DNA of 64,000 nucleotides from contig CANEUH010000018.1 in the NCBI GenBank assembly GCA_947441615.1, forward strand, positions 18,264-82,263. Reading direction: 5' to 3'. Shown here one piece after another: positions 1 to 64,000 of the stretch. Positions within the stretch are counted from its first letter, which is position 1, and each line of letters opens with the position of its first letter. Below the pieces are notes generated by a model that saw only the letters and a program-made list of their open reading frames with translations, was not told the DNA's origin and ran no database searches. The position numbers were made by a program, and so were the translations under genes. Origin of the DNA: Bacteriovoracaceae bacterium (lineage in GTDB: Bacteria > Bdellovibrionota > Bacteriovoracia > Bacteriovoracales > Bacteriovoracaceae).

Positions 1-1
1 T

Positions 2-523
2 GAAAACAAGCTCGTTTTTAATTCAAGATCTAACAATCTCATGATTGGTGAGCGGTTTAATTATTTTTCCTGGGGTGAGTCCATCGTGAGATTTAGGTAC
101 CGAATACTTGATAGTTACCTAGATGATTCTGATTCAACGATGACAAGTGTTGTGTATGAGCAAATCAAAAACTTCGATTTAAATATCTTACTTTTTTATT
201 TTAGCTATGATCGTTTTCGCGTTCAAAATAGTCTCTACAATACAGATTCATTTACTTTTAGAGGGGACGTCATTATGTCCCGAGTGAAAGACTGGTTTAC
301 TCCTAGTTTTGGACTGGCGCTAACAACCGTAGACCCCATTAACGCCAGAGCGACGAGGGGCAGGGAATTATTAATGAATCCGAATGCCAGGATTGCGAAA
401 ACGTTTAAGAAAAACTGGAGAGCTAATTTAAAGTTGGATTATCAGAAAAATAACTCAAAAGATGAGTCAAATTTTGCTTATTCTAAGACGATTTATGCCT
501 TTGAATTAGAATACCTTTTTTAA
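2..523 (+). CDS. Outer-membrane beta-barrel protein, C-terminal part (partial at window edge)
   Basis: The frame is open from the first bases of the window, with no stop before the ATG at 41, so this is most likely the 3' end of a longer gene cut by the window edge. The visible part has alternating polar and aromatic residues typical of transmembrane beta-strands. It ends in an aromatic C-terminus (ELEYLF), the usual outer-membrane barrel recognition signature. The role cannot be told from this fragment. It runs convergent with the sensor kinase gene and overlaps its stop by 4 nt. Confidence 0.7.
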   Translation, partial: ENKLVFNSRSNNLMIGERFNYFSWGESIVRFRYRILDSYLDDSDSTMTSVVYEQIKNFDLNILLFYFSYDRFRVQNSLYNTDSFTFRGDVIMSRVKDWFTPSFGLALTTVDPINARATRGRELLMNPNARIAKTFKKNWRANLKLDYQKNNSKDESNFAYSKTIYAFELEYLF

Positions 524-2286
524 ACTTTTCCTGGAAATTCAATAATGAAAGTGGTTCCAAGGCCTGCGCCCTCACTTTCGGCCCAAATCTTTCCTTTGTG
601 TTTTGAAACGATTTGCTTAACGATGGATAATCCTAGTCCTGTCCCTCTGAGGCTCTCTCTTGAAGCATCGACTCGATAGAATCTTTCAAAAATTCTTGAA
701 AGATGCTCTTTGCCGATTCCCGGGCCATTGTCTTGAATCTTTAAATAAATTTTGGAGTCTTTCATAAAACTACAAATACTGATCGTGACATCTTCGCCAG
801 AGTACTTGCAGGCATTGTCGCAAAGATTCAGAATAACTTGTTCAATAAGCCTAAAATCACCGTGAAGATAATCAACCTCTATACTCTGATTAAATACGAT
901 CTTCTTCTGAGAATAACTGGCCTTGATATTTTCTTGAACACCGTCAACAATGTCTGGCAGAAAAAATTCTTCAGATCTTAGGTAGTTTCTCGATTCGATA
1001 ACTGAAAGGTTTAATAGGTCATTAAAAAGCGAGATCATTCTCTCAGTATTCGCAACAATTTTTTCCAAGAAAGGATGAAGAGTAGAATCAACTTTGGTGG
1101 ATTGCGACTGAAGGATTTGAGTAAATCCTTTGATGGATGTAAGAGGCGTTCGAATTTCATGAGAGACGTTTGCCACAAAATCGACTCGCATTTGTTCGGA
1201 CAATTTAAATTCAGTAATGTCATAAAAAACCCCAAGGGCCCCATTCGTTGACCCATGAGAAGATTTAAGTGGAGTTATCGTGAGATCAAAGATTCTATGA
1301 GAATTATTACTCAAGGGGAAATTCATGGCCTTTAATGATTGAGGTGCTCCTGTTGTTAAAACAGATCTAAAGGCCGCAAGAACTTCGTCAGAGAAAATAT
1401 GCCATATTTTTTTATTAATTTCCTGACCTTCCCTGGAGTTCATGAAATTATTTTTAAATTTACTATTAAAAAACAAAATACTTTCATAACGATCGACAGC
1501 AATAATGTCGTCGTTAATTGATTCTAAAATGGCAGTGTTCTTTTCGTTTTCAATTTGAACTTCCAAGATTTGTTCTTGAAGTTTGATATCAGCTTTATTA
1601 AGTGCCTCTTCAATCGCTCCCCATTCATCTCTTTCGTAAAGAAGCTCAAGACTTTTATTAAAGGGGATATCGTCTTTAAACTTTTCAACCTTTGAAAGAA
1701 TGATTCCCAATGGTTTTGTCGATCTAAAGAAGAGAAAAATAAAAACCAGATATGAAATCACTGCAAAGGGAACAATCCTTAAAAAAAGAACTCTATCAAA
1801 CCTGTCCATATTATCTCTAAGTGAAGAAACAGGAATGACTTTTCTGATCAAAAGATCTTCGCCAAGCCTCATCGAAGAAAAGACTGCCTGTGTTCCAAAA
1901 ATTTGGCTTTTCTTTAATTCAGATGCAAATTTTGATTCATGGGAAGCTTCGACCTCGGAGAGGTCCACTATTTTCTGTCCTTCTTTTGACTTATCGATAC
2001 TGTCACACAAAATAGTTCCGTCTCTTGTTAAAAGAGTATAGTGAACGTCATTAAGCGGAGGAAGGGATCGGCACCACATTTCCCAATTCACGTTTGCCCT
2101 TAATAGGGTATGTTTCATTAAACGTAGGTCTTCTTCAACCTGGATAGTCATTTGGGAAACGAGTCCAGAGCGGTAGGAGGAACGATAGAGAAAAAGAATC
2201 AGAAACAGGGTCGGTAAAAAGATCACGAGAGTTAGCCTCGCGATCCTGTAAAAGAAGAACCAAGGGTAGGGCGTCCTAGAGGACAT
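520..2286 (-). CDS. phoR: PhoR-like sensor histidine kinase
   Basis: This is a membrane sensor kinase that autophosphorylates and passes phosphate to the response regulator encoded just upstream. In track numbering it has a TM segment at about 21-40, a periplasmic part, a second TM at about 172-193, a linker, and a PAS-like domain at about 257-365. A HisKA domain carries the H-box SHEIRTPLTS (His382). The ATPase domain has the N box (LCDNACKYS), G1 (DNGPGIG), F (FERFYRVD) and G2 (GTGLGLS). The track starts at a TTG at 2304; I prefer the ATG at 2286, which still overlaps the regulator stop and so allows translational coupling. The PhoR name rests on architecture and pairing; the stimulus (phosphate or other) is not shown by the sequence. 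Confidence 0.85.
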   Translation of the reverse strand: MSSRTPYPWFFFYRIARLTLVIFLPTLFLILFLYRSSYRSGLVSQMTIQVEEDLRLMKHTLLRANVNWEMWCRSLPPLNDVHYTLLTRDGTILCDSIDKSKEGQKIVDLSEVEASHESKFASELKKSQIFGTQAVFSSMRLGEDLLIRKVIPVSSLRDNMDRFDRVLFLRIVPFAVISYLVFIFLFFRSTKPLGIILSKVEKFKDDIPFNKSLELLYERDEWGAIEEALNKADIKLQEQILEVQIENEKNTAILESINDDIIAVDRYESILFFNSKFKNNFMNSREGQEINKKIWHIFSDEVLAAFRSVLTTGAPQSLKAMNFPLSNNSHRIFDLTITPLKSSHGSTNGALGVFYDITEFKLSEQMRVDFVANVSHEIRTPLTSIKGFTQILQSQSTKVDSTLHPFLEKIVANTERMISLFNDLLNLSVIESRNYLRSEEFFLPDIVDGVQENIKASYSQKKIVFNQSIEVDYLHGDFRLIEQVILNLCDNACKYSGEDVTISICSFMKDSKIYLKIQDNGPGIGKEHLSRIFERFYRVDASRESLRGTGLGLSIVKQIVSKHKGKIWAESEGAGLGTTFIIEFPGKV

Positions 2287-2974
2287 CTTTGAATCTATAA
2301 CCAATCCCTCTAATCGTTTCTATCATTTCCGAAGCTTCACCTATTTTTTTTCTAAGCCCTGCGATGTGAGTATCAATCGTTCTTCCAGTCACGAAAATGT
2401 TTTCGCCTTGGATATTGTTGATAAATTGTTCTCTTGTAAAAACGTGGCCTGGTTTTAGGGTGAGCATTGAAAGAATTTTAAACTCAGTAGATGTAAGCTG
2501 AACTTCTTCTTTACCAACGGTTACTTTACATTTATTGATTTCTATTTTCATAAGGCCAAAATCAAGAAAGTCATTCTTTTTTGATTCTGATTTATCTAGG
2601 CTTCTTAACTGAACTCTTACGCGAGCCTGTAAGACATTCAAATCAAACGGCTTGGTAATATAATCATCCGCTCCAGCATCTAGTGCGGCAACAATGTTAT
2701 CTGGTTGGGTGAGTGCAGTGATCATAATAACGGGAGTTTCAGAGTATTTTTTTTGTGATCTTAATTTTTTGGTGAACTCTAAACCGCTCATGATTCCGGG
2801 AAGCATCCAATCAATAATAAAAAGATCAATGGACTCTGTCCTTTCTACGATTGTAATGGCCTTGTCGACACTTTCGGCGGTGATGACCTCATGGCCCTCT
2901 GTTTTTAGTTGGAAACTAATCAGGTCACGAATATCCTGTTCGTCTTCAATAACAAGTATGGTTGAATTTTTCAT
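2276..2974 (-). CDS. phoB: PhoB/OmpR-family response regulator
   Basis: This is a transcription regulator with a receiver domain at about 1-120 and a winged-helix DNA-binding domain at about 130-230. The receiver has the acidic pocket (EDEQD), the phospho-acceptor Asp55 in IIDWMLPG, and the switch Thr86 and Lys108 (ITKPF). The C-terminal domain has the OmpR-type ending RTIDTHIAGLRKKIG and IRGIGYRF. It lies upstream of, and overlaps, the cognate kinase gene, forming a two-gene operon. It is divergent from the lipoprotein cluster across about 200 bp in which I could not define a promoter with certainty. The gene name is by family; the regulon is unknown. Confidence 0.85.
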   Translation of the reverse strand: MKNSTILVIEDEQDIRDLISFQLKTEGHEVITAESVDKAITIVERTESIDLFIIDWMLPGIMSGLEFTKKLRSQKKYSETPVIMITALTQPDNIVAALDAGADDYITKPFDLNVLQARVRVQLRSLDKSESKKNDFLDFGLMKIEINKCKVTVGKEEVQLTSTEFKILSMLTLKPGHVFTREQFINNIQGENIFVTGRTIDTHIAGLRKKIGEASEMIETIRGIGYRFKDVL

Positions 2975-3174
2975 GTCTCTAATACTAGCAAACAGGCCAG
3001 ATTCAATAAAGTTAAACTTTACCCGCTAGTATAGGAAAAAAAGTCTTTCTAATGGCCTCCGTTTTTACTCAGAAATTAGACTATTCCTTATGAGTTCAAC
3101 CGAGACAGAGCGTGTCATAAGGTTTCTTAAAGTCTCATTGACTTAGATGGATCTAGAGTTCACAATTTTTGCAA

Positions 3175-4131
3175 ATGAAAAAGATATATTTTCTTCTACT
3201 TTTAGGCGGATGTTCAATTTTTAGATCAGGCCCCGATCTATCTGAGAATTCAAAAAATGCTCCAGGATGGATTTATTCACCCTACGATTCCTGCTCAGAA
3301 GAAGTAGAACTATGTGCTGTGGGAGAGGCAAGATCTCTTGCTCAAGCTGATGGACAGGCCAGAAGTAATCTCGCAAGTATTTTTGAAATTAGGGTGACAT
3401 CAGAATTTAATGCACAAACGTCTAGTCAGTCTGGATCTCATTGGCAGGGGCAAGTTAATCAAGAAGTTCAACAATCCTTACAGGAATCGGTTGATCAAAT
3501 CCTTGAAACGGTTCAAATTAAAAAACGTTTTAAAGATAAAGGTCTCACTTATTCTCTAGCTTCAATTGATAGGGCAAAGGCCTCTGAACTTGTAGGTACT
3601 AGGCTATCCAAGTTAGATGATGAACTTAATTCCCACTGGAGTAAGCGGAGCCGAACAAATCTTCGGAACATCATTCGTCTTTATATGGAACGCGAAAAGC
3701 TCAATGAGAGGTACTCAATTCTTTCGGGTTCATCTAGACCTTCAATGATGACATTTAAAGAAATTACAGAGTGGAGAGAGTCTCGATTAAAACCTGAACC
3801 ACTTGCCCTTCGTATTGGTCAGGCACCCGATTGGATGAGTGAGAAGCTAAAAGAACTTCTGACTGAAGCGGGATTTAAACTAGTTAAGGGTGATGCCGAC
3901 AAAGCAATTTCACTAAATGTTGATTCGATCAAGGAGTTTTTAAATGTTCAGGGGTTTGAAAAATACACCTTCACCATGAATCTGACGAGTTTTGAGAAGG
4001 GTGAAAAAAATAAAGTCTTATCGGCATCTGAAACTGTTACCGGAAGATCACAGGCAGATGCACTTTTGAAAGTGAAACGTTTTTTTAATGAATATATAGA
4101 AAAACATTTATCTGATTTACGTCTTGATTAA
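3175..4131 (+). CDS. LPP20-like lipoprotein
   Basis: This is a predicted lipoprotein with a short signal peptide and lipobox LLGGC (Cys13 from the ATG). The track begins two codons earlier at a TTG, but the ATG at 3175 gives the normal MKKIYF start. The mature N-terminal part (APGWIYSP, then VGEAR.LAQADGQARSNLASIFEI) resembles LPP20-family domains, in which an Ala-rich helix follows a short strand. It is first of four codirectional genes that include an LpoB-like protein and a COG3014 protein, so a role in envelope or peptidoglycan-synthase regulation is a reasonable inference. No catalytic motif is visible. Confidence 0.7.
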   Translation: MKKIYFLLLLGGCSIFRSGPDLSENSKNAPGWIYSPYDSCSEEVELCAVGEARSLAQADGQARSNLASIFEIRVTSEFNAQTSSQSGSHWQGQVNQEVQQSLQESVDQILETVQIKKRFKDKGLTYSLASIDRAKASELVGTRLSKLDDELNSHWSKRSRTNLRNIIRLYMEREKLNERYSILSGSSRPSMMTFKEITEWRESRLKPEPLALRIGQAPDWMSEKLKELLTEAGFKLVKGDADKAISLNVDSIKEFLNVQGFEKYTFTMNLTSFEKGEKNKVLSASETVTGRSQADALLKVKRFFNEYIEKHLSDLRLD

Positions 4132-4148
4132 TTTAAAAGGAGCTTTTT

Positions 4149-4832
4149 ATGATGAAGCTAATGTCTTTATTATTGGTTCTGTCTCTAGGTGTTGCCTGTT
4201 CCTCAAAAAAGAAAGTTAAGGAAGTTGATTACTCGTCAACAATTTCTAAAGACTTTGAAGTAAAAGAATCTTCAACTAATGGCATTCGCCCAGGTTGGAT
4301 TGAAGATGCAGAAATTTGGACGGCCCAAGAAAATATGGATGTTTCAAAATTTCGCTACTTCTCTTTTGAGACTGAGCCAAAAGTTAATCGTGAAATCGCC
4401 TGTAATTTAGCCAAGGCAAACGTTAGAAGTGATATCGCTGCAGAAATTACAACTTTCATTCAAAAATCCCTCGCAGCCTCTACAGAAGGGCAAACTGCTA
4501 TTGATGCAAATAATCCAAAGACTCAACCTCTTCGTGACTATGTTTCAAACACTCTTGCTGAAAAAATTCAGTCACTAGTCCACGGGGCTTCAGTCATTAA
4601 AACCTACTGGGAAAAAAGAAATTATCAACAGAAAATGGGAGCGAAAAAGGATTTCATCGGATTTACTTGCGCTGCTCTCATACGCATGGAAACAAATCGC
4701 TTGAAATCTGCGATTGATAAAGCTTCAGAAGATCTGGTCGAAAAAGCAGATCCAGAATTGAAAGACAATGTAAAAAAAGCACTTGAAAAAATTGATGAGG
4801 ACTTTGTCAAAGCTCGTCATGGTGAAGTTTAA
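4149..4832 (+). CDS. Putative lipoprotein of the LPP20/LpoB cluster
   Basis: This is a 227-residue predicted lipoprotein with lipobox LGVAC (Cys17) followed by a Ser/Lys-rich linker. The mature part has the GWI(E) strand and the ANVRSDIAAEITTFI helix pattern also seen in the preceding LPP20-like protein, so the two are probably distant paralogues. The start is fixed by a strong ribosome-binding site (aaaggagc, 6 nt before ATG). The gap to the next gene is 12 nt, consistent with one operon. Biochemical role unknown; context suggests an envelope protein acting with the LpoB-like protein. Confidence 0.65.
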   Translation: MMKLMSLLLVLSLGVACSSKKKVKEVDYSSTISKDFEVKESSTNGIRPGWIEDAEIWTAQENMDVSKFRYFSFETEPKVNREIACNLAKANVRSDIAAEITTFIQKSLAASTEGQTAIDANNPKTQPLRDYVSNTLAEKIQSLVHGASVIKTYWEKRNYQQKMGAKKDFIGFTCAALIRMETNRLKSAIDKASEDLVEKADPELKDNVKKALEKIDEDFVKARHGEV

Positions 4833-4844
4833 TAGGAGATTCTC

Positions 4845-5450
4845 ATGAAATTTTTAGTTACTTTTTTGTCCCTTGCTGTTCTTGCTTCTTCATGTGGAAG
4901 TTTTAAAGCTCAGCGAGTGGACGCCAATACTTCTGATGAGAAGGGGCTCGCCATTACTGATAACTGGATGAGTGCGGATACCACTCAAGCGACGACAGAT
5001 GTGATTAAGCAAATGAAGGCCCATCCTGGTTACGGAAAAATGAAGTCTAGATTCGGAACACCGAAGGTCTTTATTGCTGAAGTTCAGAACCAAACTTCTG
5101 AGGCCTATTTCCCGATCGGTGACTTAAACGATGAATTATTAAATGAGCTTTCTCTGTCTGGAGAATTTGAGCTTGTTGATGCTCAAGCTCGTGATCAGAT
5201 TCTTAAAGAAATTACTTACCAAAATGACGGAATGGTTGATCCTGCTACGGCTAAAAAAATTGGAAAGCAAACAGGTGCTGATATCATGATTTTTGGTAAC
5301 GTCTACATGAAGCCAGAAAAGCGCGATGGAAAAACTATCAAGGAATATTCGGTTAATATTCGTATGACGGATATTGAGAAAGCAACGGAAGTTCTCCGTA
5401 CGAGAACAAAAGTCTTTAAGTATTCAGAGAAGTCTAAGATCGGATGGTAA
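4845..5450 (+). CDS. lpoB: LpoB-like penicillin-binding-protein activator lipoprotein
   Basis: LpoB is an outer-membrane lipoprotein that reaches through the periplasm to stimulate peptidoglycan polymerisation by class A PBPs. The product is 201 residues with lipobox LASSC (Cys17). The mature part has the LpoB core: strand TPKVFIAEVQNQTSEAYF, helix DLNDELLNELSLSGEF, then TGADIMIFGNV and YSVNIRMTDIEKATEV. A clear RBS (aggagat) precedes the ATG. The 3' end overlaps the next gene by 7 nt. Family assignment is by these motifs; a PBP partner is not in the window. Confidence 0.8.
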   Translation: MKFLVTFLSLAVLASSCGSFKAQRVDANTSDEKGLAITDNWMSADTTQATTDVIKQMKAHPGYGKMKSRFGTPKVFIAEVQNQTSEAYFPIGDLNDELLNELSLSGEFELVDAQARDQILKEITYQNDGMVDPATAKKIGKQTGADIMIFGNVYMKPEKRDGKTIKEYSVNIRMTDIEKATEVLRTRTKVFKYSEKSKIGW

Positions 5451-7090
5451 GATTTTATTCATTAACTTTAATTGCTCTTTTATTCTTGGGGGCCTGTGCC
5501 TCCAAGATGAAAGATCAAATGAAGGAATACAGAGTAGCGTTTGCCGCAAAAGATTTAACAAAAGCTGCCGAGCTTCTTGAGAAGTCTGAGCTAAAAAAAG
5601 ATAAGAAAAGTATTCTTTTGTGGCATCTTGAAAAAGGGACTCTCGCTCTGGCCCAGGACAATCTAGACCAGTCGATTTCTCATTTTCAAACATCACTTGA
5701 ACTTATTGATAAGCTCTTCACGACGAAGCTCACCTCAAAGGCCTCAAGCTTATTCATTAATGATGCTTCTGATGATTTTTACGGTGCTAGTTACGAGCGC
5801 TCCTACGCGCACTACTTTTTAGCGAAAGCTCTTTATGCTCGTTTTAAAAAATCTGGAAATAAATTAGACTTACAGGGATCGCGAGGAACCATTCTTGCCT
5901 GGGATACTTATTTTACGGATCTGCAGCGATCGGCTTCTTCTAAGACACTTTATTCAACTGATCTTATGCTAAAAGTTTTTGGTGGCCAAATTCATGAAGT
6001 CAGTGAGATCAGAAGTGATAAGCAAATTTCCCTCCAATTATATAAAGATGCCCTCAATATTCTTAGCACTCAGGGGGGCGTTTTCTCCGTTTTTAATACA
6101 AAAAGTTCGGATTATATAAAGTACTTTGAAAAAGAAGGAAAAATATCTTCTGATCTTTACCAAGGAACAAGTCAAAAAGATGATCTTAAGGATTTTCTTC
6201 ATTATAAAATTCTCTCTTTGACAAAAGAGATTAGAAGTAGCGAATTTAATAAAGAGATTAAAGCACTTCATGCAAAAGATGACATTGCAAAAAGAGCAGG
6301 GAATGGTCCTGCGAACGTGGTTTTAGTTTTTGAGCAAGGATTTATTCCTCAAAAAGTTGGAAAGCCATTTAATTTCGGAATTAAAGGAGCAATAAATTCC
6401 GTAGATAATTCTGGGGCCAAAGCTTTTATTGCAACAGTTGGAACCGAGTTTATTACCTACTTTGCGATGAATAAATTAGGGATGTATCCCGGAGATACTG
6501 CAAGTCCTGGAAGCTTTGTTTTTGCTCATGATATGACGAGGCTTGCAGTTCAAGAAGCTGCTATTGAATTTGAGCTTCCGATGATTGAGAGTGTTCCCTC
6601 TGTAAAAAGAACTGAAGTGTTCATCTTAAACGATAAAAATGCCATTTTTTATCAAGGTCCGCTTCCAGTTGTTTCTGAAAACGGAGACATTGCGAAAGTC
6701 GTTCTTGAGGAAGACGTCGTTTCTCATTATGTAAAAACTGGAACAAGAGTTGCGATTAAACATATTCTTGCCATTGTGGCGGCCATGAAGGTTTACCAAA
6801 CTCTTCAAAAAGGTAATGAGGGTGGAGATCTACTGGCGAAATCTGCTGCCATGGCGACATATGTTGGTGCCTCTAAAGGAATTTCCGCCTTTGAAAAGGC
6901 GGACACTCGCCACTGGACAACACTTCCTCAGGCCCTAAGAATGACTGAAGTTAAATTACTACCTGGTCAGTACAAAATCGGTGTAGCGCTTTATGACGGA
7001 GAAAAAGCTCCTTTGTCACCGACTGCAATTGTCGGAGAAATTCAAGTAAAAGATCAGATTAAGACCATTTATACTTTTCCACTCCAGTAA
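5444..7090 (+). CDS. COG3014-family lipoprotein
   Basis: The product is a 548-residue lipoprotein (lipobox FLGAC, Cys18). An N-terminal helical, TPR-like region (about 25-260) is followed by a strand-rich C-terminal region (about 290-540). This is the layout of the uncharacterised COG3014 family, which is often found beside LpoB and LPP20-like lipoproteins. It overlaps lpoB by 7 nt and closes the four-gene operon. A joint role in regulating peptidoglycan synthesis is inference from context; no enzyme motif is visible. Confidence 0.7.
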   Translation: MVRFYSLTLIALLFLGACASKMKDQMKEYRVAFAAKDLTKAAELLEKSELKKDKKSILLWHLEKGTLALAQDNLDQSISHFQTSLELIDKLFTTKLTSKASSLFINDASDDFYGASYERSYAHYFLAKALYARFKKSGNKLDLQGSRGTILAWDTYFTDLQRSASSKTLYSTDLMLKVFGGQIHEVSEIRSDKQISLQLYKDALNILSTQGGVFSVFNTKSSDYIKYFEKEGKISSDLYQGTSQKDDLKDFLHYKILSLTKEIRSSEFNKEIKALHAKDDIAKRAGNGPANVVLVFEQGFIPQKVGKPFNFGIKGAINSVDNSGAKAFIATVGTEFITYFAMNKLGMYPGDTASPGSFVFAHDMTRLAVQEAAIEFELPMIESVPSVKRTEVFILNDKNAIFYQGPLPVVSENGDIAKVVLEEDVVSHYVKTGTRVAIKHILAIVAAMKVYQTLQKGNEGGDLLAKSAAMATYVGASKGISAFEKADTRHWTTLPQALRMTEVKLLPGQYKIGVALYDGEKAPLSPTAIVGEIQVKDQIKTIYTFPLQ

Positions 7091-7143
7091 AAATTTTATT
7101 TTTTTGTCTCGAGTTATCACCGTGGCCGCCGATGAGCTAGGTG

Positions 7144-8073
7144 ATGAAGAAGATCTGCGCTCTTATTTTCATTTCTTTTGGTCTGTCTGCCTTTGCGGTA
7201 GAAGACAAAATCATTCATGTTGAAGGAAGCTTGACCACGGGCCGAAGTTGGATGGATTACACTTCATCTAAAGAATTAAATCTAAAAAAACTTTTGGAGC
7301 TTCTCTCTCGTTCATCGACTGGAGAAAAAATCATTAAAGAAGCTCAGTACAAGGCAGCTCGGACAGGTTTATTAATCGAAGATGTGATTAAAGTGGGTGA
7401 AAGTTCTCTCACTGATACAACGCTTGTTAGAAAATTTTCCCCTCACTCGCCGGAACATGTCATCTATGAATCTCGATCAGTTGTTTATATTAGTAAAAAT
7501 CTTGCCTGGGACGATGCTCTTTTAGATCTCGCTCATGAGCTAACACATTACGTGTATCGGGAAGGCTTTAATCCTTACTCTGAATCATTTAATGCGAAAG
7601 ACTTCATCAAATCAACGATTGAAGGCGCTGGTGGAGAAGTTCAGGCCTTCTTAACGGAATGCCGGGTTTTAAAAGAATTATTTTCCCGAAGGGTTCAAAG
7701 TAGATTTAATTGCCAAAAAATCGAGGACTCTTCTGGTCAGTTATCGTATTCAAAGGCTGTCGAGCTCTTTTATCATGTTGGGTCATACTTTGATGGGTTC
7801 CATGCACAACTCAAAAAACGTGATATCGCTAGCTCATTTTCAGACCTAAAACCTGAGAAAATAAATTTTATTTCCTCAGCCTACGGAGTTCCGTATCCAG
7901 TTGCGGCTTTGATGGAGTTCGATCTGGTGGTTAATAAGGTCTGTGAGAACGATAAAAAGCGTCTTGCCTATATGCAGCAAGGACCTAAGAGGGGTCCGGC
8001 CTCGGCCAATAATGGACAAGTAAAGTTTGTTGAAAGCTATTCAGCGCGGTGTGGAGAAAAAACCTCTCCCTAA
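7144..8073 (+). CDS. Secreted protein with HExxH zinc-peptidase-like motif
   Basis: The product has a signal peptide (MKKICALIFISFGLSAFA) and one HExxH motif, AHELTHYVYREG (about residues 131-135 from this ATG). That is the zinc-binding signature of many metallopeptidases. A downstream acidic ligand (EGAGGEVQAF, about 30 residues later) fits a third ligand but is not proven. The track starts one codon earlier at GTG 7141. The gene stands alone between the lipoprotein operon and nuoB. A peptidase function is inference; it may be a structural relative without activity. A second unrelated secreted HExxH protein is encoded in the island near 47.1 kb. Confidence 0.65.
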   Translation: MKKICALIFISFGLSAFAVEDKIIHVEGSLTTGRSWMDYTSSKELNLKKLLELLSRSSTGEKIIKEAQYKAARTGLLIEDVIKVGESSLTDTTLVRKFSPHSPEHVIYESRSVVYISKNLAWDDALLDLAHELTHYVYREGFNPYSESFNAKDFIKSTIEGAGGEVQAFLTECRVLKELFSRRVQSRFNCQKIEDSSGQLSYSKAVELFYHVGSYFDGFHAQLKKRDIASSFSDLKPEKINFISSAYGVPYPVAALMEFDLVVNKVCENDKKRLAYMQQGPKRGPASANNGQVKFVESYSARCGEKTSP

Positions 8074-8121
8074 GCCCTCTCAAACATTCTTCGACAATTT
8101 GTTGAAATCTCAGCAGTTTCA

Positions 8122-8150
8122 TTGACGAAAAAAGACCCTAAAGGTAAAAA
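8122..8150 (+). promoter_or_regulatory. Sigma-70-like promoter for the nuo operon
   Basis: A TTGACG -35 element is followed after exactly 17 bp by TAAAAA as -10. It lies about 40 nt upstream of the nuoB start in the only gap before the operon. Read from consensus only. Confidence 0.5.
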
Positions 8151-8189
8151 TAGGGGTACATATTTTTTCTAAGAAACCGGAGTTCCTCC

Positions 8190-8672
8190 ATGCAAGATGG
8201 TGTTGTTCTATCGACAGTTGACGATTTCCTTAACTGGGGTCGAAAAAATTCTCTTTGGCCTATGACATTTGGTTTAGCTTGTTGTGCAATCGAGATGATG
8301 GCGACAGGTGCTTCCAAATATGATCTCGAGCGCTTTGGTTGTGGTGCCTTCATGGCTACACCGAGAAGAGCAGATCTTATGATTGTTGCAGGAACTGTGA
8401 CGCTTAAGATGGCGACTCGAGTGAAAACACTTTATGAACAAATGGCTGAGCCAAAATACGTAATCTCAATGGGCTCTTGTGCAAACAAGGGTGGGCCTTA
8501 CTGGCAGCATGGTTATCACGTTCTAAAGGGCGTTGATGAAGTAGTTCCTGTTGATGTTTACGTCCCAGGATGTCCTCCACGTCCAGAAGCCCTCATTGAG
8601 GGAGTGATGACACTTCAAAAGAAAATTGCCAACGAGCGTCTCCTTCGTACTAAGTGGGTAAAACATGCTTAA
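8190..8672 (+). CDS. nuoB: NADH-quinone oxidoreductase subunit B
   Basis: NuoB holds the terminal 4Fe-4S cluster N2 next to the quinone site of complex I. The family's ligands are all visible: the tandem pair in LACCAIEMM (Cys31, Cys32), MGSC (Cys97) and VPGCPPRPE (Cys128). The length of 160 residues is normal. A promoter lies just upstream, and the 3' end overlaps nuoC by 8 nt. It acts on the cytoplasmic face of the inner membrane with NuoC, D and I encoded next. Confidence 0.97.
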
Positions 8673-9249
8673 TGTTGATGTAAATAAATTAGCTGAACTC
8701 ATTAATAAGAATGTTCCAGGTGCGAACGCAACTGTGAGTGTTCCTGAAGACATCAAAAAATGCGATTCAAGTGTTACAGTTGAAGCTTCAAAAATTTATT
8801 CAGTTGTTGAATTTCTAAAGACAAATAAAGAGATGCCTTTTAATTCTCTTCAAGTCATCAGTGGCGTTGATTGGGTTGAATGGATGGAAGTGTGTTACAT
8901 GATGGCCCACTTTGATCTTCAAAATCCGAGAGAATTTATTCTTAAAGTTAAGCTTACTGATCGTGTGAATCCTTCAGTTGATTCAATCGTCCATCATTAT
9001 GCTGCTGCTAACTTTCAAGAGCGTGAAGTTTACGACATGTTTGGTATCCGTTTTAATAATCATCCAGATCATCGCAGGATTCTTTGTCCGGACGACTGGC
9101 AAGGGTATCCTTTAAGAAAGGATTACGTTGCTCAAAAAGATTATAACGGAATGGCCGTTTATCCAGACTCTAAGATGAATTTTGAAGATAGAGAATTTAT
9201 CGTACGTCAGGATATGATTAAAAAAGCACAAGAAGCAAAAGCTCAATAA
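8665..9249 (+). CDS. nuoC: NADH-quinone oxidoreductase subunit C
   Basis: This is the 30-kDa subunit of the complex I peripheral arm. The family signature is present in [20 protein letters not shown] followed by [18 protein letters not shown]. The first 45 residues are poorly conserved, as usual in the family. It overlaps nuoB by 8 nt, indicating coupled translation. It is separate from nuoD here, unlike the nuoCD fusion of enterobacteria. Confidence 0.95.
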
Positions 9250-9263
9250 GAAGGTAAATATAT

Positions 9264-10439
9264 ATGCAAAGCCGTTGGGATATTGGTGAACCGGAAAAGC
9301 CGACCATCAACAAAGATACAGAACAGCTAAAGTCAGAACTTCTCACTTTAAATATGGGACCTCAGCATCCTGCGACTCACGGAGTTCTTAGAATTGAGAT
9401 TTGGACTGACTCTGAAGTGGTTGCTCATGCGATCCCGCACTTGGGCTACCTCCACCGTTGTATGGAAAAGCATGCTGAAAACTTAGACTATCGTGGTGTC
9501 ATTCCATTCGTTGATCGTCTTGATTATCTTGCGGCCATGAATATGGAGTGGACGTATGTAGCTGCAGTCGAAAAGATGCTGGGCACTGAAGTTCCTCGTC
9601 GAGGTGAACTCATTCGTATTATGACGGCTGAGCTTCAGCGAATTGCCTCTCACTTAATGGCATTCGGTACTTACGCACTCGATTTGGGTGCCTTTACTCC
9701 ATTCTTATATGCATTTGAGGAGCGTGAGAAAATTCTTCGTTTGTTTGAGGAAGTTTCTGGGGCCCGTCTTCTTTATAACTACATCTGGATAGGTGGAGTA
9801 TGGAATGATTGGACTGATGAGCAGCTGGCCAGAGTTTCAGCTTTCTGTGACACGATGGAAGAAGAGGCAAAAAAATATAACGAACTCGTTTCCATGAATA
9901 AAATATTTGTTCAAAGAACAGCGAACGTGGGGATTTTCTCCCTGCAAGATTGTTTTGATTATGGGGCGACTGGCCCAGTCCTTCGCGGCTCTGGTATGAA
10001 GTGGGATCTTCGTAAGAATGCTCCTTATTCACTTTATTCTGAGTTCGATTTTGATGTTCCAGTTGGTGAAGCGGAACTTGGTCAAGTTGGTGACTGTTGG
10101 AATCGTTATTACGTTCGAATGAAGGAAGTGATTCAATCGATTAGAATTATTCGTCAAGTGCTTGAGAAATTAGAGCCAGGTTCAGTGATGGGCAAGGTTC
10201 CAAAAGTGATTAAACTTCCAAAGGGTGAAGTCTACATGAGACACGAATGTCCTCGTGGAGAGCTTGGTATTCACCTCGTTTCAGAGGGAGACTCTAAGCA
10301 GCCATACCGTTTAAAAGTTAAGTCTCCTTGTTTTACCCACACGTCAATGCTTCCGAGGATTGCTCCTGGGCAAATGATTGCAGACTTTGTAGCAAGTGTT
10401 GGTTCAATTGATATCGTATTAGGAGAGGTGGACCGATGA
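9264..10439 (+). CDS. nuoD: NADH-quinone oxidoreductase subunit D
   Basis: This is the 49-kDa subunit that forms much of the quinone cavity with NuoB. It has the hallmark NMGPQHPATHGVLR near residue 30, the LGYLHRCMEKHAE segment with the quinone-site His, and a C-terminus ending in DIVLGEVDR. The length of 391 is typical. It follows nuoC after 14 nt and overlaps nuoI by 4 nt (ATGA). Confidence 0.97.
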   Translation: MQSRWDIGEPEKPTINKDTEQLKSELLTLNMGPQHPATHGVLRIEIWTDSEVVAHAIPHLGYLHRCMEKHAENLDYRGVIPFVDRLDYLAAMNMEWTYVAAVEKMLGTEVPRRGELIRIMTAELQRIASHLMAFGTYALDLGAFTPFLYAFEEREKILRLFEEVSGARLLYNYIWIGGVWNDWTDEQLARVSAFCDTMEEEAKKYNELVSMNKIFVQRTANVGIFSLQDCFDYGATGPVLRGSGMKWDLRKNAPYSLYSEFDFDVPVGEAELGQVGDCWNRYYVRMKEVIQSIRIIRQVLEKLEPGSVMGKVPKVIKLPKGEVYMRHECPRGELGIHLVSEGDSKQPYRLKVKSPCFTHTSMLPRIAPGQMIADFVASVGSIDIVLGEVDR

Positions 10440-10945
10440 GTACTGCCGTAGAACAAAATAGTTCATTTAAAAATTACTTTAGTGGTCTTTTTAATGGGAT
10501 CTCTACAACGCTGAAGGGGATGTGGATTACCTTTAGGTATGTTTGGGCGGTAAAACCCGTTTCAATTGAATACCCTGAGGTTCGTGAGGTTCTTCCTGAG
10601 CGCGCTCGCATGCGTCTCTTTAATGATTCTCAAAACTGTATTTCTTGTACCCAGTGTGCGATGGCATGTCCTGTGGACTGTATTTATATTGCCTCTGAGA
10701 AGCTTCCTGAAGGATCTGAGATTAAAAAAACTTCTAATGGTCAAGCGATTAGATTGAAACTCACTCAATTTACAATTGATACAGCACTTTGTTGCTATTG
10801 TGGTCTTTGTACGACAGTTTGCCCTACAGAATGTTTAACACATTCTCATGATTATGAGTTCTCACAATATACAATCGATACGATGAAATATGATTACCTG
10901 GCCCCAGATGTAAAAGCGTGGCGAGATAGAATTGTTAAAGTTTAA
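10436..10945 (+). CDS. nuoI: NADH-quinone oxidoreductase subunit I (2x 4Fe-4S ferredoxin-like)
   Basis: NuoI carries clusters N6a and N6b that hand electrons to NuoB. Both ferredoxin motifs are clear: CISCTQCAMACP (Cys68, 71, 74, 78) and CCYCGLCTTVCP (Cys119, 122, 125, 129). The N-terminal amphipathic stretch (FNGISTTLKGMWITFRYVW) is the membrane-contacting helix. It is the last gene of the operon, followed 11 nt later by a strong terminator. Confidence 0.95.
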   Translation: MSTAVEQNSSFKNYFSGLFNGISTTLKGMWITFRYVWAVKPVSIEYPEVREVLPERARMRLFNDSQNCISCTQCAMACPVDCIYIASEKLPEGSEIKKTSNGQAIRLKLTQFTIDTALCCYCGLCTTVCPTECLTHSHDYEFSQYTIDTMKYDYLAPDVKAWRDRIVKV

Positions 10946-10956
10946 TTAAAAAACAT

Positions 10957-10983
10957 AGGGCCCAAAACTGGGCCCTTTTTATT
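10957..10983. terminator. Bidirectional intrinsic terminator after nuoI
   Basis: A perfect AGGGCCC/GGGCCCT stem with a 6-nt loop is flanked by a T-run on the right and an A-run on the left. It can therefore end nuo transcription and the convergent lipoprotein operon. Confidence 0.85.
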
Positions 10984-11296
10984 TTCTCTCGATAGTTTCA
11001 ATGACAAATTCATTATTATCAATTCCACCAGTAAATACGACAGAGACCTGAGCTCCTACTGGAAGAGATTTTATGAAGTCTATGGCACTCTTTGAGCTAT
11101 ATATACTGACTATGTAGTTGCGTCCTTCAAAAGTCACTAGTGAAGGAGATCCTTTTTTTAGGGTTCCATACTTTTTATAGGAAGTATTCGTGCTTGAAGA
11201 AAGAGAATCCAAGTTTTCTAACTTGTTTTCTTTTAGTGTGATGTTATTTCCGCATCCACTTAAGATGAATAAAGAAATGAGTGTTTTACTGAGCAT
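10979..11296 (-). CDS. Small lipoprotein, unknown function
   Basis: This is a 105-residue predicted lipoprotein (lipobox ILSGC, Cys15). A Ser/Asn-rich linker is followed by a strand-rich domain ending VEVVFTGG-like (VSVVFTGGIDNNEFVIETI), which looks like a small beta-barrel. I recognise no family. The track starts at a GTG one codon earlier; I chose the ATG at 11296. It overlaps the upstream secreted-protein gene, so the three genes 12478 to 10979 form one operon headed by an amidase. Confidence 0.6.
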   Translation of the reverse strand: MLSKTLISLFILSGCGNNITLKENKLENLDSLSSSTNTSYKKYGTLKKGSPSLVTFEGRNYIVSIYSSKSAIDFIKSLPVGAQVSVVFTGGIDNNEFVIETIERK

Positions 11297-11678
11297 CACT
11301 TATTGTCCCATCAATTTTTAATTTACCATCTTCTTTAACGACTATGAATTCTGCTTCATTTGAGATCGAAATATTTTTATTTATTGATTTTTCTTTTAAT
11401 GTCGCAAGATAGATTTCTCCCTTACTTCCCTTTTTCCAACTCATCGTGGTTTGAGATTGGACTAGAGACTCAGGTAGACTTTTAATTTTGTTTATGAGTT
11501 CTTTTTTTCCACCACTACCCTTAATAAATTTTTTAGTGAAGACTTCATCAATAAGTTCTATCTTTTTATGGTCCATAATCGAATCATATTTTTGAAAAAG
11601 CTCATTCATCGATTGATCATCAACCCCCAGGGCATAAAAAGAGATGAATAACATAAAAAAGGTTACTTGAAATCGCAT
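11286..11678 (-). CDS. Small secreted protein, unknown
   Basis: The 130-residue product starts with a signal peptide (MRFQVTFFMLFISFYALG). The mature part pairs N-terminal helices (MNELFQKYDSIMDHKKIELIDEVF) with a run of strands ending in VVKEDGKLKIDGTI. That order resembles an NTF2/SnoaL-like cone fold, but this is a weak structural guess. It overlaps the amidase gene by 16 nt and the following lipoprotein gene by about 10 nt, so all three are probably co-translated. Confidence 0.55.
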   Translation of the reverse strand: MRFQVTFFMLFISFYALGVDDQSMNELFQKYDSIMDHKKIELIDEVFTKKFIKGSGGKKELINKIKSLPESLVQSQTTMSWKKGSKGEIYLATLKEKSINKNISISNEAEFIVVKEDGKLKIDGTISDAQ

Positions 11679-12478
11679 CCATACTTCCTAGTAAGAGTGA
11701 TGATTTTATTGATGTACTCTTTAATCGTTCCCGGGCAAGAAGTGGGGTGATAGTAGTTGTGCCATTTGATATTATTAATCTTAGGATATTTCTTTTGAAG
11801 TTGGCAGGAGAGTCTCGCTACCAAGTCTTGAGTAGACTTAGTTGGGTAACGAGGTTTATCTAAAGGGTAACCGTTAGGATTTGTTTTTGAAAATGGAGCA
11901 TAGTTACCGATAACTACAATTCCTATAGTGGTAACATTGGCCTTGATTTTCCCATTTCGGATCAAATTAGGATTAATCTTAAATTCTTGGTTTTCTCTTC
12001 CACAAGTGATCAAACCATCATCCCACATTTTTTTTTGCTCTTCATTCATGGGGACAAAGGCATCGGATCCAGCATGTGCCCCGACGAGCTCCATAGGTCT
12101 AGCTTCCGTAACTTTAGCTTTTGGTGTTGAGCCGCCATTATAGGGAGAATTGACGGCATAAGAGTAAGCAATCATATACCAAGGGTCTTCCGGAGTTCCT
12201 CTCGCAAGATGGAGGCCATTGATTTGTTCAGGAGTCGTAGTGTTGATGGTTTCTGAATGATGGATCACAATTGTATCCACCATTTCTGTGGGCCTTCTAC
12301 AAAAACTCGCCTTAGGATTTCTCTCATATTGGGCCGTATGAATTGTCACATACTCAATGGGCCACTGAGGAACCAATGGACGAAAAATATTTTGATCTTG
12401 AGAGCAATTAGAACAGTCCTGTCCAGAGACAGAAAGGGAGATCATTAAGGAAAGTAGTGGTAGTAAAATGTTTTTCAA
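11663..12478 (-). CDS. Secreted N-acetylmuramoyl-L-alanine amidase-like (PGRP/Amidase_2) protein
   Basis: This protein is predicted to cleave the bond between MurNAc and the stem peptide. It has a signal peptide and an Amidase_2/PGRP domain at about 55-260. Zinc-ligand candidates are the first His pair in VIHHSE and the closing motif HPTSCPG, which supplies His and Cys. The PGRP-like ELVGAHAGSDAF and TIGIVVIGNY segments lie between them. It heads an overlapping operon with a secreted protein and a lipoprotein. In a predatory or envelope-remodelling bacterium it could act on self or prey wall; that is inference. Confidence 0.8.
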   Translation of the reverse strand: MKNILLPLLSLMISLSVSGQDCSNCSQDQNIFRPLVPQWPIEYVTIHTAQYERNPKASFCRRPTEMVDTIVIHHSETINTTTPEQINGLHLARGTPEDPWYMIAYSYAVNSPYNGGSTPKAKVTEARPMELVGAHAGSDAFVPMNEEQKKMWDDGLITCGRENQEFKINPNLIRNGKIKANVTTIGIVVIGNYAPFSKTNPNGYPLDKPRYPTKSTQDLVARLSCQLQKKYPKINNIKWHNYYHPTSCPGTIKEYINKIITLTRKYGCDFK

Positions 12479-12534
12479 ATAGACCTCTGATTCCTTATCG
12501 GTTCAGTCAGGTAAATCTTGAGAAATAAATATTC

Positions 12535-12562
12535 TTGAGAATTTGTGCTGTTGCATTATGAT
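12535..12562 (+). promoter_or_regulatory. Sigma-70-like promoter for the Mpo1-like gene
   Basis: TTGAGA is followed after 16 bp by TATGAT (5 of 6 matches to the -10 consensus). It lies just upstream of a good RBS (ggaaggag) and the ATG at 12580. Confidence 0.5.
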
Positions 12563-12579
12563 AAAGGAAGGAGAACATA

Positions 12580-12882
12580 ATGGAATTTAAAAGCTTTAGA
12601 GAATTCTATCCCTTTTACCTACGTGAACACTCAAATTTAATTTGTAGAAGGCTCCACTTTATAGGTACTTGCGGCGTCATTTCTTTACTGCTTTTATTCT
12701 TCTTTACTGGCCACCTTGTGACGATTGGATTGATTCCAATTGTTGGTTATGGTTTTGCATGGGTTGGTCATTTTGTTTTTGAGAAAAATCGTCCGGCCAC
12801 TTTTAAATACCCCTTCTATAGTTTACTTGGCGACTTCAAAATGTTTTGGGAAATTTTGACGGGAAAAATTTCTGCATTCTAA
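12580..12882 (+). CDS. Mpo1-like (DUF962) membrane protein
   Basis: This is a 100-residue membrane protein with the family's opening FREFYPFYLREHSNLICRRLH and two closely spaced TM helices. They are followed by GYGFAWVGHFVFEKNRPATF and a short tail with YPFYSLLGDFKMFW. The family's yeast member Mpo1 is a Fe-dependent dioxygenase in 2-hydroxy fatty acid alpha-oxidation; the spaced His residues are conserved here. Bacterial function is not established. Monocistronic, with a promoter and RBS; its end overlaps the convergent permease gene by 4 nt. Confidence 0.8.
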   Translation: MEFKSFREFYPFYLREHSNLICRRLHFIGTCGVISLLLLFFFTGHLVTIGLIPIVGYGFAWVGHFVFEKNRPATFKYPFYSLLGDFKMFWEILTGKISAF

Positions 12883-13667
12883 GAACTAGCACTCGAGTAA
12901 CTCTTTAAACCCTTTCTCCACACTGAAAGAACGACGATCCATAATCCCGAAGTGACAAGGATGAGGTGAAAAATTGTTTGGAGATTAAATCCTTCGATAA
13001 AAATGCGCGCAGGAAAAGAGGCAATGAGTCCAAAGGGTAACACCACTGTGAACAGCACTCTTAGCCAGCCTTTAAAAATTCGATCAGGCCTCTCCATTGC
13101 AAGTCCAAGAGTATAAAAGAGATCAATAAATCCTTTCGCACTTTGAGTCCAAAAAACGGGAAGAATCATCAGCATTTGGATGCAGTAGTAAATGAGTGAG
13201 CCATTAATCAATAAAATGATCAGTCCAAAGAGCGATAAAAGATTCCAATCCTGAGAATAAGAAAAAAGACTATGGAAGAAAAAAACGGCAGCGATCATGA
13301 GATTAATAAATGAATTTGCAGAGAATTCACGTAGGGAGAGAAAGAATAAAGGAGAAACAGGACGAATGAGGTAATAATCAAGCTCCCCTCGATTAATGTA
13401 AAAAGGAAGCCACCACATATTAGTAGAAAAAACAGTCATATTGATTGCATCAACGAGAAGATAGCAGCCAACGAATATCATCATTTGCTCTTCATTCCAT
13501 CCAGCGATGAGAGGAGTGTGAAGGAGTAAAATCTTAAATAGAGCGATATTAACAAAATAATACATGATATCCATCGCGATTCTAAAAAAGAAATCGATCC
13601 GGAATTCTAAGGCTTTTGAAAAAGAAAACTGTAGAAAGAAAAAGTAGAGCCTGAGATATCTTTTCAT
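12879..13667 (-). CDS. ABC-2 type permease (second subunit)
   Basis: This is an integral membrane subunit of an ABC exporter with about six hydrophobic helices, of the kind grouped in COG3694. The ATG at 13667 overlaps the upstream permease stop as ATGA, so I prefer it to the GTG at 13706 in the track. That gives 262 residues. It is the last gene of a four-gene operon linked by 4-nt overlaps. Substrate unknown. Confidence 0.8.
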   Translation of the reverse strand: MKRYLRLYFFFLQFSFSKALEFRIDFFFRIAMDIMYYFVNIALFKILLLHTPLIAGWNEEQMMIFVGCYLLVDAINMTVFSTNMWWLPFYINRGELDYYLIRPVSPLFFLSLREFSANSFINLMIAAVFFFHSLFSYSQDWNLLSLFGLIILLINGSLIYYCIQMLMILPVFWTQSAKGFIDLFYTLGLAMERPDRIFKGWLRVLFTVVLPFGLIASFPARIFIEGFNLQTIFHLILVTSGLWIVVLSVWRKGLKSYSSASS

Positions 13668-14461
13668 ATCCCGACTCCTGAATAAGTATATTGACCTTTC
13701 TCCCACAGGCGCTTAGCGAGCCAGTTAAAGATCAAAGACCATACCAACAATATGACAACTCCAAGAATCATTTCCTTAGTTGATAATTTTCCCATCATGG
13801 CATTAATGGGTAGAGAAACAAAATAGGGAAAGGGAGTAAATTGAATGATTTTTTGTAAAATATCTGGAAAAAAGTTTAATGGAATATAAGCTCCCCCGAA
13901 GAAAAAACACAAAAATCTTGCCATCACCATTAAAGACCAGATGTTATCCGCCCAGATTGAGATAAGTTCGATGAAAAGCGCCAAGTTACAATAAGCGTAA
14001 GAAGCCAACATGAAGAAGAACAATCCATAACTAAGTTGGATGACTTGATTGAGATCAAATTGATCAAAGATAAGCTGATATCCAATGAAGGCGAGGCATA
14101 GTTGAAGGCCATAAAAAGCACTATAAGTCAGGTAGGTCAGGGTTTTATAATTAAAAAATGAGATAGGGTATAATAGATAACGATTAAAAGTGCCCTCGTA
14201 AATTTCACGAGAAAGAAACCCCATGTTTTCTCCCGTGAGCATTTTTGAACCAATAGGAACGATGAGGTAATAGAGAGTCATGGTTTCAATGGTATATCCT
14301 TCCATGACTGTTTTTCCGGAAGCCTCAAAGATCGCCTGCCAAAGTGAGCGGGCAATAAAAATTTGAATACATGTTTGGCCAAGGAAAGTGACCCAGAAAT
14401 CAGTTCTGAAAGCGAGAATTTTTCTTATCTCGGACGCGACAACAAACCGCCACCATTTCAT
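13664..14461 (-). CDS. ABC-2 type permease (first subunit)
   Basis: This 265-residue polytopic membrane protein has about six TM segments and resembles the COG4587 partner of COG3694/COG4586 exporters. The N-terminal cytoplasmic helix (EIRKILAFRTDFW) is typical of these subunits. It overlaps the ATPase gene by 4 nt and the second permease by 4 nt. Together the three would form a heterodimeric exporter; the substrate is not indicated. Confidence 0.8.
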   Translation of the reverse strand: MKWWRFVVASEIRKILAFRTDFWVTFLGQTCIQIFIARSLWQAIFEASGKTVMEGYTIETMTLYYLIVPIGSKMLTGENMGFLSREIYEGTFNRYLLYPISFFNYKTLTYLTYSAFYGLQLCLAFIGYQLIFDQFDLNQVIQLSYGLFFFMLASYAYCNLALFIELISIWADNIWSLMVMARFLCFFFGGAYIPLNFFPDILQKIIQFTPFPYFVSLPINAMMGKLSTKEMILGVVILLVWSLIFNWLAKRLWEKGQYTYSGVGI

Positions 14462-15384
14462 GGGGATTTAATTCCATAATTCATTATAGACTCAATGATG
14501 TCATTAACCGATGGATCGTGAATATTGAGATCGAGAATATCATTAGATTTAAAGAGTTCTGAAGTTGTCGAACCAAGCTCAGAGCGACGAACATTCACTT
14601 TAAATGTTTTCTCTTTTGTTGTGACTGTTAGCCTCTTTTCATCTCCCATCATTTTTTGAACTTCGCTGAGGGCACCATCGTAGACGAATTCGCCTTCCTT
14701 TATAATCATAATGCGTGGACATAGCTCTTTAATATCTTCCATGTAGTGGGAAGTGAGGATCGTAATAGGTTTAAATTCAGATTGATAATTCCTCATAAAT
14801 TCTCGTACAGCTTTCTGAGCAGAGATATCTAGTCCGATCGTCGGTTCATCAAGAAAAATCACCTTCGGCTGGTGAAGTAACGCCGCCATCAGTTCAATCT
14901 TCATCCTCTCACCAAGAGAGAGTTTTCTCACTTGAGTTTTTAGCTGGTCCTTTATCATGAGAGTGTCAGCTAGAAATTCAATATTCTTTTTAAAAAGAAA
15001 ATCATCGATTTGATAGATCTCTTTTAAAAGTAGAAAACTATCAAGGGCAGGAAGATCCCACCAGACCTGTGCTTTCTGTCCCATAATGAGAGACATTTGT
15101 CTTCTGTAGTTATTATCTCTTTCCCATGGTTTAAAGCCTAAAATGGTTGCTTCACCGGAAGTCGGGTGAACAATTCCAGCTAGGATTTTAACAAGAGTTG
15201 TTTTCCCTGCACCGTTAGCTCCAATGAGACCAACGATTTCTCCTTGCTGTATTTTAAAACTCACTGACTTTAAAGCTTCTTTGATGACTTTTTCTCGTTT
15301 AAATAAAGCCTTCAAAGAACCCTTAAGACCCGGCTCTTTTCGGTGAGAGATAAAAGTTTTTCTAAGGTTTTTGACTTCGATCAT
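14458..15384 (-). CDS. ABC exporter ATP-binding protein (COG4586-like)
   Basis: This is the ATPase subunit of the adjacent ABC-2 exporter. Motifs in order are Walker A GANGAGKTT, signature LSLGERMKIELMAALLH, Walker B KVIFLDEP followed by TIGLD, and the switch His in LTSHYMED. The N-terminal extension FISHRKEPGLKGSLKALF is characteristic of the COG4586 group. It overlaps the methyltransferase gene upstream and the permease gene downstream, each by 4 nt. Confidence 0.9.
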   Translation of the reverse strand: MIEVKNLRKTFISHRKEPGLKGSLKALFKREKVIKEALKSVSFKIQQGEIVGLIGANGAGKTTLVKILAGIVHPTSGEATILGFKPWERDNNYRRQMSLIMGQKAQVWWDLPALDSFLLLKEIYQIDDFLFKKNIEFLADTLMIKDQLKTQVRKLSLGERMKIELMAALLHQPKVIFLDEPTIGLDISAQKAVREFMRNYQSEFKPITILTSHYMEDIKELCPRIMIIKEGEFVYDGALSEVQKMMGDEKRLTVTTKEKTFKVNVRRSELGSTTSELFKSNDILDLNIHDPSVNDIIESIMNYGIKSP

Positions 15385-16592
15385 TGCTTCTCCAGAACGA
15401 TGCCCTTAAGGTAGCTTCCTTCAGGAAAACCCTTTAATGTGGGGCAATCTTGTGCCAGCTGAAGTCGTGTGATCATTTTATAGTTGAGCTTTAGTTCTGT
15501 GAGATAGTCTTTTAAAATGCGATCAAATTTTTCCTGTCCCACTTGATGGGTATTAAGAAAGATCACTAGTTTTCCAGATGGCTTAAGAAGCTTGTTCATC
15601 TTTTCGAGAAGGTCTTTGTACGCCTTGATGGCAGAGGTTCTTTTTTCTCCATCTGAAGAAGAAGATGGTGGGTCACAAATAATAAAATCAAATGACTTAT
15701 TGTTGGCCATTAATTCATCTAAGGCATCATCAACACTTTTTGTCATGGCTTCATGTTCAGTGTGGTTTAGATCGGGATTAAGAGCAATATTTTGCTGAAG
15801 CCACTCAATATATTTTGGAGATAAATCGACCGAAACAACATTGGTCGCCCCAAGTTTCATCGACCAAAGAGAAAAAGCTCCTGTATAGCTATATAAATTT
15901 AAAACACTCATCCCAGGATTTATAAATTTCGAAAGATGATGTCGAATGGAACTCATATCAGTATAGAGGCCATGATCATAGGATGAACCTAAACGGATAA
16001 GATACTGGATCCCAAATTCGGAAAGATGGAATTCATCTCTGCGATTTTGATCTTGTGAATTGATGGGTAGTTTTTGAAGTTCTTTTGTTTCTCCGCGCAG
16101 TTGAAACCAGACATTTTCGTCCCTAATCTCAGGAAACACTTCTTGGAGAGTCGTTTGAATAATGGATTTATACCGATTCCAAAACCCGGTGTAGAATTGG
16201 ATAAGAACTCTATCTTTAAGTCTTTGAATAAAAAGTCCAGGAAGCTGATCGGCCTCGCCGAAAACGAGATAATAGTTCTCTCGTTCTTTGAGTTCTTTTT
16301 GTTGAATTCTTTTTTCAAATGCTAAGTCTAGTCTTCCTTGAATACTCGCGGTGAAGTGCTGTGCCTCGCGATCAAAAGGAAATTTCGTACTCCAGACTCT
16401 GGCCTTAACATTTTTGTGGTAAGGATCATGCATTAAAAGGGCGAGGGGACGTTTTCTCTCGTCCATCGCTATGACAAATTCTGATTGTCTGGGGAAGCGG
16501 TTAGAAAAATTATCCGATGTGATCCAAGGATGACCCTGGCGTAATAATTTAATAGATACCGGATGAATCAGGCATTCAGGAATTTTGTTCAT
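15381..16592 (-). CDS. RlmI-like SAM-dependent 23S rRNA (cytosine-C5) methyltransferase family
   Basis: This is a class I methyltransferase with an N-terminal PUA-like domain (HPVSIKLLRQGHPWI) and a C-terminal Rossmann domain. The SAM site is VLNLYSYTGAFSLWSMKLGA with acidic VVSVDLS, and the catalytic loop is FIICDPPSSSSDG. The 403-residue length and layout fit COG1092 (RlmI/RlmK). The exact modified base cannot be told from sequence. It is first in the operon with the ABC exporter, which looks like cotranscription rather than a shared function. Confidence 0.85.
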   Translation of the reverse strand: MNKIPECLIHPVSIKLLRQGHPWITSDNFSNRFPRQSEFVIAMDERKRPLALLMHDPYHKNVKARVWSTKFPFDREAQHFTASIQGRLDLAFEKRIQQKELKERENYYLVFGEADQLPGLFIQRLKDRVLIQFYTGFWNRYKSIIQTTLQEVFPEIRDENVWFQLRGETKELQKLPINSQDQNRRDEFHLSEFGIQYLIRLGSSYDHGLYTDMSSIRHHLSKFINPGMSVLNLYSYTGAFSLWSMKLGATNVVSVDLSPKYIEWLQQNIALNPDLNHTEHEAMTKSVDDALDELMANNKSFDFIICDPPSSSSDGEKRTSAIKAYKDLLEKMNKLLKPSGKLVIFLNTHQVGQEKFDRILKDYLTELKLNYKMITRLQLAQDCPTLKGFPEGSYLKGIVLEKQ

Positions 16593-16607
16593 GTAAAGTC
16601 CGAGAGA

Positions 16608-16910
16608 TTATTGCTTAAGGTTATTTATTCTCTCTTCAGTTTTATCTAGGAGTCTTAATAGAATATTGGTTGCAAGATATGGGTTCTTCATATGATCAGC
16701 TATCTTTAACTGATTCATAATCTGTTCGCACTCTGAACCGACTTCATTTTGAAAAGGATCAAAATTAAGACCTAGGAACTGAAGTTTTTTCATGATGAGT
16801 TCGACTTCAACAACACTTTTGATTTCTAGCAGAGTTTTCTCAAATGAGACAACATAGTCCTCATGAGAGTTCGTCACCTTTGTATCAATTTGTTTCTGAA
16901 GTGAATTCAT
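16608..16910 (-). CDS. Hypothetical helical protein, possibly leaderless mRNA
   Basis: The 100-residue product has no signal peptide and reads as alpha-helical throughout (for example SFEKTLLEIKSVVEVELIMKK and TNILLRLLDKTEERINNL). I recognise no family. There is no Shine-Dalgarno before the ATG, and a good promoter places the transcription start only a few bases before it. It lies 16 nt upstream of the methyltransferase gene and may be the first gene of that operon. Confidence 0.5.
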   Translation of the reverse strand: MNSLQKQIDTKVTNSHEDYVVSFEKTLLEIKSVVEVELIMKKLQFLGLNFDPFQNEVGSECEQIMNQLKIADHMKNPYLATNILLRLLDKTEERINNLKQ

Positions 16911-16919
16911 AGAACAGAA

Positions 16920-16947
16920 ATTATGACAACACCTTGCAGCCTGTCAA
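16920..16947 (-). promoter_or_regulatory. Sigma-70-like promoter, minus strand
   Basis: On the minus strand a perfect TTGACA -35 is followed after 16 bp by CATAAT (5 of 6). The -10 ends 9 nt before the ATG of the gene ending at 16608, so the mRNA would have almost no leader. Confidence 0.55.
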
Positions 16948-16990
16948 TGAATGGGAGAATGTTTAGACGATTTTTTTAGGGAGTTGTTTC

Positions 16991-17860
16991 ATGTCCTATG
17001 TTTTTTATTTTGTTATTATATTATCCCTTGTCCTGTGGGTGGAAGCCCCTTTTTTACTCGTTCCTAACCTGCTGATTACACGAAAAGACAAGGGCGATGA
17101 GCTGGAGCATTGGCTAAAGCAATTTAACTGGGGAGGTCGCATCGATTCTTCCATTTCCACAAAACTTCCAGAATATAAATTTTATTCAGGGGTCATCAAC
17201 ATACTTTTAGAACTTTCAAGAAAGATGGGTGGAACTTATCAAGAATCTTTGATCTTTCTGAGAGAAAGTCTTCAGGGTGATAAGCAGTTTGAAAAAAAAA
17301 TGAAAGAAACGGTCAGAGGTGTTTATCTTCAGATGGGTATGATGGTGATTCTTACTTGGGGTTTTATCTTCGCAGCTCTGAAAATTGTTGATTTAGAAAT
17401 TGAGATTAAAAAATTATTAATGATCTTTTTCTGGCAAACAAGTGGCATAGGGGCCCTACCGTTCTTATTACAATATTTTCGTAAAAGATATTTTTCCGAT
17501 ATCGGTCAGTTGTGGAAGATTCTTCTTAGTCTGAAATCTTTATCTAAGGTACCACTCTCTAGGACAGAAGTTTTAACATACGCAGGGGTGCAGGAGCTTA
17601 AATCCATTAAACAAACATCCTTGGAAATTATTGTGTCCAAGCTGAAAGAAACCTGTCATAAAACATTAAAATACGGCACTTCCTATGACGAGGATCTTCG
17701 GTATTTGATGGAAGAACTTCGGTTTGTTGAAAAATGGCATTATGAACTCTTTGAAAAAAGACTCATGGTGATAAAATTGGTCCTTCTGTCAGTCTTTTTC
17801 CTCCCATCGTATCTCGTATTTATTTTCTTTTTATTGGAGGATTTGAAGCTCCTCATGTGA
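16991..17860 (+). CDS. TadB/TadC-like (T2SS-F fold) inner-membrane protein, putative
   Basis: The 289-residue membrane protein has an N-terminal TM, a helical cytoplasmic region (DKGDELEHWLKQFNWGG, INILLELSRKMGGTYQESLIFL), two central TMs, a second cytoplasmic helical region and a C-terminal TM. In the Tad/T2SS-F family, four-helix cytoplasmic bundles alternate with TMs, and the phrase on 'gG.y.esl..l.e.l' before the TM pair is typical. No database match was possible. It sits one gene away from a CpaF/TadA ATPase, supporting a pilus-assembly platform role. Only one such protein is seen, whereas canonical Tad systems have two. Confidence 0.5.
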   Translation: MSYVFYFVIILSLVLWVEAPFLLVPNLLITRKDKGDELEHWLKQFNWGGRIDSSISTKLPEYKFYSGVINILLELSRKMGGTYQESLIFLRESLQGDKQFEKKMKETVRGVYLQMGMMVILTWGFIFAALKIVDLEIEIKKLLMIFFWQTSGIGALPFLLQYFRKRYFSDIGQLWKILLSLKSLSKVPLSRTEVLTYAGVQELKSIKQTSLEIIVSKLKETCHKTLKYGTSYDEDLRYLMEELRFVEKWHYELFEKRLMVIKLVLLSVFFLPSYLVFIFFLLEDLKLLM

Positions 17861-17930
17861 GTCTAAACTTTGGACATTTTGCCATCAACTGTGCTTTAAT
17901 GAGGCTTCTAAAAATTCAAAGGAAGTCTCA

Positions 17931-19610
17931 ATGTCTGGTCACAAGATTATATTTTCCATGCATAAAGTAGGGAAGGTTTATCCTCCAAAGAAGCAGGTCC
18001 TTAGGGATATTTCTCTTTCGTTCTTCTATGGCGCCAAAATTGGTGTCCTGGGTTTAAACGGATCTGGTAAGTCATCTCTTCTTAAAATTATTGCTGGTGT
18101 TGATAAAGATTACATTGGTGACGTCAATGCTTCAAAAGGTGTGACTTTCGGTTATCTTGAGCAAGATCCAAAACTTGATCCGAACAAAACGGTGAAAGAA
18201 GTCGTTCAAGATGGTCTTTCTGAACTTGTTAAAGTTGCCCAGCGATATGAAGAAGTGAATATGAAGCTCGGCGATGAGATGAGCGAAGATGAGATGAATA
18301 AGCTTTTGGATGAGCAGTCTATATTACAAGATAAAATGGATGCTCAAAATATTTGGGATCTTGATTCTCGACTAGAGTTAGCGATGGAGGCCCTTCGTTG
18401 CCCTCCTTCTGATCAATTATGTGGAGTTCTGTCAGGTGGTGAAAAACGCCGTGTGGCCTTATGCCGACTTCTTCTTTCGGAGCCAGATGTTCTCCTTTTG
18501 GATGAACCTACGAACCATTTAGATGCTGAAACCGTATTTTGGTTGGAGCGCCATCTTCAGGCCTATAAAGGGACTGTCATCGCAATCACCCACGATAGAT
18601 ACTTCCTTGATAATGTTGCTGGCTGGATTCTTGAGTTAGACCGTGGTCATGGAATTCCTTGGGAAGGAAATTATTCTTCTTGGCTAGAGCAAAAAACGAA
18701 TCGTCTTGCGACTGAAGAGAAGCAAGAGTCTCAGCGCCAAAAGAAGATGCAAGAAGAATTGGAGTGGATCAGATCTTCACCCAAAGCTCGACAGGCAAAA
18801 TCGAAGGCCCGGATTACAAATTACGAAAAAATGCTTTCTGATTCAAAAGAAAAACGAAATGAGACAACGGACTTATTCATTCCACCAGGCCCTAGGCTTG
18901 GAGATGTTGTTATTGATGCCAATAATATTTCTAAGGCTTTTGGAGACAGGCTACTTTATGAAGGTATTTCATTTAAGTTACCTCCAGGAGGAATTGTAGG
19001 GATCATTGGACCGAACGGAGCTGGTAAAACAACTCTCTTTAAGATGATAACAGATCAGCTTCAGCCTGATTCAGGAACATTCAAAGTTGGAGAGACTGTT
19101 AAGCTTTCATATATTGATCAGTCCCGCGAAATGAATTCTGATGCCTCGATTCTTCAGGAAATCTCAGGAGGACTTGATCTAATTAAACTAGGAAATCGTG
19201 AAGTGAATGCCCGTGCTTACATTTCTCGCTTCAATTTTACTGGAGAAGATCAGAATAAACGTATTAAAGAACTCTCTGGTGGTGAAAAAAACCGGGTTCA
19301 CTTAGCAAAAATGCTTAAGGAAGAAGGAAACGTCTTATTGCTTGATGAGCCTACAAATGATCTTGATGTAAATACACTCCAGGCACTTGAAAGAGCTCTC
19401 CTTGAGTTTGCTGGTTGCGCTGTGGTCATTTCCCATGATCGTTATTTTTTGGATAGAATTTGTACACACATGCTGGCATTTGAAGGTGACTCTAAAGTCA
19501 CTTGGTTTGAAGGAAATTTCCAAGATTATCATGAGGATCTCCGCCGCCGTCTTGGTGATAAAGCTGATATTCCTCAGCGAATTACTTATAAAAAACTTAA
19601 AAGAGATTAA
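17931..19610 (+). CDS. ettA: Energy-dependent translational throttle protein EttA (ABC-F)
   Basis: EttA is a soluble ABC-F ATPase that binds the ribosomal E site and gates the first elongation step according to ATP/ADP. Two ABC domains are complete: first with GLNGSGKSS, LSGGEKRRVALC and LLLDEPTNHLD; second with GPNGAGKTT, LSGGEKNRVHLAK and LLLDEPTNDLD. The linker between them (ARQAKSKARITNYEKM) is the family P-site interaction motif. The length of 559 matches EttA. Its stop overlaps the convergent tadA-like gene by 14 nt. Confidence 0.95.
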   Translation: MSGHKIIFSMHKVGKVYPPKKQVLRDISLSFFYGAKIGVLGLNGSGKSSLLKIIAGVDKDYIGDVNASKGVTFGYLEQDPKLDPNKTVKEVVQDGLSELVKVAQRYEEVNMKLGDEMSEDEMNKLLDEQSILQDKMDAQNIWDLDSRLELAMEALRCPPSDQLCGVLSGGEKRRVALCRLLLSEPDVLLLDEPTNHLDAETVFWLERHLQAYKGTVIAITHDRYFLDNVAGWILELDRGHGIPWEGNYSSWLEQKTNRLATEEKQESQRQKKMQEELEWIRSSPKARQAKSKARITNYEKMLSDSKEKRNETTDLFIPPGPRLGDVVIDANNISKAFGDRLLYEGISFKLPPGGIVGIIGPNGAGKTTLFKMITDQLQPDSGTFKVGETVKLSYIDQSREMNSDASILQEISGGLDLIKLGNREVNARAYISRFNFTGEDQNKRIKELSGGEKNRVHLAKMLKEEGNVLLLDEPTNDLDVNTLQALERALLEFAGCAVVISHDRYFLDRICTHMLAFEGDSKVTWFEGNFQDYHEDLRRRLGDKADIPQRITYKKLKRD

Positions 19611-20709
19611 ATTCTTTATCCCTTTCTTTGAGATCAGTTTCGATTTCAAAGAAAGGGATTCCTTTATCTGATCCTAGTATCTTTATAATCTCCTTCACCT
19701 TTTTGTTTTCCATAAAAACCACATACTCTAAATTTCGACATACAAGCTCCATGACCTTTTCAAAGTTTAAACTCACCTCATTAGAATAAAGAGAAAAGAG
19801 AAGGGCGATCCGATTGAGTGCATCTGCTGCAGTTGAAGCGTGGATGGTACCCATGAGTCCTTTATGTCCAGTATTCATCGCCATCAGGAAAGGAATCACT
19901 TCATGGGATCTCATTTCTCCCAAAATAATCCGGTCAGGACTTAGGCGTAAAGAATAGGCCAGATAAGACTTAAGGCTTGTTTCATTTGTCCTTCCTGAGA
20001 GAAACCTTGTTTGATTAGGATGGGGAGAAAGTATTTCATAAGTGTCTTCTAAAACAATCAGATGCTCCTCTGGATCAATTTCACTAAGAAGACTTGTAAG
20101 GATTGAGGTCTTACCTGAACCCGTTGACCCAGCAATGAGGACATTTTTTTTATTTTTCACTAATTCTTTCAGGCCATAAATATTCCCAAAAGTTGAAATA
20201 TCATGGGGTCTCGTTGCAAGAGATCTTAATGTCATTTTCGAAATGTTTTTGGGAGACGTTGAACTATGAATGAGGGTGATCCTAAATTTTTTATGAAATA
20301 GATCAGCATAGAAGCTAGTGAAGGGTTCCTGAACATTCCAATTTTGTTTAAATCGGACTGATATTATTTCTAACCACAACTGCCAATCCTCCTCAGCAAT
20401 TGGAATAGTGCAGCTTATTTTCTTGCCTGAATAAGAGATTTTCTGAATCTGATCTGGTGAGTGGAAAATGATTTCAGTCAAATCTTCCAAGATTAATGGC
20501 CCTAAAAATGTCCATGTCGTTAGTTTTTGAAAAAAATCTTGTATCTGGAGTAGATCATCTTCATCTCCAAGTAGAGGGAGCTCATGATAAAATTCTTCCC
20601 AAGAAGGAATGAGTCCTTTGTTTAAAAAAGAAATAAGAATTTCTTTAGCTCTTTTTAGTGCGATTTCTTTTGAGATGGGTTTTTCATCTTCTTTAAATAA
20701 ACTTAGCAT
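19597..20709 (-). CDS. tadA: CpaF/TadA-family pilus-assembly ATPase
   Basis: This is a hexameric secretion ATPase that powers pilin assembly. A helical N-terminal domain precedes the ATPase core, with Walker A AGSTGSGKTSILTSLL, Asp box (LIVLEDTYEI), Walker B (RIILGEMRSHEV) and His box (GHKGLMGTIHAS). The length of 370 is short for the family. It shares one base (TAATG) with the upstream secretin gene. The C-terminal coding end overlaps the end of ettA on the other strand and contains a perfect inverted repeat. Pilus type is inferred from neighbours. Confidence 0.85.
   Translation of the reverse strand: MLSLFKEDEKPISKEIALKRAKEILISFLNKGLIPSWEEFYHELPLLGDEDDLLQIQDFFQKLTTWTFLGPLILEDLTEIIFHSPDQIQKISYSGKKISCTIPIAEEDWQLWLEIISVRFKQNWNVQEPFTSFYADLFHKKFRITLIHSSTSPKNISKMTLRSLATRPHDISTFGNIYGLKELVKNKKNVLIAGSTGSGKTSILTSLLSEIDPEEHLIVLEDTYEILSPHPNQTRFLSGRTNETSLKSYLAYSLRLSPDRIILGEMRSHEVIPFLMAMNTGHKGLMGTIHASTAADALNRIALLFSLYSNEVSLNFEKVMELVCRNLEYVVFMENKKVKEIIKILGSDKGIPFFEIETDLKERDKEFNLF
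19618..19659 (+). terminator. Perfect 14-bp inverted repeat past ettA, terminator-like
   Basis: ATCCCTTTCTTTGA and its exact complement TCAAAGAAAGGGAT flank a 14-nt loop, 8 nt after the ettA stop. Only a short T-run (ttccttt) follows, so it is not a textbook terminator. It lies inside the 3' coding end of the convergent ATPase gene. Confidence 0.5.
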
Positions 20710-21989
20710 TATTCGATCGCCTCCAGAATGACATATCCATAAATTTGTTTATAGGTTTTTTGATCAGATTTTGATTCAAAGAGGTGTTTTAAAATGGGGA
20801 TATTTGAAATAAGAGGAATCCCTTGCCGTCCTTTTGAAGTTGTTTGAAACCCAATTTGAAAAATTTTTAAAGGCTCTCCAATTTCTAAGAGAGCTGATGA
20901 CGTTTCTTTACTGCCACTGATCGCTTGATCCATGGGTCTCGAGAATTCAGTATCATAGTCTAAAAGAATCTTCCCATAGGACTCTGTCAATTTTGTTTTT
21001 ATTCTTAGGCCTGCAAACTTCCAATCAATAGGAGCGATAATATTTGCTCCTTGAGTATTGATGTTCTGATAGGGGATTTGAGAGCCTATTTCTGTTAATT
21101 GAGGTGTATTTAGATTAACAACGAGTTCCGGCTCAGCAAGAGTGGAAAGATCCATTTTAGATTGAGTCAAAAAAACAAAATTATCATCAATGAGTTTTTT
21201 TATTCCAAATTCAAAAAGATCGCTTATGGAAGATTTTAATTTATCAAGGCCCAGATGAATTTCTCTTCCGTCCATTTGCTCTAGTTGAATAAGTTTTAGC
21301 TTTAATCGATAATTTTTGTGCTTTAATCTCGAGTCCTGTTGAACAAATGAAACTCTGTAAAAAGAGGCGAGTTGCTTTAAGAGATGATCATTTTTTTCTC
21401 CCTCATAAAAACACATGACATCCATCCAGTCAGTTTGGCAATTCACGTGAGAAAAACCATTCGAGTAAAGTTTCTTGTAGATTTGGGCAATTATGTGATT
21501 TCTTAATTTAGGGTCTAGGTTAATTTTGAAAAAGACTTGATCCTGAAATTGACCCTTAATCTTTTGGAGGTAGAGGTAGTCTCCAAAGTCACTTAGGATT
21601 CCTGACGCCGTCATAACGGGTCCTTTAATATCGATACTTAATTCAAGATTTTTTAAAGCTTCTGCTAACTGAAAAGTTTTAAGAAACTTTTGTTTTGATA
21701 ATACGTAAAGACTGAAGATTTCTTTTCCTTTTTTAGTCCAGACAACTAAATCGGTGAAGCCGACTTTTTTTCCCTTCACTAAGAGTTTTCCCGTCTTTGC
21801 CAAAAACTTGTAGGATATGACCTCTGGGTTTCCCACGGAGAAGTTTTTTAACCCCTTTAGGTCTATTTCCTTTTGCTCTCCCTTTGAGAGAATTATGTCA
21901 CTTGTTGGGTCTGATGCTTGTGACGCGCTCGGCAATAGAAGTAAGCCTTTGACAAAGAAGAGGGCAATCGTTACATTGAGGGGCTTCAA
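20709..21989 (-). CDS. CpaC/RcpA-like pilus secretin (start corrected to TTG)
   Basis: This protein is predicted to form the outer-membrane channel for the pilus. The track starts at 22244, but its first 85 residues are antisense to the histone-like gene at 22027-22239. A TTG at 21989 gives a textbook signal peptide (MKPLNVTIALFFVKGLLLLP, then SASQA). The mature N-terminus (KGEQKEIDLKGLKNFSVGNP, DLVVWTKKGKE) matches pilus-formation N-domains. The C-terminal half has the secretin pattern, including GIPLISNIPILKHLFES. The product is 426 residues. There is no strong RBS for the TTG, so the start is likely but not certain. Confidence 0.8.
   Translation of the reverse strand: MKPLNVTIALFFVKGLLLLPSASQASDPTSDIILSKGEQKEIDLKGLKNFSVGNPEVISYKFLAKTGKLLVKGKKVGFTDLVVWTKKGKEIFSLYVLSKQKFLKTFQLAEALKNLELSIDIKGPVMTASGILSDFGDYLYLQKIKGQFQDQVFFKINLDPKLRNHIIAQIYKKLYSNGFSHVNCQTDWMDVMCFYEGEKNDHLLKQLASFYRVSFVQQDSRLKHKNYRLKLKLIQLEQMDGREIHLGLDKLKSSISDLFEFGIKKLIDDNFVFLTQSKMDLSTLAEPELVVNLNTPQLTEIGSQIPYQNINTQGANIIAPIDWKFAGLRIKTKLTESYGKILLDYDTEFSRPMDQAISGSKETSSALLEIGEPLKIFQIGFQTTSKGRQGIPLISNIPILKHLFESKSDQKTYKQIYGYVILEAIE
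21949..21977 (+). promoter_or_regulatory. Strong sigma-70-like promoter for the histone-like gene
   Basis: A perfect TTGACA is followed after exactly 17 bp by TACATT. The site lies inside the antisense of the secretin signal-peptide coding region and points to the basic-protein gene about 50 nt downstream. Confidence 0.65.
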
Positions 21990-22026
21990 ATTTGAATCTT
22001 TTAGAAAATTCCTTGAGGAGATATTT

Positions 22027-22239
22027 ATGGCTTCTAGAACCGCAGTAACTGAAAATCGTCGTAAAGCTAAGCACAGAGCTATGGGTGCAAAAAGAAAAGC
22101 TGCTAACCGTAACAAAGGTACAACTCCTAAGTTTGCCGTACACGAAGGTGTAGCACCTAAAGCAACAAAAACAGCTGCTCCTAAAGCTGCTGCTCCAAAA
22201 GCTGCAAAAAAAGTAGCTAAAAAAGCTGCTACAAAGTAA
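22027..22239 (+). CDS. Small basic Lys/Ala/Pro-rich histone-H1-like protein
   Basis: The 70-residue product has a basic N-terminal half (ENRRKAKHRAMGAKRKAANR) and a C-terminal tail of repeated PKAA/KKA units (APKAAKKVAKKAATK), like histone H1 tails. This composition suggests non-specific nucleic acid binding, perhaps nucleoid or ribosome associated; that is inference. The track start (21817) is too early: the ATG at 22027 has a strong RBS (gaggag, 6 nt before), and a consensus promoter lies just upstream. It lies antisense between two genes of the pilus operon. Transcription probably ends at the hairpin at 22301. Confidence 0.8.
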   Translation: MASRTAVTENRRKAKHRAMGAKRKAANRNKGTTPKFAVHEGVAPKATKTAAPKAAAPKAAKKVAKKAATK

Positions 22240-22252
22240 TTCATACGTCCTC

Positions 22253-22537
22253 CTAGGGGGCCTGGAATACTTTTAGAGAATCATTAATGAATTCACGATC
22301 AACGGAGACCACTATAAGGTCTCCGTTGTTTTTTAGGCACATGTCTAGTTTTCCTTTCTTCTTAACCTCCTCACAGTTTCTTGTTTGTTTAATCTGAATG
22401 AGTTCGCTAGGAACAAAGTAGTCTTTTTCAAGAATAGTTTTATAAATATTGGCATCTTCTTCAATATTTTCGTGCAGGACATTGATAGGAGTTGCAAAGG
22501 CTGAAATTGAAAAAAAGAAGCTAATAGCGAATTTCAT
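22253..22537 (-). CDS. Small secreted protein in pilus operon
   Basis: The 94-residue product has a signal peptide (MKFAISFFFSISAFA) and a mature part with two Cys (TRNCEEVKKKGKLDMCLKNN) that could form a disulfide. No family recognised. It overlaps the preceding gene by 17 nt, so it belongs to the pilus-locus transcript. Its 3' coding region contains the terminator hairpin of the opposite-strand histone-like gene, which constrains its codons there (encoding NGDLIVVSVDR). Confidence 0.55.
   Translation of the reverse strand: MKFAISFFFSISAFATPINVLHENIEEDANIYKTILEKDYFVPSELIQIKQTRNCEEVKKKGKLDMCLKNNGDLIVVSVDREFINDSLKVFQAP
22301..22334 (+). terminator. Intrinsic terminator of the histone-like gene, inside an opposing CDS
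   Basis: A perfect 10-bp stem (AACGGAGACC/GGTCTCCGTT) with a 7-nt loop is followed by GTTTTTT on the plus strand. It lies within the coding sequence of the minus-strand gene 22253-22537. Confidence 0.85.
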
Positions 22538-22949
22538 GTTGATGATCCTTTATATTTGAAACGAATGATAAAAATTTCATATAGGGAAGTATTTCCCAGT
22601 CTGAAAGGTGAAATAAAGAATTGGCCTCTTTTTCTCTTACTAGGACAGTGAATCTACTCATGTCTTCTAGTTGTTGTGAGATTAGAACTCCCTCAATCTT
22701 TTTTCTCCCTTTACGATGAACAATTAAGACTTTTTTTCCAGTTTGAAATGGAGTTAAAAGTTGTGCTTGAAGTTGGATTTCAACTTTTCCTGGGGTTGAA
22801 ACCTGTGTTTGCTTAGTTTCACTTTCTGGTTTTGAAAAAAGGATGAAGAAGAAAAGATTTGAAATAATTAATGAAAGTCCAAGCTTGAGCCACCATAATT
22901 TATTCTTGGTATTTTTTTTCAAGATAGTTCCAATCTTTTCTGAAATCAT
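22521..22949 (-). CDS. Membrane-anchored protein, possibly CpaB/RcpC-like, in pilus operon
   Basis: The 142-residue product has a cytoplasmic N-terminus, one TM (LKLGLSLIISNLFFFILF), a short linker and a strand-rich domain (VEIQLQAQLLTPFQTGKKVLI, VLISQQLEDMSRFTVLV). Position and topology recall the SAF-domain CpaB/RcpC proteins of Tad systems, but it is much shorter than they are and I see no decisive motif. It overlaps its neighbours by 17 and about 50 nt. Confidence 0.45.
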   Translation of the reverse strand: MISEKIGTILKKNTKNKLWWLKLGLSLIISNLFFFILFSKPESETKQTQVSTPGKVEIQLQAQLLTPFQTGKKVLIVHRKGRKKIEGVLISQQLEDMSRFTVLVREKEANSLFHLSDWEILPYMKFLSFVSNIKDHQHEIRY

Positions 22950-23106
22950 TTAAATGTTCCTTCGTTTTAGTTTCAAAATATTTGTTAAGCCATATAAGAC
23001 TTATAAAGAGAATGGAGCAGATAAGAAGGCAGGCAGCGAGGTTGATGGTGGTGTCACCGTTTTCTCTTCGGATATATATTTGATATAAGGGGAAGGATTT
23101 TCCCAT
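22900..23106 (-). CDS. Small pseudopilin/TadE-like protein
   Basis: The 68-residue product has a charged N-terminus with RRENGDTTINLAACLLICSI, where a short polar head followed by a long hydrophobic helix resembles prepilin or TadE signal segments, then a charged helical tail. It overlaps the upstream gene by 53 nt with the ATG at 23106; no better start is visible. Probably a minor pilus component; assignment is tentative. Confidence 0.45.
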   Translation of the reverse strand: MGKSFPLYQIYIRRENGDTTINLAACLLICSILFISLIWLNKYFETKTKEHLNDFRKDWNYLEKKYQE

Positions 23107-23620
23107 CTTTGTGAGTTTTTTTTAAAAATAGAAAATACGGTTTTGAATAAAATGAATAGCTCCATTCTTTTTCCCTTAAAATGACTGCCTGTTCTTTATC
23201 TCTTCTAAAAGTTCCTGAAGTCAGCTTGAAAGGACTTATAAACATTCTTAAGTCTAATTTGCATCCTTTTGACTTTATTTTTTTTAAACGATTCATATAT
23301 GAAAGAAGCCGAATCTCTTGTGACTTAATAAGAACGTTTTTTAACTTTTTTGCATTCATTGCACTGGCCTGACCCAGCGGAATAAACATCATTATGAGTT
23401 CCGCACGGTTTAGATTTTTTATTGCCCAATTTGTCCTTCCGGTAAATTTTATGAATTCATTTAATTCGCCTTTGGCCTCCTTTAGGCACAAAAAGAGATC
23501 AGTTCTTTTTTTAAGCTGGTAATAGGATTTCTTTAATTCAAGAGAACAAAGTAAAACAATTCCCAAAAGGATGAATAAAAGAAGGCTCGCCATAAGTGTG
23601 ACTTCACCTTTTTGATTCAT
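23054..23620 (-). CDS. TadE/pseudopilin-like protein
   Basis: The 188-residue product begins NQKGEVTLMASLLLFILLG, which fits a prepilin-type head (Gly followed by a hydrophobic helix of about 20 residues). A basic soluble part rich in Lys follows, with one central Cys. This fits TadE-like or pseudopilin proteins in Tad loci. Overlaps of 4 nt upstream and 53 nt downstream place it firmly in the operon. No substrate or partner can be named from sequence. Confidence 0.5.
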   Translation of the reverse strand: MNQKGEVTLMASLLLFILLGIVLLCSLELKKSYYQLKKRTDLFLCLKEAKGELNEFIKFTGRTNWAIKNLNRAELIMMFIPLGQASAMNAKKLKNVLIKSQEIRLLSYMNRLKKIKSKGCKLDLRMFISPFKLTSGTFRRDKEQAVILREKEWSYSFYSKPYFLFLKKTHKDGKILPLISNIYPKRKR

Positions 23621-23895
23621 ATTTTTCCGTTAAGATCCAGTTGGAGCTTTTGAAGGGATAAATTTTTTAAATGGTGCCAAACGATTGCTTTTTTATTTCT
23701 AATGACTCTTAGTTGGCAACGTACGTGAAATGAATTTTCAATAACTTTAGGATCGGTTAATAGAGATCTTGTTTTAAGCTCAGTTCCTATAAGCCAGGCC
23801 TCTTGGCGACAAATAGTGGCCCTATGAAGGGCCACCGACTGAGTTAGCGTCATGATCAAAAACGATAGGCAAAGAAGTGAAGCAAGAATATTCAC
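23617..23895 (-). CDS. Small membrane-anchored protein of the pilus operon
   Basis: The 92-residue product has an N-terminal hydrophobic segment (ILASLLCLSFLIMTLTQSVAL) and a short basic soluble part. It overlaps both neighbours by 4 nt, directly after the Flp pilin gene. It looks like a minor pseudopilin or TadE/F relative, but no diagnostic motif is seen. Confidence 0.45.
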   Translation of the reverse strand: MNILASLLCLSFLIMTLTQSVALHRATICRQEAWLIGTELKTRSLLTDPKVIENSFHVRCQLRVIRNKKAIVWHHLKNLSLQKLQLDLNGKI

Positions 23896-24074
23896 TTCTT
23901 GTAGCTCTTCAGCTGAATCTCTTCAGTGATCTGAGATTTCATGTTATCGATTCTTTTTTGAACGACATCTCCAAACTGCCTAACCGCCACAAGACAACAG
24001 ATTCCTACCAGGCTTGAAATAATCACGTATTCCATAATTCCTTGGCCTTTTTCATTTTTAATCATTCTTTTCAT
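23892..24074 (-). CDS. flp: Flp/Fap-type pilin
   Basis: This is a 60-residue major-pilin candidate. The class-specific processing motif NEKGQGIMEY (Gly-x-Gly with downstream Glu-Tyr) is followed by a hydrophobic helix VIISSLVGICCLVAV and a short polar tail, which is the standard Flp layout. A good RBS (ggaggga) precedes the ATG. It is the first gene of the minus-strand operon that continues to the secretin and ATPase. No prepilin peptidase gene is seen in this window. Confidence 0.8.
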   Translation of the reverse strand: MKRMIKNEKGQGIMEYVIISSLVGICCLVAVRQFGDVVQKRIDNMKSQITEEIQLKSYKK

Positions 24075-24202
24075 GTTCCCTCCGAGGGTCGTTTTGTATT
24101 ACAGGGAGGAGTTTATGGGCACAAATGAGGTAAATAGTGGATCGATTTGTTCGGATTTGAAAAAGTGTGGCGTAAAATGGCCTAGGCCTTTAAAATAAGG
24201 TC

Positions 24203-24808
24203 ATGGAAGAAAATAATAAAGTCGTCATTTTTGAAAAAAAAGAAATCATCCTCGTTTTTATTTTTGTGGTGGTTTTAATTATTACTAGTTTTACTCTTGG
24301 GATTCGATTGGGCAAAAAACTTGCTTTCAATGATTCTGGAGTTAAAGAAGAAGATGTAAAAACAGTGGAGCTTAAATCAACTGATGAGGAAGACGTTGAG
24401 GCCATCGTAACTGAGGATGCTAAGCTTACAGATGAGGAAAAGCTCAAAAAGCTAATGGATGAATCGAAGAATAAGCTTTCTGATGAGCTTCAAAAATTTT
24501 CAGCCGAGCAAAAGGTCACTTCAGCTGAGACAACAAAAGATGCGGTTACTGAAGGCCAAAAAACTGATGGCAAATACACGATCCAGCTTGGTTCCTATAA
24601 TACTGTAGAAGAGGCGAAGCAGTTTGCAGAGGGTTTTACTGTTAGAGGTTACAACCCAATTATCAATGAAGTTACTATTGAGGGAAAAGGTACCTGGTAC
24701 CGCGTGAGTTTAGGTATTTTTAAAACGGTGGAAGAGGCCAAGGCCTACATTAAGCAAGAGCAAAGTCTTTTCTCCGGTCAAGAACATGTCATTTCAGAGA
24801 TTAAATAA
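24203..24808 (+). CDS. SPOR-domain membrane protein
   Basis: SPOR domains bind denuded peptidoglycan at division sites. The product has a short cytoplasmic N-terminus, a TM (ILVFIFVVVLIITSFTLGI), a long acidic Glu/Asp/Thr-rich linker and a C-terminal SPOR domain from about 127 (YTIQLGSYNTVEEAKQFAEG, WYRVSLGIFKTVEEAKAYI). The two characteristic half-repeats are both visible. Monocistronic; it ends one base before the end of the convergent barrel gene. Confidence 0.9.
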   Translation: MEENNKVVIFEKKEIILVFIFVVVLIITSFTLGIRLGKKLAFNDSGVKEEDVKTVELKSTDEEDVEAIVTEDAKLTDEEKLKKLMDESKNKLSDELQKFSAEQKVTSAETTKDAVTEGQKTDGKYTIQLGSYNTVEEAKQFAEGFTVRGYNPIINEVTIEGKGTWYRVSLGIFKTVEEAKAYIKQEQSLFSGQEHVISEIK

Positions 24809-25567
24809 TTAGTAGAAAAAACCAATCTCAAATGCCAAAGATAGCCAGCCTAAAGATAGGCTTCTGTCACTCTTACTTTCATTTCCGATGGCCGCTCTTG
24901 TAACACTCGAAACGTTGTAGGAGAATTTCCCCCCATAGAAATAATTTTGACCAGATCTTTTATGAATTCCATAATTGGTTGTGAGCCCATATCCCTGGTA
25001 GCGTTTATTGATAAAGGATTCATCCATTTGAATGGAGTTCAGGTAAACTTCAAGATTTTCAAATACATCTTCTGTTTGAAAAAAATCAAGTAAAAGCTTA
25101 AAACGATAGCCCACACCGACACCAAGACCTAGTATCGTGTTTTTTTCGTAATTTCCTCTTTGAAAGCTTCCTTCAGAATTCGGGACACTACTTGCAGTTG
25201 CATTTTGAGTTACTGAACTAAAAAAACTGGAGTGCTGGAACAACTGAGCTCCCCACCAGATTTGGTTATATCGAGTTGATCTTCTCATGTAAGTGATTTC
25301 ACCACCAAGTAGGCGATTGAAGTGCTCATAATCACCTGAAAGGTGTCCAGCAATCGAAAACCGGTTCCTGTCTTCACCAGTATAGCGGCGTTGATCCTTA
25401 ATTCCTAAATCGGTATTGAAATTATAAATCATACTTTCATGGCGCTGAAATTTTTCAGGTTTCTTTAAAAGGATTTCTTCAGACTCCGGATTTAATTCTT
25501 CTTCCGTAAGATCAAAAGTGTTAGCAAAGAGTTGGAGAGGCAAAATGAATAGGATTAGATATTTCAT
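24809..25567 (-). CDS. Secreted outer-membrane barrel-like protein
   Basis: The 252-residue product has a signal peptide (MKYLILFILPLQLFA) and repeated amphipathic strands rich in aromatic residues (FSIAGHLSGDYEHFNR, LGLGVGVGYRFKLLLDF). It closes on an aromatic C-terminus (AFEIGFFY), as outer-membrane barrels do. Function unknown. It lies 2 nt after the TolC-like gene and is probably its operon partner. Confidence 0.6.
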   Translation of the reverse strand: MKYLILFILPLQLFANTFDLTEEELNPESEEILLKKPEKFQRHESMIYNFNTDLGIKDQRRYTGEDRNRFSIAGHLSGDYEHFNRLLGGEITYMRRSTRYNQIWWGAQLFQHSSFFSSVTQNATASSVPNSEGSFQRGNYEKNTILGLGVGVGYRFKLLLDFFQTEDVFENLEVYLNSIQMDESFINKRYQGYGLTTNYGIHKRSGQNYFYGGKFSYNVSSVTRAAIGNESKSDRSLSLGWLSLAFEIGFFY

Positions 25568-25569
25568 AA

Positions 25570-27084
25570 TTATCTCTGTGCCAATTGTTCAAAGTTTTCA
25601 CCAGGAAAGTCTTCAAGACCCATATAATCAGCGAGTTCAAGTTTTTTTACGAGATGCTCGTACTTTACGTTCTCTGAATTGATGTGAGAGTTGACCAAAT
25701 TATCTACTGCAAATTTGATATCTGCATAAGTAGCTCTACTTGCGATATAGTTATCTAGAACTGAGTCGTAATTACTCTGAGCATTTTTATGTTGGAATTC
25801 AGAAATTTTTACTTTCTGCTCTAGAAATCGAAGAGTCTTGTAAATGGTCCTAACTTTAACATCGAGCTGTCGTCTGATATTGAAGTAATTGATCTCAGCG
25901 ATTCTTTTTTCTAAAAATGATTGTTGGTTATTACGAGAATTGAAAAAGCCACCTTCTCCAAGGAGTGTCCATTTCATATCAATTGCTGCTACAAGCTCAA
26001 CATTTTTATTTCCAGGAGATGTCTGGTACTGCCAGTTAGATCCATTTGGGTCAAAGCCAGTACGATAAGTTCCTAGATTGAATGAAAATTTTGGAAGAGG
26101 TAAGTTTTCTTTAAGTGTTTTTTCATATGTTCTATTTGCATTGTCATAGAGAAGTTTTGCGTCCCTATAATCAACTGACTGCTCTTCAGTAAGTTTAAGG
26201 GCCTCTGGAAGTGTTGCATTGACTGAGAGGAATTTTAACTGTTCAACTGTCGAGTAAGAACCCCTCCATTCGTCACCAAGAAGGTTTGCTAGTTCTTCCT
26301 CTTGTAGACTCACAAAATATAGGGACTCTTGGTAATCAGTTTGGGAACGAAGAAATTCGGATCTTGTTTGATAATATTCTTGCGCCCTGATTTTTCTCAG
26401 CTGAAGTTTCTCTCTCGCAAGACGATGAATGAAAGAAGTTTGCCTTAATTGTTCTTGTCTGATTTTTTTAATTTCTTTCGCCCTAATCATATTAAAATAC
26501 TGAGTGATTAGACCGAATTTTAATCGTCGTCTTGCTTCGCTTAATTGCTGACTGGCCCTGTTCAAAGTTTGTTTGTTATTTTGATACTGAAGATAATCTC
26601 TTCCCCAGTTAAATAAAGTGTATTCATCGATCACCAAACCCAAACTTCCAGTCGGAGCTTGTTGAGCACCCATACCCGGTGTTGATAGGGATGACTGGTG
26701 AAAGCGATCAATCTTTTGATTTGAAGTATCTAACTCGAGGGAAATTTTTGGTAACCAAAACTTTTGCCAAATATCAGTTTTAGAAAGCTCAATTTGTTCA
26801 CGTTTTTGTTCTCTGATTTTTTGGAATGGATTTTTTCTGAACCCCTCCTCAAGAATTGATCTCAGATCAATTGGGCGTCCGGCTTTTTCAGAATCCGTTG
26901 GATCAATATTATTTCTTCTCTTCCATCCCCTCTCTTCCCCTGATGAAACTGAAGATAAAGAAGTGTCCTGTTCAGAAACTATTTTTTCTTCCTCAATAGA
27001 GGTTTCCATGACATTGAGGTCCTCTTCCTGGCCCCAAGTGATTGAACTTCCCATAATTAAAAGAATAAAGAGTGCTTTAATCAA
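25570..27084 (-). CDS. TolC-family outer-membrane efflux protein
   Basis: The 504-residue product has a signal peptide and two repeated long-helix modules typical of TolC/OEP proteins, for example KNPFQKIREQKREQIELSKT, then RAYEKT-like helices near 320 and a C-terminal repeat (NAQSNYDSVLDNYIASRATY). It forms a trimeric outer-membrane tunnel for efflux or secretion. No adaptor or pump gene is adjacent; a barrel-like protein gene follows after 2 nt. The acidic N-terminal extension (about 20-60) is unusual. Confidence 0.85.
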   Translation of the reverse strand: MIKALFILLIMGSSITWGQEEDLNVMETSIEEEKIVSEQDTSLSSVSSGEERGWKRRNNIDPTDSEKAGRPIDLRSILEEGFRKNPFQKIREQKREQIELSKTDIWQKFWLPKISLELDTSNQKIDRFHQSSLSTPGMGAQQAPTGSLGLVIDEYTLFNWGRDYLQYQNNKQTLNRASQQLSEARRRLKFGLITQYFNMIRAKEIKKIRQEQLRQTSFIHRLAREKLQLRKIRAQEYYQTRSEFLRSQTDYQESLYFVSLQEEELANLLGDEWRGSYSTVEQLKFLSVNATLPEALKLTEEQSVDYRDAKLLYDNANRTYEKTLKENLPLPKFSFNLGTYRTGFDPNGSNWQYQTSPGNKNVELVAAIDMKWTLLGEGGFFNSRNNQQSFLEKRIAEINYFNIRRQLDVKVRTIYKTLRFLEQKVKISEFQHKNAQSNYDSVLDNYIASRATYADIKFAVDNLVNSHINSENVKYEHLVKKLELADYMGLEDFPGENFEQLAQR

Positions 27085-27201
27085 AGCAGGTTCTCCCGAA
27101 AATGTACTTTAACTTCAAACGAATCTTTCGTTTAAAATCAGTACGAATAGTGTGTGCGGTAAAATCTTAGCATTAGAATTTCTGAGAAGTAAAATCAGAT
27201 T

Positions 27202-27546
27202 CTACAGAGATAGGCCGGGACAACCTGAGCGGACAATATTTTCTTCCATGGATTCCAATCTCAGATTCGTAAGGTAAAGTTCGTTTCTAATTTTTACTTG
27301 ATTAGACTTGAGCCGACCCAATAAGGTTTCTTTGGTCTTTGGGGTATTTTTTAAAAGCTGTTCATTTCTTTTTATTAGACCATTAAGCCTTTGTTGAACT
27401 TTAATCTTGTCTGATCTGTCGTGAAAGAGTTCTTTACATCTCAGGCTCTGAACGGGTTGGTTGACGGCATCTTGCAGCAGTGCTTCTTCTTGAGCATATA
27501 AATGGTTAGAAAGTGCCAAAAGTATGACGGTAAGAATCGATTTCAT
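27202..27546 (-). CDS. Small secreted helical protein
   Basis: The 114-residue product has a signal peptide (MKSILTVILLALSNHLYA) and a mature part dominated by charged coiled-coil-like helices (KVQQRLNGLIKRNEQLLKN). It has two Cys. No family recognised. It stands alone upstream of the TolC-like gene with 117 bp between. Confidence 0.55.
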   Translation of the reverse strand: MKSILTVILLALSNHLYAQEEALLQDAVNQPVQSLRCKELFHDRSDKIKVQQRLNGLIKRNEQLLKNTPKTKETLLGRLKSNQVKIRNELYLTNLRLESMEENIVRSGCPGLSL

Positions 27547-27664
27547 ATAGATAAGACTATCATGGGAAATGATTAACGCAAAGTTGAATTACTCTCTCAA
27601 TTGATTGTCTAATGAACGCAAAAAACGTAGGATGAGGGGTCAATTTAATTAAGGTCATTTCCTC

Positions 27665-28405
27665 ATGTCTCAAGCAGTCATCTTAATTCCAGCTCGTTTC
27701 AGTTCCTCTCGATTTCCGGGGAAGCCCCTTGCCTTGATTCATGGCATATCGATGATTCAAAGAGTTTATACAAACTGTCTTGAATCTGGATTTCCTGTGT
27801 TTGTTGTGACAGATCACGATGGGATAGAAAATCATGTTAACGATTTTGGTGGAAAGGTTATTCGAATTAATGATGATGTTCCATCAGGCTCTGAACGAAT
27901 TGCTTTGGCCTATGAGAGATTTTTTGAAAATGAAAAACCAAAGATTGTCATTAACGTCCAGGGAGATGAGCCCCTTTTACGTGGGCCGATTTTAAAAGAG
28001 CTCGCAGAATTTCACTTATCAAGTCAATTTGATATCGCCACCCTTTTAAGGGAAAGGTCAGTTAAGGAAGAGGATTTTAAAAATCCTAATGTCGTTAAGG
28101 CGGTCTATAGCCCTGTCTCAAAACAGTGTTTATATTTCTCGAGACAGTCTCTGCCTTTTGATAGGGATGGTGGGCGTGACTATTCTTGGTATCAGCACAT
28201 CGGTGTCTATAGTTACAAGACAGAAGCCTTGTCTCGTTTTGTTAAATTACCGATGGCAAGATTAGAGGATTTAGAAAAGTTAGAACAATTAAGAGCGCTT
28301 GAGAATCAAATGACCTTAGGTGCGATTTTAACGAATCAAAAATTAATTGGAGTGGACGTACCAGACGACGTTAAAAAAGTAGAAGGGGCACTTCGTGAAC
28401 AATAA
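27665..28405 (+). CDS. kdsB: 3-deoxy-manno-octulosonate cytidylyltransferase
   Basis: KdsB activates KDO with CTP to CMP-KDO for LPS inner core synthesis. The nucleotide-binding start IPARFSSSRFPGKPLA and the motifs VINVQGDEPLL and QHIGVYSYK are all present. The length of 246 is normal. It is the first gene of kdsB-pyrG-kdsA-kdsC, with an 11-nt overlap into pyrG, the CTP synthase that supplies its substrate. Confidence 0.96.
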   Translation: MSQAVILIPARFSSSRFPGKPLALIHGISMIQRVYTNCLESGFPVFVVTDHDGIENHVNDFGGKVIRINDDVPSGSERIALAYERFFENEKPKIVINVQGDEPLLRGPILKELAEFHLSSQFDIATLLRERSVKEEDFKNPNVVKAVYSPVSKQCLYFSRQSLPFDRDGGRDYSWYQHIGVYSYKTEALSRFVKLPMARLEDLEKLEQLRALENQMTLGAILTNQKLIGVDVPDDVKKVEGALREQ

Positions 28406-29999
28406 TAAACACAGTAAAAAATACATTTTTATCACTGGTGGGGTTACGAGCTCTCTAGGTAAGGGCTTAGCAGCTGCTAGTCTTGGGTGTCTTCTTGAAA
28501 GAAGAGGGATCAAGATTAATATGCTGAAGATGGATCCTTACATCAATGTAGACCCAGGTACCATGAGTCCCATTCAGCATGGAGAAGTTTTTGTTACTGA
28601 TGATGGGGCCGAAACGGATCTCGATTTAGGCCACTATGAGCGCTTCACAAGCTTACAACTCACTCGTGAAAATAATTTTACGACTGGAAAAGTTTATCTT
28701 CAGGTGATTGAAAATGAACGTGAAGGTAAATATTTAGGAAAAACAGTTCAAGTTGTTCCTCATATCACGGATGAAATTAAGCGTAGGATTCATAATGCTG
28801 CCCAAAACTGTGATCTTCTTATTGGTGAAATCGGTGGAACAGTTGGTGATATTGAATCACTTCCTTTCATGGAGTCCATCAGACAATTTGCTCTCGATGT
28901 TGGAAAAGAAAATGTCCTCTATATCCATCTCGTACTCATTCCTTATATTCAAGCTGCTGGCGAGTTGAAATCTAAGCCCGCTCAGCACTCGGTTAAAGAG
29001 ATGCGCTCGATTGGGCTTTTTCCTGATGTCATTATTTGTAGAGCGGATCGAGAAATTGATCAGTCAATTGTTGATAAGATTTCACTTTTTTGTAACGTTC
29101 CCAAGCAGAATGTATTTCAATCAATAGATCTTGATCTTATTTATAAAGTTCCAAAAGCGTTTCATGATCAGGGCCTAGATAGAAGAGTGACAGAGTTATT
29201 AGGCATGTGGACAGCAGAACCAAACATGACTGAAATCAATAAAGTGATTTATAATTCTGAGCACCCCATTAAAGAGGTGAATATCGGAATTGTAGGAAAG
29301 TATACTGATCTCATTGAGTCTTATAAATCCCTGGATGAGGCCTTAAGGCATGCAGCGATTGAAAATCAAGTACAGCTTAATCGCATTTATATTGATGCAG
29401 AGGATTTAGAAAAAGGTATTAAGACGGACCTCCTAGAAAAAGTAGATGGCATCCTTGTTCCTGGTGGTTTTGGTTCTCGAGGAACTGAAGGAAAAATTAA
29501 AGCGATTCAATTTGCTCGCGAGAAAAAAATTCCATTCTTTGGTATCTGCCTAGGGCTTCAACTTGCTGTCATTGAGTTCGCTCGTCACGTTGTGGGAATA
29601 AAAAATGCGACCTCGATGGAATTCACTGATTCAGGGGACTTTGTTGTTCATTATATGTCTGGTCAATCAAAAGACGGGGCCAAGGGTGGGAGCATGAGGC
29701 TTGGCGCTTATGAGTGCGATTTTGCTCCAGGGACTCTCGGTGAAAAAATATACAAAACAAATAAGATTACAGAAAGGCATCGTCATCGCCTCGAAGTTAA
29801 TAATGAGTACATAAAACAATTAACTGACAAGGGTCTAGTGGTCTCTGGTAAAAATCCAGGACTTAATCTCGTTGAAGTGATTGAACTTAAAGATCACCCT
29901 TATTTTATAGCCTGTCAGTATCATCCAGAATTCAAATCAAGACCATTTAAACCGCATCCACTTTTTGCCTCTTTTGTGAAGGCGAGTGGAAAGCTCTAA
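28395..29999 (+). CDS. pyrG: CTP synthase
   Basis: PyrG converts UTP to CTP using glutamine. The synthetase domain opens with YIFITGGVTSSLGKGLAAA and has the phosphate/Mg segment KMDPYINVDPGTMSP. The glutaminase domain shows GGFGSRGTEGK, the nucleophile elbow FFGICLGLQLAVIE with its Cys, and YHPEFKSRP with the catalytic His/Glu. The 534 residues match the family. Translation starts at a GTG inside the end of kdsB, so the two are coupled. Confidence 0.97.
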   Translation: MNNNKHSKKYIFITGGVTSSLGKGLAAASLGCLLERRGIKINMLKMDPYINVDPGTMSPIQHGEVFVTDDGAETDLDLGHYERFTSLQLTRENNFTTGKVYLQVIENEREGKYLGKTVQVVPHITDEIKRRIHNAAQNCDLLIGEIGGTVGDIESLPFMESIRQFALDVGKENVLYIHLVLIPYIQAAGELKSKPAQHSVKEMRSIGLFPDVIICRADREIDQSIVDKISLFCNVPKQNVFQSIDLDLIYKVPKAFHDQGLDRRVTELLGMWTAEPNMTEINKVIYNSEHPIKEVNIGIVGKYTDLIESYKSLDEALRHAAIENQVQLNRIYIDAEDLEKGIKTDLLEKVDGILVPGGFGSRGTEGKIKAIQFAREKKIPFFGICLGLQLAVIEFARHVVGIKNATSMEFTDSGDFVVHYMSGQSKDGAKGGSMRLGAYECDFAPGTLGEKIYKTNKITERHRHRLEVNNEYIKQLTDKGLVVSGKNPGLNLVEVIELKDHPYFIACQYHPEFKSRPFKPHPLFASFVKASGKL

Positions 30000-30008
30000 G
30001 GACTATTT

Positions 30009-30809
30009 ATGAAAAAGATGGATTTTTACATCGGACCATGTGTTATTGAAAGCCAAGACCTTGCTAAAGAAATTGCTGAAACTCTGTTAAAGGATTTTGA
30101 GCCATTTAAGCATGAAATTAATCTTCACTTTAAGGGTTCTTATGATAAGGCCAATCGCTCATCATTTACTTCTTACCGAGGTCCAGGGCTAGACGAAGGA
30201 TTAAAAATTTTAGGTATGATTAATAAACAGTACGGGCTTCCAACTCTGACTGACTTTCATACGCCAGAACAAGCAATGCCAGTGGCCGAGGTCGTAAGTG
30301 TACTTCAAGTACCAGCATTCCTTTGTCGTCAAACTGATATGATTTTTTCTGGGGCCGAGGCCTGTAAAAAATATAATCGTGAACTAAAAGTTAAGAAAGG
30401 GCAGTTTCTTTCACCTGAGGAAACTAAAAATATTGTGGATAAAGCGTCCCATTTCCTACCGAAAGATAAAATTCTTCTCACTGAGCGTGGATCATCTTTT
30501 GGTTATAATAATCTAGTCGTTGATATGGCCTCCTTTCAAATTATGAAGTCATACGGAGTTCGTGCGATTCACGATGCTACTCACTGTGTTCAACGTCCTG
30601 GTGGACTTGGAACAGCGACAGGTGGAAAAAGGGAGCAGATTCTGGTGCTTGCAAAAGCAGCCGTTGCTGCAGGTGCAGATGGTATCTTTATGGAGTGTCA
30701 CCCAAATCCAGAAAAAGCACTCTCAGATGCCGCGACAGCACTCCCTTTGAGTTCAGTAAAATCAATTGTTGAAAAACTTCTTAAAATACGACGAGCGGTG
30801 GAAGAATGA
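30009..30809 (+). CDS. kdsA: 3-deoxy-8-phosphooctulonate (KDO-8-P) synthase
   Basis: KdsA condenses arabinose-5-phosphate with PEP to KDO-8-phosphate. Recognised from IGPCVIESQDLA, FKGSYDKANRSSF, LTDFHTPEQ, VVDMASFQIM and DATHCVQRPGG. The length of 266 is typical. RBS aagga precedes the ATG. It overlaps kdsC by 4 nt. Confidence 0.97.
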   Translation: MKKMDFYIGPCVIESQDLAKEIAETLLKDFEPFKHEINLHFKGSYDKANRSSFTSYRGPGLDEGLKILGMINKQYGLPTLTDFHTPEQAMPVAEVVSVLQVPAFLCRQTDMIFSGAEACKKYNRELKVKKGQFLSPEETKNIVDKASHFLPKDKILLTERGSSFGYNNLVVDMASFQIMKSYGVRAIHDATHCVQRPGGLGTATGGKREQILVLAKAAVAAGADGIFMECHPNPEKALSDAATALPLSSVKSIVEKLLKIRRAVEE

Positions 30810-31342
30810 GCCTGAAATCAGTTGCCAAAAAATTTGAATCAAAATTAAAAAAAATCAAAGTTGTTATTTTTGATTTGGACGGGATTTTGACTGATGCCCA
30901 TGTTTGGTGGGCAAGTGAGGAAGTTGGATTTAATCGGACATTTAATATTTATGATGGATATGGAATGAAAGTTCTTATGAAGGCAGGGCTCAAGGTCGGA
31001 GTTATTACTGGTGGAAATAGTGTTTCAGTTCAAAAGAGGGTAGAGCAGCTTGGCCTAAACTTTTGTTACGCAGGTAATGAGGATAAACGAGCTGCCTTTA
31101 TTGATGTCTTAAAAAAATATAACGTCGAAGCAGATGAAGTTCTCTATATGGGGGATGAGTTATTTGATATCCCACTCTTAAAGAAGTCTGGTTTTTCTGC
31201 CACAGTCCCTAATACTTGTGAAGAAGTTCTTGAAATCGTCGATTATGTAACAAAAAGAGAAAGTGGTAAAGGTTGTGCTCGTGAAGTGATTGATCTCGTT
31301 CGTTACGCGCAAAATATTCATCCGGAAAATGAGGATTTCTAA
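30806..31342 (+). CDS. kdsC: KDO-8-phosphate phosphatase (HAD family)
   Basis: KdsC removes phosphate from KDO-8-P. The small HAD phosphatase core is visible: nucleophile motif VVIFDLDGILTDAHVWW, VITGGNS with the motif II Thr/Ser, Lys in GNEDKRAAF, and acid motif MGDELFDIPLL. The 178-residue, cap-less form matches KdsC. It overlaps kdsA by 4 nt and shares a base with the next gene. Confidence 0.93.
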   Translation: MSLKSVAKKFESKLKKIKVVIFDLDGILTDAHVWWASEEVGFNRTFNIYDGYGMKVLMKAGLKVGVITGGNSVSVQKRVEQLGLNFCYAGNEDKRAAFIDVLKKYNVEADEVLYMGDELFDIPLLKKSGFSATVPNTCEEVLEIVDYVTKRESGKGCAREVIDLVRYAQNIHPENEDF

Positions 31343-31911
31343 TGCTTGGTAAAAAACTCTATAAAACTTCAATGATTAATATCCTTCGCCTCACAATCCT
31401 AGTGATTGTCCTTATCTTTTTAAATGATTTTATTCTAGATACCTATACGTATGAAAAATTTCAGGCCGATGGAAGATTCAAGATTATTGATGTTATTCAG
31501 TATCATTATAAGTACCCACATGAGTTTATTATTTTCTTCTTTCTTTTTTTAGCTCCGGCCTTCTATTACTCTCTTGTTCGTGGAACCCGTTTTTTTGAAA
31601 AGGGCTTTATTTTTAATAGAGGGTTCCCTTTCCTTGGGAAGGAAGTTCTTTATACGGATATTAAGACCTATAAATTACTGCATCCAAATCATATCGTAAG
31701 TATTCATACTAAAAGTGGAGAGATGTTTCTTATAGCAGATAACACTGTCGAGAGAGTTATTGCTATCCTTGATCAGCACAATATTCAGGGGGATTTGGCA
31801 CGGGACGATTACGCTAATCTCATTACGAACTTTCGTAAATTCGTTTTAGTTGTTCTGACTTTTACTGTTTTAATTTTTACTTTGAAAAAATTAGGTGTTT
31901 TTGCTTTCTAG
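31342..31911 (+). CDS. Membrane protein of unknown function in kds operon
   Basis: The 189-residue product has an N-terminal TM (LRLTILVIVLIFLNDFIL), a second TM (FIIFFFLFLAPAFYYSL), a strand-rich cytosolic part (GFIFNRGFPFLGKEVLYTDIKTY, IHTKSGEMFLIA) that resembles a PH-like YcxB/YdbT fold, and a C-terminal TM. Its ATG shares a base with the kdsC stop (TAATG), so it is cotranscribed with KDO genes. In enterobacteria lptC occupies this position, but this protein does not look like LptC. Confidence 0.6.
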   Translation: MLGKKLYKTSMINILRLTILVIVLIFLNDFILDTYTYEKFQADGRFKIIDVIQYHYKYPHEFIIFFFLFLAPAFYYSLVRGTRFFEKGFIFNRGFPFLGKEVLYTDIKTYKLLHPNHIVSIHTKSGEMFLIADNTVERVIAILDQHNIQGDLARDDYANLITNFRKFVLVVLTFTVLIFTLKKLGVFAF

Positions 31912-32838
31912 TGATTTTGTTTTAGCTTTTTCTAGGCGATTCCAAATACCTATCCATTCCTCGCTCGAGTGAATGGATTTTCTTTCAGCAAATATAATAT
32001 CATATCCTTGTTCATCAAACTCTCTCATCTTTTGATAAAGCTCTCTACTTGCAATCGATGAAGAAGTGGGTTGTTTCCAGACGATAGGTTTTTTAAATGA
32101 AAGTCCTATTTGAGCTTTACTACTTTCAGGTTCAAATCCTTCGGGGACAATAATAAGTGGAATCCTCGGCATATAGTGGTGCTTTAATTGCCCAGGAGCG
32201 ACCGGGCTCTCAGCATAGACAACTTCGATTTTTATTCCGTGGTCATTAAGTATTTTAGATAGCATCGTTGGAGTGTAAAAACCGGGTCTAAATATTTCAA
32301 CTTTTCCGTTTTGAATTCCAACCACTGTGGATTCTATCCCCACTTCAGAAGCACCTCCTTCAAGGATAGCAACGGATTCACCAAATTCTTGGTAGACGTG
32401 CTGACTCGTTGTTGGGGAGGTCTTTCCAAATTTATTAGCACTTGGAGCAGCAATACCACCTTCAATCTTAGCGAGTAACTTTAATGTGACGTCGTGATTT
32501 GGGCAACGAAGCCCCACGGAATCGAGTCCCGATGTGATGAGGGAATTCACCTGCTCATTTTTCTTTGCAATTAAGGTCAGGGGGCCTGGCCAGCAATTTT
32601 TCGCTAATACGTCATGAACCTGGGTCCATTCATTTGTGAGAGATTTGGCCTTTTCAATTGTGTTGATATGAACAATAAGAGGGTCAAAAAAAGGGCGCTC
32701 TTTTGTTGAAAAAATTTTTTTTAAACCTGCTTCAGAAAAAATCCATCCTCCAAGACCATAGACGGTCTCAGTGGGGATGGCGACGACCTCTCCATTTAAA
32801 AGAAGATCTCTAGCCTTATTTAAATCGACTAAATTCAA
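31891..32838 (-). CDS. tsaC: Threonylcarbamoyl-AMP synthase (Sua5/YrdC)
   Basis: This enzyme makes threonylcarbamoyl-AMP for the t6A37 tRNA modification. The YrdC core is at about 1-200 (IPTETVYGLGG, STKERPFFDPLIVHI, GLRCPNHDVTLKLL, APSANKFGKTSPTTSQHV, STVVGI). A Sua5-type C-terminal extension with the linker APGQLKHHYMPRIPL follows. The 315-residue length marks it as the long Sua5 form. Convergent overlap of 21 nt with the membrane-protein gene. Confidence 0.92.
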   Translation of the reverse strand: MNLVDLNKARDLLLNGEVVAIPTETVYGLGGWIFSEAGLKKIFSTKERPFFDPLIVHINTIEKAKSLTNEWTQVHDVLAKNCWPGPLTLIAKKNEQVNSLITSGLDSVGLRCPNHDVTLKLLAKIEGGIAAPSANKFGKTSPTTSQHVYQEFGESVAILEGGASEVGIESTVVGIQNGKVEIFRPGFYTPTMLSKILNDHGIKIEVVYAESPVAPGQLKHHYMPRIPLIIVPEGFEPESSKAQIGLSFKKPIVWKQPTSSSIASRELYQKMREFDEQGYDIIFAERKSIHSSEEWIGIWNRLEKAKTKSLESKNT

Positions 32839-32840
32839 GG

Positions 32841-34967
32841 TTACTCACTTGCGATGCTTGCCGGCACTCTAGAACCGGTACTGCGTTTAAAGTTATCAAT
32901 AACTCCTAAGCCGCGGAACTGTCCAGAAGAAAAGGTCGTATTAAAATTCGTCCCCATAGAAGTTTTCGCCTGAAGCCTTCCGTTGATAAAAGTATGATCT
33001 GGCCCAAATAGTTCCGTTATCGCTTCAAGATTTCCTGCCTTCTTATAGTAATTTGTAATAAAGTCTTTAAATTTAGCTAGTGACGGTTTAAGGAAATTTG
33101 CTGCGTAGTCTGTTTTGAAAGAAATATACTTTTCACCAATTTCTTTAACACAACCATCTCTTCCATTCTGAATATCCTCAAGCATTTCTCGACGTGACTG
33201 TTCATGAGTCCATTCATCTTTTTTTGATGAATGACAAACATTGGCGATGTGGCCAAAGACATCATTTTCTGAGGTCTCGAGTAGGTGTTGAAATCCAGCT
33301 TTTTCAATCCGTAAATTGGATTCAATAATCATTGGCCCCTTAAGAACCTCATTTTTTATGTCCGTTTTGAAACTCTTTGGAAGAGTCGTAAAATTATCCG
33401 CGAACCATATAAGATCATTTTTAAATTTACGATCAATCCAGCGATCTGTTCTTGCAGCGTTATAATACTGAGTGAGAATAAAAGAGAATTGTTCAGAATT
33501 ATCAATTCGACTAATCTTGGGATCGGAGGCCTGGGGATGTGTGGCCTCGTATTCCATTGTTAATTGGCGGGAATAAACTGCGGCATTATTCACACCGACT
33601 GGTAACTTTAAAATTTTATAAACAATAGCTGAAAAGATTCGACTGAAAAAGTTCTGGACCACTTTTACGTTTTGCGCGTAGTTCTTAAAGAAAACACGGA
33701 CATTATTGTCTTTTATCACTCTTATTTGTTCTGTTTTTTGTTTCTGCATTTTTCCCCAAAGAAGAACACTTCCTCTTTGCTCTAGTGCTGATGAGCTAGA
33801 TTCATCTAGTCTTACGACATAAGGTTCAAGCTTTTTGACTGTTCCAAAGCCTCTTAGAATGGATCTAAATTCTGGACCTTCCTCTGAATCACTTTTGATA
33901 TGGGCCCACTGTTCAGGTTTGAAGCCGAGTGTGAATTCTTTTCCTGAAGCGTACTCATAATTGATGTCATATCTAAGAAGTGAAAACTTTATCAATTTAA
34001 AAAAATCTAACTGAAGCTCCATCGTCGCACCAGCTGATGCCGTTTTTTTAGCTAGAACTCCAACCTTAAAACGGTGTTCACCGCTATTAAAACTTTGTAG
34101 AGTCGTTACATTTTGATAATCATACTCTGCTAATACACCGCCAGAAAAAGAGATGTTATAAATTGGAGGTGTCGTAATCAACCCACCAGCACTTGCCGTC
34201 CAAACATCTTCTCTTTTCATGATCTCTTCGTTACCCATATTTTCCATTTGGCCTTGATTAAATTTTAGAAATGGAAGAAAGAGTTTACTAAAGTCAGCTG
34301 TTAATCCTTCTTGATAAGAATTGGCATAACTCCAATAGGTATAAACTCTTTTAAAGGTTATTCCTGCGAATGCTCCGATCTCGGTAGCACTCATTTGCGA
34401 GAGTCCTGCTTGATTTAGTTTTTCAAGAAATGTCGTTGCCTCCAACTCAAAAGTAAAGCTATCCATGATGAGCCAATTCTGACCAAAAATATTTGGAGTC
34501 ACTTGCCTGTCTACATAGACTTGAACCACTCCAAATGGTTTTTGCCAAGAAAAACCAGAAAAGTTGGAAGAACCCAAATTAAACTGTTGGTTCAGTCTAT
34601 TAATTGTTTGAACTTCAGAAAGACCAATCGATTGATGGGATGTTTCTAATTGGCGACGAATTTCTTGATAAAGTGGGGACTCCTCTCCATCGATAGGAAT
34701 GGTTCCAGTAAATCCACCGCTCGCAGTTGCTCCGACTCCTAATAGAGCACCCATCATTTTTGTTTGAAGTGTTCTTTGCTGATTAACAACCGGGTCAGAA
34801 CTAAGGGCACTTAGTGATTTAGTATTCGCTGCCTTTATTAGGTTCGATTTTTCTGGAGTCCTCGTGATAAAATTCTCAAATTCTGGTGAGAGTTTTATGT
34901 GTGAAAATTCTGACGAAATTGCCGATAAAGAAAACAATGAGAGAGTGATTAGCATCCATACTTTCAT
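32841..34967 (-). CDS. Large secreted protein, unknown
   Basis: The 708-residue product starts at an ATG (34967) with a good RBS (gggag), six codons after the track start, and has a signal peptide MKVWMLITLSLFSLSAISS. A central part (about 130-430) has many beta-strands with aromatic residues and may be a barrel or beta-rich surface domain. The C-terminal third is helical (about 480-640). No family recognised. It lies 2 nt upstream of the tsaC start on the same strand, so they may be cotranscribed. Confidence 0.6.
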   Translation of the reverse strand: MKVWMLITLSLFSLSAISSEFSHIKLSPEFENFITRTPEKSNLIKAANTKSLSALSSDPVVNQQRTLQTKMMGALLGVGATASGGFTGTIPIDGEESPLYQEIRRQLETSHQSIGLSEVQTINRLNQQFNLGSSNFSGFSWQKPFGVVQVYVDRQVTPNIFGQNWLIMDSFTFELEATTFLEKLNQAGLSQMSATEIGAFAGITFKRVYTYWSYANSYQEGLTADFSKLFLPFLKFNQGQMENMGNEEIMKREDVWTASAGGLITTPPIYNISFSGGVLAEYDYQNVTTLQSFNSGEHRFKVGVLAKKTASAGATMELQLDFFKLIKFSLLRYDINYEYASGKEFTLGFKPEQWAHIKSDSEEGPEFRSILRGFGTVKKLEPYVVRLDESSSSALEQRGSVLLWGKMQKQKTEQIRVIKDNNVRVFFKNYAQNVKVVQNFFSRIFSAIVYKILKLPVGVNNAAVYSRQLTMEYEATHPQASDPKISRIDNSEQFSFILTQYYNAARTDRWIDRKFKNDLIWFADNFTTLPKSFKTDIKNEVLKGPMIIESNLRIEKAGFQHLLETSENDVFGHIANVCHSSKKDEWTHEQSRREMLEDIQNGRDGCVKEIGEKYISFKTDYAANFLKPSLAKFKDFITNYYKKAGNLEAITELFGPDHTFINGRLQAKTSMGTNFNTTFSSGQFRGLGVIDNFKRSTGSRVPASIASE

Positions 34968-35135
34968 AAAGAACTCCCAAGGCATTCAATTGCCTTTGTG
35001 ATACCTCTTTATCGGTTGAAGATGGTTGAAAATTTAAGGTAACTCTCATAGACTAAGCACCCGAAATCCTTGTTTCGTATAATGATAACGATGGGTTAAG
35101 CTATCATTTTTATGAACTCACAAAGTTAGGAACTT

Positions 35136-35390
35136 ATGGATAATGAGAAATTTAAATCGCTATTGGAAGAAAATTACCAATTTCCAGACTATTACGAGTT
35201 TAAGTTCATTATAAAAACCGATGATAAGCATCTTGTATTGGAGAAGTTGGTGGGGTGTTCCATTCATGAAACTCCGTCTAAAAAGGGCAATTATACATCT
35301 GTTTCGGCGAGAAAACTTGTCCATAGCACCGAAGAAATTATCGAGATTTATAAATCCATGAGTACTATTAAAGGTGTCATTAGTTTATAA
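35136..35390 (+). CDS. DUF493 (YbeD-like) protein
   Basis: This 84-residue ACT-like small protein has the family's FPDYYEFKFIIK start and the ending ETPSKKGNYTSVSARKLVH followed by a helix with IIEIYKSMSTIKGV. The family is widespread and of uncertain function; an allosteric or regulatory role has been proposed from the ferredoxin-like fold. It has a clear RBS (ttagga) and lies 13 nt upstream of gpsA. Confidence 0.85.
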   Translation: MDNEKFKSLLEENYQFPDYYEFKFIIKTDDKHLVLEKLVGCSIHETPSKKGNYTSVSARKLVHSTEEIIEIYKSMSTIKGVISL

Positions 35391-35403
35391 AAAGTAGGAA
35401 TTC

Positions 35404-36435
35404 ATGAATTATAAAACTGCCTTGGTTTTGGGTGGTGGTGCTTTCGGTACGGCCATCGGTTTTGTTCTGACACAAAATTTTGAAAAAGTGATTATTCTCG
35501 TTCGCTCGAAAGAAAATTACGATGATATTAATCGTGGAGAAAATACTACTTACCTTCCAGGCCAAAAACTCCCCATTTCTATTCGCGCCGCTCTTAATTG
35601 GGATGAAGTTAAAGAATTAACTAATGGAGAAATTGAACTGATTATTTCCGGCCTTCCAATGTCGGCAATCGAAGACTTCTGCATGCGAAATGAACATGAG
35701 ATGGTTCAGTTACTAGAACGAGGTGTTCCTCTCGTGAACCTTGCCAAGGGGATTAACCATGAGAATCTCAAACTCCCAGATGAACTTTTTAAAACTTATT
35801 TTGAAAAATTTCGCTCACAACTCATGTATTTATCTGGGCCTTCGTTTGCGAAGGAAATCATTGATAAGCAGATCACCCTTGTGTCTTTGGGTGGTGAAAA
35901 TAGGGACAGACTCCTTGAGGCCTGTGAAATGTTGGGAGCAGACTTTTTTAAGGCCGTTCCCACCACAGACGTAAAGGGTGTTCTTTTGGGTGGCTCCCTA
36001 AAAAATGTCATCGCTATCGCTGGTGGTATCATGGAGGGTCTGGGTTATAATCATAATACGAGGGCCGCCCTTATTACTCGAGGGATTGTGGAGATGCTTA
36101 GATTTGGAAGTGTCTTTGGAGCTAGACCAGAGACCTTTTACGGGCCGTCTGGAATGGGGGATTTAATTCTTACAACAACTGGAGAACTATCCAGAAATAA
36201 GGCTTTTGGAATTGAAATCGCAAAAGGTCACAGGCCAAGTGAGATCATTTCTCGCACGAAGAGTGTCGTTGAGGGATATAAAACAGCTAAGGCCGCTCAT
36301 TTTCTTGCTCAGAAAATGAACATCAGGGCGCGCATATTCTCCGGTCTCTATGAGGTTCTCTACGAGAATGCTGATCCAAGGGAAGTGGTTCAAAACCTTA
36401 TGATGCTCCCACCTAAATTTGATGACGAAAGTTAA
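35404..36435 (+). CDS. gpsA: Glycerol-3-phosphate dehydrogenase (NAD(P)+)
   Basis: GpsA reduces dihydroxyacetone phosphate to sn-glycerol-3-phosphate for phospholipids. The nucleotide-binding site is LVLGGGAFGTAIG, with a Phe in place of the common Trp. The substrate and catalytic segments are LAKGIN, LSGPSFAKEI, GGSLKNVIAIAGGIMEGLG (catalytic Lys) and GPSGMGDLILT with NTRAALITRG. 343 residues. RBS agga. It follows the DUF493 gene closely; its end overlaps dsbD by 4 nt. Confidence 0.95.
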   Translation: MNYKTALVLGGGAFGTAIGFVLTQNFEKVIILVRSKENYDDINRGENTTYLPGQKLPISIRAALNWDEVKELTNGEIELIISGLPMSAIEDFCMRNEHEMVQLLERGVPLVNLAKGINHENLKLPDELFKTYFEKFRSQLMYLSGPSFAKEIIDKQITLVSLGGENRDRLLEACEMLGADFFKAVPTTDVKGVLLGGSLKNVIAIAGGIMEGLGYNHNTRAALITRGIVEMLRFGSVFGARPETFYGPSGMGDLILTTTGELSRNKAFGIEIAKGHRPSEIISRTKSVVEGYKTAKAAHFLAQKMNIRARIFSGLYEVLYENADPREVVQNLMMLPPKFDDES

Positions 36436-38525
36436 TTGAGGTGTCCTTCAATTTTTCCCAGGGTGATTGTTTCACCTAAGGAAATAATCTCACCCGATGG
36501 TTTTTGGATGAAGTATGCTGGTACTCCAACAACATTATACCTTTTTAAGAACTGAGTAATATTATCATCTCTTTTAGTCCAATCAGCTCTCATAAGAGTG
36601 AGGTTATATTTTTTTGAGAGCTCATTAAACCCGTCAGTATCGAGTACGAGTTTCTTATTCACCTTACATGTCAGGCACCATTCAGCGGTGAAATCCACGA
36701 AAACAAGCTTTCCCTTCTCTGAAATCAGTTTTTCCTCTGACCATGGCTTCCACTGATCAGTGGAAATGCTCTTTTCATTAGCGGTTATGGGTTTTAGCTC
36801 TAGATTTTTAATGGTGAAAATTGTTGTTAAGATTGGAAGAGCGAAAACAAAGGAGAGAAGGGGTTTCGATTGAAATAACTTTTTTGCACTAAAAAAAGCA
36901 AAGAACCAAAGGATAAATAGGACATTAATAATAAAACTCATCGACTCAGGATTTACTAGAGAGAGGCAAACATCATAAAGCCAAATAACTGTGAAAAGAA
37001 GTGTAAGCCCAAGAAAGTATTTTAACTTCTCCATCCATGCTCCTGGTCTTGGAAGGATGTGGAGAGACTTTGGAAAGAGAGCTGTCATGATAAAGGGAAA
37101 AGACAGACCAAGACCTATAAAGATAAACATAAGAAAGATATTAAATGTTGAAGTTGTAAAGGCAAAGGCGAGTGCCGTTCCAAGAAATGGTGCCGAACAA
37201 GGAGTTGAAAGAATTGTGGTTAAAACTCCTGAAAGAAAATCACCAGTAAAACCTTCACTGAGTTCAGTTGAGCCTAGCTTCGATCCACCGGGTGTTTTAA
37301 ATTCAAAAAGTCCGAATAAATTTAATGAAAGGATAAAGAGGATCAGCATCATAATGAGAAGAAATGCTGGTGACTGGAGTTGAAATCCCCAACCAATTTC
37401 TTCCCCACTGGCCTTAATACCTGCCACCACAACACCAAGACCAATAAAGGTTGAAATCACTCCGGCAGTGTAGGTCAAATTGTGCTTTAGGAGTTTTTGC
37501 TTTGATAGATTTTGGTGCTTTATAAGTCCAAAAAGTTTCAGAGAGATAACCGGTAGCACACAGGGCATGAGATTAAGAATGAGTCCACCCAGGAAAGCGA
37601 AGAGTAGGTATTCAAAAATATTTCCGGTAGTTCCTTGAGTTTTGTCATTTTGACTCGTCCTTCCAGAGAGAGGGGGAAGATTTTTATAAAAATCATTTAA
37701 AGTTGGAGTTTCGAGAGAAAAGTTTTCAGCCTTTAATGAAATAACCTGAATCTTATCCATTCCGGGAGCATTGACTAGAAACTTTAGTTCATAAGGTGTT
37801 ATGAATTTTCCATCTTGAGGGAGATCAATCTGTGGCTCTTGGTACTCACCATCCCATTCAATTTCTGTCTTTCCAAAGAGTGCGCCATCTTTAAAGTAAA
37901 GGGATTCTCTCTTAAAGCCCCAAGGAGATTGAGGAAATGCTGTTAATAAATTGAGTTCATGGGGAAGTTTGGGATTCTTTATATTTTTAAGTGCGTAGTG
38001 GAGAGTGAGCTTGGGTTGATCCTTAACTCTTGTAAGATAATATTCCAAATGTTCTGGCCGATTCGTTTCAGAAGGTAAGTCATCAAAGGCTTTTTTTAGT
38101 TCGGATGAAGCATAAGGGTCTCGAGGTCGATTAGAAACGAAAGTGTCTTTTTCCGAAAGCTTTAGGATCGCCTCTCCGGGGATACAAATATCCTTACAGA
38201 TTAAAACACCCACTTTAACTTCAATATCACCAACCGTTTCCTCAAAGAAGAAATGCTTCAAATCGCTATAGCCAATAGTCAGGATATCACCAGCTTCGAT
38301 ATATTTTTTAGGCGCTGGCCACTCAAACGGTTTTATTTCTTTTGAAAATTTAAAGCTTGAGGCAATACCGGCATCTCCTGGATTTTTCCAGTAGGTATGC
38401 CAACCTTGGTCATGATTAATTGATATAACAAGCTTCTTTTCCCATCTTTGCATCGATATTGTTGCATGTTCTTCAGCAGCAAAAACTGAGAGAGATAAAA
38501 AAAGCAGAATCATGGCCTTTAGCAT
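36432..38525 (-). CDS. dsbD: DsbD-family thiol:disulfide interchange protein
   Basis: This inner-membrane electron conduit is predicted to move reducing power from cytoplasmic thioredoxin to the periplasm. It has a signal peptide, an N-terminal periplasmic domain with a Cys pair (VLICKDICIPGEA), eight or so TM helices with the conserved LNLMPCVLPV and STPCSAPFLG Cys, and a C-terminal thioredoxin domain with DFTAEWCLTCKVNKK. The 697-residue length and ScsB/DsbD type are clear. Divergent from the BtuF-like gene with only 25 bp between. Confidence 0.9.
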   Translation of the reverse strand: MLKAMILLFLSLSVFAAEEHATISMQRWEKKLVISINHDQGWHTYWKNPGDAGIASSFKFSKEIKPFEWPAPKKYIEAGDILTIGYSDLKHFFFEETVGDIEVKVGVLICKDICIPGEAILKLSEKDTFVSNRPRDPYASSELKKAFDDLPSETNRPEHLEYYLTRVKDQPKLTLHYALKNIKNPKLPHELNLLTAFPQSPWGFKRESLYFKDGALFGKTEIEWDGEYQEPQIDLPQDGKFITPYELKFLVNAPGMDKIQVISLKAENFSLETPTLNDFYKNLPPLSGRTSQNDKTQGTTGNIFEYLLFAFLGGLILNLMPCVLPVISLKLFGLIKHQNLSKQKLLKHNLTYTAGVISTFIGLGVVVAGIKASGEEIGWGFQLQSPAFLLIMMLILFILSLNLFGLFEFKTPGGSKLGSTELSEGFTGDFLSGVLTTILSTPCSAPFLGTALAFAFTTSTFNIFLMFIFIGLGLSFPFIMTALFPKSLHILPRPGAWMEKLKYFLGLTLLFTVIWLYDVCLSLVNPESMSFIINVLFILWFFAFFSAKKLFQSKPLLSFVFALPILTTIFTIKNLELKPITANEKSISTDQWKPWSEEKLISEKGKLVFVDFTAEWCLTCKVNKKLVLDTDGFNELSKKYNLTLMRADWTKRDDNITQFLKRYNVVGVPAYFIQKPSGEIISLGETITLGKIEGHLN

Positions 38526-38550
38526 AGGAATCCTTTAAGATTTAAAACGT

Positions 38551-39321
38551 ATGAAAATTATATGCCTCACAGAAGAAACCGTCGAGACTCTCTATTTACT
38601 AGGAAGAGAAGATTTTATCTTAGGAGTGAGTCAGTACGTAGAGCGACCCCCTGAAGCAAAAAAACATCCGATCGTTTCTCAATTTATTCGTTCAGATATT
38701 GAAAAAATAGTTGCCATGAAGCCAGATCTTGTTATTGGTTTTTCTGATCTCCAAAAAGATATTGCTTCTGAGCTTATAGGACGTGGAGTATCAGTTCTTG
38801 TGACAAATCAGCGTTCACTGGATGAGATTTTAAATAATATTTTACTCATCTCACGCTTAGTAGGCGAGGAACAAAAGGGATTAGATTTAGTTTCTCTTTT
38901 CAAAAGCAAGATGGATGCCATTAAAAGAAAATCAGATCTCTTTAAATTTAGGCCGAAAGTTTATTTTGAAGAATGGGATCATCCTCGATTTTCCTGCATT
39001 CGATGGGTTTCAGAGCTTATTGAGGTTTGCGGTGGAGTAAATATCTTTTCGGACAAGGTTGGTTCATTGGCCAAGGAAAGAGAAGTGAATGACGAGGAGA
39101 TTATTTTTAAAAATCCAGATCTTATTTTCGGCTGCTGGTGCGGAAAAAAAGTAAACTTAGATTCATTCATGACGAGATATCCCAATGTCAATGCAATCCA
39201 AAATAAATGTATTTGGGAACTCCCTCCCGCCATTTTTCTTCAACCCGGTCCAGCACTTTTCATTGATGGGCTAGATCAAATGTTTGAAAAAATTGAGACT
39301 GTGGCTAACTTGACGGCCTAA
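38551..39321 (+). CDS. BtuF-like substrate-binding family protein without signal peptide
   Basis: The product has the fold of ABC-transporter class III binding proteins (BtuF/cobalamin-binding, COG0614). The start MKIICLTEETVETLYLLG and later SDIEKIVAMKPDLVIGFSDL, LISRLVGEE and LIEVCGGVNIFSD fit the family. It lacks any N-terminal signal peptide, so it is either cytosolic or needs a different route. No permease or ATPase is adjacent. 256 residues. Confidence 0.75.
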   Translation: MKIICLTEETVETLYLLGREDFILGVSQYVERPPEAKKHPIVSQFIRSDIEKIVAMKPDLVIGFSDLQKDIASELIGRGVSVLVTNQRSLDEILNNILLISRLVGEEQKGLDLVSLFKSKMDAIKRKSDLFKFRPKVYFEEWDHPRFSCIRWVSELIEVCGGVNIFSDKVGSLAKEREVNDEEIIFKNPDLIFGCWCGKKVNLDSFMTRYPNVNAIQNKCIWELPPAIFLQPGPALFIDGLDQMFEKIETVANLTA

Positions 39322-39345
39322 AAAGAATCACCATATTAATGACAT

Positions 39346-39939
39346 ATGAAAAGAATGTACGTCGCTTTATTTATTATAGCGGGAATTATTTTTTGGGCAG
39401 GCTCAATTCTTGGTCAACAAAAAAAATCTGATCAAATGGAGGATCGACTCAAACTGAGAGAAGAGATCCATCGAAGGATTTTGGATAAAATGCTCCGTGG
39501 AGTAGGAGCAGATCAGGATATGTTTTCTGACATGGAAGAGATGATGGATAAAATGATGAGTGAGTCCATGAATGGATTTGATTCATTAGGTACAGGATCT
39601 CTTCAAAACTTTCAGATGCAGTGGTTAGAAAGTTCAACAGGGAGAACTCTAGTCATTACACCTCAAAATCCAAATCAGCAGTTGGATATTAATATCGCAA
39701 ATGGATTTATCGTTATTAAAGGTCAATCAGAGAATAAATCTCAGAGCGGTTCAAGTTATTCTCAATTTTCTAATAGCTTCAATATTCCTTCTGATTGCGA
39801 TCCTGGCAAAGTGAAGATGGATCAAAAAGATGGAAAAATTTTGGTCTTCTTTCCTTATCAAAATACAGTTCCGAAAAAAGCAAAACCACAGGATAAGCGA
39901 GTGCCTTTACCCCCATCTCAAGGGGATGTGCAAATTTAA
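39346..39939 (+). CDS. Exported Hsp20/alpha-crystallin-like protein
   Basis: The 197-residue product has an N-terminal membrane anchor or signal (YVALFIIAGIIFWAGSILG), a Met/Asp/Glu-rich helix, then a strand-rich domain. That domain carries TLVITPQNPNQQLDINIANG, FIVIKGQSE and FSNSFNIPSDCDPGKVKMD with a DGKILVFFP ending. That order matches an alpha-crystallin domain, including the closing G-x-L-x-V-like segment (KILVFFP). Small heat shock proteins with an export signal are uncommon, so it may be a periplasmic chaperone. Assignment by pattern only. Confidence 0.65.
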   Translation: MKRMYVALFIIAGIIFWAGSILGQQKKSDQMEDRLKLREEIHRRILDKMLRGVGADQDMFSDMEEMMDKMMSESMNGFDSLGTGSLQNFQMQWLESSTGRTLVITPQNPNQQLDINIANGFIVIKGQSENKSQSGSSYSQFSNSFNIPSDCDPGKVKMDQKDGKILVFFPYQNTVPKKAKPQDKRVPLPPSQGDVQI

Positions 39940-40056
39940 GTTTGATCTTTAAGTGATCGAAAAGATTAGTTATTAAATGTAGGAAATATTTTCCTAATGA
40001 TAACGCCGATAAATCCGAATAGAAGGGAGAGCCAAACACCTTTCTGGAGGCCACAA

Positions 40057-40206
40057 ATGGCAAAGACAATTGCGCTTTTTTTTGTTCTTGGATTAATGGT
40101 TAGCTGCGCTTCTTACCGTAATGAGAGAGGAATTTCTTCAGTTGAACAGGAAGAACACCAAAAGCATAAATTTATTGAAAGACCAAGTATTGGAAATAGG
40201 TACTAA
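40057..40206 (+). CDS. 49-residue small lipoprotein
   Basis: The track starts at 39997, but the ATG at 40057 has a good RBS (tggagg) and yields MAKTIALFFVLGLMVSC, a clean lipoprotein signal (Cys17). The mature part of 33 residues is polar and ends in SIGNRY. Function unknown. It lies between the Hsp20-like gene and the convergent rsgA. Confidence 0.6.
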   Translation: MAKTIALFFVLGLMVSCASYRNERGISSVEQEEHQKHKFIERPSIGNRY

Positions 40207-40209
40207 GAC

Positions 40210-41178
40210 CTATTGAGGTTTCTTCTGCCAGTCGGGGATATCTGAGACCTCTTCCAGGACACGTTTATATGAATCTAATCGAGAGAGAATCAGTTGATTC
40301 TCTCTTTTTTTTGAATCTAGACTTTGGAAAAAACAGCCTTTTGAATTTTCATCATGAGAGCAATTACTGGCAAACTTACATTTCGTTGACCACTCGTTAA
40401 TATCAGAAAAACAGTAGAGAAGATCTTCTTTGGTTAAATCACTTAAGGACATTGATCTAATACCTGGTGAATCGATCAATGTGAAATTGTCAGCATCAAT
40501 GAGCTCTGCCCAAGTTGTCGTGTGGGCACCTTTCCCAACTTTACCGAGTTCACCACTTAAGAGTTCAACTTTTCCGTCAGAGAGTGCTGTAATGAGCCGA
40601 CTCTTTCCAACCCCAGAATGGCCTAATGTAATGGCCGTTTTTCCAAAAAGTTCTTTAGTTAGTTCACTAAATCCTCTTTCTAAGAACTTCGGGGCATAGT
40701 CCGTTTTTTCCGCAGAAACTTCAAAACATTTTACGTTAAGCCACTGAAGACGATCGGCCTCAAAATGAATATCAAACTCAGCTGGATCATATAAATCCAT
40801 TTTATTAAAAATCAGATAGGCGGGAACATTCCAGTAGTCCGAACGCGCTAAGTAGCGATCAATGAGACCCCTTTTGAAGGCGGGTTTTCCAGCACTGACT
40901 ACCACCAACATGACGTCAACGTTTGAAGCGATGACTTTTTTTCGCTGTTCTCGGGGTAAGTTTCTAAAAATAGAGTTTTTCCGCTCAATAACGGATTCAA
41001 TCTTCCATTCCTCTCCCCCCTGGGGTGGTGGAGAAATTTCAATCCAGTCGCCAACGACTAAATGGTCCTCTTTAAGAAGTGTGGCCAGTGCCGTCGCCGG
41101 AACCACCTCTTTAGTGTCTTCACGCTGACAGTCAAAATGCCTTTTAGATGATCGAAATATGCGGGCCCTTGTGTTCAT
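40210..41178 (-). CDS. rsgA: Ribosome small-subunit-dependent GTPase A
   Basis: RsgA is a circularly permuted GTPase acting in late 30S maturation. An OB-like N-domain is followed by G4 (NKMDL), G1 (GHSGVGKSRLI), G3 (DSPGIRSM) in the permuted order, then a zinc site (CKFASNCSH and CFFQ). 322 residues. Divergent from the tRNA-Arg gene. Confidence 0.93.
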   Translation of the reverse strand: MNTRARIFRSSKRHFDCQREDTKEVVPATALATLLKEDHLVVGDWIEISPPPQGGEEWKIESVIERKNSIFRNLPREQRKKVIASNVDVMLVVVSAGKPAFKRGLIDRYLARSDYWNVPAYLIFNKMDLYDPAEFDIHFEADRLQWLNVKCFEVSAEKTDYAPKFLERGFSELTKELFGKTAITLGHSGVGKSRLITALSDGKVELLSGELGKVGKGAHTTTWAELIDADNFTLIDSPGIRSMSLSDLTKEDLLYCFSDINEWSTKCKFASNCSHDENSKGCFFQSLDSKKRENQLILSRLDSYKRVLEEVSDIPDWQKKPQ

Positions 41179-41213
41179 TCGTACAAGTTACCATAAAAAC
41201 CTAGCTCCATCGA

Positions 41214-41242
41214 TTGACAAGATTCATTGGGGACATTAAAGT
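41214..41242 (+). promoter_or_regulatory. Sigma-70-like promoter for tRNA-Arg
   Basis: A perfect TTGACA is followed after 17 bp by TAAAGT. It lies about 70 bp before the mature tRNA 5' end, leaving a leader to be removed by RNase P. Confidence 0.6.
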
Positions 41243-41310
41243 GTTTGGCTATAGGTCTGAACCGTTAAACCCCTTGGAATCAATGGATTTTTTGAAGTTC
41301 AGTGATATGC

Positions 41311-41387
41311 GCACCGGTAGCTCAGTTGGATAGAGCAACCGATTTCTAATCGGTAGGTCACAGGTTCGACTCCTGTCCAGTGCGCCA
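41311..41387 (+). tRNA. tRNA-Arg (anticodon UCU)
   Basis: The cloverleaf folds cleanly: acceptor GCACCGG/CCAGTGC, D arm GCTC...GAGC, anticodon stem ACCGA/TCGGT with loop TTTCTAA, variable region, T arm ACAGG/CCTGT, discriminator G and encoded CCA. The anticodon TCT reads AGA/AGG codons. The acceptor stem has one C-A mismatch at pair 5-68. The last 12 bases plus the following T are repeated at 48469, marking island integration. Confidence 0.97.
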
Positions 41388-41388
41388 T
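41376..41388 (+). repeat. Left attachment-site core (13-bp direct repeat in tRNA-Arg 3' end)
   Basis: TCCAGTGCGCCAT spans the tRNA acceptor 3' strand, the encoded CCA and one base more. An exact copy in the same orientation occurs at 48469-48481, the expected product of tyrosine-recombinase integration into a tRNA 3' end. Confidence 0.75.
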
Positions 41389-41517
41389 TTAATTTTGATA
41401 TTTTTATTTTTTTTCAAAAAATTGCTCTAAGTATTTTTAATCATTTAACTCGAAGTTTTCTCAAGGGATTTTAGAAAATCCGCTTCACATCACACGACAT
41501 AACCGGAAATTTCAAAT

Positions 41518-41547
41518 TTGGGCTTTTACTTGGCTTCGATTTGGCTT
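41518..41547 (+). repeat. Three TTGG(G)CTT direct repeats at 11-bp period
   Basis: GGCTT occurs at 41521, 41532 and 41543, each preceded by TTG, TT or TT respectively, exactly 11 bp apart. They lie about 130-160 bp from the left core and could be integrase arm-type sites. Only three short copies, so chance is possible. Confidence 0.35.
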
Positions 41548-41662
41548 TGCTGAAATTCGATTTTATGTTTGTTCACTTACTCCACCTTCAAAGGGCCTTT
41601 AACCATTAAGGATCATTGAGCTACTCTATCCAGTTGTAGCTCTGATCAGAAAGGATGTGTTT

Positions 41663-42001
41663 ATGGCACCAAGATCAAGTTTTCGTATTGTAACGGATGA
41701 TGTCCGGGCCATACGAGTTCTCAGGGAAAAGAAGCGTCTATCAGTGAACAAGGCGGCTCCAGTTGTCGGGACTAATAAGTCCACGCTCACGGCCCTTGAG
41801 AATGGCCGGATTAATTTATCACCACAATGGATAGAGAAAATCTTAAAGGGGTACCGGACAAGTTGGGAGGAGTTTGAGCGATTGAAGGAGCAAAGGCTTT
41901 CTTCAAAGGAAACTCTTATTGATGAAATCCGGAATGAAGCCGCCAAGCTTAGCTATGAAAAGCTCCAGACGATCCGGCAGCTTCTTATTGGTTTTCAATA
42001 G
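41663..42001 (+). CDS. XRE-family (Cro/CI-type) regulator
   Basis: The product has an N-terminal Cro/CI HTH with AIRVLREKKRLSVNKAAPVV, GTNKSTLTALENGRINL as the recognition region, and a helical tail. The ATG at 41663 has a RBS (aaaggatg), so it is preferred over the GTG two codons earlier in the track. First gene inside the island; likely controls island genes, an inference from position. 112 residues. Confidence 0.75.
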   Translation: MAPRSSFRIVTDDVRAIRVLREKKRLSVNKAAPVVGTNKSTLTALENGRINLSPQWIEKILKGYRTSWEEFERLKEQRLSSKETLIDEIRNEAAKLSYEKLQTIRQLLIGFQ

Positions 42002-42293
42002 TTAGCCTCAAAATGGCCGTACAAACTTTTTACAGTTCGAAATCCCCTATGGAGAAACTTCATGGAGGACTTTTTTAAAATTCTTGGGCTTGTACACTAT
42101 GACGAAAGAATTATTAACAACATGATGGTTTTAACAATTAGGCAAAAAATCGTTTATTTTCTGGTTAATTTGGGAAACCCTCTGTAAAAAATACCAGCAC
42201 TATTGAGATCTTTTTTAGATCTGTTAAATTGATTTTATTAACACGGACACGTCTACTCCCATATAAAACAGGACATAGACAATTGGAGAAAAT

Positions 42294-42680
42294 ATGAAAA
42301 AACTAATCGTAATTGCAGTACTTTGTTTAACAGTATCTCAATCTTTTGCAGCCATCGTTCGATCGGCTAAACTTGATAAAACACTGAGAAATATTTTGAT
42401 TGATATCGAATATAGTGGAGGTTGCAAGGAACATAAATTTAAACTTGTTCCTGGACCGTGTTTTGAAACTTATCCTCTACAATGTAATGCAAAATTAGTT
42501 GATGAAACTCAGGATGATTTCTGTGAGGCCTTTATTTTTCAAACAATTTCAATCCCTCTTACCCAAATTAATATAGATTTAAATGATGAATATTATTCTG
42601 GAGCACATCTTTATATAACTGGCGATAAAGATTATAAAACAAAAAAAGATTCTGAAGCATTTATTATTTTACCAAAATAA
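42294..42680 (+). CDS. Small secreted Cys-containing protein
   Basis: The 128-residue product has a signal peptide (LIVIAVLCLTVSQSFA) and four Cys in the mature part (GGCKEHKFKLVPGPCFE, QCNAK, DFCEAF), possibly two disulfides. The strand pattern suggests a small beta fold. A good RBS (ggagaaaat) precedes the ATG. A terminator-like hairpin lies downstream. No family recognised. The 292 bp upstream hold no gene I can support. Confidence 0.6.
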   Translation: MKKLIVIAVLCLTVSQSFAAIVRSAKLDKTLRNILIDIEYSGGCKEHKFKLVPGPCFETYPLQCNAKLVDETQDDFCEAFIFQTISIPLTQINIDLNDEYYSGAHLYITGDKDYKTKKDSEAFIILPK

Positions 42681-42841
42681 TTTTCACTTTAAAACCTGGA
42701 ATGAGTCCCATCGACTAGATACGTCGACCCCATATTTTCTGAACAAAACTATGGGTAAATTCTCCAGACAAAGGGGCTCAGTCTAAACCACTAGATTGAA
42801 ACGCTAACCAAGAAAACAAACGCGAAAGAAATCGACCCAAT

Positions 42842-42873
42842 AAGGCTGGCCATAAAGGTCAGCCTTTGTTTTT
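42842..42873 (+). terminator. Intrinsic terminator
   Basis: AAGGCTGGCC and GGTCAGCCTT pair over 10 bp with one G-T, with a 5-nt loop, followed by TGTTTTT. It can end the secreted-protein transcript 160 bp upstream. Confidence 0.75.
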
Positions 42874-42927
42874 CTGCTCGGATTCCAATGCCTTTAAACG
42901 CAAATAATCATCATGCTCTTTCTCAAT

Positions 42928-43746
42928 TTACTCCTCGGCGGCTTCCTGCTCTTCTTCGTCTTCCATGTCCTCTACGTCGGTATAGGACTGATAACGGAAC
43001 ATATAATTCATGCGGGATTCATAGACCCATTTCTTGATCTCATGTTTTTGCTGAATGGTAAGAACCTTCTCTTGTAGGGTTGGAAATTCAATTTGAATTT
43101 TCTCGCCCGATGGAAGGACTTGATAAAGGGGGGCTGGATTTACGGTATATTGAGATACCGGTCTTCCTTTTCTCCGAAGTCTGGGAAACTCAGGGTAAAG
43201 CTCCTGAAGTTTTTTATAGGCCCAGTTCAAACGCTCCTGACAAGATGGAATACTTATTCCAAGCTTCTTAGCATTTTCTTCTTGGGTTGGTTTCTCAAAA
43301 TCATCATAAAACCATTCAAGCATCATGGCATCGGTCTGTGCCTGAGTCAGATCATCCCATATTCGATGAAACTTTTTCGCCCATGGAGGCATTTTCTTAT
43401 GAACCTTGGCCCAAATTGCATTTTTAGTAAGCTGATAACGTTTTTCGGTGTAGCGGGGCCATAATTTTTGGATTTCATTCGGAAGATCAATCCTATGATA
43501 GAAGCATGTCGCTAAATTTTGAATATCATCAGACTCACGCTTAAAATCTCCTCTGGCGTACATTGTTTGAAAAAATGAGTCCTGCAAATTTTCAGGGGGA
43601 CAAGAAAAGAAAGCGGATACTGAAGAAGAAGCAAAACCTAGGGCATCAGGTAGACTGTCGCGAAGTCCTTGATCCGTTGAAGAGGCTTTCTTAAGGTTGC
43701 GGTCGTTGTCCCTTTTATCAGTAAGAAGATCTGGGGTCGTATCCAA
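42928..43746 (-). CDS. Sigma-70 region 4-like protein; possible 5'-truncated or non-canonical start
   Basis: The C-terminal half has an HTH-like region (TQEENAKKLGISIPSCQERL, followed by NWAYKKLQELYPEF), the typical sigma-70 region 4 or related pattern, and an acidic tail (EDMEDEEEQEAAEE). No sigma region 2 is recognisable. The track start is a TTG at 43746 with a weak RBS (gagag). The frame stays open and coding-like for 49 more codons upstream, to a TAA at 43894, without ATG/GTG/TTG, so the true start is unclear. It lies divergent from the excisionase-integrase operon and could be its regulator. Confidence 0.55.
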   Translation of the reverse strand: MDTTPDLLTDKRDNDRNLKKASSTDQGLRDSLPDALGFASSSVSAFFSCPPENLQDSFFQTMYARGDFKRESDDIQNLATCFYHRIDLPNEIQKLWPRYTEKRYQLTKNAIWAKVHKKMPPWAKKFHRIWDDLTQAQTDAMMLEWFYDDFEKPTQEENAKKLGISIPSCQERLNWAYKKLQELYPEFPRLRRKGRPVSQYTVNPAPLYQVLPSGEKIQIEFPTLQEKVLTIQQKHEIKKWVYESRMNYMFRYQSYTDVEDMEDEEEQEAAEE

Positions 43747-43926
43747 AAAGCTCTCAATACTAGTTGGTGTCTCATCATCCTCAAAAATCTCTCCATTCAG
43801 GTTTTGAACGGCTTCAAGCCCCTCAAAAAGAACTTCGAGACCAGTATCCTCGCGGGATTCGTAGCGGATAAGATTTTCTTGAATGAGAGATTCTTATAAT
43901 AGGAATCAGAATGTTGTTACAAGAAG

Positions 43927-43971
43927 ACTCAAACACGGAGTCAAACTAGAACTTTGAGTTGATGTTTGAGT
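43927..43971. promoter_or_regulatory. Operator-like tetrad of 9-bp boxes at 12-bp period
   Basis: Four 9-bp boxes are separated by exactly 3 bp each: ACTCAAACA, AGTCAAACT, then ACTTTGAGT and TGTTTGAGT, the last two being reverse-oriented copies (consensus ACTCAAAC). The outer pair is a perfect inverted repeat. It lies in the gap between divergent genes and may be an operator or a set of recombination-factor sites. Confidence 0.6.
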
Positions 43972-44015
43972 TTGAAAAAATCCAAGTCATGAATCTTCTT
44001 AAATAATAACGAGAA

Positions 44016-44106
44016 ACCCCCGCCATCTCCCCCGTCGCAATTTTGCTGACCACTCCCACCCTACGAGCGGAAGTGGTCAGCAAAGCTACGGGGTAATGGC
44101 GGGGGT
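44016..44106. ncRNA. 91-nt GC-rich three-stem hairpin element
   Basis: The two ends pair as ACCCCCGCCAT/ATGGCGGGGGT (11 bp). An inner stem is CCCCGT/ACGGGG (6 bp), and the innermost is TTTGCTGACCACT/AGTGGTCAGCAAA (13 bp), with a 17-nt loop and short internal loops. No T-run follows, so it is not a normal terminator. It is far more GC-rich than its AT-rich flanks. It could act as a folded DNA recombination site, a replication or transfer structure, or an RNA; type ncRNA is a placeholder. Confidence 0.5.
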
Positions 44107-44146
44107 ATTATTGAAGAAAAAAAACAAAAAAAAAGGAAAAAAATAA

Positions 44147-44266
44147 ATGAATACATTAAGAGAAGAATTGAGGAAGGAAGAATTAGGAATGGATACGGGG
44201 TCTAAGCAGCGAAAAATAAACAAACAGAAATCGGAGAACTATGTCAGAAAACTTTATCAGCGGTAA
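44147..44266 (+). CDS. 39-residue charged small ORF upstream of excisionase
   Basis: An ATG with RBS (aaaaagga, 9 nt before) opens a 39-codon frame, highly charged (LREELRKEELG, then KQRKINKQKSENYVRKLYQR). It overlaps the next gene by 26 nt. It may be a real small peptide or a leader ORF; size and composition make this uncertain. Confidence 0.3.
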   Translation: MNTLREELRKEELGMDTGSKQRKINKQKSENYVRKLYQR

Positions 44267-44510
44267 TTACAATCAGTCTGAGAAAAGATATAGTGCGAGC
44301 GAGCAAAAAAATGCTCAAGTGCTCTTTGAAAATTTGGAATGGGTGAACAGTGATGAAGCGGCCTTCATCTTAAGGAAGTCGGTCGGTGCGATCAGGACTG
44401 CGGTATGTCGTGGTCAGATCAAGGCGACAGTTTATAGACGACGACTTTATTTTAAGAGGAAGGATCTGATTTCCCTTTTGGAAACTTCTCCAACCAAAGG
44501 AGGTTTCTAA
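44241..44510 (+). CDS. Excisionase-like MerR/HTH_17 DNA-binding protein
   Basis: The 89-residue product has a winged HTH of the excisionase/AlpA kind: VNSDEAAFILRKSVGAIRTA followed by a wing with YRRRLYFKRKDLISLLE. The role in directing excision or controlling integrase expression is inferred from the family and from overlap with the integrase by 1 nt (TAATG). RBS ggag before the ATG. Confidence 0.75.
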   Translation: MSENFISGNYNQSEKRYSASEQKNAQVLFENLEWVNSDEAAFILRKSVGAIRTAVCRGQIKATVYRRRLYFKRKDLISLLETSPTKGGF

Positions 44511-45640
44511 TGGGTATTAAATCGTATCATCAAGATGAGAAGGTGTATTGGAAAGTCTATGTCAATCTGCGTAGTAAAGAGAACTCTAGGATCAGAAAAC
44601 AGAAAAGTGTTTCGGGTCTTGAGTCACTTTCTGCCGCCAGAAGAATGGAGAAGCAAGTCATTGCGGAACTTTCGGTGGAGTTAACTTTGGCGACGGGGCA
44701 TGGTTTAAGTTGGTCTGGTATCATTGATCGTTGGGAGAAGGATGCAAAGTCTGGACTCTTAAGGAAGTATGATCCGACAACGATCATGGATACGGTGTCA
44801 GGCTTAAGAAGATGGACAAAAGAGTGGCTAGAAATTTCGTCCGAAGAATTGACTCGCTTCCATGGAAGAGAGCTTCAAAAGAAAATGGAACTCGCTGGGA
44901 TGACTTCTCAAGGCCAGAAAAAAGTTAGGAGCATGGTCAACACTGTGTTCAACTATGGCCTTGAGGAAAAGTTTATTTCAAAACCGATTCCATCTCCAGT
45001 GGCGGCCCTGATCTTCAATAACGATGCTGAAAAAGTTCCTGACATTTTGACTCTAGGAGAAATTAAACAATTTCTTGAAAGAGGGAAAGAGCTTCAGAAC
45101 GAGTGGTATCCAATTTGGGCCATGGCACTTCTGACAGGGATGAGAAACGGTGAGCTTTACGCTTTAGAATGGAGTGATATTGATTTTGAAAATTCGCTGA
45201 TTCGAGTTTCAAAGTCGTATAACTCTCGGCTTAAGATTGTTAAATCGACGAAGGCAGGTTACTGGCGAAACATTCCGATTTCAAGTCAACTCAGAGAGCT
45301 TTTGATTGGGCTTAAATCTAAAGGCATGAATCAACATGTGCTTCCGCGTTTGGGTGGCTGGAACCAAGGTTTACAGGCCCAAGAGCTGAGATTCTTTTTG
45401 AAAGGAATTGGTATAAGGCCTGTGAAGTTTCATGCATTGAGGGCGTGTTTTGCAACTCAGTTACTTGCTAAAAATATTGCTCCGGCAATCGTGATGAAAA
45501 TCTGTGGTTGGAAGAATCTAAAGACCATGGAAATTTACGTTAGATTAGCGGGAGTGAATGAAGCTGGGGCCACTGAATGCTTAGAAATTTTGCCGATGGA
45601 AGTCGTAATGGAGAATGTAGTCAGTTTGTATAATAACTAG
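44510..45640 (+). CDS. int: Tyrosine recombinase (phage-type integrase)
   Basis: This protein is predicted to integrate and excise the island at the tRNA-Arg site. It has an N-terminal arm-binding part, a core-binding domain and a C-terminal catalytic domain. Catalytic residues are Arg212 (LLTGMRNGELYALEW), Lys248 (STKAGYWR), His308 and Arg311 (HALRACFATQLL), Trp334 (ICGWKNL) and Tyr343 (MEIYVRLA). 376 residues with the pentad intact. A terminator follows the stop. Confidence 0.93.
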   Translation: MGIKSYHQDEKVYWKVYVNLRSKENSRIRKQKSVSGLESLSAARRMEKQVIAELSVELTLATGHGLSWSGIIDRWEKDAKSGLLRKYDPTTIMDTVSGLRRWTKEWLEISSEELTRFHGRELQKKMELAGMTSQGQKKVRSMVNTVFNYGLEEKFISKPIPSPVAALIFNNDAEKVPDILTLGEIKQFLERGKELQNEWYPIWAMALLTGMRNGELYALEWSDIDFENSLIRVSKSYNSRLKIVKSTKAGYWRNIPISSQLRELLIGLKSKGMNQHVLPRLGGWNQGLQAQELRFFLKGIGIRPVKFHALRACFATQLLAKNIAPAIVMKICGWKNLKTMEIYVRLAGVNEAGATECLEILPMEVVMENVVSLYNN

Positions 45641-45642
45641 AG

Positions 45643-45678
45643 ATAGGGGGGCGGGAAACCGTGCCCCTCCTTTTTTTG
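45643..45678 (+). terminator. Intrinsic terminator after integrase
   Basis: A G-rich arm (AGGGGGGCGG) pairs imperfectly with CCGTGCCCCT around GAAA, followed by a run of seven T after CC. Confidence 0.7.
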
Positions 45679-45737
45679 TGTCCTGAGTTCCATCTTACTG
45701 ATAATATGACGTTATTACTCAGTTAGGAATAAGAAGT

Positions 45738-46049
45738 ATGGTTGACGTAGGGTCAAGAATTGATGTAACATCAATGTTAAGTTCAGGGCAGGCTAGGAAG
45801 GTTTTGTCCGAAATTTTTAATCAAAATCCCAATTTAATATCTTTCTCAAAACACGCTTTTGAGGAGATGAAAAACGATAGTTTAAAGACTGGTGATATTC
45901 TTAATGTGCTTAAAGCGGGCAAAATTTATGATGAACCAGAGTTTGAAAATGGAAGCTACCGCTACAGGGTTCAAACTCAAAAGATCACAGTGGTAATTGC
46001 TTTTAGAAAACCTAATCATGTTGTTATTGTTACAGCCTGGAGAGAATAG
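45738..46049 (+). CDS. DUF4258-like putative toxin
   Basis: The 103-residue product has the RelE/MqsR-like core: FSKHAFEEMKNDSLKTGDIL, YRVQTQKITVVIAFRKPN and the ending VVIVTAWRE. This is the pattern of DUF4258 proteins, usually found with MqsA-type antitoxins, as here 1 nt downstream. Toxin activity is inferred from pairing, not seen. Confidence 0.7.
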   Translation: MVDVGSRIDVTSMLSSGQARKVLSEIFNQNPNLISFSKHAFEEMKNDSLKTGDILNVLKAGKIYDEPEFENGSYRYRVQTQKITVVIAFRKPNHVVIVTAWRE

Positions 46050-46050
46050 A

Positions 46051-46548
46051 ATGAAATGTGTAATTTGTGGCCATAAAATGACTGAGGATAAATCCGGACT
46101 TTTTTCCTACGTCAGTAGCGGTTTATCAAAAGTTTATTTAAAAGGTGTTCACATTCACAAATGTTCAAATAAAGAATGCGGTGAAGAGGAAGTTACTATT
46201 CCTAACATTGAAGAACTCCATGAGCTTTTAGCTGAAAATGTAGCGAAGCAAAATAATGTCCTTCAACCAGAAGAAATTCGTTTTCTAAGAACTCATTTAG
46301 GTTTCTCTGGAGCGGATTTTGCGAAGGTGATGGGCGTTAGTCCAGAAACTGTTTCCCGATGGGAAAAAGGGACTGTAAATATGAAAGAAGCCTCTGAACG
46401 ATTAATCAGAGTGCTAGTTCTTTCAAAGCTAGGGCCTTTTAGAGAATATGAAGATTTAAAAGTCTATGCTTCTAAAGCAAGCAAGACCCCAGTGAGAAGA
46501 GTCTTTGAATTAGAGCGTTCTCATTGGCTTGAGGCGAAAGTTGCCTGA
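46051..46548 (+). CDS. MqsA-like antitoxin (zinc ribbon plus HTH)
   Basis: The 165-residue product has an N-terminal zinc-binding part (CVICGHKM and CSNKECGEE) and a C-terminal XRE HTH (FSGADFAKVMGVSPETVSRW) like YgiT/MqsA. The track start at 45997 is too early; the ATG at 46051 begins one base after the toxin stop. Antitoxin function is inferred from family and pairing. Confidence 0.8.
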   Translation: MKCVICGHKMTEDKSGLFSYVSSGLSKVYLKGVHIHKCSNKECGEEEVTIPNIEELHELLAENVAKQNNVLQPEEIRFLRTHLGFSGADFAKVMGVSPETVSRWEKGTVNMKEASERLIRVLVLSKLGPFREYEDLKVYASKASKTPVRRVFELERSHWLEAKVA

Positions 46549-46619
46549 TTTGGCTTACTCTGGCTTTTCAGTACACTAACTCATTAATAACTAAGGCGCC
46601 TCAAAGTATGCGCCATCTT

Positions 46620-47106
46620 CTACCAGTTGATCTTCTTCGGATCTACTCCCCAATAAAGTTTGCGTACTTCTTTTTTTGAATCCTTTTTTTCATAAAGAAA
46701 TGAAACACCTTTACTGTCACTGTATTCGGAAATTTCGGTTCTTAGGGGATGGTTCTTAGGTGGATGCTCAAACGTTTCCCAGTCAGAAGTTTTTATTTGA
46801 GTTTTAATATAATCAACAGTCCCTTTAGAACGTTCAAATAACCAAAGTGAAGCTGATACGGCCTTGTTTGTTTGTTTGTTTGTCATAAGTAATACTTAGA
46901 CGAGGAATACTGCTCTCTTTACTAATTCCTAATACATAATATTTTTTATTTTCCTCAATCTTTTTAAGCTCAGCAAGCTGAGTCAAGGCAAAATTAGGAT
47001 CTTTTGAGTCCCAGATTTCTTGCATTATTACAATTTCACTAGGCTTTTCAGAATGTGAAGTTGAGCATGAAGCTATAAGAAAAAATGCTAATAGATACCC
47101 TCTCAT
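46620..47106 (-). pseudogene. Lipoprotein gene split by CAAA-repeat frameshift
   Basis: Two track ORFs (46834-47106 and 46620-46886) read as one protein broken at a CAAA repeat. The first half has a lipobox (LIASC, Cys14) and ends ITYDKQTNKQGRIS. The second starts within the repeat and continues KAVSASLWLFERSK. Removing one CAAA unit joins the frames as ...ITYDKQTNKAVSAS..., giving about 161 residues. This looks like an on/off slippage tract or a recent frameshift; a sequencing error is possible. Its ATG directly abuts the stop of the metallopeptidase-like gene. Confidence 0.65.
46864..46883. repeat. Tetranucleotide (TTTG/CAAA) repeat in lipoprotein gene
   Basis: Four full TTTG units, plus a leading TTG and a trailing T, form a 20-nt microsatellite. 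Each gain or loss of a unit changes the frame by 4 nt. One unit less restores the reading frame. Confidence 0.85.
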
Positions 47107-47847
47107 TTATTTCTCCAATTTAAAGTCTTTGCCCATGATATTTTGAATGTAGTTATGGGCCTCCTTACTCTTAACACTTAATTCTCTGGGATTATGTAGA
47201 TAGAATTCAAAGTGATTTGCAAGGTCTTCTGATAGGTCATGAAACGAGTTTGGTTTAAGCGGTGGAGATTGAGTGAGTCTTATAAGATTTGTTGTTTCAG
47301 TCTCCTCCCTCCAACCCATTAGGTACACAAGTTTGGTAATTTCTTCTCTATTGTGCTCATATACATGTAAGTGACTGATTTCATGACTTAAAATTTGAGA
47401 TTTTTTATTGGAAGTAAAGAATTCGTCATACAGGGAAATAGCGTTCAGTCGTTTAACAGCAGCTCCTGGATTTTTGTCGTAGATTGATTTAACTCCACGA
47501 AGGAATGTTACTCCTGAAATATTCCTGTATAGCGGTGGCTCCTCGCTGAGATATTTTAGAACAGTTTCTTTTTCCAGTTGAGTCCATTTTTTGAAATCTT
47601 CGGTCTTGTTGGGCCAGCCAGCGATTTTTCCGTCAGTAAATCTTTTCTGCCAACTTTCGACTTTTGGAAATTTATTTTTGCAGAAATCTTTTTTCTTCGA
47701 CTCAGATACTTTAGTTCCGTCTTTCTTTTCATAAGCCTGGACTTCATGAGAGCGAACGATGAATTCCCATTTTGTGCACGGGGGAGGTGATGCCATAGCA
47801 TTAGTGGATAAAAAGAAAGTGAGGAGCAGAAAGAGTTTAATCTTCAT
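47107..47847 (-). CDS. Secreted HExxH zinc-peptidase-like protein
   Basis: The 246-residue product (ATG at 47847 with RBS agaggttt; the track start is 11 codons too early) has a signal peptide (MKIKLFLLLTFFLSTNAMA) and one zinc motif, SHEISHLHVYEH (His155-His159). A downstream acidic segment (SEDLANHFEF) could supply the third ligand. It starts 11 nt inside the RelE-like gene and abuts the split lipoprotein, so all four genes form one operon. No family recognised beyond the motif. Confidence 0.65.
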   Translation of the reverse strand: MKIKLFLLLTFFLSTNAMASPPPCTKWEFIVRSHEVQAYEKKDGTKVSESKKKDFCKNKFPKVESWQKRFTDGKIAGWPNKTEDFKKWTQLEKETVLKYLSEEPPLYRNISGVTFLRGVKSIYDKNPGAAVKRLNAISLYDEFFTSNKKSQILSHEISHLHVYEHNREEITKLVYLMGWREETETTNLIRLTQSPPLKPNSFHDLSEDLANHFEFYLHNPRELSVKSKEAHNYIQNIMGKDFKLEK

Positions 47848-48118
47848 AAACCTCTCGACGATGACCAACTTTAATAACAACTACAAGAACTTCTTGTTTA
47901 TAAATTTGATAGATAATTCGATAATCACCGACGCGAAGTTTGAAAAGACCAGTTAAATTTCTTCTTAGTGGATGCCCAAATTTTAAAGGATCTACCATGA
48001 GCTTTTCTTCAATGGCCTTCTTGATTAATTTTTTAGCTGAGCCATCAAGGGCAGTGATGTCATCCATGGCTGATTGAACATAACTAATAGCCCATTTAGA
48101 ATGAGGACTCTTTGTCAT
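47837..48118 (-). CDS. RelE/ParE-family toxin
   Basis: The 93-residue product has the family layout: helix DGSAKKLIKKAIEEKL, then GHPLRRNLTGLFKLRVGDYR and IIYQIYKQEVLVVVIKVGHR. Basic and aromatic residues of the mRNA-cleaving type are present. It overlaps the antitoxin gene by 4 nt and runs 11 nt into the next gene, HExxH. Activity is inferred from family. Confidence 0.85.
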   Translation of the reverse strand: MTKSPHSKWAISYVQSAMDDITALDGSAKKLIKKAIEEKLMVDPLKFGHPLRRNLTGLFKLRVGDYRIIYQIYKQEVLVVVIKVGHRREVYED

Positions 48119-48342
48119 TTCTTCTTAGACCAGACAGTCTCATGAGAAAGCTTTTTTTCATGCAAGCGGCCTTCAGCGATTTTTGCATAATAAAGATCTT
48201 CATTTATTTCCAATGCCTCTTTGGCCAAGTCTAGAATCACACTTGATATTGAAGATTCATTACGAAGGTTTTTCAAGGTTTCGAAGTCTTGATATAGGTC
48301 ATCTTCGATAGTGAGATTGACGCGTTTTTTAGCTGTAGGCAT
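48115..48342 (-). CDS. RelB-like ribbon-helix-helix antitoxin
   Basis: The 75-residue product has an N-terminal ribbon-helix-helix region (KKRVNLTIEDDLYQDFETLK) and a helical C-terminus that would bind the toxin. It is first in the operon with an inverted-repeat operator just upstream, the usual self-repression arrangement. Confidence 0.8.
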   Translation of the reverse strand: MPTAKKRVNLTIEDDLYQDFETLKNLRNESSISSVILDLAKEALEINEDLYYAKIAEGRLHEKKLSHETVWSKKK

Positions 48343-48351
48343 AAGGCTCCC

Positions 48352-48377
48352 CTAGTGTTACTTAAGTGTAACACTAG
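48352..48377. promoter_or_regulatory. Perfect 10-bp inverted-repeat operator of the RelB/RelE operon
   Basis: CTAGTGTTAC and GTAACACTAG flank a 6-bp spacer, about 10 bp before the antitoxin ATG. A RHH protein such as RelB could bind it. Confidence 0.7.
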
Positions 48378-48468
48378 TAGAGATGTAAAGTCAATCACCC
48401 AATAAATACAATTGCTTATGTAGCTTTGATGACTTTGCCTCAAGACAAGCGGTTGCGAAGTCCAACAC

Positions 48469-48481
48469 TCCAGTGCGCCAT
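48469..48481 (+). repeat. Right attachment-site core (13-bp repeat of tRNA 3' end)
   Basis: TCCAGTGCGCCAT matches 41376-41388 exactly in the same orientation. The 303-bp gap 48343-48645 holds only the operator above and this site; no gene is supported there. Confidence 0.75.
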
Positions 48482-48645
48482 CTTGTATTCTCTTTGATTT
48501 CAAAACAAATTCTAAGGCTTCACCTCTCATCCCTCCTGATGGGTTTTGGAACTTCATTTCTGAAGTCTTTTTTTATCCTTCCATCTACATCTTGTTTACC
48601 TTCCTTTGTACGTCATAAATTTCTTTGTTACATCATGGAGGTAGT

Positions 48646-49158
48646 ATGAGTGACGTTAGTTTATCCAAGATAGAGAATATGATTTACGTGATCAGAGGTC
48701 AGAAAGTCATGGTGGATTCAGACTTGGCACAACTCTATGGAGTTCTTACTAAGAACCTTAACAAGGCTGTCGGTCGTAATAAAGATCGATTTCCTGGGGA
48801 CTTTATGTTTCAGCTTACAGAAGAAGAAGCTGAAAGTTTGAGGTTCCAAATTGGAACCTCAAAAGTGGGTCGAGGAGGTCGGAGGTATCTGCCTTATGTT
48901 TTTACTGAGGGCGGAGTCGCCATGCTATCCAGCGTTTTAACCAGTAACGAAGCGGCCAGAGTTAACATATCCATAATAAGAACATTCATTAGACTCCGAA
49001 GCTTTCTTGCCATGGAAAACTCCTTACCTGAGAAAATGAATAAACTTGAGTCAGGAACCAATAAACTGTTCAAAGTTGTATTTGAAAGGTTGGATAATAT
49101 TGAAGCCGTTGTTGATTCAAAATTGCCAAAGCGAAAAAAGAATATTGGACTTAATTAA
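48646..49158 (+). CDS. ORF6N-domain protein
   Basis: The 170-residue product has the ORF6N/KilA-related domain: MIYVIRGQKVMVDSDLAQLY, GRNKDRFPGDFMFQLTEEE and TEGGVAMLSSVLTS. Such proteins are often phage antirepressors or DNA-binding. The ATG at 48646 with ggaggtagt as RBS is preferred to the TTG in the track. A phage-type gene just outside the right att copy. Confidence 0.9.
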   Translation: MSDVSLSKIENMIYVIRGQKVMVDSDLAQLYGVLTKNLNKAVGRNKDRFPGDFMFQLTEEEAESLRFQIGTSKVGRGGRRYLPYVFTEGGVAMLSSVLTSNEAARVNISIIRTFIRLRSFLAMENSLPEKMNKLESGTNKLFKVVFERLDNIEAVVDSKLPKRKKNIGLN

Positions 49159-49293
49159 ACAAACTTGATGTGCCGATTTGGCCCATAAAGTGCATAAACC
49201 ACTAAAATGGTAAGAGTGATTTGCAGCCCACTCAATACAGAATTTACTGAAATCCATCTTAAATCTTTTTTCTATCCCACCGAAAAGATTTCG

Positions 49294-50469
49294 ATGCCCA
49301 TTTTTTTTAGAGTTAAAGACAAGGTCTTTAAATGTCCAGATCGTATTGTTGTTGGTCGAGGTGCGCCTTTCAGCGTTTTTGATGGTAATTGGGGAGTTGC
49401 TAGGGCGCATCTATTGATCGAGAAAAAGAAAAATCAAATAAGGGTTAAATCTTTAAATCGAAAGCTTGAAACTTCAATAAATGAAAAATTAGCTAAACCC
49501 GGTAAATTTATCAACGTTTCTGAAACTGACAATATTTCAATAGGTGGAGAATTCATCCAATTTCTCTCTGAGGGTCTAGGGGATGAGGGAGTCATCAGTA
49601 TTGAGAAAACGACTTCCTTACCCATCAACACAGCATTCAAATTATATTTTATCATTATTTATTTAATTCTCGTGGGCTTCATTTTTTACGATAATAAATT
49701 TTCTCTTTTTAGTTTTATTAGCTGTCTCTTTGTTTCCTTCCTACTTTGGGGTGGGTTTAGTTGGATCATAAAATTCTACGAAAAGCTTGCAGCTCCCTCG
49801 ATGAAAGAAATCTATATTTCTCCAGAGGGGTTTACAGTTCATTTTAGTGATCAGCAGACCATGTCTTTTAAAACACAGAGTATTCAATCTTGGTTTCATT
49901 CTAAGCGCGGCAAGACTCTCTTTGTTACCGCTCATGATGAGGAGTATGTATTAAATACTTTTGGAAACTTTCAAAGTTTGGTGAATTACTTAAGAGAAAA
50001 TGTTCCAGAAAAAGAAATGGACAGCAAAAAATTAGAGAAAAACTGGATGATTCTTTTTCTCTTTTTGATCTTGGGTTTTGTCTCAAATAGCTTAATTTCC
50101 ATCTTCGCCTGCCTCCTGGTATCTCTGGTTTGTATAGGAATGATCTTGAGTCCCAAAGTCAGGCACTTGTGGCCAGGGCACGTGACTAAGGTTTACTCCA
50201 AGAGAAAACAACTAATCTCACTTGTATTACTCGGGCTTATCACTGGCTTCATTGGAATTGATAAATATTTTTTAAGGCTAAATGAACAGCTTGTAAGTAG
50301 CTGTCTATCTGGAAATAAGAACGTTTGCCATCGAATCAATTTTCGGAAAGCAGATCCAGATGACTTCAATTCAAAAACGATTTATCACGAAACACTGACT
50401 CTCGCCTGTAAAGATAATAATCCAACAGCATGTAAAAAAATGAAGAAATTAGGAATTGTTAAAAATTGA
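49294..50469 (+). CDS. FHA-like membrane protein, unknown
   Basis: The N-terminal part resembles an FHA domain: RIVVGRGAPFSVFDG, ARAHLLIEKKKNQIRVKSLN and NISIGGEFIQFL, though the usual Ser before the x-x-His is Ala. Four or more TM helices follow in two groups, then a short Cys-containing tail (SCLSGNKNVCHRI, LACKDNNPTACKKM) like Sel1 helices. The track start 49207 gives 29 more residues; the ATG at 49294 fits better with a weak RBS. Function unknown; phospho-threonine binding is only suggested. Confidence 0.55.
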   Translation: MPIFFRVKDKVFKCPDRIVVGRGAPFSVFDGNWGVARAHLLIEKKKNQIRVKSLNRKLETSINEKLAKPGKFINVSETDNISIGGEFIQFLSEGLGDEGVISIEKTTSLPINTAFKLYFIIIYLILVGFIFYDNKFSLFSFISCLFVSFLLWGGFSWIIKFYEKLAAPSMKEIYISPEGFTVHFSDQQTMSFKTQSIQSWFHSKRGKTLFVTAHDEEYVLNTFGNFQSLVNYLRENVPEKEMDSKKLEKNWMILFLFLILGFVSNSLISIFACLLVSLVCIGMILSPKVRHLWPGHVTKVYSKRKQLISLVLLGLITGFIGIDKYFLRLNEQLVSSCLSGNKNVCHRINFRKADPDDFNSKTIYHETLTLACKDNNPTACKKMKKLGIVKN

Positions 50470-51069
50470 TTATTGTTTTGTTGTTTGTTTTGATCGGTGA
50501 TTTCTATTTGATGACGATTCTTCTTCCACTCTCTTAATAGATCTATCCGAGTCATCTTTTACAGCTTTATCGAGGCAGTAATGTGAAAATCTTTGGTCTT
50601 TAATAGCTTCTTTTAAGACTTTTTTAAATTCACCTTTACTACCAAAGAATCCAGGATCAAAAATTTTTTGATTCGGACAAAAGGATCCATCTTCCATAAG
50701 TTCAGAAAGCATCGCCCTAAGGTGATCATAATTTTCATGAGGAAGTTTACATTCATCTTTAATGGCTTTTCTGAATGAATCGAGCCATTCTTTTTTGGGA
50801 TCATCTTTTGAATAGGAAAAAAAACCTGGGCCCCACTTAATGGCATAAACAAGATCTTTCGCCCAATTATCTATATGGGCCGAGACTTCAATACCGGGCC
50901 AGTATCCAAGTTGACCGTTATTTATGTAAACCTGACCTCCAATCCTCTCCGTGTAGCCATGTTTCTTTTGAATCTCTTCTGCTTTTTTCTCATACAAGGG
51001 AAGGCACGACTCAGCAGAAACATTGGTGGAGATGGTTAATAGAGAGAGGGCAAGGAAGGTTCTCTTCAT
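50470..51069 (-). CDS. Secreted hypothetical protein
   Basis: The 199-residue product has a signal peptide (LALSLLTISTNVSA), Cys in the mature part (ESCLPLYE, KDECKLPHEN, GSFCPNQ, HYCLDK) that may pair, and a charged tail with SDRSIKRVEEE. The same SDRSI phrase occurs near the end of the divergent neighbour. No family recognised. Confidence 0.55.
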   Translation of the reverse strand: MKRTFLALSLLTISTNVSAESCLPLYEKKAEEIQKKHGYTERIGGQVYINNGQLGYWPGIEVSAHIDNWAKDLVYAIKWGPGFFSYSKDDPKKEWLDSFRKAIKDECKLPHENYDHLRAMLSELMEDGSFCPNQKIFDPGFFGSKGEFKKVLKEAIKDQRFSHYCLDKAVKDDSDRSIKRVEEESSSNRNHRSKQTTKQ

Positions 51070-51134
51070 AGATTACTTGTCGGTTAAACTCAGATTTTCT
51101 TTAGGCTACTATTTATTTCACCGATAAGTTAATT

Positions 51135-51848
51135 ATGAAATGTAAACTACCACTCTTTTTCGGTATTTCGTTATTGTCCTTTAGTTGCTACTCACAAGAG
51201 TTTCTCGTAAGTCAATTCTCTAAGTGTGAGCCCTCAGGTTGGAGACAATACGAAATCGAGGGGGCCAAAGAGAAGGCGCGTTTTTATTCATATACTGCTT
51301 ACTGTTTTGATAAAAAAAGAAAGATGGAGCGGGAGATTGAATTTAAATGCATGGGGGAGGATGGTGGTATCTTGTTTGATGATTGTTTGAAATCAGGTGC
51401 ATTAAAAACACTTAAGAGAGAAAAAACGTCTGATCATGGTAGTTATGAAGCTGGGCTTGCAGTTATAAAACATCAAAATATATACGCAAAGACAGGAGGA
51501 CCCTACAAATACGAAGAATGTATCCCTGGAATATTAACAACTAGGGAAATCGGCCAAAACGCTGAATCTCAAAGGCTCTATACCTTTGATACTGTATGCA
51601 AAACTTCTTTGGGATTTGTTTTTGAAAGTAAAATTGAGTGTATCGATGATTCAAAATTTCCACCAAGCTATCTTGAGTGCATCAAAAAAAAGGATCGTTT
51701 AAAATGGAAAGACTCCGGAGGTTATGACAAAGACGACTTTGATCCGAAAAAAATGAATGTTAATCAATCTGATCGATCGATAAGAGAAGAAAAAGAAAAA
51801 AATAAAATTCAGAAAATGGATAAAAAAATAAAAGTGCAAAAACAATAA
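51135..51848 (+). CDS. Secreted Cys-rich hypothetical protein
   Basis: The 237-residue product has a signal peptide (LPLFFGISLLSFSCYS) and a mature part of two similar halves, each with a Cys pattern: SKCEPSGWRQYE...AYCFDKK...ECIPG...FDTVCKT...IECIDD. This suggests a duplicated small domain with disulfides. The end is a long Lys/Glu-rich tail with SDRSIREEKEK. Function unknown. Confidence 0.55.
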   Translation: MKCKLPLFFGISLLSFSCYSQEFLVSQFSKCEPSGWRQYEIEGAKEKARFYSYTAYCFDKKRKMEREIEFKCMGEDGGILFDDCLKSGALKTLKREKTSDHGSYEAGLAVIKHQNIYAKTGGPYKYEECIPGILTTREIGQNAESQRLYTFDTVCKTSLGFVFESKIECIDDSKFPPSYLECIKKKDRLKWKDSGGYDKDDFDPKKMNVNQSDRSIREEKEKNKIQKMDKKIKVQKQ

Positions 51849-51861
51849 CAAGTGATCCGAT

Positions 51862-52503
51862 ATGAAAGGTGCAATATTCGATATGGATGGGGTTGTGGTT
51901 GATAACCACAAATATCATTTTAAGGCCTGGATGGCCTTTTCAGAAAAATATAAGTTCGAGCTTAATTCAACAATCTATCGTGATAAATTTAATGGGAAAA
52001 CGAATAAAGATCTGTTCACGATGCTATTTGGTGATTTGAATGTTGAAGTGATTCATAAATTCTCAATAGAGAAAGAAGAGATATATCAAAAATTATATGC
52101 AGAGGATATGAAGGCCCATACGGGTCTGATTGATTTTTTAGAATTATTAAAGCGTCATAGATTTAAAATAGCTCTAGGTACTTCAGCTCCAACAAGTAAT
52201 GTAGATTTTACTTTGGATCGTTTAAAACTTAGGCACTACTTTGATGTCATAGTGGATGGATCCCAAGTCGAAAGAGGAAAACCAGATCCACAGGTTTATG
52301 AGCTTTGTGCCATGAAGTTGGGCCTTCAGCCTAAAGAGTGTTTTGTCTTTGAAGATTCACTTGCTGGTCTGGAGTCAGGAGAAAGGGCCGGTTGTAAAAT
52401 TATTGGAGTGGCCACTTCTCACGAGGCTTACGAATTAAAACCAATGACCGATTTTATCATTCATGATTTTACTGATGCAAAAAGTCTTTTACGGATAAGA
52501 TAG
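51862..52503 (+). CDS. HAD-superfamily phosphatase/mutase (beta-PGM-like)
   Basis: Motif I FDMDGVVVDN, motif II LGTSAPTSN, motif III Lys in ERGKPDPQVYE and motif IV FEDSLAGLESG are all present. The cap helix region (AFSEKYKFELNS) fits the beta-phosphoglucomutase branch. 213 residues. The substrate cannot be told. Confidence 0.85.
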   Translation: MKGAIFDMDGVVVDNHKYHFKAWMAFSEKYKFELNSTIYRDKFNGKTNKDLFTMLFGDLNVEVIHKFSIEKEEIYQKLYAEDMKAHTGLIDFLELLKRHRFKIALGTSAPTSNVDFTLDRLKLRHYFDVIVDGSQVERGKPDPQVYELCAMKLGLQPKECFVFEDSLAGLESGERAGCKIIGVATSHEAYELKPMTDFIIHDFTDAKSLLRIR

Positions 52504-52506
52504 AAA

Positions 52507-53268
52507 TTATATTTCGTTTGCTTTAAATCTTCCACGAACATCAAGATAGATTTGTTTTACAGGATATCTTTCTCCCATTTCTTCCAACATGGAGTACATC
52601 GTGACAAGATAGATTCCCAGGTAAAGGAAGTCTTTAGAGATATTCACTTTACGGCTTAGAAGGAAATCAGACATTTTAATGATGGAATTTTTAAATTGTT
52701 CAAGACCAAATTTCATCTCCTCGGTGAGAGCTGATCCAAATTGCGCCCGGAAAAGATCTCCAAGTTGTTTTTTATCAGACAGAGAGAAATCTTTCTTTAA
52801 AAGTCCAATCGCTTCAAGTCCACTGTAGTAGAGTTCATCATTTTCTAGATAAAATCCCTCGTAGACTTTTAGTAATCCTATGCGAAAGTTTTCATCAAAC
52901 TTGGTCCAGAAGTTAGAAGGACTCCAAACGAGATGGGAGTCTTTTTCAGAAAAGTGATTTGACCTTAAATCAAGGAAGAGACCATTCTTTGAAAAAAGTT
53001 GAACAAAGTAGAGAGTGAGAATCTTTTCTCCAACCCATTTCTTGTTGGAAAACTCTCTATGGTCATTTGCGTGAGTTGTAAGTTGAATCGAGTAGGCATG
53101 AAGAAGTTCTTTATTTGAGTGATAGAGTTCCTCAAACCCCTCTTTTTGGAGCATCCGCTTTGATATTTTAGGTAATTCTGAAGCAAGATCTGACCACTCA
53201 ACAGTTTGGAATAGTACTGTTGGGACGTGTCTAGATAATTCTTTTAGTACACCTGGTAATATTCTCAT
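52507..53268 (-). CDS. Hypothetical cytosolic protein
   Basis: The 253-residue product from ATG 53268 (RBS gggg, 9 nt upstream; the track starts three codons earlier) is helical and without signal peptide or TM. Phrases such as NFWTKFDENFRIGLLKVYEG and KDFLYLGIYLVTMYSMLEEM suggest an all-alpha fold. No family recognised. It lies divergent from the NAD-binding gene pair. Confidence 0.5.
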   Translation of the reverse strand: MRILPGVLKELSRHVPTVLFQTVEWSDLASELPKISKRMLQKEGFEELYHSNKELLHAYSIQLTTHANDHREFSNKKWVGEKILTLYFVQLFSKNGLFLDLRSNHFSEKDSHLVWSPSNFWTKFDENFRIGLLKVYEGFYLENDELYYSGLEAIGLLKKDFSLSDKKQLGDLFRAQFGSALTEEMKFGLEQFKNSIIKMSDFLLSRKVNISKDFLYLGIYLVTMYSMLEEMGERYPVKQIYLDVRGRFKANEI

Positions 53269-53321
53269 CAAAATCATCCCCTGATTATGCTACACTCATG
53301 GAGATATTCACAGGGATTTAT

Positions 53322-54701
53322 ATGAGAAAAATTCTCATCGCTGGTGCGAGTGGTTTTATAGGGCGTGCATTAATTAAGCGACTTTTGGATGAACCAGAAG
53401 TGCATATTATTGCACTTTCAAGAAGTGAGCGAACTTCAGATCACGATAGGGTGAGTTGGATTAAATGTGATTTATTCTCACTTAAAGATATTTCGAGTGC
53501 GATGAAAGGATGCCACGAAGCTTACTATCTTGTTCATTCGATGCTTCCATCGGCAAGTCTTTCTCAAGGAACGTTTTATGATTTCGACCTTATCATGGCC
53601 GATAACTTCATTCGGGCCGGTCATCATCACGATTTAGAACATATCATTTATCTTGGAGGAATGATTCCTAAGGTCGGGGAGCTTTCTTGGCACTTAAGAA
53701 GTAGGCTTGAAGTTGAAGAAACATTTCGCTTTTCGGGAATCAAAACGACAGTACTAAGAGCAGGTCTCATTGTTGGCCCACATGGATCATCATTTACGAT
53801 TGTTCAGAAATTGATTGAAAGACTTCCCATTATGATATGTCCAGCATGGACAAAAACGCGGTCTCAACCAGTGGCCTTAACTGATGTCATTAAGGTCCTT
53901 TATCGCTCTTATCGTGAAAAGGATATTCAAGGAAGAATTTACGATATTGCCGGGCCGGATGTCGTGACATATCAGGACCTCATTATTAGGGCCGCTAAAA
54001 AAATTAGAAAATCTACGACTCTCATTACATTAAATATTATCCCACTTTCAATTTCTCGCTTATGGGTTTCAGTGATTACCGGAGTTCCGAGAGATCTCGT
54101 TTATCCACTTGTTTTAAGTCTTAAACACGAGATGCTTCCAAGTCCAGAAAACGCCTGGCCTCATCCAGAAGATCTTATAACGAGTCTTGATCAAAGTTTA
54201 GAAGACGCTTTAAATGTTTCAGTGGACTCAAATTATAAAATGTTCCGCCCTCCTCGTAAGGATGTTCGTTCCATTCAGAGACTTGTTTTACCTCCCGGAA
54301 GAAATGCTGAGTGGGTGGCCTTAGAGTATTTTAAGTGGTTGCCTTTTTTCTTCTCTACACTCGTAACCGTAAAAGTAGTTGGTAATTTTTGTACGTTTTA
54401 TCTTATTGATCCCTCTGTTGAAATTCTTGTCTTAAAGAAAAGTATTGATAGAAGCTCCCCTGATCGACAGCTTCTATATGTCGTTGGTGGCCTACTTTCA
54501 GGGAAGATGGATAGAGGAAGACTAGAGTTTAGAGAGGTTTTAAATCGTCAATATGTCATGGCAGCTCTCCATGAATTTAGACCTGCTCTTCCTTGGTTTA
54601 TTTATCGCTGGTCACAAGCAATAGTTCACTTAATCGTCATGAAAGCCTTTGGTGAACACTTAAAATGGCATTTTATTTCAGGACAAAAGGCAAAAAAATG
54701 A
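53322..54701 (+). CDS. NAD(P)-binding epimerase-like protein with C-terminal DUF2867-like domain
   Basis: The Rossmann part begins KILIAGASGFIGRALIKRLL (from ATG 53322) and continues YLVHSML and IYLGGMIPKVGELSWHLRSR to about 300. A C-terminal part of about 150 residues (NAEWVALEYFKWLPFFFSTL, KMDRGRLEFREVLN) resembles DUF2867. The fusion is as in COG0702 SDR relatives. It overlaps the next gene, a shorter paralogue, by 4 nt. Substrate unknown. Confidence 0.75.
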   Translation: MRKILIAGASGFIGRALIKRLLDEPEVHIIALSRSERTSDHDRVSWIKCDLFSLKDISSAMKGCHEAYYLVHSMLPSASLSQGTFYDFDLIMADNFIRAGHHHDLEHIIYLGGMIPKVGELSWHLRSRLEVEETFRFSGIKTTVLRAGLIVGPHGSSFTIVQKLIERLPIMICPAWTKTRSQPVALTDVIKVLYRSYREKDIQGRIYDIAGPDVVTYQDLIIRAAKKIRKSTTLITLNIIPLSISRLWVSVITGVPRDLVYPLVLSLKHEMLPSPENAWPHPEDLITSLDQSLEDALNVSVDSNYKMFRPPRKDVRSIQRLVLPPGRNAEWVALEYFKWLPFFFSTLVTVKVVGNFCTFYLIDPSVEILVLKKSIDRSSPDRQLLYVVGGLLSGKMDRGRLEFREVLNRQYVMAALHEFRPALPWFIYRWSQAIVHLIVMKAFGEHLKWHFISGQKAKK

Positions 54702-55729
54702 AAATATTAGTCGCAGGAGCGAATGGTTTTGTGGGCCGCGCTCTTATTCATAAGCTTATTCAAGATGGTCACGATATTGTTGCGCTTATAAGAGATATTA
54801 ATAATAAATTTGAAATTGAAAACGTTACATGGATCACTGGGGACTTACTTCACTCCGCTTCCCTTCATCCTTTGGAGAAAATTGAAAAGGCATTTTATCT
54901 CGTCCACGGCATGAAGGGGGAGGATCGGGATTTTGAATATCAAGAATCTTTAGCTGCTGTGAATTTCATTAATTGGGTTAAGCCATCAAGCCCTGACATT
55001 ATTTATCTTGGGGGCCTTGGTCCAGATTCGAAATCACTTTCACCTCATCTACGGAGCCGTCATTTAACTGGAGCGATTCTTGGGGCAAGTGGTTTAAATG
55101 TGCTTGAGTTCAGGGCCAGTATCATTATGGGTGAAGGGTCATTATCATTTGAAATGATTAAGGCGATGTGTGAGAGGTTTCCTCTTAGACCAGAGCTCTC
55201 TTTACTCAATCAAAAGTGCCAGCCTTTGGCCTTGAGTGATTTATTAAAATACCTTCTTAGCTCTTTAGAATTTAAAAAAACAGGACACTCAGTACTCGAA
55301 ATTGGAGGTCCTGAAGCAGTTAATTATGGTGAGCTTCTTGATCTCTATTCAGAAATTGCTGGTCTTAGACGTCCGAAAGTGAAAATTCCCGAGGTGGAGT
55401 CTAAAATCATTCTTCGGGCCCTTGATTACGCAGTCCCAGAGCATGCTCAGATTGGAAAAAAACTCACTGAGAGCTTGGGGCATCCAACAGTCGTGACCAA
55501 AGAACTTGCTCAAAAAGAATTTCCAACTATCGTGCCTATGAATCTTAGGACTTCGATGGAGATGGCGATAAACCAGTCAACGTCATATTACGCACCAATC
55601 TGGGAGAAAGACTTTTTGAAGGACCTGGTTGCAGACAAAATGTTGACTCAGTCAGGATTAATTTCATCAGAACTCTTGCGAAACCTTGAGAAAGTAGCGA
55701 AGCTAAGGAAAATACTTTCAAGAAAGTGA
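54698..55729 (+). CDS. NAD(P)-binding epimerase-like protein (paralogue)
   Basis: The Rossmann start KILVAGANGFVGRALIHKLI and phrases YLVHGMKG and IYLGGLGPDSKSLSPHLRSR match the preceding protein closely. The DUF2867-like part is absent. The ATG at 54698 (ATGA overlap) is preferred to the track start. It overlaps the murI region; the pair may result from a tandem duplication. Confidence 0.75.
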   Translation: MKILVAGANGFVGRALIHKLIQDGHDIVALIRDINNKFEIENVTWITGDLLHSASLHPLEKIEKAFYLVHGMKGEDRDFEYQESLAAVNFINWVKPSSPDIIYLGGLGPDSKSLSPHLRSRHLTGAILGASGLNVLEFRASIIMGEGSLSFEMIKAMCERFPLRPELSLLNQKCQPLALSDLLKYLLSSLEFKKTGHSVLEIGGPEAVNYGELLDLYSEIAGLRRPKVKIPEVESKIILRALDYAVPEHAQIGKKLTESLGHPTVVTKELAQKEFPTIVPMNLRTSMEMAINQSTSYYAPIWEKDFLKDLVADKMLTQSGLISSELLRNLEKVAKLRKILSRK

Positions 55730-55731
55730 TT

Positions 55732-56526
55732 ATGAAAAAATCGATTGGTATCTTTGACTCTGGACTGGGCGGTCTGACTGTCCTTAAAGTATTATCTCAA
55801 AAATTTCCCAATGAGTCTTTTTGCTATCTTGGTGACATCGCGAGACTTCCGTACGGAAATAAATCCCCCGAAACGATCCGAAAGTATGGCGTTCAAATTT
55901 TAAAATTTTTAAAAGATCAAAATGTGAAGGCCCTCATCATCGCCTGCAATTCTGCTTCGACTGTTTTTCTTGGAGAGCATGAATTTGAAGGAATACCACT
56001 TTTAAACGTTATTGAACCTGGTTCCAAAGAGGCGTTGAGAGTTTCGGCCGATAAAAAGATTGCTGTACTTGGAACTTCTGCAACTATTCGCTCCCACGCT
56101 TATGAAAAAACTTTAAAGAGGCTCGATTCAAGTTCAGTTGTCATTGAGCAGGCGTGCCCCCTTTTTGTTCCTCTTGTGGAAGAGGGGATTGTTGATGATC
56201 CCATCACTGAGATGGTGGCCGAAAGATACCTTTCAGAAATTAAAAAAGATAAAATCAAAACAGTGATTCTAGGTTGTACTCATTATCCCGTTCTTAAATC
56301 TGATCTCGCTAAAACACTTGGTCCAGATGTTGTCCTGGTTGAAAGTGGTGAAGTTCTATCAGAGCAGCTTCAGGCACTTTTTAAATCTGGTGTGATTCTT
56401 AAAGAGGTTGATAATTCCCGACAGATTCGGGTCTGTATTACGGATCTCACGGATCATTTTGAAAGGTTGGCCCAAAAGCTTATGAATCCCGAGCCTATTG
56501 GTCAGTTGGAAAAAGTTGTTCTTTAA
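55732..56526 (+). CDS. murI: Glutamate racemase
   Basis: MurI supplies D-glutamate for peptidoglycan. The catalytic pair is in IACNSAST (first Cys) and ILGCTHYPVL (second Cys), and the start KSIGIFDSGLGGLTVLK and LPYGNKSPETI are diagnostic. 264 residues from ATG 55732; the track start GTG 55726 adds two. Confidence 0.95.
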   Translation: MKKSIGIFDSGLGGLTVLKVLSQKFPNESFCYLGDIARLPYGNKSPETIRKYGVQILKFLKDQNVKALIIACNSASTVFLGEHEFEGIPLLNVIEPGSKEALRVSADKKIAVLGTSATIRSHAYEKTLKRLDSSSVVIEQACPLFVPLVEEGIVDDPITEMVAERYLSEIKKDKIKTVILGCTHYPVLKSDLAKTLGPDVVLVESGEVLSEQLQALFKSGVILKEVDNSRQIRVCITDLTDHFERLAQKLMNPEPIGQLEKVVL

Positions 56527-56599
56527 TTAATTCAAGATTTTTTCCTCAGCTTCATCTTTGATCAGTCGATAAGTTATCGACTGCGTTCAAGGAGTTTGT

Positions 56600-57064
56600 A
56601 TGTCAGATGACAAAAAAGTTGTGGATTTTAACGAGAAAAGAAAACAAAGCATCGAGCAAAAAAGAAGATCATTTGAGCGGGTGGTATTCCAAGAATTCCT
56701 AGGTGTCGAGACGGTGATTGATGACCAGGGAGCTGGTTTTGAGGTGAAACTTCTCGATATTTCCGGAGAGGGATGCCAATTCCAAGTTCCGTTTACTTTG
56801 AAGGCCAAGAATCAATTTAAATCAGATACCGAAGTCACAATGAAGCTTTTCTTTACGAAAGGAACTTATATCCCAGCTGTCGTCACGGTACGTCACGCTA
56901 GTGAGTACATTGATCAGGATGGAAACGCCTGGCTTCGTTTGGGTGGGGAGTTTGATACATCTCTTCCAAGTTTTAAGGCCCTGGCGAGCTTTATTAATTT
57001 TATCTATCAATATGCTGAGTATTCTTGCCTGGATAAAGGTGAGTCAAAGGTTTATTTTCTTTAA
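56600..57064 (+). CDS. PilZ-domain protein (c-di-GMP binding)
   Basis: The 154-residue product has the PilZ RxxxR-like motif in KRRSFERVVF and the DxSxxG motif DISGEGCQF, the pair that binds cyclic di-GMP. The remaining strands run to a C-terminal helix. Partner unknown. A strong terminator follows. Confidence 0.8.
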   Translation: MSDDKKVVDFNEKRKQSIEQKRRSFERVVFQEFLGVETVIDDQGAGFEVKLLDISGEGCQFQVPFTLKAKNQFKSDTEVTMKLFFTKGTYIPAVVTVRHASEYIDQDGNAWLRLGGEFDTSLPSFKALASFINFIYQYAEYSCLDKGESKVYFL

Positions 57065-57086
57065 AACAAACGACATTAATAAGTTA

Positions 57087-57114
57087 AAGACCTCTCTTAT
57101 GAGAGGTCTTTTTT
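57087..57114 (+). terminator. Intrinsic terminator
   Basis: AAGACCTCTC pairs with GAGAGGTCTT over 10 bp around a 4-nt loop TTAT, followed by T-run. Ends the PilZ gene transcript. Confidence 0.9.
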
Positions 57115-57179
57115 ATTGCACGGCTCCCGAAGTCCATATTCATCGCCCAATAGATTTTTCTTTGTTATAATTTGGGCCT

Positions 57180-58460
57180 ATGAAATTGGCCATACTAGGA
57201 CATTCACCGCTCGCTCTAGAAGCCGCGATTCGCTTCCATTTACATGGAGCCGCACTCACTTGGTATATTGATCAAGATGATTTTACCCTTTTTGATTCTT
57301 CATCTTTTTCTTCGGACTCATTCATAAGTGATCTGGGACTTAGTCTTTTAAAAGAGATTAACGTCAATTATTCTCCGACAGCATTTAATTGGAATGAGTG
57401 GACTCAGAAATATGAAAAACCATTAATTGATTATTTAAGAGTTCATCAAGAAGTGAGAAGTGATCAAGTCATTTCTATCTCAAAGAGGTTTCTTGCTCCA
57501 GGTGAAGTGATTCCAGGCCGTTCTCGTTTTCTGGACCTATTTAGAATTATCTACCGAGTGAATCCAAAAGAATTCATTGAAGAGCAAAAAGAAATAAACC
57601 CAGAAACATATAAAAAATTAACTGAAGAGTTTATAACCTCTCTTACAAGTACGATTGAGATGTACCAAGACTATGATTTAGTTTTGGATTTACGTTCTGA
57701 TTTAAGTAAAGCCTCGGCCGCTGCAAGTGGTAAAGCCTTGGGAGAGAGCCGTATAACAGAAAAGGTCGCTCATTCACTAGAGGCTTTGGGAAAAAGTAAA
57801 AAGCTCATCCCATCAGCTAATCTAAGAGATATTGCTATCATTGGTTCAGATTCACTGGCCGCAGATATTTTATTGTCGCTCGGGACTTGGATTCACGATC
57901 AGCGTTCAAATTTATTTGTCGTAACGACTGAGGATGAGCCCTTTAAGGATTTTTTATCTAAAGCTCATCCAACGACTGCAGAACAATTAATGAAACTCAT
58001 AAATGATCTAGAAATAGAATTTCAGCAGGAGATTGAAGTCTTTACGAAAAAACTTCGTGATTGGCAGGAGCTCGATGATTTTGTTCAGGTCAAAATTCCA
58101 AGGCCTTCTGAGCCTATACCAAGATTAAATTTTTTCTCAGGCCATAATGTGACTGCAATTGATGAGTTAATTGATCGAAAGAGAATGTTTCTGACTCTTG
58201 AAAAACCAGAGTTCCGACATGGTAAAAAACATCCAGAAAATAATAACGTTGAATTAAAAACGGTGGGAGTAGATCAGATTCTCATTGCACACGCCAAAAA
58301 AGATCGCTCATTTGTTGAAGTTGATGCTAATGAACAAGGTTTTTTTGATCTCACTCCAACAAGATTAAATCTCAATGAATGTTGGGAAAAAGATCTATTA
58401 AAAGTAGAAGGAATTGAGGATGAGATTTTTAAGCTCTTTTCTCCTGTTAGTTCTCACTAG
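57180..58460 (+). CDS. Rossmann-like protein of unknown function
   Basis: The 426-residue product starts with a dinucleotide-binding-like strand-helix (MKLAILGHSPLALEAAIRFH). A second Rossmann-like segment lies near 215 (LRDIAIIGSDSLAADILLSLG). Together they resemble a flavoprotein oxidoreductase layout, but the glycine-rich motif is unusual. Its end overlaps a lipoprotein gene by 41 nt, suggesting coupling. No family recognised. Confidence 0.55.
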   Translation: MKLAILGHSPLALEAAIRFHLHGAALTWYIDQDDFTLFDSSSFSSDSFISDLGLSLLKEINVNYSPTAFNWNEWTQKYEKPLIDYLRVHQEVRSDQVISISKRFLAPGEVIPGRSRFLDLFRIIYRVNPKEFIEEQKEINPETYKKLTEEFITSLTSTIEMYQDYDLVLDLRSDLSKASAAASGKALGESRITEKVAHSLEALGKSKKLIPSANLRDIAIIGSDSLAADILLSLGTWIHDQRSNLFVVTTEDEPFKDFLSKAHPTTAEQLMKLINDLEIEFQQEIEVFTKKLRDWQELDDFVQVKIPRPSEPIPRLNFFSGHNVTAIDELIDRKRMFLTLEKPEFRHGKKHPENNNVELKTVGVDQILIAHAKKDRSFVEVDANEQGFFDLTPTRLNLNECWEKDLLKVEGIEDEIFKLFSPVSSH

Positions 58461-59148
58461 TTGTACACAAGGACAATTGAGACAGGAAACAGATCAGACT
58501 CCGTATCGCACTTCGGGTCTAGAGCAATATTTTTTACCAGAACTTCCAAAGTGGGCAAATAACTCAGCTTCAGGTCAGTGTTTTAAAAAACATTCATATC
58601 AGTATTTAGATTTCACAAAACTAGGTCAAACCTATAATTTAAAGTATCCGGATTTGATTGAGCTTCAGGCCCAATACAATGACCGACTAGAGTCTTACTT
58701 TCGTTCGACGGCCCTTCGTTTTGTAAAACCTGTTGAGGAAGCAGCTTTCTTTTCTAACACTCTTGAAAATGTTCGAGGAGGAGTGAGAGCTTTTAAGCTA
58801 CCTACGATGGCCTCTAAAGTCGATATCATTTGGGTTGACCGCTATATGGCGCTCAATCAAGTAAATGAACTAAAAAAAATGAATGAGCTAGGCCGATTTG
58901 ATGAAAGGGTTCCGGTTCTTTTTAGTTCATGTTTATCAAAGCAGGATTTAAATCAGTGGCTCGTAGAAAATAATTTAGACCAAGTTGGATTTTATACTCT
59001 TTCTGCTGAATGGTTAACTCCGTTTGGATCAGATCTAGAGTTAAAGCCAGGTCTTCATTTAGAAATAAAAAAACTTTTAGCACCTAATGTGGATGTACGC
59101 TTTGTATCTCCCAATGAAATACTTTTACCTACAGAAATTGTTCTCTAA
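58420..59148 (+). CDS. Putative lipoprotein, unknown
   Basis: The 242-residue product has lipobox VLTSC (Cys15) from the ATG at 58420, preceded by a RBS (aagg); the track start is a TTG two codons before. The mature part has mixed helices and strands with two Cys (SGQCFKKH, FSSCLSK). No family recognised. It begins inside the preceding gene and lies 12 nt before a cyclophilin gene. Confidence 0.55.
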   Translation: MRFLSSFLLLVLTSCTQGQLRQETDQTPYRTSGLEQYFLPELPKWANNSASGQCFKKHSYQYLDFTKLGQTYNLKYPDLIELQAQYNDRLESYFRSTALRFVKPVEEAAFFSNTLENVRGGVRAFKLPTMASKVDIIWVDRYMALNQVNELKKMNELGRFDERVPVLFSSCLSKQDLNQWLVENNLDQVGFYTLSAEWLTPFGSDLELKPGLHLEIKKLLAPNVDVRFVSPNEILLPTEIVL

Positions 59149-59160
59149 GAAGGAGTTTTT

Positions 59161-59700
59161 ATGTTCGGCATGATGAAAAAAGAAAAATTAGATTATAAAG
59201 AAGAAGTGAAGGGGCTATCAGCTGTTTTTAAAACTAGTATGGGAGAGTTTGAGATTGAACTCTTTCACAAAGATGCACCTGAAACAGTTTGGAATTTTGT
59301 GAACCTCGCTGAGGGAAGACAAGAATCCGTTAAAGAAGGTCCCTATTATAATGGTCTCATTTTTCACAGAGTGATCCGTGGATTTATGATCCAAGGTGGA
59401 TGCCCAGAGGGTTCAGGTCGTGGAGGCCCAGGTTACCGCTTCCAAGATGAATTTAAATCGCACTTAAAACACAACACTGAAGGTGTTCTTTCTATGGCCA
59501 ACGCTGGCCCAGGAACAAATGGATCTCAGTTTTTTATCACTCTCGCTCCAACTCCACACTTAGATGGACGCCATACTGTATTCGGAAAAGTTGTTCGTGG
59601 TATGGATATCGTTAAAAAGATTGGCGATACTGCTACAGGTGCTATGGATCGCCCAAGAACAGATGTTGTGATGGAGTCTGTTGAAATTAAGCGTTCTTAA
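59161..59700 (+). CDS. Cyclophilin-type peptidyl-prolyl isomerase
   Basis: The 179-residue cytosolic-type product has [40 protein letters not shown] and [16 protein letters not shown]. These carry the catalytic Arg/Phe/Gln residues. No signal peptide is present, so it acts in the cytosol. RBS aaggag is strong. Confidence 0.95.
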
Positions 59701-59708
59701 ATCTTAAT

Positions 59709-59739
59709 CTAGGTCTCCTTCACTTAGAGGGGGACCTAG
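59709..59739 (+). terminator. Terminator-like hairpin after cyclophilin
   Basis: CTAGGTC and GACCTAG arms with extra C/G pairs flank a short loop, with a mixed C/T tail instead of a clean T-run. Confidence 0.5.
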
Positions 59740-59859
59740 AGCCTCTTTTCCTTTTCGAAATAAATCCTCAATTAATCTCAATCTAATTTATCAATATTAT
59801 TGGTGACTGCTAATCTATCGCGAACGTTTACAGAATATATCATTTATGATAGGATTTAT

Positions 59860-60168
59860 ATGTTTAAGATTTTAGGCACTGAAAGATATTGGGAATGGTT
59901 TTCTGACCAGAATTTAAAGATACAATGCCTGATTAATACTCGGCTTGAGAGAATCATTCAATACGGTCATTTTGGAGAAGCGAGACATTTATCAAGAAGA
60001 TTATCAGAACTTAAATGGAAAAATGGATTAAGACTGTATTTTTCAATATCAATTGATTCTGATTCTAAAACGATAATCATTCTTTACGGTGGGACTAAAA
60101 AGACTCAAAAGAGTGATATCAAAAAAGCAATCACCTTAATGATGGAACTCTTAAAGGAAGAGAAATGA
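59860..60168 (+). CDS. RelE/HigB-like toxin (COG3657 type)
   Basis: The 102-residue product from the ATG 59860 (RBS agga; the track start at 59800 is too early) shows FGEARHLSRRLSELKWKNGL and the ending ILYGGTKKTQKSDIKKAI. This is the pattern of HigB-like killers. It overlaps the antitoxin by 4 nt. Activity is inferred from family. Confidence 0.8.
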   Translation: MFKILGTERYWEWFSDQNLKIQCLINTRLERIIQYGHFGEARHLSRRLSELKWKNGLRLYFSISIDSDSKTIIILYGGTKKTQKSDIKKAITLMMELLKEEK

Positions 60169-60476
60169 AAAAGTTTAATATTGAAGCAATGAAGCCTCTT
60201 CGAATAAAAAAAAAGAACGGTCTCTTAAAAATTGATCCAAAAAAATTTTTGAGGGATCGTCAATTAGTCGCTAAAAGCCTTGCTGAGGCACTTATCTCTG
60301 GAGATCAGGAAGCGTTCCAAGAAATTATTATGGGTTATTTAAGTGTCGTTAACAAAGAAGAGCTTGCCAGATCTGCCAATTTACCAATAGCTACGATTAG
60401 AAGAGTGGCCGCAGGATCGAATTATAATATAGAAACATTACTAAAAATTACTTCTGCAATTGATAGAGCTGCTTAA
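60165..60476 (+). CDS. HigA-like HTH antitoxin (COG3636 type)
   Basis: The 103-residue product has a helical toxin-binding start (DRQLVAKSLAEALISGDQEA) and a C-terminal HTH (NLPIATIRRVAAGSNYNIET). Toxin-first order with 4-nt overlap matches the HigBA arrangement. Confidence 0.8.
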   Translation: MKKFNIEAMKPLRIKKKNGLLKIDPKKFLRDRQLVAKSLAEALISGDQEAFQEIIMGYLSVVNKEELARSANLPIATIRRVAAGSNYNIETLLKITSAIDRAA

Positions 60477-60499
60477 TTTATACGACATTTATTTTATTT

Positions 60500-62206
60500 T
60501 TAAACCTGCCCAGCAATAATCTTATCTACCATTAACTGTATGGTTTCATTTCCATTGAAGCGATTCACTCCAAGAGTGAACTGTATAGTTAATCCAGATT
60601 TACCTTGAAGCTCGAATAATTCTTCTGGCGTCATCTCGTTCCATTTTCCAAGATAGTTAAAACTCACTCCTTGAACAGAAATTTTTGAGTTTGTTCCTGT
60701 AAAGGTCCAACGAACGTGAGCGTCCTTCATGATTCGGAAAGATTGAATGAGGGCATTTTTCATGCGAAAAACAGGTTTCTCATTCCCCGGGCCAAAGGGT
60801 TCAAGTTTATCAAGGTCCTTTAAAAGGTGAGAATTGATTTCTTCGATACCAACCTCGATATCAAATGCTCTCATTTTTGTTCTAAGAATCGAGGGAATAG
60901 GTTTTAAAAGTGAGTTAATTCTATTTTTAAATTCAGGAAAATTTTCTTTCTTCATGGAAAGTCCAGCAGCGGCCTTGTGGCCTCCAAACTTTATGAAGAG
61001 GTCCTTACACTGATCAAGAAGCTCAAAAATATTAAGTTCTCCGGCGGCCCGGCAGCTCGCTTTAATGACTCCATCTTCTTCGGCATTGGTGAATATAAAA
61101 GCTGGTACTTCGAAAGTTTCAACAAGTTTTGAGGCCACAATACCAATGACTCCTTCGTGCCAGTGAGGACGATAGAGAATATTGATAAGTAACTCATCAC
61201 TACCGAGAGAGCTTATGACATCTTTTTTGGCCTCTTCAAAAACTTCAGCTTGAATCATCCTTCGGTCTCTATTGGCAACTTCAAGATGAGTGTAATGTTC
61301 TCTGCACTCAGATACTGAGTCTGCAATTAAAAGTCTTAAGGCACGATCAGGGTGATCGAGTCGACCTTTTGAATTAATATGAGGGCCCACGTGAAACGAA
61401 ATCTTCTCTGATGATACCATGCTGACTTTAAGCTCTTCTGCCTGAAAGAAAGCTTTTATTCCATTGTACTGTGAAGTCGGAATTTGTTTGAGACCGTGTC
61501 TCGTGAGTCTCACATTCAGTGGAGTCATGCGAGCAAGATCGGAAATCGTTCCAATCGCCACGAGTTGAAGAAGTGGGTAGATACTTGGTGTTTCTGTCCC
61601 CCGAGCTGCGAGATCATTTTTAATCTGAAGCGCTAGAGCGAAAGCAACTCCAACTCCTGCAAGTGGTTTTAAAAGGGAGTTCTCAGGTTCATCTCTACGA
61701 GAGGGATTAATAACGGCATAAGCTTCAGGAATATGAGGAGCGGCGTCCTTGTGATGATCTGTAATGATGAGATCAAGTTTTCCTTTAGCGTACTCGGCCG
61801 TGGCGATACTTGTGATTCCACAATCCACAGTAATGAGAACTTTTACTTCTTTTTCAACAGCGGCATCAATGGATGAATTATGAACTCCGTATCCCTCAAT
61901 GAAGCGACTGGGCTGAAAAACTTCAACTGTTGCCCCAAGCATTTTAAAAAAATGCCAAAGTAGAGCACAGGAAGTTGTTCCATCCACATCATAGTCACCG
62001 TAAACGCCTATCTTTTCTCCCTCTGAAAGGGCTTTTAGAATCCGCTCAGAGGCTTTTTTGAGATCAATCATTTGTGTGAGATCAGGAATATCTTTTAGAT
62101 TCCAAGAAAGCATTTCTTGAACATCTGTGGGTGTGAGTCCACGTTTTTTAAAGAGTCTAAGAATGACAGGGTTTAATTCAGTTGAGGACAGTGATGATAA
62201 TTCCAT
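60500..62206 (-). CDS. recJ: Single-stranded-DNA-specific exonuclease RecJ
   Basis: RecJ degrades ssDNA 5' to 3' in recombination and repair. The DHH-family motifs are VYGDYDVDGTTS, VDCGIT, DLIITDHHKD and AINPSRRDE-like (VINPSRRDE). The DHHA1 part has GGHKAAAGLSM. The length of 568 is typical. Confidence 0.95.
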   Translation of the reverse strand: MELSSLSSTELNPVILRLFKKRGLTPTDVQEMLSWNLKDIPDLTQMIDLKKASERILKALSEGEKIGVYGDYDVDGTTSCALLWHFFKMLGATVEVFQPSRFIEGYGVHNSSIDAAVEKEVKVLITVDCGITSIATAEYAKGKLDLIITDHHKDAAPHIPEAYAVINPSRRDEPENSLLKPLAGVGVAFALALQIKNDLAARGTETPSIYPLLQLVAIGTISDLARMTPLNVRLTRHGLKQIPTSQYNGIKAFFQAEELKVSMVSSEKISFHVGPHINSKGRLDHPDRALRLLIADSVSECREHYTHLEVANRDRRMIQAEVFEEAKKDVISSLGSDELLINILYRPHWHEGVIGIVASKLVETFEVPAFIFTNAEEDGVIKASCRAAGELNIFELLDQCKDLFIKFGGHKAAAGLSMKKENFPEFKNRINSLLKPIPSILRTKMRAFDIEVGIEEINSHLLKDLDKLEPFGPGNEKPVFRMKNALIQSFRIMKDAHVRWTFTGTNSKISVQGVSFNYLGKWNEMTPEELFELQGKSGLTIQFTLGVNRFNGNETIQLMVDKIIAGQV

Positions 62207-62236
62207 TTTTAGAAATTATCATAGGGGAGAGGGATT

Positions 62237-62479
62237 TCACCACAAAACAAAGAGCCCCTTGATTAAATCTTCTTCCTCAATGAGATCTGTTGGATAAAAG
62301 TAATTTTCCCACTTTGTCTCTTTTTCATGGTGAATCTTATCGAAATATCTAAGAGGTAGGAAAGATTTGTTGCAGTGCGCGCATCTTTCAAGTTCTTTTT
62401 CTGACTCGTTTATTTTTTGGCACGAATGACAAGTTCGTATGAGTAATTTTTCTTTAGATTTTTTTTCAACTTCTTTCAC
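62237..62479 (-). CDS. Small zinc-ribbon protein
   Basis: The 80-residue product has two CxxC pairs (RTCHSCQK and RCAHCNKS) spaced 16 residues, as in small zinc ribbons, then an aromatic tail. It lies 30 nt upstream of recJ on the same strand. Function unknown. Confidence 0.65.
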   Translation of the reverse strand: MKEVEKKSKEKLLIRTCHSCQKINESEKELERCAHCNKSFLPLRYFDKIHHEKETKWENYFYPTDLIEEEDLIKGLFVLW

Positions 62480-62547
62480 TTTGTACCCCGAAGGTTGGGC
62501 CAGTATCTATGACCTCTTCGGGTAAAGAAAAATATTATTTAATAAAA

Positions 62548-62570
62548 AAGGCCCGAATATTTCGGGCCTT
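62548..62570 (-). terminator. Intrinsic terminator, minus strand
   Basis: AAGGCCCGAA pairs with TTCGGGCCTT over 10 bp around a 3-nt loop. The T-run (from the A-run at 62544) follows on the minus strand, after the gene at 62596. Confidence 0.85.
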
Positions 62571-62595
62571 AATTAGAGAGTTGTCTTGTTTGGTT

Positions 62596-63624
62596 TTATC
62601 TTTGAGTCACTATCGGAAATGAATTTTCCATGTTGAAACTATACGGATCATTTCCAAACTGTCCTGGTGCCATGTATTGCGTTTGAAAGCGTGGATCCTG
62701 AAAATATTCAGTTGGGCGCATAGACCAATCTCCTCTATTATCTTTTGGAAATGGAGCTTGGTTTACCTGATCTGGGTACATGCCACCGCCTTGATGAGGG
62801 GCGAAGATATTGGGCTGACTAGGTTGAAAACCATTTGGATAATAGACCCAGTTACCCGCAGTCATTGGTTGGTTATAACGGTACAAGCTATGCTCATAGG
62901 CAAAGCTATTAGCAATAGGATTTCCTTGTTGCTGCTGGAACATTGAAACCATCATTTGGGTCATTCCCATCATCGTCTGAAGGATTTGCTGTTGCTGCTT
63001 TAGTAATTCTTCAACTTGAGTTGTTAACACCTTATTCTTTTCGTCAGATTCACAAACTTCTTTTTTTGGTTCTTCTTTTTTGGGTTCTTCTTTCTTAGGT
63101 TCCTCTTTTATAGGATCTTCTACTTTTGGAACGTCGGCCTTAGCAACCAATACTTCATTCGCTTCAAGGTCACTTAGAAGGCCCTCTATTATTTTTTTCG
63201 ATTCTGTTTCTGCCTTAACAGAAGCTTCTTCTTCGCTCTCGATAAGTTTTTTATCTTGTAGATCTTTTAAGTCAGCCTCTACCACAAGGACTTCAGTTGC
63301 GAGGGAGTGGATGAGTTTTTTCTGATCACTCACAATAACCTTATCAGATTGGTCTTTTTTAAAAGACTCCCTTTCTTTTTTTATTTTCTCACTGAGAGCA
63401 TCTCTTTTTAATTTGAACTTCTCAAGAGAGTTATCCTGATCTTTTTGAATTGATTCTGGTGCTTGGTTTTTTCTAAAAGCTTCTAATTTTGGATAAGATT
63501 CAACAATCATTGCAAGTGAAGCAATTGATCGGTTATTGAATTTTGATTCCATCACTGCTGGTGATGAACATAGTATTGTGAGTAACGGTAGTAAGGCCAA
63601 ATGATGGCGGTTAAAGCTTTTCAT
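62596..63624 (-). CDS. Secreted low-complexity protein with KEEP repeats
   Basis: The product from the ATG 63624 (RBS gggggaa; the track start is six codons earlier) is 342 residues. It has a signal-like start, a Lys/Glu coiled part (RDALSEKIKKERESFKKDQS), and a run of KEEP units (EEPKKEEPKKEE) encoded by 15-bp repeats. A Gln-rich stretch (LLKQQQQILQTMM) and a Gln/Pro/Tyr/Asn-rich tail follow. Likely periplasmic or envelope-linked. Function unknown. Confidence 0.55.
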   Translation of the reverse strand: MKSFNRHHLALLPLLTILCSSPAVMESKFNNRSIASLAMIVESYPKLEAFRKNQAPESIQKDQDNSLEKFKLKRDALSEKIKKERESFKKDQSDKVIVSDQKKLIHSLATEVLVVEADLKDLQDKKLIESEEEASVKAETESKKIIEGLLSDLEANEVLVAKADVPKVEDPIKEEPKKEEPKKEEPKKEVCESDEKNKVLTTQVEELLKQQQQILQTMMGMTQMMVSMFQQQQGNPIANSFAYEHSLYRYNQPMTAGNWVYYPNGFQPSQPNIFAPHQGGGMYPDQVNQAPFPKDNRGDWSMRPTEYFQDPRFQTQYMAPGQFGNDPYSFNMENSFPIVTQR

Positions 63625-64000
63625 AATTCCCCCCCAGGACATAATGAGTTGAGTTTATTTATCCAAGATCTATGCCAAGGAATCCTTTTTAGTAGGATAT
63701 GCTGGAACGGACTAAATAATTTAGATAATTCAATCAGTTAGACCTTGCATAGAGGGAGTTAAGTTAGGTAAATTTAGAGGAGTAAATCGACTAAATAATT
63801 CACAGTTATGTCCAGGCCGTCAATGGATTAGACACTTTTCAAGTTTTTCCGGGTTCTTTTGCATAAAAGTTAAACTCCCTGATTTCATATATTGACCATA
63901 TTCCCGCTCTTATCGAAATAGGTCGAATTTAAGAACCCACACTGCTGCATGATTTTAAGCTTTAAATAGCCCGGATTTTTATATCCATAGCCGCGTCTTA
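63625..64000. other. Intergenic end region without supported gene
   Basis: I see no supported gene. Two copies of ACTAAATAATT (63711 and 63790) are 79 bp apart. The region probably holds the promoter of the minus-strand gene, but I could not define one. Confidence 0.4.

Follow-up and report, generated by a model that had tools for sequence, protein, structure and literature searches.

Origins of transfer (oriTs) are hard to find by sequence, and MOBC relaxases work without the usual HUH chemistry. In the MOBC1 plasmid CloDF13, which is mobilised by the coupling protein MobB and the relaxase MobC, the oriT carries GTGGGTG/GTCGGG (the slash marks the cut) and has inverted arms, CTGACCACCC and GGGTGGTCGG, ∼60 bp apart around G(N)G(N)G(N)G/GTC. 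An exact match to GGGTGGTCGGG occurs a single time in the CloDF13 sequence (NC_002119), where it forms an inverted repeat with CTGACCACCC; we take it to be the nic sequence published for this plasmid (GGGTG/GTCGGG, Nunez and de la Cruz 2001). The order oriT-mobB-mobC described for this plasmid type is also that of pMET1, in which an inverted repeat encloses two nic sites (PMC2262945), and the nic site of ICEKp1, type C1, is GGTTG/GTCGCG (PMC7755788). The relaxase TraX of pAD1 has its binding repeats 70–120 bp from nic, and both TraX and CloDF13 MobC have been described as restriction-endonuclease-like (PMC12857230). Elements with an integrase and an oriT and no relaxase have been defined as iOriT elements, together with a reductive-evolution model (PMC11389934). 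Our literature searches found no oriT described for Bdellovibrionota, a phylum of predatory bacteria, and no paper on iOriT-type elements in this phylum.

Here we analysed a hairpin in a 64-kb stretch of Bacteriovoracaceae DNA (the window). On the basis of its structure, its family, the covariation of its stems, its association with genes and the borders of the island that holds it, we consider the hairpin very probably the core of an oriT recognised by a MOBC-family relaxase, with the window copy lying on a relaxase-less island. Like the CloDF13 oriT, it places inverted arms around a G(N)G(N)G(N)G/GTC core, and the traD-mobC pair of its relatives parallels the coupling protein and relaxase that mobilise CloDF13; however, it is a compact hairpin with a short loop and extra outer stems, whereas the CloDF13 arms are widely spaced, and the order of its genes is traD-mobC-oriT-xis-int. 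With pMET1 it shares two possible nic sites within an inverted repeat, whereas pMET1 and ICEKp1 belong to another host group and no compact nested hairpin has been described for them. ACTCAAA/TTTGAGT repeats upstream of the hairpin (Table 1) lie at a distance from the predicted nic comparable to that of the repeats of TraX, a relaxase of the same superfamily (MOBC); the pAD1 repeats are direct, whereas those of the window are mixed direct and inverted, overlap a reading-frame remnant and are a candidate binding site.

The hairpin and its family

The sequence-only reading had reported a 91-nt GC-rich hairpin with stems of 11, 6 and 13 bp beside an integrase operon, and the structure was present as described, with an outer stem of 11 bp (44016–44026/44096–44106), a middle stem of 6 bp plus 2 bp (44030–44038/44085–44093) and an inner stem of 13 bp (44042–44054/44072–44084). 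The adjoining operon was confirmed and consists of a small ORF followed by the genes for an xis-like HTH_17 protein and a tyrosine integrase. The contrast with AT-rich flanks was confirmed as well: the G+C content is 0.63 in the hairpin and 0.36 and 0.32 in the 200-bp flanks. The folding energy is −60.2 kcal/mol on the plus strand and −73.6 on the minus strand (z = −10.2 and −11.9, respectively; 0 of 200 shuffles folded as well), and the hairpin is the strongest 100-nt fold of the 64-kb window (−59.1 versus −38.0 for the next). We agree that it is not a terminator, as there is no T-run after it on either strand and a terminator scan of the window had no entry at the site.

Table 1. Features of the hairpin locus, in window coordinates
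Feature	Position	Strand	Basis
tRNA-Arg(TCT), integration site, left border	41311..41387	+	tRNA call, relatives
Integrated island (∼5.2 kb) holding the hairpin	41388..46618		Comparison with G018 and G022; border repeat
272-aa gene, weak sigma-factor/HTH similarity	42928..43746	-	Head-on to ORF85 remnant
Remnant 3' end (last 17 codons) of ORF85 gene	43899..43949	+	Homology with G025 begins at 43899
ACTCAAA/TTTGAGT repeats, candidate protein-binding site	43927..43975		45–90 bp upstream of hairpin, conserved in G025 and G058
Nested palindrome, proposed MOBC-type oriT core	44016..44106		Fold, covariance-model family, covariation
GNGNGNGNGNG/GTC motif (minus strand 5'-GTAGGGTGGGAGTG/GTCAGC), predicted cut	44050..44061	-	Strand-specific G conservation, likeness to CloDF13 and ICEKp1
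Mirror nic-like core GTG/GTC, second copy (44075/44076)	44073..44078	+	Sequence
Small 39-aa ORF	44147..44266	+	Conserved in G025 and G058 (three-way alignment)
xis-like HTH_17 protein	44241..44510	+	Pfam PF12728
Tyrosine integrase	44510..45640	+	Pfam PF00589, E 5e-19
DUF4258 (toxin-like) and MqsA-like antitoxin pair	45738..46548	+	Pfam PF14076, PF15731

A 90% identical copy of the hairpin is present in another genome of the genus (G025), and the window's own genome has two diverged paralogues on contig C7. Further hairpins adjoining mobC were obtained by searching relatives for PF13814, and a covariance model (R1) was built from an alignment of 12 hairpins (A3). R1 matched 15 of the 26 genomes of the genus and 93 of the 192 sampled Bdellovibrionota genomes (62 of 119 genera); a genome had at most 13 matches, and many of these are one palindrome counted on both strands. 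Independently of R1, a degenerate exact-pattern scan of 84,980 species genomes yielded 40 matching stretches; nearly all are labelled as Bdellovibrionota groups (Bacteriovoracaceae, Bdellovibrionaceae, Oligoflexia), and at least some of the oddly labelled ones appear to sit on contigs that belong to this phylum.

Compensatory changes, on which the sequence-only reading had staked its hairpin, were found in 38 hairpins outside the R1 training set, aligned with MAFFT. Their covariation score was 0.423, compared to a shuffle mean of 0.107 (0 of 500 shuffles reached 0.423) and to at most 0.114 for slid versions of the stem. Double changes occurred in 12 of the 21 pairs, and 87.8% of the cells were paired, a percentage that is somewhat favoured because R1, by which the members were selected, already encodes the structure. 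This selection leaves the variety of pair types unexplained (at pair 16-47, for example, AT 13, CG 13 and TA 11). Most members also have outer stems (29 of 47 flank pairs reach p ≤ 0.02). Between the window, G025 and G058, a genome of another genus, the flanks diverge, whereas the sequence of the hairpin's 3' half hardly changes.

Genes next to the hairpin

In 34 of the 40 pattern matches mobC lies on the same strand and ends 22–149 bp before the hairpin core, always in the same orientation; of the remaining six, two start 7 and 11 bp from a contig end and are cut off there. Most R1 loci likewise adjoin mobC, with exceptions. A coupling-protein gene is usually found further upstream of mobC, and xis and integrase genes often lie downstream of the hairpin. 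The family adjoins mobC and a coupling-protein gene, as a MOBC oriT should, whereas the window copy, where mobC is absent, does not. The G025 locus comprises, in order, TraD, MobC (L016:1244–1960; Replic_Relax PF13814; NCBIfam MobC), an 85-aa ORF (ORF85), hairpin, HTH_17 and integrase. At one locus on C7 (L017) the order is VirB9 (CagX), VirB10 (TrbI), TraD (VirD4), MobC, hairpin, xis and integrase, and with VirB9, VirB10 and VirD4 genes upstream of mobC at least some carriers thus look like complete ICEs.

Hairpins without mobC were also found elsewhere (L049, L084, L090, L098). The one at L049 (G015:C1 near 3533939) adjoins a large serine recombinase gene and has no mobC within 1.5 kb, L090 has AbiEii as a neighbour, and L098 has no recognised mobility gene; these three are possible iOriT elements as well. 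On a plasmid-like contig (L106, G147:C315), which has a MobA/VirD2-type (PF03432, MOBP) relaxase and ParA and lacks mobC, four hairpins lie within 4 kb and point the same way (at 3499, 5299, 6761 and 7111), possibly representing several acquired oriTs. Between the hairpin and xis, many elements encode a conserved protein of 120–155 aa without a family assignment (ORF155; L017:4706–5173 and relatives), a candidate relaxosome accessory protein.

The neighbouring relaxase

The proteins encoded next to the hairpin match PF13814 and NCBIfam MobC, with scores far below the curated cut-off of the latter model, and share invariant H, PD, ExE and K residues. An AlphaFold2 model of MobC (mean pLDDT 95) resembled FokI, PaqCI, BsaWI, EcoT38I and BamHI as well as MarR-like winged helices in a search of PDB folds; the matches are individually weak (best E 1.7e-3), and their pattern is consistent. 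Judged by the invariant residues and this model, the neighbouring relaxase has both the active site and the fold of a PD-(D/E)XK nuclease. The MobC of the window's own genome was not detected by PF13814 at E 0.01 and was detected by a local profile. Neither tblastn of MobC against plasmids nor plasmid BLAST of the hairpin region gave a match.

At the second C7 paralogue (L017:12439–13359) the hairpin is intact, and the MobC homologue lacks the PD and K positions, so that a probably inactive relaxase lies beside a conserved oriT. Other PF13814 proteins (L014/L019, L022–L024, L033, L035) have xD in place of PD, and mostly keep ExE and K; their genes lie beside xis/int or at other sites and are not accompanied by this hairpin. 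We considered whether these hairpin-less proteins are catalytically dead and dropped the idea, as most keep D, ExE and K; lacking the P of PD, they look like a sister group.

Predicted nic site

On the minus strand, G is present at −1, −3, −5, −7, −9 and −11 relative to GTC in 98–100% of 47 hairpins, while on the plus strand this level of conservation is confined to −1 and −3. The hairpin is an inverted repeat with a nic-like G/GTC core, of the kind expected of a MOBC oriT. Its likeness to the nic sites of CloDF13, ICEKp1 and pMET1 predicts a cut in the window at 44051/44050 on the minus strand, with the mirror copy on the plus strand as the second possible site.

The island at tRNA-Arg

Sequence conserved in the genus stops at the 3' end of tRNA-Arg (41387–41396), and in two relatives (G018 and G022) the tRNA gene is directly followed by the homologue of window position 46620 onward, with no island. 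A short repeat, GCGCCAT, is present at both borders, and the right border TATGCGCCAT (46609–46618) repeats the tRNA end GTGCGCCAT; a search for tRNA repeats found no long one, and the borders were taken from the empty relatives. The island contains an HTH gene, a gene for a small secreted-like protein, the 272-aa gene, the hairpin, the 39-aa ORF, xis, the integrase gene and, at its right end, the DUF4258/MqsA-like pair, a probable toxin-antitoxin module for island maintenance. A search of the window for MobC and TraD homologues found none (other relaxase types may go unrecognised in such a search).

The full ORF85 gene is present in L016 and L117 and follows mobC in G025 (L016:1935–2192). In the window the start of the 272-aa gene abuts the ORF85 remnant, and its open frame, followed backwards, meets a stop close to the joint before any ATG; this junction looks like a recombination joint that removed traD-mobC. 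The inner hairpin of the candidate helper (G025:C49) is identical to that of the window over the core. The data fit either a recent loss of traD-mobC or an oriT kept by selection as helpers mobilise the island. With an integrase, defined borders and an oriT in the absence of a relaxase, the island is, judged by its sequence, likely an iOriT element; as in those elements, a putative helper ICE has a near-identical oriT, which fits the reductive model (PMC11389934), while both the helper and the transfer of the island are putative.

The content between tRNA-Arg and the conserved genes at ∼51860 (window 41391–51860) differs among the compared genomes, which gives the locus the appearance of an integration hotspot within the genus.

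Alternative explanations

The sequence-only reading had offered a folded-DNA recombination site, a single-strand origin or a structured RNA and had chosen none of these; its DNA-processing direction held up, and a conjugative MOBC oriT was never named. A structured RNA (a leader by which the xis-integrase operon is regulated, or the 3' end of the mobC mRNA) would suit the strong fold as RNA and the location of the hairpin, which in the window and many relatives is 5' of the small ORF-xis-int operon. RNA stems are, however, expected to show more G-U pairs than we observed: the 38 hairpins had four G-U cells, on one strand, and A-C is equally rare in the main stem, a near-pure Watson–Crick pairing that fits a DNA palindrome rather than RNA. 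The gene position is also variable, as the hairpin precedes mobC-traD instead of xis-int in L093, L096 and L108 and overlaps the 3' end of mobC in L099 and L112, and an Rfam scan of the window at the gathering threshold found no match for the hairpin (the sole match was a tRNA). We therefore regard a structured RNA as very unlikely. An initiation site of the sso type or a Frpo-like single-strand promoter, which would make the transferred strand double and be separate from nic, is similarly improbable; a stable single-strand fold on a conjugative element, upstream of the early genes xis and int, is what such a site would show, and the role is compatible with oriT function, but it leaves unexplained the fixed adjacency to the relaxase gene and the agreement between the strand-specific motif and the nic sites known for MOBC.

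A palindrome near a tyrosine integrase gene could also be the attachment or folded-DNA recombination site (attP or attC-like) of that integrase. We consider this extremely unlikely, because the hairpin has an interior position in the elements, well away from their borders. In the G024 element (L099; 8.8 kb, with mobC, and with no coupling protein found there) the 19-bp bracketing repeats are at 1264 and 10078–10096 (the 3' end of tRNA-Leu), and the hairpin (8413–8470) is internal, 1.6 kb inside them; in the window, too, the borders (41388 and 46618) are not at the hairpin. Moreover, integrated elements retain an intact hairpin, and at L049 it accompanies a serine recombinase. The idea that the integrase itself acts as a relaxase (TcpM, MobK or MpsA type) was set aside, because the integrases differ strongly (20% identity between the window and G025) beside near-identical hairpins and because of the serine-recombinase case.

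Proposed model and significance

Returning to the MOBC oriT, we propose that in the full relatives MobC, with its predicted winged helix and PD-(D/E)XK nuclease, would bind the palindrome and nick one strand at G/GTC, most likely the minus strand at 5'-GNGNGNGNGNG/GTCA. The nicked strand would then be handed to the VirD4/TraD coupling protein and a VirB-type secretion system, and the palindrome would also serve re-closure. The window island would excise by its own enzymes (integrase and xis) and, as an iOriT element, would depend for its transfer on a helper ICE acting in trans, one with a MobC that recognises the same oriT; judging by the matching core sequence, an ICE like that of G025 is possibly such a helper. 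Alternatively, the island may be a recent remnant of such an ICE.

We are inclined to think, with some reserve, that these hairpins form a previously undescribed, phylum-wide class of compact multi-tier oriTs for MOBC relaxases in Bdellovibrionota, defined by the strand-specific GNGNGNGNGNG/GTC and common to full ICEs, relaxase-only elements and relaxase-less hitchhikers, and that the window island is an ICE losing its transfer genes with its oriT unchanged. As a single covariance model suffices to find the hairpin family, a search of the R1 type would allow the conjugative and mobilizable elements of the phylum to be listed, including hitchhikers without a relaxase. The identity of the oriTs may then allow hitchhikers to be paired with their helpers, and the hairpin family would offer a way to test how MOBC relaxases recognise their site.
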